The notes under the pieces: generated by a model
What the model was told of the DNA's origin: nothing
Seen by the model: the letters and a program-made list of their open reading frames with translations, nothing else
Database searches by the model: none
NCBI GenBank assembly: GCA_016218825.1
Contig: JACRCV010000018.1
Location: forward strand, 1 to 47,351
Direction of reading: 5' to 3'
From: Deltaproteobacteria bacterium
Lineage (GTDB): Bacteria; Myxococcota; XYA12-FULL-58-9
DNA length: 47,351 nt
Shown here: positions 1-47,351 of the stretch, piece by piece
Layout: each line of letters begins with the position of its first letter
Numbering within the stretch: the first letter of the stretch is position 1
Program-made: the position numbers and the translations under genes

Positions 1-208
1 CGCCAGCGGGCGTCTCCCAACCTCGCCGTTCCGAATTCCTCGACCGCCCAGCCGTGTCCAGTTTCTTCGCCCATCCCGATGGCAAGATCCAAAAACGGTG
101 TGGATTCAAGAGGCTGCATCAACTGAGATCAATGGTGAGCCGAGTGGGGGCGAGGGGAACGAAACCCGGGTGGGGCGGGGATGACGATCGCTTCCGCGGC
201 GGCGCGGT
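1..208. other. Left-edge noncoding stretch
   Basis: No convincing gene is visible in the first 208 bases. The stretch lies downstream of the stop codon of the minus-strand gene that ends at 209. It is slightly less GC-rich than the coding regions. A short plus-strand reading frame starting at 54 runs into the 3' end of that gene and has no recognisable features. The end of a gene lying outside the window cannot be excluded. Confidence 0.5.
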
Positions 209-2719
209 CTACTGCTTGCTCTTGTCGCCCGGCAGCGCCGCGTCCAACAGGACGCGATTGATCGGCCCCCAGATGTAGGTGGCAAACGGATTCGCGACCT
301 TCTCGGTGTCGGCGACCGTCGCCTTCCAGTCGCCGCCGTTGAGCACGAACCGCGTCGCGCCGTACGTGAACGTGAACACCAGGTCCGGCAGGCCGGTGAC
401 GATCCCCTCGCCCGCCTGCATCAGCGCGTCGCCGGCCTTCTTCACCGCCGCCATGTCGCCGCGCTTCAGCCCTTCGGCGTTGTCATAGAGCACCTTGGCG
501 GCGAGCAGCCCCATCACCACCGGCCCGGCCGCCTTGCCGCCGACCGCCAAGGCCTTGGCCAGCTTCGGGTTGTTCGCCAGGTAGCCCGCGAAATAGGCCG
601 CAAACCTCTCGGTCTTGAGCTTGTCCGTCAGCCAGGGCGGCAGCTCGGTCTTGAGCTCGAAGCGCCCGATCTTCATGCCGCGCGCCTTCGCCGCCGGCCC
701 TCGGCTGGAGACGTCGTCGAGATCGTTCAAGAGCTCGGCCGCCGGGCGCTTGTTGATCACCAGCTCACGCGCGACGTTGTTGGCGGTGCCGACGTTGTAG
801 CGCTGCACGAACGCCCGCAGCGCCCTGTCGTTCCTCAACACCACGAGCTCCTCGCCACGGTACTCGATGGTGATCGCGGTGCCCTTCTTCAAGAGCTCGG
901 TGGCCTTGGCGCCGCTCACCACCTTCAGCCCCGAGGCCTTGAGGTCGGCCTTGAGCTTGGTCAGCTGTTCGACGATCGTGCCGTCGGCCCTGACCTGCGT
1001 CACCTTGCCCTCGCGGAAGTTCGGCGACTTGGCCTCGTCCTGGTAGCCGATGTCGTGGGTGCGGCGGAAGCGGCTCGGATCCTGGCCGGCGGCGCGCGCT
1101 TGCGCCTCGAGGTTCTTGACGGTGTCGGCGTTGCCGTGGGTGTCGAAGCCGCTCTTGCCCTCGTCGACCCACACCGCGTGGTAGTCGCGGCCCAGATCCT
1201 GTTGCAGCGCCTCGAGGCGCCGCAGGTCCTCGCGCAGATCGGCGAGCTTCTTCTTGCCCTGGAGGCTGGTGTCGCCGGCGAGCGCCTTGGCTTCGCCGTC
1301 GAGCCGGCTCACGGTCTTCGACAGCGACGCCGGGTTGAAGTCGCCGTCGCCGGTGAACAACGCCACGCCCTGCCCGGTCTTGGTGTTGACGACGCTGGTG
1401 CGGCCGACGCTCGGCCCGTGCCCGGTCGACGGGTTGGCGCTGGCCTTGACGAGAAAGTCCCCGAGCGCTTGCTCGCGCACGAAGCGCAGGTTCTTGGGCG
1501 CCTTGACGCCGAGCTTCTGCACGATGTCGCGCTCGACCTCGGCCGAGCAGACGATCGTCGTCGGCAGCTTCTGCTGCAGGACGCGCTCCTTGAAGGCGCG
1601 CAGGTCGAAGTGATCGCCGTGCGCGTGCGACACCGCGTAGACCTCGACGTTGTCGAGCACCTCGGGACCGAACTCGTAGCCGACCTTGTGCAGCGCGCCC
1701 GCGGCCGACCGCATCTCCATGACCCCGGAGGTCGTCAACGCCGCCTCGCTGCCGGCCGAGGCGTCGCCGATCACCCGATAGGCGAACTGGCTGTCCGGCG
1801 CCAAGAACGACTTCGTCGCGCCGACGTGCGGTCGCGAGCGGACCCCGGAGAGCGACAGGGTCGAGAGCTTCTTGCCCCCGGCGAGGCTCACGTCGGTCTG
1901 CGGGCCTAGCGTCCGGCGATCGAAGAGCTTGTCGTAGAGCCCCTTGCCGCCCCAGCCGTCCGCGACCGTGCTGCCCTTGGCCTGCCCCCAGAAGTGCTTC
2001 GCATGGACGTCGAATTGGCGGGCGAGATCGTCGTTGGCGAACAACAACTGCATCCGCGCCGGCGAGCCGGTGTAGGCCTCCGGGAGCCTGCCGCCCTGCG
2101 ACAGCGCGAAGTACTTCTTCGACTCGCGGACGATCATCGGATCGAGATGGTCGAGCTCGCGGGCGTTCTTGAAGTACCAAGCGTCGGGCGCGCTCTTGCC
2201 GGTCGCCGCCAGGGCGTCGCTCACGCCCTTGGAGAAGTCGCCGCTGCCGACGAGCTTGCCTTCCTTGGTGAAGAAGAACTCGGCGACGCTCGCGGGTTGT
2301 TTGGCGTTCGGGGTGTAGGCCTCGACGCGAAAGCCGTTCGCGGTCGGGATGAGGTCGGCCTTCTGGGCGCCCGAGGTGATGGTCACCGTCTCGCCCTTGC
2401 TGAGCTTGTTGAACAGCGCCACGGTCGTCGCGTTGCGCAACACGTCGGAGACCGGATCGAGGGGCCGCTCGCCCCTCTCGCCCGCCGCCGCGACCACCAT
2501 CACCCCCGGCCCCGATAGCGCCCCGGTCGTGGCCGGACCGTCCTTCACGCCGTTGTGCTTCGCCCACGCTTGCCCCGGAGCGTTCGCGGCGTCCGGGGTC
2601 GGCGCGATCCGACGGCAATCGACGCTCGGGCCGAGGACGACCTTCGACGTCGGGCTGCCACCGGCGGCGTCCGGGGCGATCGAGGTCGGGTGCGACGGCA
2701 GCGGCTTGATCTCGGTCAT
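209..2719 (-). CDS. Large metallo-beta-lactamase-fold protein, function unknown
   Basis: An 836-residue protein. The metal-binding signature HAHGDH is at residues 365-370, followed by a TGDGD segment that fits the later metal-ligand Asp of the metallo-beta-lactamase fold, so a hydrolase of this superfamily is likely. Residues 1-130 are low-complexity and then weakly conserved. The C-terminal ~100 residues contain an Ala/Gly-rich hydrophobic helix (around residues 735-755) that could insert in a membrane. There is no N-terminal signal peptide. The start has GAGG 7 nt upstream. The gene lies 48 nt downstream of the peptidoglycan-binding protein on the same strand, so an operon is likely. Residues 10-16 read HPTSIAP; a near-identical HPTSVAP occurs in the protein at 6161-8116. 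Substrate unknown; an exported effector or enzyme is one possibility. Confidence 0.85.
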   Translation of the reverse strand: MTEIKPLPSHPTSIAPDAAGGSPTSKVVLGPSVDCRRIAPTPDAANAPGQAWAKHNGVKDGPATTGALSGPGVMVVAAAGERGERPLDPVSDVLRNATTVALFNKLSKGETVTITSGAQKADLIPTANGFRVEAYTPNAKQPASVAEFFFTKEGKLVGSGDFSKGVSDALAATGKSAPDAWYFKNARELDHLDPMIVRESKKYFALSQGGRLPEAYTGSPARMQLLFANDDLARQFDVHAKHFWGQAKGSTVADGWGGKGLYDKLFDRRTLGPQTDVSLAGGKKLSTLSLSGVRSRPHVGATKSFLAPDSQFAYRVIGDASAGSEAALTTSGVMEMRSAAGALHKVGYEFGPEVLDNVEVYAVSHAHGDHFDLRAFKERVLQQKLPTTIVCSAEVERDIVQKLGVKAPKNLRFVREQALGDFLVKASANPSTGHGPSVGRTSVVNTKTGQGVALFTGDGDFNPASLSKTVSRLDGEAKALAGDTSLQGKKKLADLREDLRRLEALQQDLGRDYHAVWVDEGKSGFDTHGNADTVKNLEAQARAAGQDPSRFRRTHDIGYQDEAKSPNFREGKVTQVRADGTIVEQLTKLKADLKASGLKVVSGAKATELLKKGTAITIEYRGEELVVLRNDRALRAFVQRYNVGTANNVARELVINKRPAAELLNDLDDVSSRGPAAKARGMKIGRFELKTELPPWLTDKLKTERFAAYFAGYLANNPKLAKALAVGGKAAGPVVMGLLAAKVLYDNAEGLKRGDMAAVKKAGDALMQAGEGIVTGLPDLVFTFTYGATRFVLNGGDWKATVADTEKVANPFATYIWGPINRVLLDAALPGDKSKQ

Positions 2720-2767
2720 TCAGATCCTCGTAACCCCAGGATCATACAACGCGGGCGGGCTCTCCGG

Positions 2768-4093
2768 CTACGTCGTCGTCGGCCCGCTCGCCGGGGCCGC
2801 GGGGTCGGTCGCCATCGCGGGCATGTCGGACAGGTCCCTCGCGGTCAGAATCGCGCGCCGCCGCCGCACCAGCGCCCGCTTCACCAGCGGCTCGCTCACC
2901 ATCGTCTCGGTCTGCTGCGCGAGGCGCACCAGGACGTCGTGCTCCACCTGCGGTCGCGTGGCGTCGGTGGCGCGCCGCAGCGCGCGGCTCTTGGCCTGGT
3001 CGGTTCGCAGCACGTACTCCACCACCGCGTGGGTGCCGCCGGCGCCGTGCTGGATACACATGTCGAAGAGGAGCGCGAGCGCCCGCTCGGAGCGCAGGCC
3101 GTGCTCACGGGCGATCTCGGCCGCGGCGTCGAAGTACAGCTCGCGCGCCAGGCCCTCCTGCGCCCGGCAGAACGCCTCCACCGCGCCGAGCGCCTGCAGC
3201 GGCTTGCGGAACGCGCGCTCCCCCAGGTGCAAGGCGATCGGCCCCGAGAGGCGCTGCTTCGGATCGTTGAGCTCACGGAGCAGCTGGCGGGCGAGCTCGT
3301 CGGCCGACGGCGTCTTCCCCTTGCGTCCCTTGGCGCGCTTGACGGCGGCCGGATAGAGGATGCCGGCGAAGGTCGTCGGGTCGGCCTCGTACATGCGCTT
3401 GAAGAGCACGCCGAGCGATCCTTGGCCCTGATTGAACTGGAAGCGGCCGAACGACAACCCGGAGCCGTTGTCGTTGGGGTTGATCGCGGCGTAGCCGTGA
3501 CGGCCGGACTCCGCCGCCGCGGTGGCGGCGAGCAGCCCGGCGACGTCGAGCGCCGCCGGCCGCAGGACCACGCCGGCGCGGTGCTCGCTCACCCGGCCGA
3601 CGTTGTAGGTCTTGTAGTCGGACGCCGGACGCTCGAGCGCGGCCCAGGTGCTCGGCCCGACGCGCCCGTCATCCGGGAGCCCGTGGTCGAGCTGAAAGGC
3701 GCGCACCGCGGCGTTGGTGCGTGCCGCGAAGGTCTTCTCGGCCGCGAAGCGGTAGCCGTGCCCGTTCAAGAGCCGCGTCAGCTCTGCGAGCTTCTCGCCG
3801 CGGCTGCCGCGCTGCAGGCTCGGCCGGATCCGAAGGGCGACCGCGCCCACGCCAAGGGTCGGCGTGGACGTCAACGGCCCCGGATCCACCGCCGCCGGGT
3901 CGGCGACCGCCAAGAGCGCGTGGGTGACGCTGGGGTTGACCTCCGCGGCATCCGTGGACGCGGCGCTCGCCGGCCCCGCGGTCGGAGACTCCGGTGGCGC
4001 GGTCGATGAAGTCGCGGCATCGGTCGCGTCGGCGCGCCCTGTCATCCGGCCCCGGGGAGCGGCACCGCCCGGATCGGAGATCATATTGTTCAT
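2768..4093 (-). CDS. Peptidoglycan-binding domain protein with lysozyme-like region
   Basis: A 441-residue protein. Residues 1-90 are Ala/Pro/Thr-rich and probably disordered. Residues 95-153 match a PG_binding_1 domain, with the pattern of two short helices and a terminal VGPSTWAAL. Residues 185-400 form a second domain beginning AAESGRHGY and continuing NDNGSGLSFGRFQFNQ. This resembles lysozyme- or chitosanase-like muramidases, with E195 a candidate catalytic acid; that is inference only. No signal peptide is present, so export would need another route. The start at 4093 (MNNM) was chosen because longer in-frame extensions run through the divergent promoter and into the neighbouring plus-strand gene. 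It is probably cotranscribed with the MBL-fold gene 48 nt downstream. Confidence 0.85.
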   Translation of the reverse strand: MNNMISDPGGAAPRGRMTGRADATDAATSSTAPPESPTAGPASAASTDAAEVNPSVTHALLAVADPAAVDPGPLTSTPTLGVGAVALRIRPSLQRGSRGEKLAELTRLLNGHGYRFAAEKTFAARTNAAVRAFQLDHGLPDDGRVGPSTWAALERPASDYKTYNVGRVSEHRAGVVLRPAALDVAGLLAATAAAESGRHGYAAINPNDNGSGLSFGRFQFNQGQGSLGVLFKRMYEADPTTFAGILYPAAVKRAKGRKGKTPSADELARQLLRELNDPKQRLSGPIALHLGERAFRKPLQALGAVEAFCRAQEGLARELYFDAAAEIAREHGLRSERALALLFDMCIQHGAGGTHAVVEYVLRTDQAKSRALRRATDATRPQVEHDVLVRLAQQTETMVSEPLVKRALVRRRRAILTARDLSDMPAMATDPAAPASGPTTT

Positions 4094-4206
4094 CGCCGGC
4101 CATCGTACCAAGATCGCCTGCCGCCCTCCAGCCAAACCTTCGCGCCTGCCGTCGTTGTGGTAAGGTGCCGGTAACGCGTGGCGACCGCGCCGGGGATCGA
4201 GAGCGC

Positions 4207-5988
4207 ATGCTGATCGGCGACAAGGACCAGACGACGATCGGGCCGGCGGCAAAGAACGTCGGCGTCGACCCGGGCGCCGGCAGCGGCAACGCCGGCGAGG
4301 CGAAGGCCACGCCGCGACCGGCGGCCGAGAATGCCCCAGAGCTGCCGCCGTCGATCCCCGACTTCGTCGGCAAGTCGCAGACCGACCGGCTCCGTCACGG
4401 CGACAACGATCGCCAGGGCGGCCGCACCGTGCTCGGCAAGGACGAGACCGCGAAGCTGTGCCAAAGCTCCCGCCGTGAAGAGCTCGACGCCGTGCTCGCC
4501 CTGAAGACCGAGACCCACCGGCCGGGCGCGCCGCAGGCCGCGTTCGCGCTGTCGAAGGTCGGCATCAATTCGCTCTCCGCCGACGTGTTCGAGCGCGGCA
4601 CGCTGGCGGTCACCGTGCCCCTGACGCCTGGCCGGTTCTCGTTGCCGGTCGGCATGAGTGAGAACGCGATCCTGAAGATCCCCGACGGCGCCAGCATGTC
4701 GCTGTCGACCGAGCTGCTCCCGACGCCGACCGGGCCGCGGTTCCACGGCGCCAAGCTGCAGTTCAGCGAGCCGCTCTGCCTCGAGAACGCCGCGTCGCTC
4801 GCCGGCGTCCTCGGCAAGGGCACCGCGAAGCTCGGCGACCTCCTGACCCGCGTCGAGGTCTCTGGCCTGACGATCGACGCCGCCGGCGCCCTGCACCTCA
4901 CCGGCACCCTGACCCGGCCGTCGTTGAACCCGTTCCGTTACGCGATGGGCTCGCCGGCCGCCCACGACAAGCTGGAGTCTTGGGTGACCCCCGGGATGCT
5001 GCCCAAGGTGAACCTCGGGGCCGAGAGCCTGCTCGCCGGCAAGCTGTTTGACGACCAGTCGCTCGCCAAGGCACCGCTTTCGCCCAAGGGCCCGGGAGGC
5101 CTCGACCTGCCGCGCCTGCTCTCGGAGCTCGGCGCCATCGGCAACGAGGCGCACTTCGAGCTGGCGCTCGTAGCCAAGGCCGGCCAAGCAAAGGTCTGCG
5201 GCACCTCCGTGCGGCTCGAAGGCAAGGGCGGACGCGCGGCGGCGACGCTGAAGGTCAAAGGCGATCTGCGCCGCGACGCGAGCGGCGCGCTCCAAACCAA
5301 GCTGCAGGCGACGCTCCAAGAGCGGCTGCAGATCGATCTGGAGCAGAGCGCGATCAGCGCCGTGGCGGGCGGCATGACGGTCCGCTGTGACAAGGACGCC
5401 ATCCACGTCGAGGAGGGCGGCGCGGTGATGAAGCTCGCGGCCATGGCGGGCAGGGCGCTGCACGTGATGCCGAAGGGCGAGGCGACGCTGGATCTCACGG
5501 CCGCGGTGCTGGCGAGCGGCGCGCTGCGGCTCCGGTTCACCGACGCCGGCCCGGTCATCGACGGCGAGCGCCTGAGCGCCGAGCTCAGCCTGAACGCGAC
5601 CGGAGTGCACGGCGAAGGCTTCGAGCTCGGCCTCGGGCCGGCCTCCAAGGTGCAGCTGCAGGTGGGCAGGGCGAGCTACGACGGTCGCACCCTCGTGCTC
5701 GGCGACGCCGGCGCCCGCTTCGCGCTGTCGGCGACGGTGGCGAGCCTGAAGCAAGGCCCGCTGTCGGTGACCCTCCAGCCCCAGGCGCTGCCGCACCTCG
5801 ACGGCACCACGACGCTGGTGGTGGCGGACGGCGAGAGCCGCCTCGAATCGGCGGCGACGTTCCGCGTCACCAGCCGGGCCAAGGCGCTGGGGCTCGCGAA
5901 GACCGCGACGCTCTCCGGCGACGCGACCGTGGTGCTGTCGTCGACTGGGATCAACGTCACCGCCGGGCACCTCAAGGCGACCGCGTAG
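4207..5988 (+). CDS. Uncharacterised beta-rich repetitive protein
   Basis: A 593-residue protein I do not recognise. After a ~90-residue polar leader it consists largely of alternating hydrophobic/polar beta-strand-like segments. Phrases recur such as 'LTVEVSGLTIDAAGALHLTGTL', 'LQVGRASYDGRTLVLGDAGARF' and 'ATVVLSSTGINVTAGHLKA' (quoted in part). This composition is reminiscent of AsmA-like or DUF3971-like lipid-transfer repeats or of long beta-solenoids, but no diagnostic motif is present. There is no signal peptide or transmembrane helix. The ATG at 4207 follows a purine-rich GAGAGCGC stretch and lies 113 nt from the divergent start at 4093, so the two transcription units share a promoter region. 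Confidence 0.8.
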   Translation: MLIGDKDQTTIGPAAKNVGVDPGAGSGNAGEAKATPRPAAENAPELPPSIPDFVGKSQTDRLRHGDNDRQGGRTVLGKDETAKLCQSSRREELDAVLALKTETHRPGAPQAAFALSKVGINSLSADVFERGTLAVTVPLTPGRFSLPVGMSENAILKIPDGASMSLSTELLPTPTGPRFHGAKLQFSEPLCLENAASLAGVLGKGTAKLGDLLTRVEVSGLTIDAAGALHLTGTLTRPSLNPFRYAMGSPAAHDKLESWVTPGMLPKVNLGAESLLAGKLFDDQSLAKAPLSPKGPGGLDLPRLLSELGAIGNEAHFELALVAKAGQAKVCGTSVRLEGKGGRAAATLKVKGDLRRDASGALQTKLQATLQERLQIDLEQSAISAVAGGMTVRCDKDAIHVEEGGAVMKLAAMAGRALHVMPKGEATLDLTAAVLASGALRLRFTDAGPVIDGERLSAELSLNATGVHGEGFELGLGPASKVQLQVGRASYDGRTLVLGDAGARFALSATVASLKQGPLSVTLQPQALPHLDGTTTLVVADGESRLESAATFRVTSRAKALGLAKTATLSGDATVVLSSTGINVTAGHLKATA

Positions 5989-6037
5989 TCCCGCTTCGCA
6001 AAACTGGTGGACAGGGGTGGGCCGGGGCGGTAGGCTT

Positions 6038-6066
6038 CCCTCCGGTCCGGTGGCGAACCGGAAGGG
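6038..6066. other. Imperfect inverted repeat between two plus-strand genes
   Basis: CCCTCCGGT and ACCGGAAGGG pair across a ten-base loop with one bulged A. The hairpin sits 50 nt after the stop at 5988 and about 95 nt before the next start. It has no T-run, so a factor-independent terminator is uncertain. An attenuator or operator is equally possible. Confidence 0.35.
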
Positions 6067-6160
6067 TGATTGGCTAGGATACGAGGAGCTCAAGGAAAAC
6101 GGTGGGGTAGCGCGGGCCTCGGGCCGAAGTCGCCGCACCTGCCAATGTGAGGAGATGACC

Positions 6161-8116
6161 ATGGTGGACGGACCCAACAAGAAGACCGACATGAGCACCT
6201 TTGGAGCGCTGTACTCCAACCCCACCAGCCCGGCGGACAAGCTGAACGCGCTGATGTTTCCGCGGACCACCGCGCTGCAAGAGGGCCTCCAAGAAGCGAA
6301 GCAGGCGCCCGCGACCCCGAAGGACGAGTTCAAGAAGACCGACAAGAGCCCGATCGCCATGGCCGTCTGTCACCCCACGAGCGTCGCGCCGCCGACGCCG
6401 GGCAGCGCCGGCACCGCCAAGCCGCTGTCCAAGGAAGCCGCCGACGTCCAGCACGCCGAGGGCAACCTGAAGGCGCTCATCAAGCTCAAGAACTTCGACG
6501 TCACCACGAACGGCCACAAGGCGCGCGAGGCCGGTTATCAAGGTGACAAGCCCTGGGCGCTGCCGCTCGGCGACGAGATCGAGGCGGTGCAGACCAAGCT
6601 CAAGGGGATCGGGCTCTACAACCTCGAGACCGACCGCTTCGCCGCCAAGGGCACGAACGCCGCGATTGACAAGCTGGTCAACGCCGCGCACGCCGCCGGC
6701 ATCGACGACAAGGCGCAGGTCGAAGCGCTCCTCGACTTCGGCTACGCCAATCGAGCCAGCCTGAAGAGCGCCATCGGCAGTCTGAAGAAGTCCGGCGACG
6801 CCACGGCGCTGGTGGCGGCGTTCAAGGCCGCGACGCAGCCCGAGGCGCCGGCGCCGCAAGGCGATTCGAAGATCCAGCTGAAGTACAAGCCGCAGAAGAA
6901 GGAGCTCAAGCTCGACGTCAACACCGACCTCAACAAGAAGACCGCCGAGGCGGCGCCGCCGTTCAAGCCTGACTTCCTGCCGCTCGCGACGATGTCGGCG
7001 GAGACCGCGGCCGCGGCGCTCAACGGCACGACGTCGGCCCGGTTGACTCAGTGCGCCAAGGACGGCAGCAAGCTGGAGGCGCTGCTGCAAGAGTGGGTCT
7101 CGGTCGACGACGCCGGCCGCAAGGCCGCGGCCGGCAAGCTCGAGGGTGAGTTTGCCAAGCTCGATCCCAAAGATCAGGTGAAGCTGATGCGCGGGATGGC
7201 CGAGCGCGCCGCGAAGCTGCCCGGACCGCAGCAGGCGACGGTCGGTGGTCTGGTCGAGAAGCTGTTCGGCAACCACCTCTCCGGCATGCAGGCCGACACC
7301 ATCACCCCGGAGCAGGTGGACGGCCTGGTGACGGTGATCGCGCTGTCGCCGCCGACCGCGCAGGCCCAGGCCAAGGTTTCACTCATCGCGGCGCTGCTCC
7401 GCCCGGCCGAGAACGGCTGGACCGACGCCGGGAAGATGGGCGAGCACCTGGGTCGGATCGCGACCAACGACAAGATGCCCGGCGGCCTCGAGCTCGCCAC
7501 CGGCTTCCTGCGGGACGCGATCCTCGGCAAGCCGGCCGAGGGCAAGAACAAGGCGGTGGGGCCGACGCTCGACTACTCGCGGCGTGACGACGTCGTCAGC
7601 GGCTTCTTGCGGGCGGGCGGCGACAAGCTCGTCGGCCAACCGGCGTTCGCGAATGATCTGCTCAAGGCGATGACCTTCGAGCTGCTCGACGGCAACGCCA
7701 CCAAGGCCGAGACCGGCCAGGCGCAGAAGCTCGCGGTGCTCCTCGGTGACCGGGCGTTCGCCGACAAGGGCATGATGGACAAGATGACGGCGCTGGCGGC
7801 GCCGGCGGGCACGACCTTGAGCCCGGCCGAGATCGCGCGCACCGCGCCGGAGAAAGCGGTGGGCAAGAACGCCGCGGCGGCGGTCGAGGGCTTGCGGCTC
7901 GCGGTCGGTGACGACGCGTTCAACCAGCTGGCCAAGATGAACCATGACGAAGCCGGGCTGGTGAAGCTCTACAAGGCGAAGCTCAGCGCCGGCGTGCCGC
8001 AGGCCGAGGCGCAGAAGTACACCGACAAGGGCCTCACCGAGGCCGCGAAGTTCCTGGCCCGGGCGCACCTGGCGCGGCTGGAAGAGCTCGAAGAGCAGAA
8101 GAACAAGCAGAGCTGA
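6161..8116 (+). CDS. Uncharacterised helical protein with PG-binding-like segment
   Basis: A 651-residue, mostly alpha-helical, Ala/Lys-rich protein with no signal peptide. Residues 137-172 (LGDEIEAVQTKLKGIGLYN through TNAAIDKL) follow the spacing of PG_binding_1 domains (hydrophobic-LQ-L--LG-Y ... T--A---), so a degenerate peptidoglycan-binding domain is possible. Residues 71-77 are HPTSVAP, almost the same as HPTSIAP in the MBL-fold protein at 209-2719, hinting at a shared N-terminal signal. ATG codons are present at 6155 and 6161; the GAGGAG at 6149-6154 is correctly spaced only for 6161, so that start was chosen. The second half shows repeated helical hairpins and ends in a charged coiled-coil-like stretch. 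Function unknown. Confidence 0.82.
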   Translation: MVDGPNKKTDMSTFGALYSNPTSPADKLNALMFPRTTALQEGLQEAKQAPATPKDEFKKTDKSPIAMAVCHPTSVAPPTPGSAGTAKPLSKEAADVQHAEGNLKALIKLKNFDVTTNGHKAREAGYQGDKPWALPLGDEIEAVQTKLKGIGLYNLETDRFAAKGTNAAIDKLVNAAHAAGIDDKAQVEALLDFGYANRASLKSAIGSLKKSGDATALVAAFKAATQPEAPAPQGDSKIQLKYKPQKKELKLDVNTDLNKKTAEAAPPFKPDFLPLATMSAETAAAALNGTTSARLTQCAKDGSKLEALLQEWVSVDDAGRKAAAGKLEGEFAKLDPKDQVKLMRGMAERAAKLPGPQQATVGGLVEKLFGNHLSGMQADTITPEQVDGLVTVIALSPPTAQAQAKVSLIAALLRPAENGWTDAGKMGEHLGRIATNDKMPGGLELATGFLRDAILGKPAEGKNKAVGPTLDYSRRDDVVSGFLRAGGDKLVGQPAFANDLLKAMTFELLDGNATKAETGQAQKLAVLLGDRAFADKGMMDKMTALAAPAGTTLSPAEIARTAPEKAVGKNAAAAVEGLRLAVGDDAFNQLAKMNHDEAGLVKLYKAKLSAGVPQAEAQKYTDKGLTEAAKFLARAHLARLEELEEQKNKQS

Positions 8117-8218
8117 GAGAGAGCATCGCCGCGCGGGCGGGTCGCCGCAGGCTCGCCTTGCCGGTGCTGTCAACCGCGTTCGTCGGTGAAGCCGTAATTG
8201 ATGATGAGGTCTTGCGCC

Positions 8219-8320
8219 ATGAGCGCAAGTGTGGAAATCCTACCAAGCTGGTGCTCGAACGAGCGCCCCTTGGCGACAGTCGCTGCGAGTGGGTGGGAGA
8301 GGAACCTCTTCCCTAGGTGA
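8219..8320 (+). CDS. Possible 33-residue leader peptide
   Basis: A short frame MSASVEILPSWC... ends at a TGA (8318-8320) that shares bases with the next ATG at 8320 (TGATG). Such overlaps usually reflect translational coupling. A GAGG lies about 9 nt before the ATG at 8219. Codon use is mixed and there is no similarity I recognise, so it may be only a regulatory leader or a chance frame. Confidence 0.35.
   Translation: MSASVEILPSWCSNERPLATVAASGWERNLFPR
8295..8313 (+). promoter_or_regulatory. Hairpin that could hide the Shine-Dalgarno of the next gene
   Basis: GGGAGAGG (8295-8302) can pair with CCTCTTCCC (8305-8313). The only purine-rich ribosome-binding candidate upstream of the start at 8317/8320 (GAGAGGA) lies inside this stem. 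Together with the TGATG junction this suggests the downstream gene may be translated mainly by coupling to the preceding short frame. The loop is only about two bases as drawn, so the apical pairs would have to open. Confidence 0.35.
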
Positions 8321-8616
8321 TGGTTTCCGGCGAGGCGAGCTCGAGCACAGATCCGTCCGCGTTCGCGCCTACCGTACAGTACCTGGTAGGCGCCCTGCTC
8401 CGAGCCAAGGCGGCGCCTTCGGCTCCCGAGGCAGAGCGGATCATCCAAGACACTATCCGCGAGCTCGGATTGGGCCCGGGTGCGCCCGCCGACGTCAAAG
8501 AATTCGTCCGCATCTGCGAGGGGCTCAAGCGCCGCGGCGGCCTCACCGAGTTTGTCGCGACGATGACCCGAGTCGCGGCCGAGCTCTATCAGGCACGACA
8601 AGCAGCAAAACGCTAA
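8320..8616 (+). CDS. Small unknown protein upstream of cooS
   Basis: A 98-residue protein with an amphipathic helical pattern (VQYLVGALLRAK, AERIIQDTIREL, KEFVRICEGLKRR, VAAELYQARQ). I recognise no family. The start is ATG 8320; a GTG at 8317 is an alternative. Codon use is less GC-biased than the flanking genes (GTA, GCA, ACT, TAT, AAA occur), which may indicate recent origin or transfer. It is followed after 41 nt by another small gene and then by cooS, all on the same strand, so it probably belongs to the same transcript. A reading frame on the opposite strand exists but has poorer codon structure. Confidence 0.6.
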   Translation: MVSGEASSSTDPSAFAPTVQYLVGALLRAKAAPSAPEAERIIQDTIRELGLGPGAPADVKEFVRICEGLKRRGGLTEFVATMTRVAAELYQARQAAKR

Positions 8617-8657
8617 CGGGACGGCGTGGAGATCCCGCTTCGAGACAGGTGATCATC

Positions 8658-8846
8658 ATGGCGAGTCGAAAACCGTCGAGACGTAAGGTATGGCGGGTGA
8701 TGACCGAGAGCGGGATCTTGCAGATCTACGCCGAGGCCGTGGTCCAAGGCACGATGACGATGGACGAAGCCCGCAAACGATCGCAGGCGTACAAGGCTGC
8801 GTGGCAAGACACGCCCCATGGTACCCACAAAGCAGGAAAAGAGTGA
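8658..8846 (+). CDS. Small basic protein immediately before cooS
   Basis: A 62-residue protein starting MASRKPSRRKVWRV, with a Lys/Arg-rich N-terminus followed by a helical segment (ESGILQIYAEAVVQGTMTMDEARKRSQAYKAAW). AGGTGAT lies 6-9 nt before the ATG. Its TGA ends four nucleotides before the ATG of cooS, and its last codons contain the cooS ribosome-binding site. Tight coupling suggests a role in expression, maturation or electron transfer of CODH, but it has no Cys and so is not a CooF-type ferredoxin. I do not recognise a family. Confidence 0.65.
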   Translation: MASRKPSRRKVWRVMTESGILQIYAEAVVQGTMTMDEARKRSQAYKAAWQDTPHGTHKAGKE

Positions 8847-8850
8847 CGCG

Positions 8851-10833
8851 ATGGCCGGTTGGATGGAACAGGAGCTGGAGCAACGCAAGAAGGGGATCCC
8901 GGCAGGGCAGGTGCGCGAGGTCGTCGAGCACATGCGCCAGAACCAGATCGACACGGTCTGGGACGTGCAGGCGGCGTACGACGGCGAGTTCCTGGGCCTG
9001 AAAGACCGTTGCGCCTTCGGGGCGCGCGGTCTCTGTTGTCGCAACTGCGAGATGGGCCCGTGCCGGCTCGCGACCGGCGACGTGCCACAGCACCTGCAGC
9101 TCATCACCCCGGCCATCAACCGCAGCACCTGCGGCAAGACCGTGGACGACATGGTGGCGAACATGCTGCTGCAGACCACGATCCGCGGCACCGCGGCGCA
9201 CCTCGGCCACGCGCTGCACCTCGTCGAGCTGCTCTCCGAGGTCGGCGCCGGCACCTCGGCGCTCGCGGTCAAAGACGAAGCCAAGCTCGAGGCCCTCGCC
9301 ACCGCCCTCGGGGTCACGGCGAAGACCAGCGCGGCGCGCGCCACCGGCGTCGCCCAGGTGCTGCGCACCGACTTCAACGGCCCGCGGGACGGCGCGCCGA
9401 TGAAGTTCGTCGCGGTGCTCGCCCCGAAGGAGGCGTCGCGGCTGGTGAAGCTCGAGCTGGTGCCGCACAAAGGCGCCTGCGAGCTGATCGTCGAGGCGAC
9501 TCACAGCACCGCGCATGGCATGACCAACGCCGCCTTCAAGCTGTTGCAGTGGACCTTGAAGCTCGGCGTGCTCGACATGGTGGCGCTCGCGGTGTCCACC
9601 GAGATCCAGGACATCCTCCTCGGCAAGCCCAACGTCGGCACGAGCCACATCGGCTTCGACGCGCTCGATCCGGCCAAGGTCAACATCGTCGTCCACGGCC
9701 ACTACCCGCCGCTCGCGGAGATGGTCGTCGAGGCGGCGCACGCCGCCGATGCTGCGGCCCGCAACGCCGGCGCCACCGGCGTCAACGTCGTCGGCCTGTG
9801 CTGCACCGGCAACGAGATCTTGATGCGCCACGGGCTGAAGACCCTGGGCAACAACCTGCAGCAGGAGCTCGCGATCGGCACCGGGCTCGTCGACGCGATG
9901 GTGGTCGACGTCCAGTGCGTGTTCCCGTCGTTGTCGTCGTTGGTCGGTCACTTCCACACCAAGCTCGTGACCACGATGGGTGAGCTGCACATGGAAGAGG
10001 CGGTGCACGTGCCGATGGGGCATACCGCCGAAGAGACCCACAAGGCGGCCGCGAAGATCGTGGCGCTCGGGGTCGAGGCCTACGGCAAACGCGACAAGGG
10101 CAAGGCGTTCTTGCCGAAGACGCCGGGCAAGTCCCTGATGGCCGGCTTCTCGGTCGAGACCCTGGTCGCGGTGTTGAGCAAGCTCGACGCCAACGATCCA
10201 TTGAAGCCGCTGATCGACGCCATCGCCAACGGCACGGTCACCGGCGCGGTGCTGCTCGCCGGCTGCACCTCCCCCAAGGTCCAGCCCGACATGAGCCACG
10301 TGGCCATCGCCAAGGCGCTGATCAAGGAGAACGTGCTGGTGATCGCCACCGGCTGCGCCGCCGGCGCGTGTGCCCGGGCCGGCCTGCTCCAACCCGAAGC
10401 CGCGGCGCAAGCGGGCGACAAGCTCAAAGGCCTGCTCGCGGCGCTCGGCAAGACCGCCGGCCTCCCCGGCAGCTTGCCGCCGGTGTTGCACTTCGGCTCC
10501 TGCGTCGACAACTCCCGGGTGGTGATGCTCCTCAAGGCGCTCGCCGACCGTTTGGGCGTCGGCGTCGACAAGCTGCCGGCGGTCGCTTCGGCGGCCGAGC
10601 TCGTCACCGAGAAGGCGATCGCCATCGGTTGCGGCGCGCTGGCGCTCGGGGTCACGACCCACGTCGGCGTGGCGCCGAAGGTGATGGGCTCGCCCTTCGT
10701 GGTCACGACGCTCGCGAAGGACCTGGAGCAGCTCACCGGGAGCAAGCTCATCGTCGCGGTCGATCCGAAGGAGGCGGCCGGCGAAATCCTCGCCGAGCTC
10801 CGCCGCAAGCGGACCGGCCTCGGCCTCAACTGA
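8851..10833 (+). CDS. cooS: Ni-Fe carbon monoxide dehydrogenase catalytic subunit
   Basis: A 660-residue cytoplasmic enzyme that interconverts CO and CO2 at a Ni-Fe-S C-cluster. All diagnostic residues are present. C54 and C62 fit a CX7C D-cluster pair at the dimer interface. C63, C66, C71 and C94 fit the B-cluster. The C-cluster set is HGH at 282-284, C317/C318 (GLCCTGNE), C356 (DVQC), C472, C502 and C551 (GSCVDNSR). K588 in TEKAIAIG matches the catalytic lysine. Length matches monofunctional CooS rather than ACS-linked subunits. The ATG at 8851 was chosen over 8818 because AGGAAAAGAG precedes it and the previous gene stops 4 nt upstream. No cooF ferredoxin, hydrogenase or acetyl-CoA synthase subunit lies in the window, so the electron partner is unknown. 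cooT follows after 29 nt. Confidence 0.97.
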   Translation: MAGWMEQELEQRKKGIPAGQVREVVEHMRQNQIDTVWDVQAAYDGEFLGLKDRCAFGARGLCCRNCEMGPCRLATGDVPQHLQLITPAINRSTCGKTVDDMVANMLLQTTIRGTAAHLGHALHLVELLSEVGAGTSALAVKDEAKLEALATALGVTAKTSAARATGVAQVLRTDFNGPRDGAPMKFVAVLAPKEASRLVKLELVPHKGACELIVEATHSTAHGMTNAAFKLLQWTLKLGVLDMVALAVSTEIQDILLGKPNVGTSHIGFDALDPAKVNIVVHGHYPPLAEMVVEAAHAADAAARNAGATGVNVVGLCCTGNEILMRHGLKTLGNNLQQELAIGTGLVDAMVVDVQCVFPSLSSLVGHFHTKLVTTMGELHMEEAVHVPMGHTAEETHKAAAKIVALGVEAYGKRDKGKAFLPKTPGKSLMAGFSVETLVAVLSKLDANDPLKPLIDAIANGTVTGAVLLAGCTSPKVQPDMSHVAIAKALIKENVLVIATGCAAGACARAGLLQPEAAAQAGDKLKGLLAALGKTAGLPGSLPPVLHFGSCVDNSRVVMLLKALADRLGVGVDKLPAVASAAELVTEKAIAIGCGALALGVTTHVGVAPKVMGSPFVVTTLAKDLEQLTGSKLIVAVDPKEAAGEILAELRRKRTGLGLN

Positions 10834-10862
10834 GCACGGCCCAAGGGCAAAAGAGGCGTTCG

Positions 10863-11066
10863 ATGTGCGAGTCGGCGGCCTATTTGAAGGAGGGCAAGAC
10901 GGAGCGGCTCCTGATGCGGGAGGTCGCGAGCATTCGACCGCACGCTGACGGCCTGGTGCTCACCGATGTCCTCGGCGAGGAGCAGATCGTGAACGCCAGG
11001 GTCGCCGAGATCGACTTCCTCGGGCACCGGGTCACGTTGGCGCCGGCGCCGGACGCGAAGCGCTGA
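10863..11066 (+). CDS. cooT: CooT-type nickel-binding accessory protein
   Basis: A 67-residue protein beginning MCESAAYL, the CooT hallmark in which Cys2 binds nickel at the dimer interface. The rest follows the family's small beta-barrel pattern (LLMREVASIRPHADGLVLTDVLGEE ... IDFLGHRVTL). In known systems it helps deliver nickel to CooS. It follows cooS by 29 nt with AGAGG upstream, so cotranscription is very likely. Its last 35 nt overlap the 3' end of the convergent cooC gene. Confidence 0.9.
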   Translation: MCESAAYLKEGKTERLLMREVASIRPHADGLVLTDVLGEEQIVNARVAEIDFLGHRVTLAPAPDAKR

Positions 11067-11844
11067 CGAGCTGACGAACGATCTCGGCGAGCGCCGCGGG
11101 CGCGAGAGACAGCTCGGCGTACGGCATCGCGCCGTCGCGATCCGCTCGGGCGACCGTGGGGTCGAAGGGCAAGTGCCCCAAGAGCTCGAAGTCGTGGAGC
11201 GAGTCCCGCACCCGCGCCACGTCCTCCGGATCCCGGACGTTGTTCAGCACCACCGCCGGCGCCGCGAGGCCGATGTCGGCGGCGAGCGCGCGGATGCGGC
11301 GCGCCGCGACGTGACTGCGCTGGCCGGGATCGACGACCGCCACCAACCGATCGAGCGCTGCCGAGCTGCCGCGGCCGAGGTGCTCGACCCCGGCCTCCAT
11401 GTCCATCACCACCACTTGGTCGGGCGCGAGCAGCAGATGTCGCACCAGCGCCTTCAAGACGATGCTCTCCGGACAGACGCAGCCGCTGCCCCCCTTGTCG
11501 ACCGTGCCCATCACCAACAGGCGAATGTTGTCGCGGCTGAGCCCGAGGCGCTCCGGCAGGTCGGCGACGGTGGGATTCATGCGGAAGAACGTTCCCCAGC
11601 CGCCCTTCTTGGCGCCGGTGCGTTCTTCGATGAGCTCCTTGAGGTCGGCGACCGGCCGCGGCACGACGTCCATCGGGAACCCCAGGGCCGCCTGCAGGTT
11701 CGGCACCGGATCGGCGTCGATCGCCACGACGTCTTTGCCGGCGGCGGCGAGGTGGCGCACCACCAGCGACGCCAGCGTGGTCTTGCCGACACCGCCCTTG
11801 CCGCAGAACCCGAGCTTCAAACCCCTGGTCGCCGGAATGCCCAT
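11032..11844 (-). CDS. cooC: CooC-type nickel-inserting ATPase for CODH
   Basis: A 270-residue MinD/ArsA-family P-loop ATPase. The deviant Walker A GKGGVGKTT is at residues 15-23 with the signature lysine K16. DADP follows at 43-46. The CVC motif at 122-124 matches the CXC that binds nickel at the CooC dimer interface. It is expected to load nickel into the C-cluster of CooS. The start ATG at 11844 has GAGG close upstream; a GTG at 11862 would add six residues. It lies 31 nt downstream of the RapA-like helicase gene on the same strand and converges on cooT with a 35-nt overlap, so it is not in the cooS transcript. Confidence 0.93.
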   Translation of the reverse strand: MGIPATRGLKLGFCGKGGVGKTTLASLVVRHLAAAGKDVVAIDADPVPNLQAALGFPMDVVPRPVADLKELIEERTGAKKGGWGTFFRMNPTVADLPERLGLSRDNIRLLVMGTVDKGGSGCVCPESIVLKALVRHLLLAPDQVVVMDMEAGVEHLGRGSSAALDRLVAVVDPGQRSHVAARRIRALAADIGLAAPAVVLNNVRDPEDVARVRDSLHDFELLGHLPFDPTVARADRDGAMPYAELSLAPAALAEIVRQLVSASRPAPAPT

Positions 11845-11874
11845 CGGCCTCGACTGTAGCACAGCCGGAGCGCC

Positions 11875-14800
11875 CTAGGCGCTGACGGCCTTGGCGCGCA
11901 TCATCCGCACCGCCATCGCCGCCACCAACCGCGGCGTCGCGTGGGCGAGCGCCCGAGCGATGCGTTCGCGCTCGGCGTGAAGCGCCGCGAGCTCTTCGGC
12001 ATGCCGCACGCTGACCGCCTTCTTCTTGGTCCCCTTGGGCAGCGGCTGGCCGAGCTCACGGCGTTGCGCCCGCAGCAGGTCGCGTTTGCGGGTCGCGAAG
12101 ACCTCGTCGAGCCTGACGGTCGCCCGCTCCCGGTCGCTCGTGAGAGCGGCGCTCGCGAGCTTCTCACCCGCCTCGTAGTTCTGCTCCACCAGGCGTCGCC
12201 AGCGCTCACCGGCGGTGCGGATCCCGGCGACGTCCATCCGATCGAGCGGCCGGCTGGCGTCGAGCAGCAGGCCCTCGAGCTCGGGCATCGGCCGCGAGGC
12301 CTCGTCGAGCACCACCGTCGTCGTCGCCCGATCGAGATAGGCGGCGCCTTCGGGGACGTCCTCGGGGAGGTCGGCGGCGAAGCGCCAGATGAACACCGCG
12401 CCCTCGCGCTCGAAGCCGCGACACAGCGCCACCGCGGCGCTGGACTCGACCGCGCCCGCGGCCCACTCCAGCGCTTGCTCGATCAGCGGATGGCCGAAGC
12501 ACAGGAACTCGACGTCTTCGTGATCGAGGCCGCGCAGGCGCGAGAAGGTCGCGACGAAACCGCCCTCGCGCGTCTGATCGTGTCCGGCGGCGCTCGGCCC
12601 ACCCTCCACGTCCCAGAGGTCCTTGCCCTTGGAGTGCAGCGTCAGCTTGGCGCACTCGGCATAGCGCTCGGCGAAGCTCTCGAGCTGCGCCTCGAGATCC
12701 GCGGGCACGCGCGCCATGATCTCCTTCACCCGGACCCGCGAGAAGCTGGCGTGATCGAGGATCGGGTCGACGCCCGAGTCGATGCGCTCGCGCGCCTCGC
12801 GCACCACCTTCTCGGTGCGGCGGAACAGCGCCTTCCACTTGTCGACGCCGGCGTCGTCGAGGATCAGGCGGGCGAGATCGTCGCTGACGTATTCGAGCAC
12901 CGGGTCGATGCCGCCGACCGTGCGATCCAGGACCGCGATCGACTCCTGCATCACCTTGAGGATGGCGGCCTCGTAGCCCTGACCGAAGTGCGGCACCAAG
13001 ACGATGACGTCGTGGCGCTGCCCGACCCGATCGACGCGGCCGATGCGCTGCTCGATGGTCGCCGGCCGCCACGGCAGGTCGTAGAGGACGACCCGGTGGC
13101 AGAACTGGAAGTTGCGGCCCTCGCCGCCGGCCTCGGTCGACAGCATCACCATCGGCCCGGCGGTGTCCCGGACCCAGGCGACCTGGCGGTCCTGGTCACG
13201 CGGGCTCAAGCCGCGGTGAAAGGTGGCGACGTTGCCGACGAAGGGCTCGAGCGCCTCCTTGAGCGCCGCGACCGCGACCCCGGTCTCGACGAAGACCAGG
13301 AGCTTGTCGGTCTTGTCGAGGGTGCGAATGGTCTCGACCAGCCAGCGCAGGCGCGCGTCGCCGGTCGGCAGGTCGCGGCTGTCCTTGGGCGCGTCGACGA
13401 CCGCGGCGACGAGGGGGCGGAGCTCCTCGACCAGGGTCGGGCTGATGGGGCCGAGCACGTCGGACAGCGCGCGCGGCGTCGCCCACAGGGCGCGCAACAG
13501 CTCGCCCAGAGTCCGGTGCCGCTGCCGGCGATCGTCGATGGTGCGCGCCAGCTCCAGCATGACCTGTTCACCGACCTCGATCAGCACCGCCTGCTTCTCG
13601 GTCGGCCGGAGGGGAATGACCTGCGGCCGCCGCTCCGGGAGCCCGCCCACCGGGCCGCGGCGGTTGCGAACCACGAGCTCCGCGAGGCCGTGGCGGTGGC
13701 GCAGCGACGCCAAGACCTCGTCGGCGGTGGCGACGCGCCTCGGATCGTCGGGCTTCTGCTCCACGAGCTCGAGGAAACGCCGGCCGTCGTCCTCGTCGTC
13801 GGCGAAGATCTCGGCCGCCGCCTTCGCGACCCCGCGACCGACCGCCTTGCCTTCGTCGACCGCCTGGGTCACGGCCCGCGCCACTTCCCGGATCAGCTCG
13901 ACGCGCTTCGTCGTGGCCTCGAAGCGGGCTGGGTCCTCGAAGCGCACCGGATCGAGCAGCCGCAGGAGCGCGTGGTACTCGGCGGGGTCGAGGGCCATCG
14001 GCGTCGCGGTGAGCAGCAGCAGGTTGCGGGTGTTCGCTGCGATCGCCTCGACCATCCGGTACGCCGCGTTGCCGCCGTCTTCCGGACGCCAGCGCAGGTG
14101 GTGCGCCTCATCGACGATCACCAGATCCCAGCGCGCCGCGGTCACGTGCTCGAAGAGCGCCTGGTTGCCGGCGAGCTTGTCGATCGACGCGACGATGCGC
14201 CGGTACGCCTCGAAGGGCCCCATCTCCGGGAAGTCCTGGGCGGCGTCCTCGAGCCGCTGGTCGTCGAGCAGCACGAAGAGCTCGTGCACCTTGCGGTACA
14301 GCTCTCCCAGCCACTGGATGCACAGCGAGTCCGGCGTCAGGATCAGCACCCGCGCGGCGCGGCCTTCAGAGCGCAGCCCGGCGTAGATCAGCGCCGCTTC
14401 GACGGTCTTGCCCAAGCCGACCTCGTCGGCGAGCAGCATCCGCACCGGATCGCGGCCGATGGCGCGGGTGGCGACGTCGATCTGATGCGGCAGCCACTCG
14501 ACCCGGCCGCCGAGGATCGCCGCCTCGCCCCGCCGCCGGCCGAGGCCGGCGAGGTCCAACCCCTGCGCCCGGGCGCGCACCACCTCCGGGTGGACGAGGT
14601 TCAAGGTCGCCAAGCGCTCGCGGGGGCCGACGTCACGGATCTCGGGCACCAGCTCCCGTTCCTCGACCTGGCTGCCGTCCTCGAGCTCGTAGGTGACGAT
14701 CGCCCTTTCGGTGCCCGGCAGCCGCCGGCGCACCCGGTGCTCGCCGCCGGTCTTGCCGCGGACGCGCTCGCCGCTGCCGATCAAGTAGCGCAACAGGGCG

Positions 14801-14967
14801 CTCTCGCGGTCGCGGGTGGTGTAGCTGCGCTCCTCTTGGAGGCGAAAGAACTTCACGCTGACGGTGCGGTCGCCGGTGCCGGTGACGACACCGACCCCCA
14901 GGGCGGGATCAGCGGGGCACCACACCAGCTGCCCCACCGCGGACGGCACTTCGTAGCTCAACGTCAT
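11875..14967 (-). CDS. rapA: RapA/HepA-like SNF2 helicase
   Basis: A 1030-residue Swi2/Snf2 ATPase, close to the length of RapA, which recycles stalled RNA polymerase. An N-terminal SH3/Tudor-like region (about 10-110) precedes the helicase core. DEVGLGKT is at 181-188 (Walker A), VDEAHH at 285-290 (DEAH box), LLLTATPM is motif III, and QRIGRVDRVGQ is motif VI with its arginine fingers. The extended C-terminal region resembles the RapA effector domain. A phage-defence or generic SNF2 role is a less likely alternative. It is followed after 31 nt by cooC and is divergent from the gene at 15122. Confidence 0.85.
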   Translation of the reverse strand: MTLSYEVPSAVGQLVWCPADPALGVGVVTGTGDRTVSVKFFRLQEERSYTTRDRESALLRYLIGSGERVRGKTGGEHRVRRRLPGTERAIVTYELEDGSQVEERELVPEIRDVGPRERLATLNLVHPEVVRARAQGLDLAGLGRRRGEAAILGGRVEWLPHQIDVATRAIGRDPVRMLLADEVGLGKTVEAALIYAGLRSEGRAARVLILTPDSLCIQWLGELYRKVHELFVLLDDQRLEDAAQDFPEMGPFEAYRRIVASIDKLAGNQALFEHVTAARWDLVIVDEAHHLRWRPEDGGNAAYRMVEAIAANTRNLLLLTATPMALDPAEYHALLRLLDPVRFEDPARFEATTKRVELIREVARAVTQAVDEGKAVGRGVAKAAAEIFADDEDDGRRFLELVEQKPDDPRRVATADEVLASLRHRHGLAELVVRNRRGPVGGLPERRPQVIPLRPTEKQAVLIEVGEQVMLELARTIDDRRQRHRTLGELLRALWATPRALSDVLGPISPTLVEELRPLVAAVVDAPKDSRDLPTGDARLRWLVETIRTLDKTDKLLVFVETGVAVAALKEALEPFVGNVATFHRGLSPRDQDRQVAWVRDTAGPMVMLSTEAGGEGRNFQFCHRVVLYDLPWRPATIEQRIGRVDRVGQRHDVIVLVPHFGQGYEAAILKVMQESIAVLDRTVGGIDPVLEYVSDDLARLILDDAGVDKWKALFRRTEKVVREARERIDSGVDPILDHASFSRVRVKEIMARVPADLEAQLESFAERYAECAKLTLHSKGKDLWDVEGGPSAAGHDQTREGGFVATFSRLRGLDHEDVEFLCFGHPLIEQALEWAAGAVESSAAVALCRGFEREGAVFIWRFAADLPEDVPEGAAYLDRATTTVVLDEASRPMPELEGLLLDASRPLDRMDVAGIRTAGERWRRLVEQNYEAGEKLASAALTSDRERATVRLDEVFATRKRDLLRAQRRELGQPLPKGTKKKAVSVRHAEELAALHAERERIARALAHATPRLVAAMAVRMMRAKAVSA

Positions 14968-15005
14968 GGTCCAGAGCCGCAGGTCGGCCCAAAGGCGCGG
15001 CGCGG

Positions 15006-15015
15006 GGTTCGAACC
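15006..15015. repeat. 10-bp palindrome GGTTCGAACC in a divergent promoter
   Basis: A perfect palindrome lies between the divergent starts at 14967 and 15122. The same ten bases recur at 47334-47343 at the right edge. It could be an operator; the second copy looks more like a tRNA T-arm, so the match may be chance. Confidence 0.3.
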
Positions 15016-15076
15016 TTGCCAGAGGCCGGGCTTGGCCGCAAGTCGTGACGCGGGCCGTCAGCCGCCGGACGGAATT

Positions 15077-15105
15077 TTGCCGGTGTCGGCGGCGGGCGTT
15101 ACTAT
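15077..15105 (+). promoter_or_regulatory. Sigma-70-type promoter for the cNMP-fold gene
   Basis: TTGCCG (15077-15082) is followed after 17 nt by TACTAT (15100-15105), each matching four of six consensus bases. The predicted start of transcription is about 10 nt before the ATG at 15122, leaving room only for the GAGAGG ribosome-binding site. Confidence 0.45.
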
Positions 15106-15121
15106 CGGGGCGAGAGGTTGC

Positions 15122-15667
15122 ATGCCGCACATCGACCTGCTGGATCTTCCCTATTTCTCGGGCATCACCGAGGCCGATCTGCTGTCGCTGGTGGACGCGA
15201 TGGAGCCCTGCCAGTTCAGCCCCGGCATGGCGATCTATGACGAGGGCGGGCCACCGCCGCCGCTGTACATCGCGACCGCCGGCACCATCGAGATCCTGAA
15301 GCGCGGGCCCGACGGCAAGTCGCGCCGCCTGGCCGAGCTCGACTCGCCGACCTTGGTGGGCGAAATCGAGCTGTTCTGTCGCATCGCCGCGGTCAGCACC
15401 GCGCGCGCCCTCAGCCGGGTTTCGGCCTTCGCTCTCACCCGACCGGCCTTCGACAGCCTGTTCGCGGCCGCCCACCCGGCGCTGACGCGCTTCACCCTCA
15501 ACGTCGCCAGCGTCTCCTGCGCCCGCCTCGCGATCGCCGACGAGATGTTGACCCACATGCTCGACTCGGCCGACCTCGCGAAGCTCCGCCGCGCGGTGTT
15601 CTCGCGGCACCACCAGCGGGACGGCTGGGACAACACCACCGGGGTGTTCACACGGCCGAAGCAATGA
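15122..15667 (+). CDS. Cyclic-nucleotide-binding-fold protein, probably not ligand-binding
   Basis: A 181-residue protein with one cNMP-binding-type beta-roll (about residues 12-120) and a short helical C-terminus without a DNA-binding HTH. The phosphate-binding cassette is degenerate. GEIELF is kept, but the usual PR(A/T)ATV arginine region reads AVSTARA, so ligand binding is doubtful. It could be a protein-interaction module. GAGAGG precedes the ATG. Its last 20 nt overlap the convergent dehydrogenase gene. A second cNMP-binding domain, with an intact cassette, is at 26730. Confidence 0.8.
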   Translation: MPHIDLLDLPYFSGITEADLLSLVDAMEPCQFSPGMAIYDEGGPPPPLYIATAGTIEILKRGPDGKSRRLAELDSPTLVGEIELFCRIAAVSTARALSRVSAFALTRPAFDSLFAAAHPALTRFTLNVASVSCARLAIADEMLTHMLDSADLAKLRRAVFSRHHQRDGWDNTTGVFTRPKQ

Positions 15668-16694
15668 AGTCAGCGACCTCGCGGGTGGCGCAGCTGCCGC
15701 CGACGTCGCGGGTCAGGCGATTGGCCTCGATGGCGCGCTCTACCGCCGCCTCGACGTCCGCCGCCGCCTCCTTGTGCCCGAGGTGGGCGAGCAGCAGCGC
15801 GACGCTCAAGATCGTCGCGATCGGATTGGCCTCGCCCTTGCCGGCGAGCGCCGGCGCCGAGCCGTGCACCGGTTCGAACAGCGCCACCCCCGCCGGTCCG
15901 AGGTTGGCGCTCGCGGCCATGCCCATGCCGCCCTGGAGCGCCGCCCCCAGGTCGGTGACGATGTCGCCGAAGAGGTTGTTGGTGACGATCACCTGCAACG
16001 CCTCGGGCCGCTCGAGCATCGCCACGCTGAGAGCGTCGACGTAGAGGTGCTCGGCGTCGATCCCGGGAAAGTCGCGCGCCACCTCGGCGAACACTCGGCG
16101 CCACAGGTCGTGCCCGAAGCGCACCGCGTTGGACTTGTCCGCCATCGTCACCCGGGCCCGGTGGTGGACCTTGGCGTAGTCGAACGCGGCGCGGATGATG
16201 CGCTCGACGCCTTTGCGGGTGTTGATCTCTTCGTTGATCGCGACCTCGTCGGCGGTCCCCTTCTTGAAGATGCCGCCGACGTCGGCGTACAGGCCTTCGG
16301 TGTTCTCGCGAAAGACCACGAAGTCGACGTCGCGGGCGCGCTTGTGTTTCAGCGGACACAGGCGGTCGGCGAGGCAACGGACCGGCCGCAGGTTGATGAA
16401 CAGATCGAGCTCGAAGCGCAGCGCCAAGAGAATCTCGCGCCCGTGGCGCATGTCGGGGATCCGCGGATCGCCGAGCGCCCCCAAGAGGATGGCGTCGGCC
16501 TCGCAGCGCAGCCGCTCCACCTCACCGGCCGGGAGCGTCGTGCCGTCTTTCAGGTAGCGATTGGCGCCGTAGTCGAGGCGCTCGAGCTCGATGGACAAGC
16601 CGCGCTTCGCCGCCACCGCGGCCAAGACCGAGAGACCAGCATCGACGACCTCGACGCCGATGCCGTCGCCCGGAATGACCGCGATGCGCGCCAC
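15648..16694 (-). CDS. Isocitrate/isopropylmalate dehydrogenase family enzyme
   Basis: A 348-residue NAD(P)-dependent beta-decarboxylating dehydrogenase. It starts VARIAVIPGDGIG, contains FELDLFINLRPVR (substrate-binding arginines), FRENTEGLY, TMADKSNAVR (catalytic Lys), the Asp-rich NLFGDIVTDL and FEPVHGSAP (cofactor loop). Sequence alone leaves 3-isopropylmalate, homoisocitrate, tartrate/malate-type or isocitrate dehydrogenase open. 'FINLRPVR' leans to a LeuB-like enzyme, but no leuA/C/D is nearby. The GTG at 16694 has AGGGA seven nt upstream and gives the canonical N-terminus. ATGs at 16721 and 16730 lack a ribosome-binding site. A TTGACA on this strand at 16730-16725 would suit a near-leaderless transcript. 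Confidence 0.88.
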   Translation of the reverse strand: MARIAVIPGDGIGVEVVDAGLSVLAAVAAKRGLSIELERLDYGANRYLKDGTTLPAGEVERLRCEADAILLGALGDPRIPDMRHGREILLALRFELDLFINLRPVRCLADRLCPLKHKRARDVDFVVFRENTEGLYADVGGIFKKGTADEVAINEEINTRKGVERIIRAAFDYAKVHHRARVTMADKSNAVRFGHDLWRRVFAEVARDFPGIDAEHLYVDALSVAMLERPEALQVIVTNNLFGDIVTDLGAALQGGMGMAASANLGPAGVALFEPVHGSAPALAGKGEANPIATILSVALLLAHLGHKEAAADVEAAVERAIEANRLTRDVGGSCATREVADFIASAV

Positions 16695-16756
16695 AGCAAG
16701 GTCCCTAGAGCCTGCGGCCATGGGTGTCAATCGACGCCCGGCGCAAACGGTGGTGA

Positions 16757-16762
16757 TATAGT
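16757..16762 (+). promoter_or_regulatory. Possible -10 element, leaderless transcript
   Basis: TATAGT matches five of six -10 consensus bases and ends seven bases before the ATG at 16769, so transcription would begin at or near the start codon. No clear -35 is visible and there is no ribosome-binding site, which would fit a leaderless message. Confidence 0.35.
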
Positions 16763-16768
16763 CGGACC

Positions 16769-17710
16769 ATGTCGCCCTTCACGTTCCTGCTTTTGTGCGC
16801 GGTGACCCAAGACCCGGCGGTCGGCGCCGCCAAGCTCTCGCCGCCAACCAGACTCGCGGTCGCGGTCGCCGAGGCGGTCGGCGCTCGGGTGATGCGGCTC
16901 GCGGTCACCTTCGATGCGGCGCTCGCCGACGTCGAGCGCGCCGACGCCGCGCACGCGCTCGAGCGCACCCGGCTCTTCACCCTCACCGATGCGGCCCTGG
17001 CCGACGCGACCTTGAGCCTGACCCGCGTCGACCCCGGCGTCGTCTTGGCGACGGTGAGCGCGGCGAACGGCGAGCGCCTGTGGGTCGGCCAGATCGACTG
17101 GCCCGCGGTCGTCGACGCCCGAGATGCCGTCGACGCCGACCTTGTCTACGCCCGGCTGCTCGAGTACCGGCGCGAGCGGCTGCGGGTGGTGCCCGTGACC
17201 GCCGCGCTCGGCGCCCCGCCGTCGTACGCCGGCTCGCGCTACTGGGGCGCGGCCGAAGAGCTGCCGTGGTACGCCGGCTTCGGCGCCGGCGGGCCGATGG
17301 CGCCCACCGCCGATGACTGGCTGGTGGTCCAGGGCGCGGCCGACGTCAAGGACGAGCTCGAGCTCGCCTTGCTGTGGCACGACGACGCGCTCGCGCGCCG
17401 CATCGAAGAGGCGCGCTTCTGGCCCCGACTGTACTGGATCGCCGGTTTCCTGACCGGCGCGGCGGCCGCGGTCCCCTCCGGCATCTACCTGGTCGGGTCC
17501 AAGAACCAGGACACCCGCGCCGTCGGCATGTCCCTCGTGACCCTCGGTGCGGTCAGCGCGGTGTTGGCGCTGTTCTACGACTCGGCCGGGCCGGCGCACG
17601 TGCTGACGCCGCCGGAGGCGCAGCGAAAGGTCGACGGCTTCAATGAGGAGCTGCGCCAGCGCCTGCGCCTCAGCCCTGCAGACGTCGAGGGCAAGGCCGC
17701 TGAGCGCTGA
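16769..17710 (+). CDS. Uncharacterised membrane-anchored periplasmic protein
   Basis: A 313-residue protein. The N-terminus MSPFTFLLLCAVTQDPAVGA is a likely signal peptide. A mixed alpha/beta region follows (about 25-215). Two hydrophobic helices close to the C-terminus (about 225-245 and 250-272) are separated by a short loop. It ends with a charged tail. The pattern suggests a periplasmic sensor or assembly protein anchored by a helical hairpin; I recognise no family. It converges on the lipoprotein gene ending at 17722 through the heptamer repeat at 17701-17724. Confidence 0.75.
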   Translation: MSPFTFLLLCAVTQDPAVGAAKLSPPTRLAVAVAEAVGARVMRLAVTFDAALADVERADAAHALERTRLFTLTDAALADATLSLTRVDPGVVLATVSAANGERLWVGQIDWPAVVDARDAVDADLVYARLLEYRRERLRVVPVTAALGAPPSYAGSRYWGAAEELPWYAGFGAGGPMAPTADDWLVVQGAADVKDELELALLWHDDALARRIEEARFWPRLYWIAGFLTGAAAAVPSGIYLVGSKNQDTRAVGMSLVTLGAVSAVLALFYDSAGPAHVLTPPEAQRKVDGFNEELRQRLRLSPADVEGKAAER

Positions 17711-17724
17711 GCGCTGAGCGCTCA
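17701..17724. repeat. Three TGAGCGC heptamers giving stops in all three frames
   Basis: TGAGCGC occurs three times in tandem (17701, 17708, 17715) and ends in TCA. The seven-base period places TGA in each plus-strand frame. The final ten bases TGAGCGCTCA are a perfect palindrome and include the stop codon of the minus-strand gene. It lies exactly at the junction of two convergent genes and may act as a shared translational or transcriptional end. Confidence 0.6.
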
Positions 17725-18315
17725 GGTCGATTCGAACGCGATCGACGCCAGGATGCTGTTGAGGTCGGACTCGAAGGCGCCGCCCGAGGGCAGCACGCAG
17801 CGCACCATCCAGAGGTTGTCGCCGGCGACCACCGCGTAGATCTTCGCGACGCGCGGGACCTCGGTGCCGTCGGCGAGCGGCTCGTCGTACTTTACCTGGA
17901 CGACGACGCCCTTGAGCCCGGCGACCATCGCCTCGGCCGGCGCCGCGACCGCGTCCGAGCCTTCGAAGGTCTGGATCGCTTCCTGGGTGACCATGCCGAC
18001 GAGCTCCGCCGGCGGCCGGCGTTTGTCCATCGCCGACAACGGCCGCCGCGCGATCTCGACGGTGGCCGCCAGGCGCTGGTCCACGGTCGGTCCGATGAGG
18101 ACGACGACGACGTCTTTCCCCACCGACTTGTCGGCCGCCGCCAATTGCCAACCGTCGGGGCGCGCGACCGACAGCCCCTGGGCCGAGAACCGGGCCGCCG
18201 TCGCGTCGAGCTTCGCGCCCGGCGTCGCCGGTCCTGCGGTGGCGGCGCCGCCGCCGCAACCCACGGAAGACAGCACCCACATCGTCCCCACCACTCTGAG
18301 CGTCGTTCGGTTCAT
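17722..18315 (-). CDS. Uncharacterised lipoprotein
   Basis: A 197-residue protein with a lipoprotein signal (MNRTTLRVVGTMWVLSSVGC, Cys20 acylated) followed by a Gly/Ala-rich linker. The mature domain (about 40-195) has a beta-alpha-beta character (VARPDGWQLAAAD, DVVVVLIGP, AATVEIARRP, GVVVQVKYDE, KIYAVVAGDNLWMVRCVLP). It resembles small periplasmic domains of the PsbP/DUF1795 type that begin with a 'P-gW' motif. The start at 18315 was preferred over longer frames because it begins the signal peptide. Function unknown. Confidence 0.75.
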   Translation of the reverse strand: MNRTTLRVVGTMWVLSSVGCGGGAATAGPATPGAKLDATAARFSAQGLSVARPDGWQLAAADKSVGKDVVVVLIGPTVDQRLAATVEIARRPLSAMDKRRPPAELVGMVTQEAIQTFEGSDAVAAPAEAMVAGLKGVVVQVKYDEPLADGTEVPRVAKIYAVVAGDNLWMVRCVLPSGGAFESDLNSILASIAFEST

Positions 18316-18496
18316 GAGGATTGGGTACCAGCCGGGACGTGCTTGGTCAACCGTGCCCGGGCAGGCGGAATGCGAAGACGGCCTCGGCGGTTCAAGCGGG
18401 GGCGGCACAAAGGAATTGACCCGGAGGGGAAAGCCGGGCGAGATTCGCCAGAAGAGCGTCACGCTTTGCGGTGGCACGAGGGTGAGGATGACAAAC

Positions 18497-18964
18497 ATGC
18501 GCCGAATCGGTCTCGCAGTGTGGGTGACGGGGCTCGCGGCTTGCGCCCACAGCTACATCGCGGGGACGCAGATCCCCGACACCAGCGACAACCGTGAGAT
18601 CTACAAGATCCTGGCCACGATGCGGGCGGCCCTGGAGGCCAAGGACGACAAGGCCATCCTCGCCGTGGTCTCGAAGCGCTACTTCGAGGACAACGGCACC
18701 ACCGAGCAGACCGACGACTACGGCTACGACGAGCTCGCCAACAAGGTGCTGCCCGAGAGCTTGGGCGCCGCGAAGGAGCTCTACGTCACCTTCGAGGTCC
18801 ACGACATCGCGGTCGAGGGCGAGAAGGCCCACGCCGACATCCGCTACGCCTCGCGGGCCCGATTGGAGCTGCCGTCCGGGACGTTGTGGGACTCGCACCG
18901 CGAGTTCAACCGCGTCGAGCTGGCGCGCGAGGGCGAGCGCTGGATGGTCGTCAGCGGTCTGTAG
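18497..18964 (+). CDS. Small lipoprotein with NTF2-like domain
   Basis: A 155-residue protein. The signal MRRIGLAVWVTGLAAC carries a lipobox (LAAC, Cys16). Residues 35-155 (DNREIYKILATMRAALEAKDDKAILAVVSKRYFEDNGT ... EVHDIAVEGEKAHADIRY ... EFNRVELAREGERWMVVSGL) follow the SnoaL/NTF2-like pattern of a helix pair and a curved sheet ending in 'W-v-sGl'. GAGGGTGAGG lies 9 nt before the chosen ATG at 18497; an ATG at 18488 is inside that site. Its last 14 nt overlap the convergent M23 peptidase gene. Confidence 0.8.
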   Translation: MRRIGLAVWVTGLAACAHSYIAGTQIPDTSDNREIYKILATMRAALEAKDDKAILAVVSKRYFEDNGTTEQTDDYGYDELANKVLPESLGAAKELYVTFEVHDIAVEGEKAHADIRYASRARLELPSGTLWDSHREFNRVELAREGERWMVVSGL

Positions 18965-19931
18965 GCAACAGCGGCACCTGACCGTAGTCCATGAGATCCT
19001 CGGGGTCGAGATAGGTCCCCGCGAGCTTGAAGCCGAAGTGGAGGTGCGGCCCGGTCACTCGGCCGGACGCGCCGACGAGGCCGATCACCTGGCCGCGCTT
19101 GACCTTGTCGCCGGTGGCGACGTCCAGCCGCGACATGTGGAAGTACATGGTGTAGAGCTCGTCACCGTGGGCGAGGAACACCGCGCTGCCGGTGAAGTAG
19201 TAGTCCTTGGCCGCGAGCACGACGACCCCGTCGTTGACCGCGACGATCGGATCGCCGACCTTGCCGTCGAAGTCGAGGCCGCGATGGCGGCTGCTGACCT
19301 TGCCGTTGAAGGTGCGGTTGACGCCGAAGGTGCTGGTGAAGATCCCCGCCGTCGGCCGCACGAAGGTAGCCGTCCACTCCCGCCCCGCCGGGCCCGAGGC
19401 CAGGGCCTTGCGGATGTTCGCGGACTCTTCGACGGTCCGCTTCGGCGGCCGTGAGGTGAAGCGCGGATCGACCGAGAGCTTGGACTCGGGGTAGTCGCCG
19501 GTGAAGACCTTCACCGAGAACGTGGTCTTGCGACGACCGCAGACGACCGCGAAGGTCTTGTCCCCGGGCGTGGCGCCCAAGCTCACCGGCAACAGCGAGT
19601 GGCGGCGGACCCCGGCCGCGAAGGTCGAGAAGGTGCGGGCGCCCCATTGGATCTTGGGATCCGGACACCCTGGCACCGGCTCGAGCTCGATGACCAGCAG
19701 CCGCCCGTCTCGGATCGCGACCGGATGCCACACCGCGATGCCGTTCTGCGCCTCGCGAATCACCGGATCGACCGGCGGCGACACCTGCGCAGGCACGGCG
19801 GTGGGCACGGCGGCCTCGGGCGGCGGCGCGGCGGGCGAAGCCTCGACGGGCGCGGGCGACGCTGGAGCGAGCTCGTCTGGCGCCGGCTGGGCCAGCACCA
19901 TCGACAAGGCGAGCGCTGCAGGCAGATGCAC
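18951..19931 (-). CDS. Secreted M23 (LytM-type) endopeptidase
   Basis: A 326-residue protein with a short signal peptide (MHLPAALALSMVLAQ), then a Pro/Ala linker and an Ig-like region (about 60-170). The C-terminal M23 domain keeps its zinc ligands: RHRGLDFDG (His and Asp) and GPHLHFG (HxH). It should cleave peptidoglycan cross-bridges or, if metal binding is altered, act as an activator. The start is a GTG at 19931; an in-frame stop lies five codons upstream and no better start exists. It is divergent from the zinc-ribbon gene. Confidence 0.92.
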   Translation of the reverse strand: MHLPAALALSMVLAQPAPDELAPASPAPVEASPAAPPPEAAVPTAVPAQVSPPVDPVIREAQNGIAVWHPVAIRDGRLLVIELEPVPGCPDPKIQWGARTFSTFAAGVRRHSLLPVSLGATPGDKTFAVVCGRRKTTFSVKVFTGDYPESKLSVDPRFTSRPPKRTVEESANIRKALASGPAGREWTATFVRPTAGIFTSTFGVNRTFNGKVSSRHRGLDFDGKVGDPIVAVNDGVVVLAAKDYYFTGSAVFLAHGDELYTMYFHMSRLDVATGDKVKRGQVIGLVGASGRVTGPHLHFGFKLAGTYLDPEDLMDYGQVPLLPTDR

Positions 19932-20018
19932 TCCGGCACGGTATCAGACCTGACTTGCGGTCTCAAAATTCGCGCCGCCGTTCTTGGCGACGCCCGCCAC
20001 CTGCGCTAAGAGGTGGCG

Positions 20019-20447
20019 ATGACACACCCCGCGATTCCGAGCCGGCGAGCCGTCGGCGCCGGCGCCGACGTCGATGCTTTCTGCAGCCGCTGCAACCTCG
20101 AGCTCGCCCATGTGATCATCGCGATGGACGGCAAGAAGATCGTTCGCGTCCAGTGCCACACCTGCAAGACCGTCCACGCCTACCGGTCTGGAGCCCCGCA
20201 AAAACGGGAGCCGGCCCAAGGCGGCAGGCGCAGCGCCGCGATCAGCCACAGCGACTACGACAAGGTGATGCGCGGCCGCGACGTGTCACGCGCCAAACCC
20301 TATCGACCGCGCGAGCGCTTTGCGGTCGACGACATCGTCAGCCACGTGACCTTCGGCCTGGGCGCGGTGATGAAGGTGCTCGCCGACGACAAGATCGAGG
20401 TGGCGTTTCCGATCGGCATCAAAGTGCTGGTGCACGGCCGCAATTGA
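20019..20447 (+). CDS. Zinc-ribbon protein with C-terminal Tudor-like domain
   Basis: A 142-residue protein. An N-terminal zinc ribbon has CSRC and CHTC pairs. A basic linker follows. The C-terminal block RFAVDDIVSHVTFGLGAVMKVLADDKIEVAFPIGIKVLVHG has the 'v-H--FG-G-V--v-d--i-v-F--g-k-lvh' pattern of CarD/UvrD-type Tudor modules, which bind RNA polymerase or partners. AAGAGG lies 5 nt before ATG 20019. This points to a nucleic-acid or RNA-polymerase-associated regulator; the exact function is unknown. Confidence 0.82.
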   Translation: MTHPAIPSRRAVGAGADVDAFCSRCNLELAHVIIAMDGKKIVRVQCHTCKTVHAYRSGAPQKREPAQGGRRSAAISHSDYDKVMRGRDVSRAKPYRPRERFAVDDIVSHVTFGLGAVMKVLADDKIEVAFPIGIKVLVHGRN

Positions 20448-20451
20448 CGCC

Positions 20452-20476
20452 GGCGCCGAGGACCTACATCGGCGCC
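20452..20476 (+). terminator. Terminator-like hairpin after the zinc-ribbon gene
   Basis: GGCGCCGA and TCGGCGCC are perfect inverted repeats around a nine-base loop, four bases after the stop at 20447. A T-run is lacking, so termination may need Rho or the stem may protect the message end. Confidence 0.45.
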
Positions 20477-20638
20477 TGATCTCCTACCTTCGCCGTGCTG
20501 CGTCAGAGGAAAGAAGTTGATCTTTGATCGCTCACCCTTCATGCTAGGCGGTACGTTTTGCACGCAAGGACGGGAGCGACTCCAAACTGACTTGAAGGAG
20601 GCTTCGACCCACCGGGCTTACCAAACGCATTGATAGAC

Positions 20639-20658
20639 AGTGACGCATCGGCGTCACT
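20639..20658. promoter_or_regulatory. Inverted repeat upstream of the sigma-factor gene
   Basis: AGTGACGC-ATCG-GCGTCACT is a perfect eight-base dyad about 75 nt before the sigma-factor start. The surrounding 20477-20730 is the longest less-GC-rich gene-free stretch in this part and also carries a doubled TTGATC (20517 and 20524) that could serve as a -35. The dyad may be an operator or an RNA hairpin in the leader. Confidence 0.4.
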
Positions 20659-20730
20659 CCTGGGAGCTCGCGCGGCACCGCCGCGTTGTCGATGTGGGTA
20701 GGCCGCCGCGTGCGACGGTCGACGTAATGT

Positions 20731-22203
20731 ATGGGCCAACAGGTTCGCAAACGCCGCGAGATCACTCTGGTCAAAGCCCCGGGGCTGAATGAACAGCCCA
20801 AGCGCCGGCCCAAGGGACGCGGGTGGCAGCCGATCCGGATCGCCCGGCTCGGTGCCCGCCCGGTCGCCGCCCCGGCCCCAGACCCGAGCAAACCCGCCGC
20901 TGCCGACCTCGCGAAGACCGCCGCCGGCAAGAGCGAGCTCGAGCCCTCGGTCCAGGACATCGCTGACGAGCAGCGCCTGATCGACGACGAGAACGCGCCG
21001 ACCCCGAGCCCGAGCCGTCAGGTCCCCGCCCCCGGCAAAGATCTGCTCGCGAGCTACATGGAGCAGCTCAGCCACATCCCGCTCTTCACCCCCGAGCAGG
21101 AGGCCGCAAACGCCGCCCACCTCGAGGCGCTGGAGCTCACCACCTGGAGGCTGTTGCTCGCGGTCCCGAAGGGGGCCCACCACCTGAACGCCGAGTGCGT
21201 CGAGGTCGAGGCGCCGCTGAAGCGCAAGATCGAGGCGCTGCTCGAGAGCTACCGGCGCTCGGCCGGTCAGAGCCGCAACCGCAAGCTGCCGGCCAACAAG
21301 CACCGCGACGTCCTCGCCGCCCAGATCGCAGCCCTCTTGCGCCGCGCCGACTTCGACAAGGAGATGTTGGATCGGGTGGCGCAGAGACTGCGCCGCGAGG
21401 TCTGGGGGCGGCGGGTGCTGGACGGCCGCCCGGCGTTCCGCGTCACCCACAACGACCTGACGGCGCTCGAGCGCGCTCGCGGCGCGGCGCTGCGCGCCCG
21501 CAACGACTTCGTGCGCGCCAACCTCCGCCTGGTGGTCAGCGTCGCCCGCAACTTCCACCACTACCGCATCCCCTTCATCGACCTGATCCAGGAAGGCAAC
21601 GTCGGTCTGATGAAGGCGGTGCACCGCTTCGATCACACCCGCGGCTTCCGATTCTCGACCTACGCCCACTGGTGGATCCGCCAGTCGATCGAGCGCGCCA
21701 TCATCAACAAGGGCAGCCAGGTGCGCCTGCCGGTGCACGTCATCGACTCGCGCCGCCAGGTAGGTCGGGCGAACGCCCGCCTGACCCATCGCCTCGGCCG
21801 GGCGCCGACCACCGGCGAGCTGTCGAAGTCGCTGCACGTCTCGTCGACCAAGGTCGAGGCGATCTTGAACGGCGTGCAACAGGATCCGGTGTCGCTCGAC
21901 GAGAGCATCAGCGCCGACGACCCCCGCAAGTTCTTGGACTTGGTGCGTGACGACTCCAACCCGGCGCTCGACGAGGCGGTGATCCGCGAGAACACCCACG
22001 ATCGGGTCCGCGAGCTGATGGGGATGCTGAACCCGATCGAGAAGGACATCATCCGGCGGCGCTTCGGGCTCGGCGACGACTCCGACCAGACGCTCGACGA
22101 GATCGGCAAGGCCTACAACCTGTCCCGGGAGCGGGTGCGTCAGATCCAGGCCCAGGGCCTGCAGAAGATGCGGCGCATGTGCGAGCGCCGCCAGATCAGC
22201 TAG
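20731..22203 (+). CDS. RNA polymerase sigma factor, RpoD/RpoS type
   Basis: A 490-residue sigma-70 family protein. A basic, Pro/Ala-rich N-terminal extension (1-100) precedes region 1.2 (about 103-125). An unusual insert (about 130-250) follows, then region 2 (about 256-325) with RFDHTRGFRFSTYAHWWIRQSIERAI, where His replaces the usual Thr of STYATWW. Region 3 and a region 4 ending in LSRERVRQIQAQGLQKMRR complete it. Region 1.1 is absent, favouring a non-essential group 2 sigma. No clear Shine-Dalgarno precedes the ATG. Its stop shares the CTAG with that of the convergent PFK gene (22200-22203). Confidence 0.92.
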   Translation: MGQQVRKRREITLVKAPGLNEQPKRRPKGRGWQPIRIARLGARPVAAPAPDPSKPAAADLAKTAAGKSELEPSVQDIADEQRLIDDENAPTPSPSRQVPAPGKDLLASYMEQLSHIPLFTPEQEAANAAHLEALELTTWRLLLAVPKGAHHLNAECVEVEAPLKRKIEALLESYRRSAGQSRNRKLPANKHRDVLAAQIAALLRRADFDKEMLDRVAQRLRREVWGRRVLDGRPAFRVTHNDLTALERARGAALRARNDFVRANLRLVVSVARNFHHYRIPFIDLIQEGNVGLMKAVHRFDHTRGFRFSTYAHWWIRQSIERAIINKGSQVRLPVHVIDSRRQVGRANARLTHRLGRAPTTGELSKSLHVSSTKVEAILNGVQQDPVSLDESISADDPRKFLDLVRDDSNPALDEAVIRENTHDRVRELMGMLNPIEKDIIRRRFGLGDDSDQTLDEIGKAYNLSRERVRQIQAQGLQKMRRMCERRQIS

Positions 22204-23393
22204 AGCAACTCGGCGACCGGCATCTTGCCGACGAGCGGCGCGAGGTACTCGCGAAACTTGTCGCTGACGTCGCTGTCCCCGAGCAGGAGCTCGGGCGGCA
22301 TCACCCGGGTCTTCGCGGCCACCGCGGTGAGCGGGATGAGCTCGAAGCCGGCCTTGTAGGGCTTGTTGCTCTTGCGCTTGATCGCGATCGAGCCCTCGAG
22401 CACGCCCTTGGCCGCGAAGCTCGCCGCGACCTGGCCGACCTTGCGCGCCTCGGCGCGGTCGACGACGCTGACGCAGTCGGGGAACGAGCGCTGCAGGTAC
22501 CCGAAGGTGTCGGCGCGCACCCGCTTGATGCCGAGCCGCTTCTTGACCTCCGCCGCCAAGAAGTCGCCGAGCGCCCCGGTGCCCGAGAGCTGGACGTTGC
22601 CGTGCGCGTCCTTCTCGACCTGCTCTGCGAGCTTCGCCGCGATCGGCGTCCCCTGCGCGTCGTGGATCCCCTCGGAGACCGCGATCAGGCAGCGGCCCTT
22701 CTCCTTGTAGATCCGGTCGACGTCGGCGATGAACTTGTCGACGTCGAACGCCAGCTCCGGCACGTAGATCAGGTGCGGGCCGTCGCCCTCGTGGGCGCGG
22801 GCGAGGACACTCGCGGCGGTCAGAAAGCCGGCGTGGCGGCCCATCACCACGTTGATCTTGACCCCGGGGAGCGCGGCGTTGTCGAGGTTGTCCCCCAAGA
22901 ACGCACAGGCGACGAAGCGCGCCGCCGACGGGAAGCCGGGGGTGTGGTCGTTCTCCTTCAGGTCGTTGTCGATGGTCTTCGGGACGTGCAGCGCCGCGAG
23001 CTCGTAGCCGGCACGCTTCGCGAGGTCGTTGACGATGCGGCAGGTGTCTGAAGAGTCGTTGCCGCCGATATAGAAGAAGTAGCGCACCCGGTGGCGCTCG
23101 AACGCCGCCAGGATCTTCTGGCAATAGGCCTCGTCGGGCTTGTCGCGCGACGAGCGCAACGCCGAGGAGGGTGTCACCGCGACCCGACTGAGCCGCCCCT
23201 TCGCGACCTTGGTGAGATCGATGAAGTCGTCGTTGACGATGCCGCGCACCCCGTGGTGCGCGCCGAGGATGCGGCCGATGCTCTTCACCTTCTGCAGGCC
23301 CTCGACCACGCCGACGAGCGACTGGTTGATCACCACGGTGGGCCCGCCCGATTGCCCGATGACGGCGTTGACGTGCTTCGTGCTCGCGGACAT
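22200..23393 (-). CDS. pfp: PPi-dependent 6-phosphofructokinase
   Basis: A 397-residue PFK-fold enzyme phosphorylating fructose-6-phosphate, reversibly, with pyrophosphate. GGND at 110-113 places Asp where ATP-PFKs have the second Gly, and PKTIDND at 138-144 carries the lysine typical of PPi enzymes. MGRHAGF at 184-190 is the fructose-6-phosphate site. AAGGAGG lies 7 nt before the ATG. It lies 97 nt downstream of mutM on the same strand and may be in its operon. The gene at 26730 encodes a second, divergent PFK-like protein. Confidence 0.93.
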   Translation of the reverse strand: MSASTKHVNAVIGQSGGPTVVINQSLVGVVEGLQKVKSIGRILGAHHGVRGIVNDDFIDLTKVAKGRLSRVAVTPSSALRSSRDKPDEAYCQKILAAFERHRVRYFFYIGGNDSSDTCRIVNDLAKRAGYELAALHVPKTIDNDLKENDHTPGFPSAARFVACAFLGDNLDNAALPGVKINVVMGRHAGFLTAASVLARAHEGDGPHLIYVPELAFDVDKFIADVDRIYKEKGRCLIAVSEGIHDAQGTPIAAKLAEQVEKDAHGNVQLSGTGALGDFLAAEVKKRLGIKRVRADTFGYLQRSFPDCVSVVDRAEARKVGQVAASFAAKGVLEGSIAIKRKSNKPYKAGFELIPLTAVAAKTRVMPPELLLGDSDVSDKFREYLAPLVGKMPVAELL

Positions 23394-23489
23394 GGGTGCG
23401 CCTCCTTGAATAGGGGTGTCGCGGCTGTCCTACGCCAGGCATGGGAGCCGTGGCAAGGCGGGCCGGGTGGCGTCGCGCGCGCGGGCGCC

Positions 23490-24317
23490 TCAGCGGCGCT
23501 GGCAATGCGGGCAAAAGAACGTCGCCCGGCCCGCTTGCACCAGGCGTCGAATCGGACCGCCGCATCGACCGCACGCCGCACCGGCGCGACCGTAGACCGC
23601 GAGCCGGGTCGCGAAGTAGCCGGTGTTGCCGTCCGGGTCGAAGAAGTCCTTGAGCGTCGTGCCGCCGTCGGCTACCGCCCGCGTCAGCGTGGCGCGGATC
23701 GCTCTCGCCAGCGTCCGCCACTCGCCCAGGCTCAGGCTCCCGACCGGACGAAAAGGCGACAGCCGGGCGCGCGCCAGCGCCTCGCAGGCGTAGATGTTGC
23801 CGATGCCGACGATGAAGTGCGAGTCGAGGAGGAAGGTCTTCAGCGGCCGTCGCCGGCGTTGCGACACCGCCCACAAACGACGCGGATCGAGGTCACCGCC
23901 CAGAGGCTCGACGCCGAGCGCCCGCAGCAACGGATGCGTCGGCTCGTCGCCGGCCTCGAGCGCCACCACCCGCCCGAAGCGCCGCGGGTCATTGAACAGC
24001 AGCTCGCGGCCGTCGTCGAGCCCGAAGATCACGTGGTCGTGGGTCCGGCGGCGCTCACCTTTCGGCGCCAGCCGCAGCCGGCCGCTCATCCCGAGGTGCA
24101 ACAACAGGCTCGCACCGGCCTCGAGATCGACGAGCAGGTACTTGGCACGGCGGCGGACGGCCACGATCCGCCGGCCGATCGCGATGCGCTTCAGGCGCCG
24201 CGGCGCCACGATCTCCCGCAGGCGGCGGTCCCGAACCACGACCGCCGCGATCGCCTTGCCCACCACATGGCGCGCCAGAGACCGGCGCACGGTCTCGACC
24301 TCGGGGAGCTCGGGCAT
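23490..24317 (-). CDS. mutM: Formamidopyrimidine-DNA glycosylase
   Basis: A 275-residue base-excision repair glycosylase/AP lyase for oxidised guanine. It has the N-terminal MPELPEVE (Pro2 nucleophile, Glu3), RAKYLL (the lysine of the family), HLGMSG, NDPRRFG, GIGNIYACEAL and a C-terminal zinc finger CGRC ... CPHC with the terminal QRR. Length is normal. It follows the DUF3006 gene by 5 nt, so the three genes 25637-23490 form one transcript. Confidence 0.96.
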   Translation of the reverse strand: MPELPEVETVRRSLARHVVGKAIAAVVVRDRRLREIVAPRRLKRIAIGRRIVAVRRRAKYLLVDLEAGASLLLHLGMSGRLRLAPKGERRRTHDHVIFGLDDGRELLFNDPRRFGRVVALEAGDEPTHPLLRALGVEPLGGDLDPRRLWAVSQRRRRPLKTFLLDSHFIVGIGNIYACEALARARLSPFRPVGSLSLGEWRTLARAIRATLTRAVADGGTTLKDFFDPDGNTGYFATRLAVYGRAGAACGRCGGPIRRLVQAGRATFFCPHCQRR

Positions 24318-24322
24318 CGGCG

Positions 24323-24595
24323 CTACAAGTCGAGGTCGCCGCCGGGATCACCCTTCCCCGGCCGCGGCAACGTCCGGGCGAGGCGGGTCTTGCGCTCGGT
24401 GGTCGCCAGCACGTCCTTCGCCACCTCGATCAGCGCGTGCTCCGGCAGCCGCGTCACCCGGACCTCGAGGACGTCCCCCTCGCCGAGGCTCGGGGGGAAG
24501 AAGCGCCGCGGCAGGCTCACGCTCCGGCCGTCGGCCTCGACGACGCACCACTCGCCCTCGAAACGATCGACGATCCAGGACTCGGTGTCAGCCAT
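24323..24595 (-). CDS. DUF3006-type small protein
   Basis: A 90-residue protein (WIVDRFEGEWCVVEADGRSVSLPRRFFPPSLGEGDVLEV ...) matching the DUF3006 pattern: an 'ivDRfEg--avvE' strand, then 'lP---lP-g-keGdvl'. DUF3006 genes typically sit beside ComEC-like MBL genes, as here: it overlaps the 3' end of the MBL gene by 8 nt and is followed after 5 nt by mutM. Biochemical role unknown. Confidence 0.85.
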   Translation of the reverse strand: MADTESWIVDRFEGEWCVVEADGRSVSLPRRFFPPSLGEGDVLEVRVTRLPEHALIEVAKDVLATTERKTRLARTLPRPGKGDPGGDLDL

Positions 24596-25637
24596 CGCAC
24601 GCACATCCCTTCGGTTTGTTGCAGCTGAAGCCTCGGGGAATGCAGTTGTCACCACAGGCGGCGCCGCGGGTGCACACCCGACAACAGCCGCCCTTCGCCC
24701 CGGCCGGCGCGCCGACCGCCTTCGGGGCTGGCGCCGCGGACTCGGACGCCGGCGCCGTGGCCGGCGACGCGACCCCAGGCGCGACCTCGGCGGCGCTGGC
24801 GGCAATCGGCACCAGCGTCTTGCTGCTCGAGACCTCGTAGCGACCGTCCGGCTGCACCCGCACCAGGACGTGCCCCATCTCGTCGGTGCGCATGATGCGC
24901 CGCTTGCCGCTGCGGTAGTAACGCATCGCCGCTTCGTGCGGATGACCGTAGTCGTTGCCCGCGGCGCAGCTGATGACGACCACCTCGGGGTTGGCGCGGC
25001 TGATGAGCTGCGGCGTGACCCCGTTGCGGCTGCCGTGGTGCGCGGCCTTGAGCACCGTCACCGGCGGGATCAGCCCGGCCTGCAGCCAGGCGCCGAGCGC
25101 CGCGACCTCGGCGTCACCGGGCAAGAACGCCTTGAAGCTGCCGCGCTCGACGACCACGCCCAGCGAGCGGTCGTTCTGGTCGTCTTTCACCGCGTTCGCG
25201 AGCGGCGGCAGGATGTGGAGCACCACGTCGCCGAGCGAGATGTCACGCGCCTTGGCCTCGAGGTAGGGGATCTTCTTGGCGTCGACGAGCTTCAACACCG
25301 TCTCTTGCATCTTGGTCTTCGCCGGGAAGCCGTTGTCGAGGAAGTTCCTCACCGGCAGGGTCGCGAGGAGGACGTCGGCGCCGCCGAAGTGATCCATGTG
25401 GTTGTGAGAGATCAGCAGCAGATCGAGCGCCGTGACGTTCAGGGCCTCGAGCAGCGTGGCGACGGCGTCGGTCGGGCCGGTGTCGACCAGCACCGCCTTG
25501 TCGTCGTTGGTGATGAGGATCGCGTCACCCTGGCCGACGTCCAGGAACCGGAGCTGCAGCTCACCGGCGGCGGCGTCGAGGGCGCCAACGAAGAGGAGCG
25601 TCGCAAGAACGGCAGCGGCCAAGCGTCTGAGATTCAC
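24588..25637 (-). CDS. Secreted ComEC-like MBL hydrolase with Cys-rich tail
   Basis: A 349-residue protein with a signal peptide (MNLRRLAAAVLATLLFVGALDAAAG). The MBL domain is of the ComEC/Rec2 C-terminal type: LRFLDVGQGDAILI, the metal motif HNHMDH, LPGDAE, KAAHHGSRN. The linker (about 270-320) is Ala/Pro-rich. The last ~30 residues hold eight cysteines (CCRVC, CGDNC, C, CAC), a small disulfide- or metal-binding module seen on other secreted bacterial proteins. Likely substrates are extracellular nucleic acids or phosphoesters; this is inferred. It is first in an operon with DUF3006 and mutM and divergent from the gene at 25703. Confidence 0.88.
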   Translation of the reverse strand: MNLRRLAAAVLATLLFVGALDAAAGELQLRFLDVGQGDAILITNDDKAVLVDTGPTDAVATLLEALNVTALDLLLISHNHMDHFGGADVLLATLPVRNFLDNGFPAKTKMQETVLKLVDAKKIPYLEAKARDISLGDVVLHILPPLANAVKDDQNDRSLGVVVERGSFKAFLPGDAEVAALGAWLQAGLIPPVTVLKAAHHGSRNGVTPQLISRANPEVVVISCAAGNDYGHPHEAAMRYYRSGKRRIMRTDEMGHVLVRVQPDGRYEVSSSKTLVPIAASAAEVAPGVASPATAPASESAAPAPKAVGAPAGAKGGCCRVCTRGAACGDNCIPRGFSCNKPKGCACDG

Positions 25638-25702
25638 GGGAGCCTCCGAGGGGCGAATGTGCGCCCTTGCCGAGCGCGGCGCAAGGCGACTAGGCTTCGC
25701 GG

Positions 25703-26590
25703 GTGATCATCTCGGCGAGCCGGCGCACCGACCTCCCGGGCCTCTACGCCCCGTGGCTGCGGGCGGTCTTCGCCAAAGGCCGCTGCACGGTGCGAAACCC
25801 GTTCAACGCCAAACAAGTGCAGGAGATCTCGCTGCACGACGACGACGTCGACGCCGTGGTGTTCTGGACCCGGCACGCCCGGCCGGTGTTGGACTGGGTG
25901 CCCGTGCTGTTGCGCCGGGGCTATCGCTTCTATTTTCAATATACCATCACCGGCTACCCCCGCGCGCTCGAGGCGCGCACCCCTCCTGTCGACGTGGCGA
26001 TCCGCACCTGCCGCGAGCTCGCGGCGCGCTTGCCGGCGGGCGCCGTCGTCTGGCGCTATGACCCGCTCCTGGTCGGCGACGCCCTCCCGGCCGCCTACCA
26101 CGCAGAGCGCTTTGCCCGCATCGCTTCAGGTCTGGAGGGTGCAGTGCGCCGCGTCGTCGTCAGCACCGTCGAGCCCTACCGCAAGACCGTGCGCCGGGTC
26201 GGCGCGCGCCTCGAGTGGGGCAAGGACCTCTACCAAGACGGCGCCCTCAACCCCGCCGTCGGCGAGCTCTTGTTGCGACTCGTGACGATCGCTCGCGCCC
26301 ACGGCATCGACCTCGAGGCCTGCGCGCCCGCGACCGAGCTCACGGCGTTGAGGATCCGCAAGACCAAGTGCATCGACGACGCGCTGTTGGCGGCGCTGTT
26401 TGGCGGCGCATGGCCGCACACCAAGGATCGCGGCCAGCGGGCGGCGTGCGCCTGCATCCCCAGCAAAGACATCGGCGCGGTCGACACCTGCACCTTCGGC
26501 TGCGCGTACTGCTATGCCACCCGCTCCGACCCGCTCGCGCACGCCCGGCGGCGGACTCACGATCCCAACAGCGACCGTCTGATCCCGTAA
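25703..26590 (+). CDS. DUF1848 family protein
   Basis: A 295-residue protein. It opens MIISASRRTDLPGLYAPWL, contains VRNPFNAKQV, DVDAVVFWTRHARP and YFQYTITGYP, and ends with the cysteine cluster CACIPSKDIGAVDTCTFGCAYCYA, which define DUF1848. The CxxxC-less CAYCYA cluster suggests an Fe-S or radical-SAM-like centre, but the chemistry is not established. The start is a GTG at 25703, giving the conserved N-terminus. It lies 65 nt from the divergent MBL gene. Confidence 0.9.
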   Translation: MIISASRRTDLPGLYAPWLRAVFAKGRCTVRNPFNAKQVQEISLHDDDVDAVVFWTRHARPVLDWVPVLLRRGYRFYFQYTITGYPRALEARTPPVDVAIRTCRELAARLPAGAVVWRYDPLLVGDALPAAYHAERFARIASGLEGAVRRVVVSTVEPYRKTVRRVGARLEWGKDLYQDGALNPAVGELLLRLVTIARAHGIDLEACAPATELTALRIRKTKCIDDALLAALFGGAWPHTKDRGQRAACACIPSKDIGAVDTCTFGCAYCYATRSDPLAHARRRTHDPNSDRLIP

Positions 26591-26655
26591 GCGCCGGCCC
26601 CGATTCGGTCGTTGCCCGCCCCTCTCGGGGGCCGGCCGAGCGCGGCGCCGAACTC

Positions 26656-26684
26656 TTGACAGCGCCGTCCCGTAGGCATTCGAT
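26656..26684 (+). promoter_or_regulatory. Sigma-70 promoter for the cNMP/PFK fusion gene
   Basis: A consensus TTGACA (26656-26661) is followed after 17 nt by TTCGAT (26679-26684). The predicted transcript starts about 38 nt before the ATG at 26730. The -10 is weak, so an activator may be needed. Confidence 0.5.
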
Positions 26685-26729
26685 TCCGGCCGCGGCCAGC
26701 GAATCACCCACGGCCGGCGAGGGGGCACC

Positions 26730-28223
26730 ATGGCAAGAGCGCTGACCTTCGATGCCAAGGATCCGCAGTTGTTCCAACTCCTGCGCCGGGTGCAGCCGCT
26801 CAAGAAGCTCACCGACAAGGAGATCTTCAAGCTCCAGAGCATCCTCAAGAAGGTCGAGTACGAGGCCGGCGAGACGCTGTTCTCCGAGGGTGACTTCGGC
26901 ACCTGCGCCTACGTGGTCGCCGACGGCGAGCTCAGCCTCGAGCGCTGGGGCCACACCATCAAGCGCTTCGGCGCCGGGGCGCTGTTCGGCGAGATCGCGC
27001 TCGTCGACGACCGGCCGCGGACCGGGACGGTGCGCGCCGCCAAGAAGACCGTGCTCTATTGCATGGAGGGCCGGGATCTCGAGGACGACGAGCGTCTGGC
27101 GCCGGGCATCGGCCGCAAGATCTACCAGGGGTTCTCGCGCCAGCTCGCCTCCTACATGCGGGAGGGCGCGGACCTGTTCTGCGAGATGGACGTGCTCATC
27201 ATCCAGGACGGCGGCTGCGCCCCGGGCTACAACCCGGTGACCGCGTTCGTCACCGAGTACCTCGAGAACATGGGCCGCCGGGTGTTCATCGCCGCCGAGG
27301 GCTTCAAGTCGGTGGTCGCGAACCGCACCGAGGACTACCGCTGCCTGATCCACGACCTCGAGCGCTTCTCGCACATGGATCACATCTCCGGCGTCGAGTC
27401 GTCACGGCCGCTGCGCGACCGCCGCGGCGCCGACTTCCGCTCCGAACGCTTCCCGGAGTTCAAGGAGGCCGCGAACCAGGAGCGCGCGGTGAAGGCGATC
27501 CTGGAGCGCAAGGTCAAGGTACTGGTGGGCATCGGCGGCAACGGGACCCTGGCCGGGATCAAGGCGCTCGCCGACCGCCTGCCGCCGGAGGTGTTGATCT
27601 ACTTCGTCCCGGTGACCATCGACAGCGACGTCTACGGCACCCACAGCATCGGCGAGTTCACCGGCGTCGAGGTCGGCGCCGAGAAGATCCGCTGCTACAT
27701 GGCCGATGCCCGCACTCACAAGCGCTGCTACATCATCGAGATGATGGGCGCCGACGGCGGCTACCACGCGCTGCACTCGTGTCTGGGGGCCGGCGCCGAT
27801 CTCGCGGTGCTCCCCAACTCCAACCTCGACCTCAAGAAGATCGCGGCCGCGCTCGCCCGCCGCACCGAGGCGGTGATCGTCGTCGCCGAGGGCTACAAGG
27901 CCAAGGAGCGCAAGGCCGCGGGCTACAAAGGCAACGCCGCCGAGTTCTTCCGCGACGAGCTCGTGGCCGCCGGCCCGCAGGCGCCGATGCGCCTGATCTG
28001 CGAGCCGTTCTCCCGCGACGTCCGCGGCGCCTCGCCGAACAACATGGACATCATGCTGTCGCTGCGGATGGCGCGCAAAATCGGCGAGATGGTGGAGAAC
28101 AAGGAGTCGCGGCGGATGCCGGCGGTGCTCGCCGAGCGCGAGTACAGCATTCCGCTCAGCGAGATCCGCACCGACAACTCGGTCGAGTCGAGCCTCGCGA
28201 CCCTGGGGTCCCGCCTCGTCTGA
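26730..28223 (+). CDS. Fusion of cNMP-binding domain and phosphofructokinase-like domain
   Basis: A 497-residue protein. Residues 20-130 are a cNMP-binding beta-roll with an intact phosphate-binding cassette: FGEIAL at 86-91 and RPRTGTV at 95-101 (E88 and R97 as expected for cAMP/cGMP binding). Residues 150-480 are PFK-like: DGGCAPG near 161-167, GGNGT at 269-273, TIDSD at 296-300 (catalytic Asp298 kept) and MMGADGG at 338-344 instead of MGRxxG. Gly at 272 resembles ATP enzymes; Val295 replaces the usual Gly/Lys and Asn271 the Mg-binding Asp. It may be a cNMP-regulated sugar-phosphate kinase or a pseudoenzyme sensor. GAGGGGG precedes the ATG. The gene lies 65 nt before nuoJ. Confidence 0.9.
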   Translation: MARALTFDAKDPQLFQLLRRVQPLKKLTDKEIFKLQSILKKVEYEAGETLFSEGDFGTCAYVVADGELSLERWGHTIKRFGAGALFGEIALVDDRPRTGTVRAAKKTVLYCMEGRDLEDDERLAPGIGRKIYQGFSRQLASYMREGADLFCEMDVLIIQDGGCAPGYNPVTAFVTEYLENMGRRVFIAAEGFKSVVANRTEDYRCLIHDLERFSHMDHISGVESSRPLRDRRGADFRSERFPEFKEAANQERAVKAILERKVKVLVGIGGNGTLAGIKALADRLPPEVLIYFVPVTIDSDVYGTHSIGEFTGVEVGAEKIRCYMADARTHKRCYIIEMMGADGGYHALHSCLGAGADLAVLPNSNLDLKKIAAALARRTEAVIVVAEGYKAKERKAAGYKGNAAEFFRDELVAAGPQAPMRLICEPFSRDVRGASPNNMDIMLSLRMARKIGEMVENKESRRMPAVLAEREYSIPLSEIRTDNSVESSLATLGSRLV

Positions 28224-28228
28224 GCGCC

Positions 28229-28257
28229 TTGACACCGCCTCGATGGCGAGGTGTAAG
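28229..28257 (+). promoter_or_regulatory. Sigma-70 promoter for nuoJKL
   Basis: TTGACA (28229-28234) and TGTAAG (28252-28257) are separated by 17 nt. The spacer holds a small dyad CCTCG-ATGG-CGAGG (28238-28251), a candidate operator. The nuoJ ATG is about 32 nt downstream of the -10. Confidence 0.55.
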
Positions 28258-28288
28258 CAACCCGCACGCGACACATCGAGGCAAATTG

Positions 28289-28849
28289 ATGCAAGACCTC
28301 CTGGCGCAAGTCCCCCCGTCGTTTCTGGTCTTCGTGCCGATCGCAGCGTTTACCGTCGCCGGTGCCGCCGGCGTCGCGTTCTCGCGCAACATCGTCTATT
28401 CGGCGTTCTCGCTGCTCGCCACCTTCGTCGGCATGGTCGGCCTGTTCGCGTGTCTGTCGGCCGACTTCCTCGCCGCGGTGCAGCTGATGGTCTACGTCGG
28501 CGGCATCCTGGTGCTGATCCTGTTCGCGGTGATGTTGACCAACAAGATCAGCGAGGTGAAAGGCTCGAACCCGTCGTCGCACCTGTGGTTGGGAGGCCTG
28601 GTCCTGATCGGCCTCGTCGGCCTGCTGTCGCTGACGGTCGTCAGCTTCCCGTGGGCCGACCACGGCGCCGCCGCCTACGCGCCGACGACCGAGCTCATCG
28701 GCAACGCCTTGCTCGGCCCGTACCTCTTGCCCTTCGAGGTCGCAGGTCTGCTGCTGCTCGCGGCGCTGCTCGCCGCGGTCGTCGTCGCCCGCAAGGAGGT
28801 CAAGGAGTCGGTGACCGCCGCCGCCGGTGAAGAGAGGATCACCCCATGA
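28289..28849 (+). CDS. nuoJ: NADH-quinone oxidoreductase subunit J
   Basis: A 186-residue membrane subunit of complex I with five hydrophobic helices. The conserved third-helix block AAVQLMVYVGGILVLILFAVMLTN is typical of NuoJ. GAGG lies 7 nt before the ATG at 28289. It overlaps nuoK by four bases (ATGA), so the two are translationally coupled. Confidence 0.95.
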   Translation: MQDLLAQVPPSFLVFVPIAAFTVAGAAGVAFSRNIVYSAFSLLATFVGMVGLFACLSADFLAAVQLMVYVGGILVLILFAVMLTNKISEVKGSNPSSHLWLGGLVLIGLVGLLSLTVVSFPWADHGAAAYAPTTELIGNALLGPYLLPFEVAGLLLLAALLAAVVVARKEVKESVTAAAGEERITP

Positions 28850-29160
28850 CCGTCGGCCTGGTCCATTTCCTGGTGATCGCGGTGCTGCTCTTCGGCCTCG
28901 GCTTCTACACCGTGCTGACCCGCAAGAGCGCCATCGGCATCCTGATGGGCGTCGAGGTCATCATCAACGCCGCCAACCTCAACTTCGTCGCCTTCTCGCG
29001 CTACGGCGCCCTCACCAATCCCTTGGCTGGTCAGGTCATTCCGGTCTTCGGCATCATGATCGCGGCCGCCGAGGCCGCGGTGGGTCTGGCGATCGTGCTC
29101 GCCATCTACCAGAACTGGAAGAGCATCGACACCAGCGCCACCACCTCGCTGCGCGAGTAA
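28846..29160 (+). CDS. nuoK: NADH-quinone oxidoreductase subunit K
   Basis: A 104-residue, three-helix complex I subunit of the Mrp/MnhC type. GILMGVEVIINAANLNFVAF carries the conserved membrane glutamate involved in proton transfer, and a second Glu lies in AAAEAAVGLAIVLAIY. It begins inside the nuoJ stop (ATGA) and is followed by nuoL after 28 nt. Confidence 0.96.
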   Translation: MTVGLVHFLVIAVLLFGLGFYTVLTRKSAIGILMGVEVIINAANLNFVAFSRYGALTNPLAGQVIPVFGIMIAAAEAAVGLAIVLAIYQNWKSIDTSATTSLRE

Positions 29161-29188
29161 CCCGAGCGAAGAACCAAAGGCTTTCGCG

Positions 29189-31564
<2,376 letters not shown>

Positions 31565-31572
31565 GGGTCGCG

Positions 31573-32277
31573 ATGCGAGAGGCCGTCCGCGTCGCGCCTT
31601 CCATCCTCGCCGCCGATCACGCGCGCCTGGGCGACGAGATCCGCGCCGTCGCCAAGGCCGGCGCCGATCTCATCCACGTCGACGTGATGGACGGCCACTT
31701 CGTCAAGAACCTCACCCTCGGACCGCCGGTGATCAAGTCGCTGCGCAAGACCACGAAGGTGCCGTTCGACGTCCATCTGATGATCGAGCGTCCCGAGGAG
31801 AGCGTCGCCGCTTACGTCGACGCCGGCGCCGACCGCCTGACGATCCAGGCCGAGGCCACGGCGCACCTGCACCGCGCCCTGGCGCAGATCCGCGAGCTCG
31901 GCGCCAAGCCCGGCGTCGCCATCAACCCCGCGACCCCGCTCTCGAGCATCGTCCACGTCCTGCACCTGGTGGATCTGGTGCTGGTGATGACCGTCAACCC
32001 GGGCTTCGGCGGTCAGACCTTCATCGCCGAGGTGATGCCCAAGCTGCGCGCCCTCAAGGCGCTGGCGGCAAGACGCCACCTCGGCTTCGACCTCGAGGTC
32101 GACGGCGGCATCGACTCCAAGACCGCGGCGGTCGCCGCCGCCCACGGCGCGAACGTCCTGGTCGCGGGCTCGGCGATCTTCTCGCAGAAGAGCTACGGCC
32201 CGATCGTCAAGGCGTTGCGCCAAAGAGCCGCGCAGGCCCGGTTGGTGCCGGCGCCGCTCACCGACGCCCTGGTCTGA
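31573..32277 (+). CDS. rpe: Ribulose-phosphate 3-epimerase
   Basis: A 234-residue TIM-barrel enzyme interconverting ribulose-5-phosphate and xylulose-5-phosphate. Motifs are VAPSILAADHARL, HVDVMDGHFVKNLTLGP, DVHLMIERPE, MTVNPGFGGQTFI and DLEVDGGID, containing the metal ligands and the catalytic Asp pair. The ATG at 31573 lies 8 nt after the nuoL stop, so it is probably read through from the nuo promoter. Confidence 0.97.
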   Translation: MREAVRVAPSILAADHARLGDEIRAVAKAGADLIHVDVMDGHFVKNLTLGPPVIKSLRKTTKVPFDVHLMIERPEESVAAYVDAGADRLTIQAEATAHLHRALAQIRELGAKPGVAINPATPLSSIVHVLHLVDLVLVMTVNPGFGGQTFIAEVMPKLRALKALAARRHLGFDLEVDGGIDSKTAAVAAAHGANVLVAGSAIFSQKSYGPIVKALRQRAAQARLVPAPLTDALV

Positions 32278-32290
32278 TTCGACACCGGCC

Positions 32291-32308
32291 GAGCGCCGCG
32301 AGCGCCGC
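32291..32308. repeat. Tandem 9-bp repeat between convergent genes
   Basis: GAGCGCCGC occurs twice in tandem in the 36 nt between the rpe stop and the YcaO stop. It may be a slippage product. No terminator with a T-run is visible. Confidence 0.5.
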
Positions 32309-32313
32309 GCGCC

Positions 32314-33894
32314 TCAGCGCGGCAGTCCGCCGAAAGGCCCGCGGGCGCCGATCAAGAGCGGCAACAAGGCCGTCAACCCGCCGCCCTGGAGCTCGCCGCC
32401 CATCAGCTGCAGCACCGGCCCCATCAGCTCCCGCAGTCCCTCGATCTGCCGCAACATCCCGAGGCCGTGTTTCTTGATGCCGTGCACCATGAACATGCTC
32501 TCGCGGTAGTCGGCGCCGAACGCCGGTTTCGGCAGCAGGTGGTCGGGGACCGACGGCAAGAGCGACGCGAGCAGCCGGTTGGCGCCGAGCGCCTTGAGCG
32601 CCGGATGCACGCGGATCATCTCGCCCCAGTAGTGCATCCCGAGCTCGTGGTCGCCGCTCTCCTTGGCGACCGCGGCGATCGGCGCCGCCGGATTCTGGAA
32701 CTCGGTGTTGAGGCCGGAGCGCATCTCCGGCACGAACACCCGCACCACCGGGATGGTGAGCGGCGGATAGCTCTTGTCGATCACGACGACGGTGTAGCCC
32801 TTGGCCTCGAGGGCGCCGACGATCAGCTCGATCTCCTCTTTGATGTCGGATCGCGCCACCGACGGCACGCGGCCGACCGGGATCACCCCGGTGGTGTCGC
32901 GCAGGACCTCGGGGTTGTAGAGCGCGTGGAAGCCGAGGTTGCCGATCGGCAGCAGGGCCTGCAGGCCTTTGAAGTCGGCGCCGAAGCGCTCCTGGACCTT
33001 GCACATCCACGAGAAGCCCTCGAAGTACTCGGAGAGCGCACGGATGATCGCCTTCTCCGGATCCGGGTGGCAACCGTGACCGACGCCCTCGTAGGTCAAG
33101 AGACCCTCGTCGGCCGGCCGCGTGCCGCGCACCACCATCGACGGCACCCCGAGGTCCGAGGTCATGTCGACCACCGACCAGCGGATGCCGTTGTTCTCTC
33201 CGGTCTGCAGCACCTCGCGAAGCAGCGGGTGTGTGAGGCTCGTCAGATCGATCGACGCCCCGAGCCGCTTCTCCATGTGCAACCGAAAGATCGTCTCGCG
33301 CTCGATCACCTCGCACAGGCCCTGGAGCACGGCCTCCTCGAACCGGTTGCCGGACGCCAGGCCGTTCGAGGAGTACAGCATGTTGTGCCAGTTGAGCGGG
33401 TAGTAGTACGGCGAGCCGTCCACGAGCCGCGTGCCCAAGACCCAGCGCAGCCGCGTCCGCAGCAGATCCCTTTCGTAGGGCTCACGCTCGGTGAGAAACG
33501 GGAAGTTGCTGAGGAAGTAGGAGGCCGGCACGGTCTCGACGCCGGTCGCGACGATCTCGGCGTGGGTCGCCAGACGATACCCGGGCGCGTGCTCGTAGTC
33601 GAAGTGGATCCAGGAGTAGCGCTCGGCGAGCTCCATGATGGCGCTCGCCTGCGCCTGCTCCGCGGTGAGCCCCTTGCCGCTGGCGTTCAACGTGCCGCCG
33701 GCGCTGGTGTAGGAGAAGGCGCCGTCGATCGGCCCGGCGCGGGCTTCGAGCTTGACGCCGCCCAGGTCCGTCATCTGGCCGAGCTTCGCGGCGGCGTTCG
33801 CCACCGTGGTCGCGGGATCGACCGCCTTGTCCTGGTCGTAGGCGTAGCCCTTACGGACGCTCTCGAGGTGCAACTGTGGCGCTACCACGGTCAT
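32314..33894 (-). CDS. YcaO-domain protein
   Basis: A 526-residue YcaO-fold enzyme; the family phosphorylates amide backbones with ATP to make azolines, thioamides or amidines. ATP-binding motifs are present: SAIMELAER at 84-92 (S-x3-E-x2-ER) and NGLASGN ... QGLCEVIERE ending near 200. The third block RALSEYFEGF lacks the usual final Q-x-R. The C-terminus GPFGGLPR has no PxPxP, as in non-azoline YcaOs. No TfuA, E1-like or dehydrogenase partner is adjacent. It is last in the operon, 29 nt after the M1 aminopeptidase stop, with GAGGAG before the ATG. The substrate could be a ribosomal peptide or a protein; unknown. Confidence 0.9.
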   Translation of the reverse strand: MTVVAPQLHLESVRKGYAYDQDKAVDPATTVANAAAKLGQMTDLGGVKLEARAGPIDGAFSYTSAGGTLNASGKGLTAEQAQASAIMELAERYSWIHFDYEHAPGYRLATHAEIVATGVETVPASYFLSNFPFLTEREPYERDLLRTRLRWVLGTRLVDGSPYYYPLNWHNMLYSSNGLASGNRFEEAVLQGLCEVIERETIFRLHMEKRLGASIDLTSLTHPLLREVLQTGENNGIRWSVVDMTSDLGVPSMVVRGTRPADEGLLTYEGVGHGCHPDPEKAIIRALSEYFEGFSWMCKVQERFGADFKGLQALLPIGNLGFHALYNPEVLRDTTGVIPVGRVPSVARSDIKEEIELIVGALEAKGYTVVVIDKSYPPLTIPVVRVFVPEMRSGLNTEFQNPAAPIAAVAKESGDHELGMHYWGEMIRVHPALKALGANRLLASLLPSVPDHLLPKPAFGADYRESMFMVHGIKKHGLGMLRQIEGLRELMGPVLQLMGGELQGGGLTALLPLLIGARGPFGGLPR

Positions 33895-33923
33895 GTCGGG
33901 CTCCTCGGAGCCGTGGCCGGCAA

Positions 33924-35696
33924 TCAACCGGAGAGCTGCTTCTCGAGGCCGCCACGGGCGATCGGGTGGTAACGATCCTTGTTGGCCGCGAAGATCTCCT
34001 TCGCGAGCGCCCGGGTCTGTTGCCCCTCCGCGAGGGCCTTGTAGATCGGCTTCAGGAACTTCATCCGGCCGACGTGACCCAAGAACGCGGCGAGCTTCGC
34101 GAACGCCGGGGTGTAGTTGGCGCGCGCCGCCATCACCAGCCACTTGCACAAGATCTCGGCGTTCCCGGAGTCGTTGAAGTGGAACGTCTGATCGAGCCAG
34201 CGACAATCGTCCTCGCCGACCTTCTTCGGCAGCGCCCCGAGGTAGACCAGCCACTCGTCCACCGACCATTGTTTCGCGGCTTTGGGATCCGGCCGGGCGC
34301 CGGTCGCCCAAGCGGCCGCGAGCGCCTGGAGCTCTTCGAGGCGCTTGGACGAAAACGCCGGGGCGTTCGCCGGGATCCCGGGCTCGTACACCCAATCGCG
34401 GGCCCCGATCTTCTGGGCGACGCCGGGCAGCGCCTCGTCCATGAAGGTCAGGAACTCCTCGGTGGTGATCGAGGTGAACGCGAAGCGGTCGGTGTAGGCG
34501 CGGACAAAGGCGTCGATCTTCTTCCGCCCGACCGTAGCCTCCAAGAGGGCGACGAACAGAAAGCCTTTCTCGTAAGGCACCTGGGAGTAGACGTCGTCCG
34601 GATCGATGCCGGCCAGGTCGGTCTTGAGCTTGGTGAACGGCGAGGTCATGCCGAAGCGCTCCAGATCGGCGTTCAAGCTGTCCCGGCCGATGGCCGCGGC
34701 GAGCGCCAGCGCCTCTTCGCCCTGCAGCGCCTCGTGGATACGACGCTCGGCCCAAACGGTGAAGCCTTCGTTGAGCCAGAAGTCGTTCATCGTCGCGTTG
34801 GTGACCAGGTTGCCGGTCCACGAGTGGGCGAGCTCGTGCGCCAGCACGTTCACCAGCGACTTGTCGCCGGCGATCAAGGTCGGGGTCAGGAAGGTCAGGC
34901 GCGGGTTCTCCATGCCGCCGTAAGGGAACGCCGGCGGCATCACCAAGAAGTCGTAGCGCTCCCAGCGATAGGGTCCGAAGAGCTTCTCCGCCGCGAGCAA
35001 CATCTCGTTGACGCCGGCGAACTCGCGGGCCGCGGCGCCCAGGGTCTCGGGCTCGGCGTAGACCCTCGAGCGCGGGCCGAGATCCTGGCTCGCGATGTTG
35101 CCGACCGCGAGCGCCAACAGGTACCCGGGGATCGGCTGCGGCATGTCGAAGCGGTAGGCCACGGTCTGGTCGCTGCCGCCCGCCTCCTTCTTGCCGGGCG
35201 CCGCCGACATCACCGCGACCAGACCCGCCGGGACGGTCAGGCGCGCCTGGTAGGCGAAGCGCACCATCGGGCTGTCCTGGAGCGGCAACAGCGACCGGGC
35301 GTGGTGCGGCTGACACTGGCTGAACAGGTACGGCGCCTTGCCGCCGGCGGTGTGTTGCGGCTCGAGCCACTGCAACGCCGAGGCCGAGGGCGAGGTGGCG
35401 TAGTGGACCGTGACCTTGGTCGTCGGCGCCGCGAGCTGCAACCGCAGGCGGGTGCCCAGCACCGGGTCCGGCGTGCCGCTCTCGAACGCGACCGCAGCGC
35501 CGCGGTCGTCTTTGACGCCGTCGATCGTCAGCGCGCGACTGTCCAAGTCGAGCGGGCCGCCGACCTTGGCGGCGAAGGTCAAGGTGGCGCTGCCCTTGAG
35601 CTGCCTGTTCTCGAAGTCAACCGCGAGGTCGAGCTCGACCTTGGCCACCCGGCCCTGGCTGGTGTCGGTGTACGAATGTGGATCTTTGGTCGCCAC
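33924..35696 (-). CDS. M1 aminopeptidase, leukotriene-A4-hydrolase type
   Basis: A 590-residue zinc aminopeptidase. GGMEN is at 260-264. The zinc site is HELAH (287-291) with E310 in NEGFT. Y375 in VPYEKG is the catalytic tyrosine. QCQPHHARSLLP (about 127-138) and the helical C-terminal domain ending YHPIARGGLEKQL mark the LTA4-hydrolase subgroup. No signal peptide is present, so it is likely cytoplasmic. The start is a GTG at 35696 with GGAGG 5 nt upstream; no ATG precedes it, and 77 nt separate it from the GHKL-like gene. It lies directly before the YcaO gene. Confidence 0.93.
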   Translation of the reverse strand: MATKDPHSYTDTSQGRVAKVELDLAVDFENRQLKGSATLTFAAKVGGPLDLDSRALTIDGVKDDRGAAVAFESGTPDPVLGTRLRLQLAAPTTKVTVHYATSPSASALQWLEPQHTAGGKAPYLFSQCQPHHARSLLPLQDSPMVRFAYQARLTVPAGLVAVMSAAPGKKEAGGSDQTVAYRFDMPQPIPGYLLALAVGNIASQDLGPRSRVYAEPETLGAAAREFAGVNEMLLAAEKLFGPYRWERYDFLVMPPAFPYGGMENPRLTFLTPTLIAGDKSLVNVLAHELAHSWTGNLVTNATMNDFWLNEGFTVWAERRIHEALQGEEALALAAAIGRDSLNADLERFGMTSPFTKLKTDLAGIDPDDVYSQVPYEKGFLFVALLEATVGRKKIDAFVRAYTDRFAFTSITTEEFLTFMDEALPGVAQKIGARDWVYEPGIPANAPAFSSKRLEELQALAAAWATGARPDPKAAKQWSVDEWLVYLGALPKKVGEDDCRWLDQTFHFNDSGNAEILCKWLVMAARANYTPAFAKLAAFLGHVGRMKFLKPIYKALAEGQQTRALAKEIFAANKDRYHPIARGGLEKQLSG

Positions 35697-35773
35697 TGCT
35701 GCCTCCAGCGTCGCCGGCTCCCGCCCGCCGGCAACCCTATCGAGTTTGGCGCCGGTTGCAAGCCTGAACTGCG

Positions 35774-37366
35774 TCAGGGAGTCGGGCCGGGCGTGAACAG
35801 CGCCGCCTGCAGCTCGGTCTTGCCGCCGCCGAAGCCGTCGTGGCCGCCGAAGAGGACCGCCATCAGCGGGTAGAGCATCCCGGGATCGGCCTCGAGGGCG
35901 CGCGCCATGCGCTGCAGCTGCGGGTGGCGTCGCGGCACCAGCAGCACGAAACCGCTCCCGAAGCGGCGCGGCGCGAGCGGCAGGCGGCCGTGCTCCACCA
36001 ACGCCACCCGCGTCAGCCGCGACAGCCCCGGGGTCAAGGTCGGCAGCACGTAGCGCCCCGAGGTGAGCAGCGCCTCGATGGCCCGGATGACGCCGCGCTC
36101 GGCGTCGGCCCAGAAGCTCTCGTGAATCGGACGGACGCCCATCAGCCCGGCGACGAACCCGCGCCCGTACTGTCGCACCCGGGAGGCTCCGGCCGCGACC
36201 TGCGACCACACCGCCGCGGCCAGGCGGCGCCGGTAACCGGCAGGCGGCGGCTCGACCGTCAAGCCGAACGCGCGCAACAGGAACTCGCGCTCGTAGCCGT
36301 CCAACACCAACGTCCGCCGGCCGCCGTCCTTGCCGTCGGCGCCGCGCCCCGGAGGCTCGACCGCCCAGAGGACGCCGTCGGTGCAAAGGGAGCGGACCGT
36401 CTGCAGATCGACTTGCGCGCCGGAATCGGTGCGAAACAGCGGCACCCCGGCGAGGAGCTCCAGCCGCCCCGCCTGCAGCGCGTAGCGCAGCAGCAGGCGG
36501 CGGGCGCAGTCCTGATCCGCGACGCTCATCGACCCCAGCAGGGCGGCCAGTCGGACGTACAACGTGTCGCGCACCTCGCGCACCAGGTCGTGGACGACGC
36601 GGAGGTCGACGGCCGGGGCTCGCGCCCGGGCCTTGTCGCGCACCACCGCGAGGTGCACCGCGCCACGCCGCGACGCGGTGTAGACCTCCTTGGCCACGAC
36701 CTCGCCGACGACCACGATGCTGCGGCTCAGGTCAGCATGCCGGGGCAACCCTACCCGGCACGACAGGCGCGGGGTCTCGACGGTCAGCTGCACCAGACAG
36801 TCCGGCAGCGCCGGCCCGCGGCTCGTCGCCCTACCGTCCAAGAAGACCGGGACACTGGCGTAGGCGAGCTTCTCTCGCAGCGCCCGGCGGAGGACGCGCC
36901 GCGACCCGGAGCGAGCGACGGTCAGCACCAGCCCCGGCGACGTCGGCCGGCCGATCACCGCCCCCGGCGCCCTGCCCCTGCAGAAGACGAGGGTCATCGC
37001 TCGATCCGAATCGCTCACACCGAGCGACGCCGTGGGCGCGGCCAAAAGCGCCAGCAGGCCGACGCCGCAGCTCACCTCGAGCTCGACCAGCGCCCGGTGA
37101 CGCGCCGCGACCGCGCAACCGGGATCCGCGAGCACCGCGACCGCTTCGAACGCCCCGGACGGCATCGCGCCGCCCGGGGCCGCGACCCGGACCCGTCGCC
37201 GCCCGAGGTCCACCTGCACCGCGATCGCACCGCTCTGGATCGCAAACCGACAGACCTCGGCCACGGTCGCCACCTCGTCCTCGAGCTGCCGGCCGCAGAG
37301 CTTCTGCACCTCGGCCTCGACGTCGATGCTGAGCAGATCCGCGGCGGTCACCCGGGGCGCGGTCAT
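35774..37366 (-). CDS. Degenerate GHKL-like protein, relative of its upstream neighbour
   Basis: A 530-residue protein. Residues 20-110 parallel the GHKL ATPase domain of the upstream gene: EVCRFAIQSGA (37-47) matches ELAQNARDAKA but lacks the Mg-binding Asn and the Asp, APGGA (63-67) matches DDGHGM without Asp, and SCGVGLLALL (99-108) matches GCFGVGFWSVL. ATP binding is therefore probably lost. The C-terminus (RRFGSGFVLLVPRRHPQLQRMARALEADP) resembles the C-terminal domain of the same neighbour (KRYVAVHWRHPEVQDRLALLASDP). It may be a regulatory partner. Its ATG overlaps the upstream stop (ATGA), so the two are translationally coupled. No transmembrane helix is evident. Confidence 0.85.
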   Translation of the reverse strand: MTAPRVTAADLLSIDVEAEVQKLCGRQLEDEVATVAEVCRFAIQSGAIAVQVDLGRRRVRVAAPGGAMPSGAFEAVAVLADPGCAVAARHRALVELEVSCGVGLLALLAAPTASLGVSDSDRAMTLVFCRGRAPGAVIGRPTSPGLVLTVARSGSRRVLRRALREKLAYASVPVFLDGRATSRGPALPDCLVQLTVETPRLSCRVGLPRHADLSRSIVVVGEVVAKEVYTASRRGAVHLAVVRDKARARAPAVDLRVVHDLVREVRDTLYVRLAALLGSMSVADQDCARRLLLRYALQAGRLELLAGVPLFRTDSGAQVDLQTVRSLCTDGVLWAVEPPGRGADGKDGGRRTLVLDGYEREFLLRAFGLTVEPPPAGYRRRLAAAVWSQVAAGASRVRQYGRGFVAGLMGVRPIHESFWADAERGVIRAIEALLTSGRYVLPTLTPGLSRLTRVALVEHGRLPLAPRRFGSGFVLLVPRRHPQLQRMARALEADPGMLYPLMAVLFGGHDGFGGGKTELQAALFTPGPTP

Positions 37367-40287
37367 CGCCCCCCCCCGAACACCGTCCAGGCGGCCCGCG
37401 CCCGCAGGCGCTCGGCGCCGACCGCCAAGAGCGGCGAGCGGTCCAGGAGCCAGTCGAGAAAGACGAACAGCCCACGCGCCGGATCGGACGCCAACAGCGC
37501 CAAGCGGTCCTGGACCTCGGGGTGGCGCCAATGCACCGCGACGTAGCGTTTGGGCCACGGCGCGCCGGCGGGCAAACGGACGCCGCTCAGGTCGACGTCC
37601 AAGGTCGCGACGGTCTCGAGCCCGGCACACGCCAGGCACCGGACCCCGGGGACCACGTCACGAAGCAGCGCGTTCACCGGCGCCAGCGCGAGGTCGGCAC
37701 GCTCGGCGTCGGCGGCAGTGCGCGCCGCGGGCCGCACCCGATCGATGCCGTCGAGATCGATCGCGCGCCCGAGCACGTCCATCACCTCTTTGAACGCCAC
37801 GTGCGCCGCGTCCAGCACCGGGGTCTTGCGGCGCGCCGCCAACAGCGCCAACTCGGAGTGCCGACGCGACAGGTAGAGCGTCGCCGCCGCGGCGCGGGCC
37901 ATGGTGTCGGCGAGCGACATCGGCGGCCCAAGGAGGGTCGGCAACGCCGGCCGCTGCCAGACATCGGCGATCTTGGACCACACCTCCGGATGCAACACCG
38001 CGTCCTTCAACAACCGGGCGAGCGCGCTCTCCGCCTCGGTCTGACCACCGCGAGCGACGAAGCGTCCGCGCCAAGCCCCGCGCCGCCACCAGGAGAACAA
38101 CGCCGCCACCGCGACGAGACCGCAGAAGACCCCGAGCCGGAGCGGCCAAGCCTTGCCGGTCTCCGCCTCCAGCGCGAGCACCGCCGCCGGTGAGGCGACC
38201 GCAGGCGTCGGTTGCGGCGGCGCCTCGGGCGGCGGTGCCGGGGCGGCCGGCGCCGGCACTGCAGCAGACGCGGCCCGCAGATCTCCCTGGGCGGCGCTCT
38301 GGGAGGACAGTGGGGGGGCGGCCGTAGCCGGGGGCAGCGGCGCGGCGGGCGGCGGCGCCCCGGTCGCATCCACGGCGTGCCAACCGGCGTCGTAGTACTC
38401 GGTCCAGGCGTGCAGCTGCGGCCGGGCGTGGCCGTCTTTGGCGGCGATCCCCAGCACCATGCGGGCCGGGATCCCGGCGCTCTGCAACAACAGCACGTTG
38501 ACGCCGTTCTTGACGTCGCAGTCTCCGGCGCCGGCTTCACTGACCCGGCTCAGCCAATCGGCGTTGTCGGTGGCGTAGCGCGCCGCCATCTGCGGCGAGA
38601 CGTCGTAGGTCAGAAACCGGCGCACGAAGCGCGTCAGGCGCCCGGCACGTTGCCGCCGCGAGCTGCCGGCGCTCTCGGCGACGGCGCGCCGGAGATCCTC
38701 GGGCAGCTGCACCGCCGGCGGAACGACGCGCGGCTCCGGCCCGGCGACGAACGCGCCGGTCACGTACTCGAGGACGCCGGCGTCGCCCTTCGGCAGCTGC
38801 ACCAGCGGCTCGTCGAAGTCGTTGATCTGAAGCCCGTCGACCATCTTGCCGTCGAACCGTACCGAGGCGCGCACCAAGCGATGGCCCGTCGGCACCGGCA
38901 CGACCAACGGCTCGGCGCCGGGCACCACGGTGAGCCACACCCGGACGCAGTGGCGGTCGCACCGATGGGCGGGATACGCCCGGGCCGGGCCGGAGACCCC
39001 ACGGACGAAGCCGTGGACGCGGTCGTAGCGCGACAAGACCAGCGCCGCGAACAGGATCTCCTTCGGGCCATCGTAGGTCAGATCCCAGGCGCCGACCCGC
39101 GGATCCGGCACCTCGACCGTCGCGCCCTCGTAGCCGTTCAGGTTGGTGTACGGCAACAGCTCCGACACCGGAGCCGAGCCGCCCCCGAAGTCGACCGGCG
39201 ACGAGTCACCGCCACCGGGCAGCGCATCGGCGGCGGCGGGCGACGGCGGCCGCGGGTACCCCACCACCACGACGGCGACGGCCATCGCCACCGCCAACCC
39301 GGCGGCGACACCCGCGGCGACGCGCAGCGCCGCGGCGCGAAACGCGGCCGAGAACCTCTTGACGGTTTCCCACGGGGTCTCGGGGCGTGCGGCGCGCGAC
39401 AGCTCGCCCACCAGCCGCGCGAGCTGCGAGCGCGCGACGCGCGTCAGGCGACGGAGCGCTTGACTCGCGACCGGGCGGGAGCGCGACATCACCAGGTCGA
39501 GACGATTGCTGTTGAGGATGATCGCCGGCGCCAACCCCCCGGCCAGTCGCTGGTACACCGGCACCGACGGCGAGGCCTCCAGCTCCTCCAACACCGTGGC
39601 GGTCATCACCAGGAGCCCGGAGGCGTAGAGCTCGACCTTCGGGAGCTCGGCGAGCCCCACCGCGCCCTCGGCGTCCCGGGTCCGAAACGACAGCGACGCG
39701 ACGCCCGGGGCGACGAGCTCCTCGTTGACGCACTTGCCGTTGACCCGCACCCACAGCGGCTCGAGCGGCCGGCCGGCGCGACGCAGGTAACGACAATGCC
39801 GCCGCAACGCCAAGCCGACGTCGGCGGCGAATCGCTTGCCGTCCCCGGCGACGGGCCGCCGCAGGGTCACCCGGGTGCCCACGGTCTTCATCCGGCACGG
39901 GATGACCTCCACGTGATCCAGCGACGCGGACAGCCGCACGCCCCACGGCGCGCCGCGGCTCCGGGACTCGACCTCGATCAACGTCGGGTTGAAGCGCAGC
40001 ACCGACCAGAAGCCGACCCCGAAGCAGCCGGCGGCGTCCGGCTCGTTCTCCTTGCTCGACGCGTACAGCCGGAACAGGTAGGCGCGGGCGTGCGCGAAGT
40101 CCATGCCGTGGCCGTCGTCCTCGAAGCTCAGCCATTCCTCACCGGCCTCTACCCCGGCCAACACCGAGATCTGGCCGGCCTTGGCGTCGCGCGCGTTCTG
40201 CGCCAGCTCGCGGAGAAACACCCACGGGTCCTGCCCGTAGCGGAGCGACTCCTGAACGGCGCGCGCCTTGAAGTCGGTCCTGGCCAT
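37363..40287 (-). CDS. GHKL ATPase fused to periplasmic transglutaminase
   Basis: A 974-residue protein with a rare architecture. Residues 1-120 are an Hsp90/MORC-type GHKL ATPase: ELAQNARDA (E27, N31, D34), DDGHGM (57-62) and GCFGVGF (87-93), all intact. A transmembrane helix follows (about 319-343). Residues 550-645 are a transglutaminase-like domain with the triad C589 (GDCD), H625 (HAWTEYY) and D639 (DATG). A Pro/Ala linker (645-705) leads to a second helix (about 714-733) and a 240-residue C-terminal domain shared with the downstream gene. With two helices, the ATPase and C-terminal domains should be cytoplasmic and the transglutaminase periplasmic. TGGAG lies 5 nt before the ATG. It is first in a four-gene operon. 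Confidence 0.92.
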   Translation of the reverse strand: MARTDFKARAVQESLRYGQDPWVFLRELAQNARDAKAGQISVLAGVEAGEEWLSFEDDGHGMDFAHARAYLFRLYASSKENEPDAAGCFGVGFWSVLRFNPTLIEVESRSRGAPWGVRLSASLDHVEVIPCRMKTVGTRVTLRRPVAGDGKRFAADVGLALRRHCRYLRRAGRPLEPLWVRVNGKCVNEELVAPGVASLSFRTRDAEGAVGLAELPKVELYASGLLVMTATVLEELEASPSVPVYQRLAGGLAPAIILNSNRLDLVMSRSRPVASQALRRLTRVARSQLARLVGELSRAARPETPWETVKRFSAAFRAAALRVAAGVAAGLAVAMAVAVVVVGYPRPPSPAAADALPGGGDSSPVDFGGGSAPVSELLPYTNLNGYEGATVEVPDPRVGAWDLTYDGPKEILFAALVLSRYDRVHGFVRGVSGPARAYPAHRCDRHCVRVWLTVVPGAEPLVVPVPTGHRLVRASVRFDGKMVDGLQINDFDEPLVQLPKGDAGVLEYVTGAFVAGPEPRVVPPAVQLPEDLRRAVAESAGSSRRQRAGRLTRFVRRFLTYDVSPQMAARYATDNADWLSRVSEAGAGDCDVKNGVNVLLLQSAGIPARMVLGIAAKDGHARPQLHAWTEYYDAGWHAVDATGAPPPAAPLPPATAAPPLSSQSAAQGDLRAASAAVPAPAAPAPPPEAPPQPTPAVASPAAVLALEAETGKAWPLRLGVFCGLVAVAALFSWWRRGAWRGRFVARGGQTEAESALARLLKDAVLHPEVWSKIADVWQRPALPTLLGPPMSLADTMARAAAATLYLSRRHSELALLAARRKTPVLDAAHVAFKEVMDVLGRAIDLDGIDRVRPAARTAADAERADLALAPVNALLRDVVPGVRCLACAGLETVATLDVDLSGVRLPAGAPWPKRYVAVHWRHPEVQDRLALLASDPARGLFVFLDWLLDRSPLLAVGAERLRARAAWTVFGGGR

Positions 40288-40324
40288 GAAGCTCCAGCGG
40301 GCTCACCCGATTCAGTGCCGCTTC

Positions 40325-40353
40325 AGTGTACCAAATCCGGCGGACATTGCCGG
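40325..40353 (-). promoter_or_regulatory. Promoter for the GHKL-transglutaminase operon
   Basis: On the minus strand CCGGCA (40353-40348) and TACACT (40330-40325) are 17 nt apart; the -10 matches four of six consensus bases and is preceded by GG. The predicted leader is about 30 nt. A CCGGCGG direct repeat overlaps the -35 and spacer. Confidence 0.4.
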
Positions 40354-40393
40354 CGGCAGTGCCCGAAAGCGGTCGCCCTGCGCCGGGCCGCGC

Positions 40394-41128
40394 TCAGATG
40401 GCCGGCAGGGCGCCGTACTGAGCAGTGAGGCGGCGATAGCGCTCGGTGATCTTCGCGGCATAGAAGTCGACGACGTCGCTCGGCAGGCGGCCGTGCTGGC
40501 GCAAGATGTAGCGCGTCGCCTTCGGACCGCGGTTGTAGGCGGTCAGCGCCACCTCGAGACGGGGGAACTCGTGCCGCAGGTGATCGAAGTAGCGCGCCCC
40601 GAGCCGGACGTTCAAGACCGGATCGAAGCTGTGGCTGTCGGGCCAGTCGAGGTTGGTCTCGGCGGCGGTCCACAGCGCGGTCTCCGGCATGATCTGCATC
40701 AGGCCTTCGGCGCCGCGCGGCGAGATCGCGAGGTGGTCGTAGTAGCTCTCGACGTGGATGATCGCCAGAAACAGCAGCGGGTCGAAGCCCAAGCGCGTCG
40801 CTTCGTCACACAGCGCCTGCGCCACCCGCAGGCCGTCCCGCTCGCCCAAGGTCCGGGCGTGCTGCAGGAGCTCGGCGGCGACCGCGTCCTGGCGATTGAG
40901 CACCACGACCGGTCGCGGCAGGACCACCTCGAGCCCGGCGGCGAACTCGCCCGGATCTCGCGGCGCCCACGCGCCCACTCGGGAGCGCGCCCGCAACAGC
41001 CCGGCGACCTCGTCGGCGACCGCGTGCGGCGTCGACGCGACCGCCAGAGCGCCGACCGCCAGCGCCAGCCCGGCCCTCGCCCAAAACGGCAAGAACCGCC
41101 CGTCGCCGCTCGTTGCCCGTCGCGTCAT
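40394..41128 (-). CDS. Secreted lytic transglycosylase (Slt type)
   Basis: A 244-residue protein with a twin-basic N-terminus and signal peptide (MTRRATSGDGR, then FWARAGLALAVGALAVAS). The catalytic domain (about 100-240) has HVESYYD (catalytic Glu), SPRGAEGLMQIMPETA, RYFDHLRHEF and LTAYNRGP, the signature of Slt70-like glycan-strand lyases. GGGAG lies 5-6 nt before the ATG at 41128; an ATG at 41173 would put 15 residues before the twin-Arg. It lies 107 nt upstream of the GHKL-transglutaminase gene, which has its own promoter. The 238 nt upstream (41129-41366) hold no gene I can identify. Confidence 0.92.
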   Translation of the reverse strand: MTRRATSGDGRFLPFWARAGLALAVGALAVASTPHAVADEVAGLLRARSRVGAWAPRDPGEFAAGLEVVLPRPVVVLNRQDAVAAELLQHARTLGERDGLRVAQALCDEATRLGFDPLLFLAIIHVESYYDHLAISPRGAEGLMQIMPETALWTAAETNLDWPDSHSFDPVLNVRLGARYFDHLRHEFPRLEVALTAYNRGPKATRYILRQHGRLPSDVVDFYAAKITERYRRLTAQYGALPAI

Positions 41129-41366
41129 CCCGCTCTCCCTACCTGCTTCGGAAACGACCTTGTCGCTGCCCATGATATTGGACGCCCCGTGCTCTACACG
41201 CTTCACCCACGGGGTGGGATACAAACCCACGCGCCCATACCACACCGATCCGACATCCGACAGGGATCACGAACCAGGAGGAAAACAGACCCACGTACAG
41301 AACGTTACCGGGACTGGTCGAGGGGGTGTCCTATTGGCGCAGCACTAGCGGCCCCCACAGCGAGCG

Positions 41367-42179
41367 CTACCAGCGACCGCCGAAGCTCAAGCCCGGCATC
41401 GGTTGCGCCATGCGGACGCGATCGTGGGGAAAGTAGATCGCCTCGATCGCCAACGCAGGGGCGATGGCGACCGGCCCCGCCAAGAGCTCCAGAGCAAGGG
41501 AGGCCCCCCCCGACACGACGTTGACGCCATCCTTGCGGACGACGTCGGCGCCGCTCCGCACTTCCTTGGACTCGGCGGTCACGCGGTAGAAACGAGAGAA
41601 CGGCGTCAGCGTCACCGCGAACCACGACGCCGGGCGGTACGAGACCGGCAGCTCGAGCTCGGCGCCCATCGCTTTGGTCGCCAAGCGCCAGGCACCGTCC
41701 GCTGCCTGGTCGCCGCTCTTCAGGCTGGCGCTCGCGTACGCGCCGCGCGCCGCGACGTCCATCGACACGCCGTGCGCCTCTTGACGCAACAGGCCGCGCC
41801 GCACCCCGAGCCGACCGCCGATGGGCACCGGGATCAAGAACGGGATGGCGCTCGCCCACAACAGACTCGCCTCGACCGCGAGCTCGTGGGCCACGTGAAA
41901 CTGGCCGTCGATCGATTCGCCGAACCAGACGTTCTTGGCGGCGTCCTCCGGCCGGCTCACCGCGAGCCCGTTCGTCAACACCCGCCCGAGCTCCAGCGAG
42001 ACCCCCATCGCGTTGCCGCGACTCTCGAGCTCGCCCGCGGGGCGATAGGTGTTGGCGCCGGCGACCAGCGGGATGCAGCCGGCAGGAAAGACGAGCAGAG
42101 CCGCCGCGAACGTCGCGCCCAGCCACGATCGCGCTCGCGCCGTCTCACGGTGCTCCGCGAGCAACGGGTCGGATGCCAT
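41367..42179 (-). CDS. Uncharacterised beta-rich lipoprotein
   Basis: A 270-residue protein. A hydrophobic segment (FAAALLVFPAGC) ends in a lipobox with Cys35, after an unusually long polar N-terminus. The mature part consists of amphipathic strands separated by short turns and ends SFGGRW with a terminal aromatic residue, which resembles a small outer-membrane barrel; barrel and lipidation are not usually combined, so the assignment is uncertain. GAGGAGGGTGGG precedes the ATG at 42179. A start nearer the signal peptide has no good Met. Confidence 0.75.
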   Translation of the reverse strand: MASDPLLAEHRETARARSWLGATFAAALLVFPAGCIPLVAGANTYRPAGELESRGNAMGVSLELGRVLTNGLAVSRPEDAAKNVWFGESIDGQFHVAHELAVEASLLWASAIPFLIPVPIGGRLGVRRGLLRQEAHGVSMDVAARGAYASASLKSGDQAADGAWRLATKAMGAELELPVSYRPASWFAVTLTPFSRFYRVTAESKEVRSGADVVRKDGVNVVSGGASLALELLAGPVAIAPALAIEAIYFPHDRVRMAQPMPGLSFGGRW

Positions 42180-42225
42180 CCCACCCTCCTCGGATCGATG
42201 CCCAGGAACGCTCGGCGGTACGGGT

Positions 42226-42639
42226 CTACGACTGCGCGTCGGACGCGGTCGTCTTCGTCGACTTCTTCAAGCCGTCGACCTTCTTGCGCAGCGACGCCAC
42301 CTGGGCCTCGAGGTCTTTCAGGTCACTCTTGGTGACGATCGGCAGGTTGCCGATGACCCGCTGCACGGTCACTTCCACGCGTCGCTCGACCTCGCCCTTC
42401 GCGTCGTTCAAGGCCGACACCGTGTCGCTGTGCCGCACGCGATCCCAGAGGTTGTTGGCCTTCATCCGGCCGAGCATCTCGTCGAGGCGCTTCTTCACCT
42501 CCGCCGGCGCCAAGCCCCGATCTTCGATCAGGTGCCGCACCGTCTGGGCGACCCCGTCCTCGGCGTCCATCATCTCGCGCGCCTTCTTCTGCAGACTGTG
42601 AAACAGCTCCTCCGCCCGCTCGCGTGCCTTGTTTGCCAT
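42226..42639 (-). CDS. Phasin-like coiled-coil protein
   Basis: A 137-residue, highly charged helical protein. The N-terminal helix (ERAEELFHSLQKKAREMM) is amphipathic. The C-terminal SKSDLKDLEAQVASLRKK-type heptads (here TKSDLKDLEAQVASLRKKV) resemble PHA-granule phasins and related coiled coils. No phaC or phaZ is nearby, so it may be a structural or membrane-associated coiled-coil protein instead. It lies 46 nt upstream of the lipoprotein gene. Confidence 0.75.
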   Translation of the reverse strand: MANKARERAEELFHSLQKKAREMMDAEDGVAQTVRHLIEDRGLAPAEVKKRLDEMLGRMKANNLWDRVRHSDTVSALNDAKGEVERRVEVTVQRVIGNLPIVTKSDLKDLEAQVASLRKKVDGLKKSTKTTASDAQS

Positions 42640-42745
42640 CGATATTCCGCTCTCCCGCGCCGATTGTCGCGCCGCTAGGCCGGCGTCAGACTCCTAGCGG
42701 CATCCCGTGAAATCCGGCGGAGACATAACACAGCGCGTCATGCTG

Positions 42746-44224
42746 TCAAGAACAACGAGGCGCGCCGGTCTGGCGGCTTCGGTCGACACCTCGGCGCCGG
42801 GCACGGCAGCGAACGGTCGCCGCCACGACCCCGAGGGCAGCGGTTGCGACCGGCGTGCCGAGCCCCGGGGCGTGACAGGCACAGCCACCGACCAGGACAT
42901 CGTGGTCCGCCGCCGCGCCCGTCGCGTCACCGCCGGCCGGTGCTTCTCCGCCCGGGCCCGCGTCACCCGGCGGTGGTCCGCCGTCCGCGCCGCCGTCGCC
43001 GCGCCTGCCGTCCGCCGCCGGCCCGCTGTCGATGCTCCAGGCGTTGTGGGTGCAGATCCCGACCGCCCCGGTCCCGCCGCAGTACAGCGAAGCGCACTCG
43101 AGGCTGTGGGTACACGGTTGACCGTCGGCCGCCGGGCCGGGCGGCCGACAGAGCCCGGGGTTGCCGGCGCCGGCGCCGCCATGGCAGATCGTGCCGGGCA
43201 CGGCGCTGCAGTGGGAGTCTTGCACGCAGGTTCGCCGACAGCGGAACTTCCCGTCCAGGTCCCGCACGCAGTACCAGTTGGTCCCACCGCAGTCGGCGTC
43301 GAGCACACAGTCTGCGTAGCCGACGTGACACAGCGCGCCGCGCGTGGCCATCACGTCTTGGCGACAGTAGGCCGCCGCCGGACAATTGGGACTGGAGACG
43401 TTGCAGCTCTGGGTGCAGAACCCCGGCGCGGTGCCGGGCGCCTGGTCGAGGCCGGTGTAGCACGCGCCGCTCGAGCAGTCGGCGCTCGCGAAACACGCAC
43501 CGCCGAAGCCCACGGCACCGGTGACGCAATCGGGCGGCACACAATGGGTGCGCACGTCGGTGCCGCCGAAGTAGCCCCCCATGAACAACGGGCAGTCACC
43601 GTCCGTGCTGCACAGGGTGGCCGCGGCCGGATACAGGTAACAGACGCCGCGGATGTCGTCGTCGCTCAGGGTGCGGTCGAGGGTGAGCCCCTCGCTGTAC
43701 CCCCAGTACATCGTCGCCTCGGGAGACGGGCCGTGCGCCAGACCCACGACGTGCCCGAGCTCGTGGGTGAGGACGCTCAGGACGTCGTAGGCCTCGGGGT
43801 CGCCGTTCGTGGCCCAGACGAAGTCCTGCTCGTTCACGGTGATGTCGGCGTCGAGCCACTGCTGGGGCGACACCCCGGTGTCGCGGCGTTGCTCGGTGAG
43901 CGCCACGACCCCGGCGGGGCCGGTCCAAGAAGTCAGAAAGGAGATCCGGTTGACGCCGTCGTTCGTCGAGCCGCCGGTCGACGACAGCCCGGCGTCCACG
44001 AAGCCAAAGGCGGCGCACGCCGGCTGCCCCCACGCCGTGAGGGCGGCGCGGATCGCGACCAGATCGCTGCCGTCAGTGATGCCGCCGGCCCCGTCCGCTT
44101 GGATCGAGATCGACACCGCAGCGGACGGCCACTTGATGGGCGCCAAGGTCAATGGATCGCGGATCACCGCAAAGCCGGCACACGGGAGGGCCAGCCCGAT
44201 CAGGCACAGGCGCGAGGCGCTCAC
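42746..44224 (-). CDS. Secreted matrixin metalloprotease with MYXO-CTERM-like tail
   Basis: A 492-residue protein with an N-terminal signal (RLCLIGLALPCAGFAV). The zinc site HELGHVVGLAH is at 154-164 (HExxHxxGxxH) with a Met-turn near M172 (TMYWGY). Residues 205-400 are a Cys-rich region with about 28 cysteines in EGF/'CxxDxxC'-like spacing. The C-terminus has an Asp/Gly/Pro linker, then GGCACHAPG, a hydrophobic run (VATAALGVVAATV) and RCRARRRG, matching the MYXO-CTERM sorting pattern, with 13 extra residues after it. It starts at GTG 44224, overlapping the previous stop (GTGA), so the two are coupled. Confidence 0.93.
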   Translation of the reverse strand: MSASRLCLIGLALPCAGFAVIRDPLTLAPIKWPSAAVSISIQADGAGGITDGSDLVAIRAALTAWGQPACAAFGFVDAGLSSTGGSTNDGVNRISFLTSWTGPAGVVALTEQRRDTGVSPQQWLDADITVNEQDFVWATNGDPEAYDVLSVLTHELGHVVGLAHGPSPEATMYWGYSEGLTLDRTLSDDDIRGVCYLYPAAATLCSTDGDCPLFMGGYFGGTDVRTHCVPPDCVTGAVGFGGACFASADCSSGACYTGLDQAPGTAPGFCTQSCNVSSPNCPAAAYCRQDVMATRGALCHVGYADCVLDADCGGTNWYCVRDLDGKFRCRRTCVQDSHCSAVPGTICHGGAGAGNPGLCRPPGPAADGQPCTHSLECASLYCGGTGAVGICTHNAWSIDSGPAADGRRGDGGADGGPPPGDAGPGGEAPAGGDATGAAADHDVLVGGCACHAPGLGTPVATAALGVVAATVRCRARRRGVDRSRQTGAPRCS

Positions 44225-44745
44225 CGCCTGCGCCTCGCGATCGCGTCGTTCACTGCATCGAGCCCGAGGGTCCGGGGCCCCACGGCCGGCCGCAGCGCAC
44301 CGCCCGGGCCGGCGCTTTGCACCTCGATCTGTTGGCTGAGCCGATCGCCGTCCAGACGATAGAAGCCGAGACTCAACCCGACGATGTAGCGCCGCCGGTC
44401 CTTGGCGAGCGCGGTGATCAGCAGCACCCGGTCCCCGGGGGTGAGGCGGACGGTGCCGGCGACGTCGACCACGATGTCACCGTCTTTGCCGCCGGGTTGG
44501 CTGATGACGAGCGGCGTCGCCCACGTACCGAGCAGCACCTGGTCGACCGCGATCTCGGTCTCGGTGAGCACCCGGCCGGCGTCACGAACGCCGCGCGACG
44601 CACCGACGGTGCCGGTCACGATCAGGTCGGCGTGCGCGACCACCTCGTCGAGAGTCCACGCCGCGATCACCGTCGCCTGCGCCGCCGCGGCGCCCATAAC
44701 GACCCCGACCCCGACCCCGACCCCGAGCGCGACAGCAAGGCGCAC
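44221..44745 (-). CDS. Secreted protein paired with the matrixin
   Basis: A 174-residue protein. The signal peptide contains a (Gly-Val)4 run encoded by a hexanucleotide repeat and ends AAAAQA. The mature part (TLDEVVAHADLIVTGTVGASRG ... TETEIAVDQVLLG ... VVDVAGTVRLTPGDRVLLI) resembles small beta-barrel domains often encoded beside matrixins in myxobacteria, possibly an inhibitor or chaperone; this is inferred. The GTG at 44745 is the best in-frame start found. The stop overlaps the matrixin GTG. Confidence 0.72.
   Translation of the reverse strand: MRLAVALGVGVGVGVVMGAAAAQATVIAAWTLDEVVAHADLIVTGTVGASRGVRDAGRVLTETEIAVDQVLLGTWATPLVISQPGGKDGDIVVDVAGTVRLTPGDRVLLITALAKDRRRYIVGLSLGFYRLDGDRLSQQIEVQSAGPGGALRPAVGPRTLGLDAVNDAIARRRR
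44701..44726. repeat. Hexanucleotide repeat in a signal-peptide coding region
   Basis: (GACCCC)4GA on the plus strand encodes alternating Gly-Val in the signal peptide of the minus-strand gene. Gain or loss of units would change signal length by two residues without shifting the frame. Confidence 0.8.
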
Positions 44746-44765
44746 CTCATGACTGTGCCGTGGCC

Positions 44766-44793
44766 GCGGTTGGCGCGCAAGGAAACCAACCGC
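44766..44793. promoter_or_regulatory. Inverted repeat in a divergent promoter
   Basis: GCGGTTGG and CCAACCGC are perfect eight-base arms around a 12-nt spacer, located between the divergent starts 44745 and 44863. It is a good candidate operator for either the protease pair or the OPT transporter. Confidence 0.45.
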
Positions 44794-44862
44794 AAACCGG
44801 CGAACCCCATTGATCGCCCCCTCTGCCCCCCGTACTCTCGCGCCCGCATTTTGGAGGACATC

Positions 44863-47046
44863 ATGGAAACAGGCCAATCGAAGCGCACTCTGCCGGAGAA
44901 CGCCTACCGCAAGCTCGCGGGCGGCGAGGTCTATCGCAGCGTCGTGGCGCCGGACGATCGGCGCGCCGAGGTCACACCCTGGGCCGTCGGCATGGCGTTG
45001 CTCTTGGTCTTCATCTTCTCGGCGGCGTGCATCTACATGGCGCTCAGGGCCGGCAGCGGCATCGAGGCCGCGATCCCGATCGCCATCCTCGCGATCTTCT
45101 TCGGCAAGGCGCGCCAGGCGAAGAGCACCATCCTCGAGAACGTCATCGTCCAGTCGATCGGCCAGGCCTCCGGGGTCGTCGCCGCCGGCGCCGCGTTCAC
45201 CATCCCGGCGCTCTACATCAACGGCCTGCAGCCGGTGTGGTGGCAGATCTTCTTGGCCTGCGTGGTCGGCGGCGTCTTGGGCACCGTGCTCATCATCCCG
45301 CTCCGGCGCTACTTCGTCGCCGAGCGTCACGGCGATCTGCCGTTCCCCGAGGCCACCGCGACCACCGAGATCCTGGTCGCCGGCGAGTCGACCGGCAAGA
45401 CCAGCGGTCGAGTGCTCTTGATCTCCTTCGGCCTCGGCGCCCTCTACGACTTCCTGGTCGAGGCGGTGCACGCCTGGAACCCGAACATCAGCACCAAGGC
45501 CTTGTTCGGCACCCTCGGCGAGAAGATGTACGCGGTGCGCTCCGAGATCAAAATCAACGCGCTCGCGGCGTTGTTCGGCCTGGGCTACATCGTCGGCGTG
45601 CGCTACGCGGCGATCATCGCCGCCGGCAGCGTGCTGGCCTACGCGGTGTTGGTGCCGCTGATCTACGTGGTCGGCGCCCAGGTGACCGATCTGGAGCTCT
45701 ACGGCCGCCACGTCAACGTCGCCGCGATGAGCGCCGCCGAGATCTTCAACACCTTCGTCAAGCCGGTGAGCATCGGCGCGATCGCCGTCAGCGGCCTCAT
45801 CGGCATCATCCGGATGAGCAAGATCATCGTTCACTCGGTGACCCTGGGCTTCAAGGGCCTGTCCAAGGCCGGCGTCGACGCCGTCGTGCGCCTGCGCACC
45901 GACACCGACATGAAGCCGCGCACCGTGGTCCTGATCCAGCTCGCCGCGGCGCTGGCGATGGCGGTGTTGTTCTTCATCGTCACCGTGAGCTACGTCGGGC
46001 CGGCCGGCCAAGGCTACTCCGGGGGCCAGTCGCTGTTGTTCGCCACGGTCGGCGCGGTGGTCGGCTTCGGGCTGGCGTTCTTGTTCACCCCGGTCGCCGC
46101 CGAGGCGATCGCGATCGTCGGCACCAACCCGGTCTCCGGGATGACGATGATCACCTTGATCCTCGCGTCCTTGGTGCTCACCGCGCTCGGGCTGTCGGGC
46201 GACGCCGGCATCTTCATCGCCATCGTCGTCGGCTGCGCGGTCTGCACCGCGCTCTCCACCGCCGGGGCGCTGATCTCGGACTTCAAGATCGGCTACTGGA
46301 TCGGCTCGACCCCGGCACAGCAACAGCGCTGGAAGTTCCTCGGCATCGCGGTGGCCTCCCTCACCTGCGCCTTCGTCGTGCCGCTGATGGACTCGAGCTA
46401 CCACTTCCTGGTGCACGTGAACCCCTTGGACCTCACGAGCCCCTTGACCTCGAACACCGACGTCCTGCCGGCGCCGCAGGCCAACATGCTCGCCGCCATC
46501 GTCCGCGGCATGATGACCGCCGGCGGCCAGCCCTACCTGCTCTACGCGCTCGGCGGCCTGGTGGCGTTCATGCTCTACATGGCGGGGGTGCCGCCGCTCG
46601 CCTTCAGCCTCGGGATGTACCTGCCGATCTCGATCACCTTGGCGCAGCTGTTGGGCGCGGTCGTCTCCTTTGTCGTCGGCAAGACCGGCGGCGACGAGGA
46701 GGTCCGCAAGGTCCGCTCCGAGCAAGGCGTGCTCATCGCCTCGGGGATGATGGCCGGCGCCGCGATCATCGGCATCGTCACCGCGATCCTGCGCCTCGAT
46801 TGGACCGGCTACCTGATCCGCTACATCAGTATTGGCGTCGACTACGTGGTGCAACAAGGACCGACCGGGTCGTTCTTGAGCGAAGCGCCCCGGGACGCGG
46901 CGCTCGGCCCCACCTGGTACGAAGGCTTCACCGGCCAGGGCCTGGGCTTCCTGATGTACGTCGTGCTCGCGGTCCTCGTGTTCGTGCTCGCCGCCTGGGG
47001 CGCCGCGGCGGAGCTCAAAGAACGCGGCCGGCCGCAGAAGAGCTGA
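44863..47046 (+). CDS. OPT-family oligopeptide transporter
   Basis: A 727-residue inner-membrane protein with about 15-16 hydrophobic helices. It has the OPT landmarks: LRAGSGIEAAIPIAILAI, VAAGAAFTIPALYI, DLPFPEATATTEIL and GNPVSGM-like GTNPVSGMTM (quoted in part). OPT transporters take up small peptides or metal chelates by proton coupling. The short cytoplasmic N-terminus begins METGQSKRTLPENAYRKL. GGAGGA lies 5 nt before the ATG. It is divergent from the matrixin operon; an external protease and a peptide importer would work together, but coregulation is inferred. Confidence 0.92.
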   Translation: METGQSKRTLPENAYRKLAGGEVYRSVVAPDDRRAEVTPWAVGMALLLVFIFSAACIYMALRAGSGIEAAIPIAILAIFFGKARQAKSTILENVIVQSIGQASGVVAAGAAFTIPALYINGLQPVWWQIFLACVVGGVLGTVLIIPLRRYFVAERHGDLPFPEATATTEILVAGESTGKTSGRVLLISFGLGALYDFLVEAVHAWNPNISTKALFGTLGEKMYAVRSEIKINALAALFGLGYIVGVRYAAIIAAGSVLAYAVLVPLIYVVGAQVTDLELYGRHVNVAAMSAAEIFNTFVKPVSIGAIAVSGLIGIIRMSKIIVHSVTLGFKGLSKAGVDAVVRLRTDTDMKPRTVVLIQLAAALAMAVLFFIVTVSYVGPAGQGYSGGQSLLFATVGAVVGFGLAFLFTPVAAEAIAIVGTNPVSGMTMITLILASLVLTALGLSGDAGIFIAIVVGCAVCTALSTAGALISDFKIGYWIGSTPAQQQRWKFLGIAVASLTCAFVVPLMDSSYHFLVHVNPLDLTSPLTSNTDVLPAPQANMLAAIVRGMMTAGGQPYLLYALGGLVAFMLYMAGVPPLAFSLGMYLPISITLAQLLGAVVSFVVGKTGGDEEVRKVRSEQGVLIASGMMAGAAIIGIVTAILRLDWTGYLIRYISIGVDYVVQQGPTGSFLSEAPRDAALGPTWYEGFTGQGLGFLMYVVLAVLVFVLAAWGAAAELKERGRPQKS

Positions 47047-47181
47047 GGCGCGCGGTCCGCCGCGCCTGCGTGTTGTCTGCCCGCCCGGGTCCATGATACG
47101 CGACGGCGGGTTCGAGCTCTCGCTCGTTCGTCCAGCCTAGCTGGATCATGAGCGACGGTCTGCGGAGGTCGAGGTAAGAGA

Positions 47182-47198
47182 TCGGGGCGTGGCCCCGA
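47182..47198. terminator. GC hairpin downstream of the OPT gene
   Basis: TCGGGGC-GTG-GCCCCGA forms a seven-base stem with a three-base loop, about 135 nt after the OPT stop. No T-run follows, so it is at best a weak or factor-assisted terminator. Confidence 0.35.
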
Positions 47199-47290
47199 AC
47201 GACAAGGGGGCAACGTTGATTCCGCCGTAAGAACCCCACTCGCGTTCGATCACCAGAAGGGGACCGGCTGATGCCTGGAGCCTGAAGGCC

Positions 47291-47351
47291 CTCCGCGGTG
47301 TGGTTCACCAGGGAGCGCGGTGCCGGAGGTCTTGGTTCGAACCCGTCGGAG
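47291..47351 (+). ncRNA. tRNA-like fold at the window edge
   Basis: CTCCGCGG (47291-47298) pairs with CCGTCGGAG (47343-47351) through eight base pairs with one bulged T, like an acceptor stem. Inside are a D-arm-like GTTC/GAGC (47303-47316) and GGTTCGAACC (47334-47343), which resembles a T-loop. The T-loop arms overlap the acceptor partner, no proper anticodon stem can be drawn, and the span is only 61 nt. It may be a tRNA remnant, a cut-off tRNA or a chance fold. Confidence 0.25.

Follow-up and report, generated by a model that had tools for sequence, protein, structure and literature searches.

Among described proteins, the GHKL ATPases of the Hsp90/sacsin/MORC type (HATPase_c_3, P_loop_sacsin) are the natural point of comparison for the locus analysed here, and for sacsin and Hsp90 a catalytic arginine has been described (PMC9880540). 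Prokaryotic GHKL proteins of the paraMORC/HEF_HK kind are mostly soluble and sit with restriction-modification genes (PMC8011034), and plant MTOPVIB is a GHKL relative whose ATPase motifs have diverged and which works within a complex (PMC11077084). TgpA of Pseudomonas aeruginosa has a transglutaminase-like domain at the inner membrane, where it faces the periplasm (PMC3507681). A literature search of open-licence papers returned no description of a membrane protein in which GHKL and transglutaminase domains are fused, nor of a pseudo-ATPase partner for such a protein.

The window is one whole contig of 47,351 nt (G000:C108). Four intact minus-strand ORFs follow one another in it: g1 (37363..40287; 974 aa), which combines a GHKL ATPase domain with a transglutaminase-like core, g2 (35774..37366; 530 aa), a predicted soluble and degenerate GHKL paralogue, g3 (33924..35696; 590 aa), an M1 aminopeptidase, and g4 (32314..33894; 526 aa), a YcaO protein. 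The g1 and g2 genes overlap by 4 nt (ATGA); g2 and g3 lie 77 nt apart, and g3 and g4 29 nt. The ORF coordinates thus agree with the preliminary description, as does the spacing, and its domain calls for g1, g3 and g4 were confirmed with Pfam and NCBIfam. The promoter that it placed at 40325-40353 did not hold up: the best hexamer pair there matches 7/12 positions, which is reached or exceeded by 111/400 random 82-mers of the window, and a scan with consensus promoters returned nothing at this site. A convergent plus-strand gene ending at 32277, which by eye reads as a ribulose-phosphate 3-epimerase, closes the downstream side of the locus. The window also contains two phosphofructokinase genes, at 22200-23393 on the minus strand and 26730-28223 on the plus strand, the second being fused to a cyclic-nucleotide-binding domain.

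The g1 protein consists of an N-terminal GHKL domain (aa 1-310; HATPase_c_3, E=2.4e-9), a first transmembrane segment (aa ~323-341), a predicted periplasmic β region with the transglutaminase-like core (core aa 542-641; Transglut_core, E=2.5e-12, PF01841 being above cut-off), a second transmembrane segment (aa ~713-731) and a predicted cytosolic C-terminal domain (aa ~740-974). With the Hsp90/sacsin/MORC ATPases it shares the Bergerat motifs ELxQN-RDA, DDGxGM and GxGVGF, although its score against the NCBIfam sacsin model (45.4) is below the cut-off of 50. The N, G1 and G2 motifs of the Bergerat fold are all intact and ATPase activity is predicted. Among the 12 g1 members, 11 have a Pfam GHKL match, the 12th having lost the domain through truncation, and 11/11 members whose sequence spans these positions have E27, N31, D34, D57, D58, G59, G90 and G92. 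T138 and R269 are present in 12/12 members, and the invariant R269, placed after the domain, is a candidate for the catalytic arginine of sacsin and Hsp90 (PMC9880540), the positional equivalence being putative. What sets g1 apart from the Hsp90/sacsin/MORC proteins is its pair of transmembrane segments, a predicted periplasmic transglutaminase-like insert and a partner without the ATP-binding Asn. Like the paraMORC/HEF_HK proteins it has an N-terminal HATPase_c_3 domain, but it is membrane anchored and no restriction-modification genes were found among the scanned neighbours. A function in anti-phage defence was considered and rejected: the one PADLOC hit was to TmtA and covered just part of the protein (aa 19-103 of g1), with no model match beyond the GHKL motif.

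The transglutaminase-like core belongs to the transglutaminase-like superfamily, with a Cys-His-Asp triad (C590-H626-D640) that is kept in 11/11 members covering it, and catalytic activity, whether cross-linking or proteolytic, is predicted. Both this triad and the GHKL motifs persist down to about 24-35% identity. According to hydropathy, two transmembrane segments bracket the transglutaminase-like part in every full-length member, and this domain is probably periplasmic while the GHKL and C-terminal domains are probably cytosolic. Since the models predicted from individual sequences of the window were of unusable quality (pLDDT 35 and 38), this topology and the pseudo-active site of g2 discussed below are drawn from hydropathy and alignment. 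A Cys-His-Asp transglutaminase-like domain is common to g1 and TgpA, and PDB entry 6g49, a bacterial transglutaminase domain of solved structure which we take to be the periplasmic domain of TgpA, gives a weak sequence match to the corresponding part of g1 (E=0.0076). The g1 protein also carries a predicted cytosolic GHKL ATPase and comes with a pseudo-ATPase partner; we know of neither an attached GHKL ATPase nor such a partner for TgpA.

No convincing Pfam or NCBIfam match was found for g2, and no member of its family has a Pfam HATPase match. Its description as a GHKL-like relative was nevertheless vindicated by profile-profile comparison with sub-alignments of g1 (hhalign), in which the N-terminal half of g2 matches the g1 GHKL domain (prob 96, E=4.4e-9) and its C-terminal half matches the g1 C-terminal domain (prob 84.5, E=7e-6), whereas the periplasmic transglutaminase-like part of g1 does not match the C-terminal half of g2 (E=0.4). 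Neither score was reached in any of 60 column shuffles, and reversed alignments gave nothing. As read from these alignments, g2 repeats the two predicted cytosolic halves of g1 in the same order and is devoid of the membrane and transglutaminase-like parts. The position equivalent to N31, the N-box Asn that binds ATP, is never Asn in 12/12 members, and in the G1 box the Asp is kept in 8/12 and the second Gly in 1/12. Because the ATP-binding Asn is missing throughout, g2 is probably a pseudo-ATPase unable to hydrolyse ATP. It may be likened to MTOPVIB, another degenerate GHKL subunit, albeit one from an unrelated context (topoisomerase VI-like, meiosis).

The preliminary description had suggested that all four genes could form one joint system, of which the g1-g2 link stands, on the strength of gene order and paralogy, and the membership of the M1 and YcaO genes does not. 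A g2 profile search found orthologues in 13/195 genomes of the phylum, source genome included, and at all 12 junctions that could be read, present window included, the gene immediately preceding g2 is g1; a genome of the same genus (G001) has the two genes on different contigs. At each readable junction the g1 stop and g2 start overlap by exactly 4 bases (37363..37366 on the minus strand of the window), which are of the form NTGA, namely ATGA, GTGA or TTGA. In 15 further genomes without g2, a search with the g1 profile found no full-length g1 (0/15). A separate scan of genome contigs with g1 gave only remote GHKL or transglutaminase stretches. Comparison of these sequences thus strongly supports the g1-g2 link and argues for the pair, instead of the four genes, as the unit.

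Coupled pairs of GHKL proteins occur more widely, and the membrane transglutaminase form is one variant among them. When the search was broadened to 384 genomes, extra weak matches to the N-terminal part of g2 appeared. At five loci (L057, L058, L059, L060 and L061), a soluble active GHKL protein of ~520 aa is followed by a pseudo-GHKL domain fused to ~1500-2000 aa of unassigned sequence, this large part having no convincing Pfam match; the genes of these pairs mostly overlap by 4 nt, and one genome (G024) carries both kinds of pair, its soluble pair being L059. In another family (f7) there are tandem GHKL genes (L017:10059-14259 and L018:12938-16439), one with two transmembrane-like segments as judged by eye, and the second GHKL gene, complete in L017, has a weak WLM/YgjP-like metallopeptidase tail (HELAH). 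Separately, on a Desulfobacteraceae contig (L003:9884-13833), two adjacent GHKL genes are found near DUF4062-NACHT-WD40 and weakly SLOG-like proteins, in a locus resembling that of a conflict system.

Around the present pair, the conserved block runs upstream of g1 rather than downstream, a feature overlooked in the preliminary description. An SLT lytic transglycosylase gene on the same strand (40394..41245, minus strand) lies 106 nt from g1 and is directly upstream of g1 also in G001 and in a further genome, G004, where the gap is 13 nt. Farther up, a secreted matrixin (M10) metalloprotease (42746..44224, minus strand) is likewise encoded upstream in both, and between the two in the window is a gene for a phasin-like coiled-coil protein (42226..42639, minus strand), which is near the SLT gene in G001 too; its counterpart in G004 is a weak one and is encoded on the opposite strand. 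The SLT and matrixin neighbours are conserved only within the order of the source genome. At the family f8 loci where it could be seen (L015:3472-5010, L032:6534-8459, L035:5000-6544), the gene just before g1 is a different one. Its product, a predicted membrane protein of at least ~510 aa, has hydrophobic segments near the N-terminus and gave no Pfam hit, so that the partners of g1-g2 vary; an OsmC-like gene follows in some members of this family. By eye, the f8 upstream protein resembles M48 peptidases that have lost the HExxH motif. The earlier suggestion of envelope remodelling is a reasonable guess, because the transglutaminase-like domain is predicted to face the periplasm and, within the order, genes for a lytic transglycosylase and a matrixin are kept upstream.

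Our best model, which we hold to be about evenly balanced between right and wrong, is that of an envelope thiol enzyme gated by ATP under the control of a GHKL/pseudo-GHKL pair. Its starting points are the domain order, the motifs intact in g1 and lost in g2, the collinearity of the two proteins and the 4-nt overlap, all read from the sequences; from there we infer the topology, complex formation, ATP gating and substrate as follows. The g1 protein would sit in the inner membrane, its GHKL and C-terminal domains facing the cytosol and the thiol enzyme exposed to the periplasm. Translated by coupling to g1, the g2 protein would probably form a hetero-oligomer with the cytosolic halves of g1. 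ATP would drive closure and opening of the GHKL domains, as set by the pseudo-ATPase g2, and this movement would be passed via the transmembrane segments, switching the periplasmic enzyme (a protease, amidase or cross-linker). The latter would then act on envelope substrates alongside the SLT and matrixin enzymes encoded next door. An envelope role is favoured by these neighbouring exported murein and protein hydrolases.

A less probable reading, which we rate as rather unlikely, is that the periplasmic transglutaminase-like domain is a sensor that binds an envelope peptide and thereby alters the cytosolic GHKL/pseudo-GHKL complex, in a manner reminiscent of the way in which histidine kinases are governed by a periplasmic domain. 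In its predicted topology g1 does resemble a sensor joined to a cytosolic ATPase, and the existence of related pairs without a transglutaminase-like domain indicates a separate function for the cytosolic pair. However, no member that covers the Cys-His-Asp triad departs from it, which points to catalysis rather than pure sensing, and neither a HisKA domain nor a response regulator was found among the adjacent genes scanned.

Less probable again is a membrane-anchored Hsp90/sacsin-like chaperone that folds, secretes or inserts envelope proteins such as the matrixin and SLT enzymes, its transglutaminase-like domain trimming or cross-linking the clients. The GHKL domain of g1 is nearest to the HSP90/sacsin-type families, exported enzymes are encoded next to it and the very large pseudo-GHKL partners of the wider family recall sacsin, but the neighbours vary among families and no co-factor domain such as DnaJ was found, leaving this an improbable account when set beside the ATP-gated enzyme.

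Downstream of the pair, g3 contains three M1/LTA4H domains according to Pfam (leuko_A4_hydro, E=9.8e-162), with intact GGMEN and HELAHS...NEGF motifs and the LTA4H C-terminal domain, and its best solved relative is the cold-active aminopeptidase 3cia (E=1.8e-136). With a score of 539.8, it is below the TIGR02411 equivalog cut-off of 761.7, and it is classed here as a predicted cytosolic M1 aminopeptidase of the cold-active aminopeptidase/LTA4H type. It is a neighbour within the genus only and lies outside the conserved unit: apart from the window, G001 alone has an M1 gene behind g2, similarly spaced and on a contig that ends inside it, and the rest of this gene and a YcaO gene were not found elsewhere in that assembly (86% complete). 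As for g4, it has a full-length YcaO domain (1-325/325, E=3.6e-61), and no match at E<=1e-60 besides itself was found in 193 genomes of the phylum, so far leaving the source genome as the sole one with a YcaO gene at this place; a plasmid search returned only remote relatives, with about 25-29% identity among the best matches listed. It does not classify as an azoline-forming TOMM cyclodehydratase (TIGR03604, 109.5 against a cut-off of 219; a GPFGGLPR C-terminus in place of PxPxP; no ThiF/E1 partner among the neighbour genes scanned), nor as a thioamide-type (McrA) protein (TIGR03266, 116.6 against 365; no TfuA partner among the same neighbours). The YcaO gene has no recognised partner and no close orthologues in the phylum, and was possibly acquired recently. 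A RiPP cluster built on the YcaO and M1 genes was also considered and rejected, there being no partner among the scanned genes, no cut-off reached in the azoline and thioamide tests and the intergenic gaps being too short to hold a precursor gene.

Within the g2-g3 gap, promoter-like boxes also missed in the preliminary description, CTTGCA-N14-CGATAGGGT (35734..35762, minus strand), recur in G001, where both boxes and their spacing are unchanged and the M1 start is about as far away. The two elements are identical at 20/29 positions, which is reached by 3/1000 shuffled pairs, and this suggests that the M1 and YcaO genes have a promoter of their own and form a separate downstream unit. That all four genes are one system, the GHKL-transglutaminase complex, the M1 enzyme and the YcaO protein acting on one peptide or protein, is thus very improbable in spite of the common strand, the short gaps, the M1 gene behind g2 in G001 and the cytosolic peptide target that YcaO and M1 could share. 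The linkage check that the preliminary description itself had proposed speaks against it, for in phylum genomes outside the genus neither M1 nor YcaO lies beside g1-g2 at any readable locus, G004 has g1-g2 on contig 1 and its M1 orthologue on contig 8, the YcaO protein has no close orthologue in 193 genomes, the element before M1 is conserved and gaps of 29 and 77 nt are too small for a precursor-peptide gene.

The gene set worth studying is therefore g1-g2 with the upstream envelope enzymes, instead of g1-g2-M1-YcaO. Tentatively, and with somewhat less confidence than in the ATP-gated enzyme as such, the pair may represent an undescribed transmembrane machine in which a cytosolic Hsp90-type cycle, tuned by a pseudo-ATPase, gates a periplasmic transglutaminase-like enzyme, and which would form a branch within a larger group of coupled active/degenerate GHKL pairs whose extra parts can be exchanged. 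The invariant coupling to a degenerate copy of the ATPase, repeated with quite different extra domains, defines an uncharacterized family that is amenable to simple point mutations. Enzymes in the periplasm lack ATP there and, if the model is true, tethering such a thiol enzyme to a cytosolic Hsp90-like ATPase within one polypeptide chain would be an uncommon way to energize the envelope.

Follow-up and report, generated by a model that had tools for sequence, protein, structure and literature searches.

Gene A of contig JACRCV010000018.1, whose complete stretch of 47,351 nucleotides is referred to here as the window, encodes a 974-aa protein (37363..40287, minus strand) in which an HSP90-like GHKL ATPase, a transmembrane helix, a TgpA-like transglutaminase domain, another transmembrane helix and a second HSP90-like part follow one another. 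This architecture, which defines a rare bacterial protein family, is real, conserved and unusual. The adjacent gene B (35774..37366, minus strand) encodes a 530-aa soluble HSP90-like pseudo-ATPase partner, and the stop codon of A overlaps the start codon of B in an ATGA (37363..37366, minus strand). The architecture, residue conservation and homology of the two proteins, the pseudo-ATPase state of B and the constant pairing were computed. We propose, with about even confidence, that A and B form a two-gene membrane machine in which an A/B or A/A ATP clamp controls a periplasmic enzyme across the membrane.

An ATPase domain and a transglutaminase domain in one protein

Residues 1-312 of A (39352..40287, minus strand, as are all parts of the gene) comprise the GHKL ATP-binding domain and the start of an HSP90-like middle region, and carry E27, N31, D57-x-G59-x-G61, G87-x2-G90-x-G92 and R269. 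They are followed by transmembrane helix 1 (residues 323-341, 39265..39321), a predicted periplasmic TgpA-like domain with a transglutaminase core (residues 381-647, 38347..39147; C590, H626 and D640), transmembrane helix 2 (residues 713-731, 38095..38151) and a second cytosolic part (residues 738-974, 37366..38076), which is homologous to the C-terminal half of B. In Pfam searches, A matches HATPase_c_3 (PF13589; E 2.4e-9, 37.8 bits against a gathering score of 25) and Transglut_core (PF01841; E 2.5e-12, 47.5 bits against a gathering score of 23), and both families are matched by all 16 full-length A members, the window protein included. A chance or frame artefact was ruled out, because both matches exceed the curated cut-offs and are held in 16/16 members.

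The alignment of A (A3) covers 16 of the 20 loci examined, which come from different genomes of several phyla and include the window. It omits three loci in which A is incomplete at a contig end (L063, L013 and L024), as well as L026 (L026:2359-5042, on a contig labelled Eisenbacteria), where the coding sequence of A is divided between two overlapping frames, through an assembly error or because the gene is broken. Loci L015, L023 and L061 are duplicates of L010, L011 and L025, respectively, and L027, matched in the GHKL part only, was not counted as A. An N-terminal extension of ~170 residues was trimmed off the L058 row, and the rows of L016 and L025 start at the match, not at a called start codon. 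The remaining rows share just 28-40% identity with the window protein. Identical in 16/16 rows are E27, N31, D34, D57, D58, G59, G61, K79, G87, G90, G92 and T138, together with R269 and the triad C590-H626-D640, so that all 16 ATPase and triad positions checked are kept in every full-length member. Thus, the ATPase and triad residues of A are real and under strong constraint. The sequence-only reading had claimed intact GHKL boxes and an intact Cys-His-Asp triad in one protein, which agrees with both Pfam matches and with the 16/16 conservation; a loss of triad or ATP residues across homologues, which it had named as contrary evidence, was looked for, and all 16 members keep all of them. That reading did not include the HSP90-like nature of the ATPase, the relationship to TgpA or the co-occurring partner gene B, and the mechanism is incomplete if B is left out.

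Hydrophobic helices flank the enzyme, one on each side, in all 16 A rows (helix 1 being present in 16/16), with 328-445 residues between them. Summed over these rows, Lys and Arg in the 20 residues next to helix 1 number 68 before and 38 after the helix, and those next to helix 2 number 45 before and 80 after it. The charge argument rests on the summed counts and not on individual rows, which scatter: the counts are reversed at helix 1 in L010 and L020 and at helix 2 in L060, and are tied at helix 1 in L058 and at helix 2 in L016 and L017. This positive-inside pattern suggests that the N-terminus is in, the enzyme out and the C-terminus in, and the two-sided topology is best argued from the observation that the parts flanking the insert form one continuous soluble body in B. 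The ATPase and transglutaminase domains of A are predicted to lie on opposite sides of the membrane, as proposed earlier, in agreement with both the charge pattern and the homology of the N- and C-terminal parts to the soluble partner. The single helix that had been placed between the two domains is present (residues 323-341), but the one-helix topology had to be corrected to two crossings, since a second helix (713-731) and a part of ~240 residues follow the enzyme. In the structure model of A, pLDDT falls below 50 at residues 342-379 and 646-714, making the linkers beside the enzyme long and predicted to be disordered.

A profile search of the PDB with the A family retrieved Pseudomonas aeruginosa TgpA as the best match (6G49, E 1.1e-7), followed by MORC2 and HtpG/HSP90; searching the PDB with the single sequence of A was uninformative. 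The TgpA match spans positions 67-312 of the 338-aa 6g49 chain, covering most of the periplasmic domain and extending beyond the core. In VIA comparisons, residues 381-647 of the A model matched TgpA 6g4h with Z 17.7 and rmsd 3.8 over 244 of 278 residues. TgpA (PA2873; 6G49/6G4H) resembles A in its inner-membrane location, in an outward-facing enzyme and in a periplasmic domain that matches by both profile and fold. However, A has no DUF3488 part, its HSP90-like ATPase body is split around the enzyme, and it has two helices, not six. TgpA_N/DUF3488 (PF11992) had no match in the 16 A rows at E 0.01; because this polytopic part is absent and the protein has two helices only, A was not filed under the TgpA family. 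The genome of the window also encodes a TgpA_N-domain protein (G000:C54, E 1.3e-17), to which A therefore seems an addition. According to PMC3507681, TgpA is an inner-membrane protein with six helices and a periplasmic region at 180-544, it is critical for viability, and it has transglutaminase activity in vitro. By analogy, the periplasmic domain of A probably acts on envelope material by amide transfer or cleavage. An envelope substrate is argued, weakly, from the location of TgpA and from a lytic transglycosylase (SLT) neighbour in three loci. In the window this SLT gene lies directly upstream of A (40394..41245, minus strand), as context and not as a proven part of the system; besides the window, only G001 and G004 have a related gene in this position. 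Other loci have different neighbours, which makes the SLT gene a weak clue to the substrate of A.

The AlphaFold model of A (monomer) has a mean pLDDT of 77.9 and a pTM of 0.54, and the 50 matches listed for it by Foldseek were HSP90-family chains, TRAP1 included. VIA aligned the model with full-length HSP90 chains at Z about 20, over ~390-470 residues across model positions 1..974 and with rmsd 8-12, suggesting that the domains of A match HSP90 and that their relative placement is loose; against the HSP90 N-M fragment 4ivg, the rmsd was 5.4 over 356 residues. As model comparisons, the full-length matches (rmsd 8-18) speak for the predicted fold and do not establish a closed clamp. E27, four residues before N31, is a catalytic Glu of the HSP90 type, and R269 lies in an S-R motif; both are invariant in A. 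R269 aligns with an Arg in the sister proteins A' (4/4) and B' (4/4) described below, which supports what we presume from the motif, that this residue is the equivalent of HSP90 Arg380. Against curated models, A scored 11.8 bits of 371 for HtpG (NF003555) and 27.7 of 455 for the HSP90 family (PRK14083), and no HSP90 Pfam model was among its listed matches at E up to 1. With scores far below the HtpG family cut-offs, A is HSP90-like, not HSP90, and its ATP domain is of the HSP90/MORC-like E-x3-N type, not histidine-kinase-like.

The pseudo-ATPase partner and related gene pairs

The B alignment (A2) contains 15 of the 16 loci that have B, L060 being left out. The Mg-binding Asn31 of A is absent from all 15 members, Asp57 is kept in 3/15 and Gly61 in 2/15, and the scaffold glycine G59 is kept in 15/15. 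Judged by these positions, B is a pseudo-ATPase. Pfam searches with the B protein of the window (P0002) yielded nothing useful, with XPC-binding at 0.027 falling below its cut-off; among the 15 members at E up to 0.05, one protein reached HATPase_c_3, at 0.0042. PDB sequence searches with B returned nothing, so that B was placed by profile-profile and fold comparison only. The model of B (monomer, pLDDT 80.6) gave 50 listed Foldseek matches, all of which were HSP90-family chains (TRAP1/HSP90, best E 1e-14), and VIA likewise returned TRAP1/HSP90, with a best Z of 15.9.

In hhalign comparisons, the N-terminal half of B aligned with the GHKL domain of A at E 6.9e-12 (best of eight column shuffles, 0.022), and its C-terminal half aligned with the post-helix part of A at E 1e-8 (best of eight column shuffles, 0.42). 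Once the alignment columns spanning helix 1 through helix 2 had been taken out of A, the rest aligned collinearly with B at E 1.6e-16, with six shuffles at or above 0.26. This alignment extends over residues 29-500 of 530 by default and over 17-528 with a looser end criterion. In view of this collinearity, the best reading of A is that of an HSP90-like protomer into which a helix-TgpA domain-helix unit has been inserted. Such an alignment can be read as the outcome of a duplication, with ATP binding lost from one copy and the membrane-crossing enzyme gained by the other.

In 16 of the 20 loci, the gene immediately after A is a homologue of B, and three of the other four end at a contig edge within A. 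The fourth (L017, labelled Aminicenantes) has A and no B in the ~1.6 kb of contig that remains downstream, where two short ORFs (L017:3971-4605) look by eye like a toxin-antitoxin pair (PIN-like). Among 15 tabulated pairs, A and B overlap by 4 bases in 11 and by 8-10 bases in three. In L011 an ATGA is found at the stop codon of A, though the gene caller set the start of B later, and in L060, outside the tabulated pairs, the junction reads GTGA. Across 193 Myxococcota genomes, strong A matches (E <1e-85) and strong B matches (E <1e-89) were detected in exactly the same 13, including G001 and G041, where a contig break separates the two genes. The profiles were partly built from loci of some of these 13 genomes; the absence from the other genomes is independent of that. 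The distance matrices of A and B correlated with r 0.88 over 13 shared loci, a value obtained without a control gene and consistent with co-inheritance. Constant pairing and co-occurrence are no proof of physical contact between A and B.

Two further kinds of adjacent HSP90-like genes were found. One is an A'/B' pair of GHKL genes, carried by four members of a single Myxococcota family (genomes G008, G017, G023 and G029), in which both proteins are of the active type (L012:6059-10259, L065:1060-5180, L070:1141-5255 and L014:4938-8436), with an intact ATP site in 4/4 A' and 4/4 B' proteins. A' has a transmembrane hairpin and no transglutaminase. Judging by the extent of the alignment, its helix pair seems to follow the counterpart of the post-insert part of A rather than precede it, which would mean a separate capture of membrane helices. 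The three complete copies of B' terminate in a HELAH stretch, which is weakly WLM-like in the one copy scanned. In L012 and L065, the pair is followed by genes that resemble, by eye, NADH dehydrogenase subunits (shared clusters). The other kind joins a soluble active GHKL gene and a pseudo-GHKL gene of 1187-1556 aa (L069:7610-13848, L067:1552-7849, L068:6710-13050, L071:4813-10142 and L072:6733-12072). The N-terminus of these giant partners is homologous to B (E 3.9e-17), and the rest of them matched no Pfam family above cut-off. All these pairs share with A/B the adjacency of HSP90-like genes. They differ from it in that no transglutaminase is present in A', that the ATP site of B' is intact, and that the GHKL protein of the giant pairs bears no membrane enzyme. 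Pairing of an active with an altered HSP90-like protein thus seems to be general, with the transglutaminase-bearing pair as one specialised form, and the giant pairs possibly represent a larger family of paired machines. A/B would then belong, as one branch among others, to an undescribed and broader group of paired active/pseudo HSP90-like machines in bacteria.

Proposed transmembrane control and competing readings

Periplasmic enzymes have no ATP, and the known routes for powering or gating them from the cytosol are ABC transporters (FtsEX type), the proton motive force and AAA+ MoxR partners. In the mechanism that we propose, each cytosolic clamp arm of A would carry one enzyme domain on the periplasmic side, and A would pair with B, or with another A, in the manner of HSP90. 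ATP binding would close the clamp and move the helix pairs, so that the periplasmic active sites would be opened, oriented or brought together, and ATP hydrolysis would reset the clamp. B would make this cycle asymmetric and may carry a cytosolic input. The predicted disordered linkers beside the enzyme weaken the case for a rigid mechanical coupling, and long linkers of this kind favour proximity or pairing of the enzyme domains over a rigid lever. Control of the periplasm by cytosolic ATP is plausible: the idea is now better specified, and the coupling itself is what we infer. More tentative, and held at somewhat below even confidence, is the full scheme, according to which an HSP90-type clamp has turned into a transmembrane enzyme controller, a dead-ATPase B completes an obligate asymmetric clamp, cytosolic ATP switches envelope chemistry, and the pair is one branch of the wider paired active/pseudo machines.

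Signalling could also run from the outside in, with the transglutaminase-fold domain sensing or processing a periplasmic ligand and setting the clamp, and with A and B acting on cytosolic clients. The receptor-like layout, with 328-445 periplasmic residues looped out between two helices, and the chaperone-like folds of B and the cytosolic part of A are in line with this scheme. We nevertheless consider it unlikely, since a triad invariant in 16/16 rows exceeds what a mere sensor needs and no neighbour gene except B is constant. It is also improbable that the fusion merely co-localises a membrane chaperone, made up of B and the cytosolic part of A, with a constitutive periplasmic enzyme and involves no ATP coupling. 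Such tethering would suit the long, predicted disordered linkers that flank the enzyme, the absence of an HSP90 part from the canonical TgpA and the presence of a TgpA_N-domain protein in the window's genome (G000:C54); yet the insertion point is identical across all 16 A rows, and A and B have remained a pair on contigs labelled Myxococcota, Chrysiogenales, Fermentibacteria and Eisenbacteria.

Regarding the partner, B may be an adaptor or inhibitor that forms no HSP90-type heterodimer, for example by binding only the C-terminal part of A. The loss of its nucleotide motifs except the scaffold glycines means that B need not cycle, but it retains the GHKL, middle and C-terminal fold and aligns with A over nearly its full length, leaving this alternative as a doubtful though genuine contender. 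A histidine-kinase-like signalling protein, with a phosphorylating GHKL domain, would be expected to place a periplasmic domain between two helices as A does, and A has a weak HATPase_c similarity (E 0.077). However, no HisKA/DHp match was found in A (Pfam, E up to 1), and the ATP domain is N-terminal and of the HSP90/MORC E-x3-N type with a middle-region Arg; we rejected this assignment as very improbable.

The clamp mechanism proposed for A and B has partial counterparts in known systems. The closest functional analogue is the MoxR AAA+-DUF58-transglutaminase cluster, in which a cytosolic ATPase is genetically linked to a membrane transglutaminase; this gene order is given in PMC6803598, citing Wong and Houry 2012. 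There the ATPase works in trans and its fold is different, whereas in A a GHKL/HSP90-like clamp is part of the same polypeptide. No match to AAA or DUF58 was found among nine window proteins scanned around A. We know of no HSP90-like fold in the role of an ATPase-linked membrane transglutaminase, and A/B can be viewed as a variant of such systems built on this fold. HSP90, HtpG and TRAP1 share with A the GHKL N domain with E-x3-N, the GT motif and the middle-region S-R, and their N and M domains match the model; A differs from them in having a membrane-inserted enzyme within its body and a pseudo-ATPase partner. Heterodimers of the MutL-alpha type consist of GHKL-fold subunits unequal in ATP use (PMC12733681), which likens them to A/B. 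MutL-alpha is soluble, functions in DNA repair and has two ATPase subunits, whereas in A/B the B subunit is dead and A crosses the membrane. The architecture of A was not found described in the open-licence papers searched: PMC3710099, the one paper to contain both transglutaminase and GHKL, mentions them in separate proteins in its accessible text, and that of PMC7159879 contains no mention of GHKL.

If the proposed mechanism is true, building an HSP90-like clamp around an enzyme that crosses the membrane would add a separate way to power or gate periplasmic enzymes, and HSP90-type machines would reach beyond the folding of clients into direct mechanics across the membrane. Since A is constantly paired with a pseudo-ATPase, what a dead GHKL subunit contributes can be tested in a pair that occurs naturally. 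The TgpA domain, on which the viability of Pseudomonas critically depends, gains a relative that may have its control encoded in cis.

Distribution and gene neighbourhood

Beyond Myxococcota, A loci were found on contigs labelled Aminicenantes, Chrysiogenales, Fermentibacteria, Eisenbacteria, Thermoanaerobaculales and uncultured proteobacterium; as these contigs are metagenome bins, the taxon labels may err. A scan of viral contigs revealed no relative. PADLOC gave only a partial TmtA match for A (~80 residues of the GHKL domain, 8.1e-9, in a model of 1486 positions), nothing for B, and nothing in three of the five giant sister partners, which were scanned. With no viral relative and only this partial match, a phage or defence role of A/B was rejected.

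In the window, A and B are followed on the same strand by genes for a YcaO-domain protein and a leukotriene-A4-hydrolase-like M1 peptidase (32314-35700, minus strand); each of the two formed a cluster of one, with no relatives seen beside A in the other loci. A 957-aa ORF further away (44221-47094, minus strand) has no Pfam match above cut-off, and a 909-aa ORF opposite to it scored better in a simple gene caller. In three other loci, a protein of 490-527 aa with hydrophobic segments and no Pfam match is encoded directly upstream of A (L011:3538-5010, L020:1664-3208 and L059:6537-8117), and it may be a third component there.
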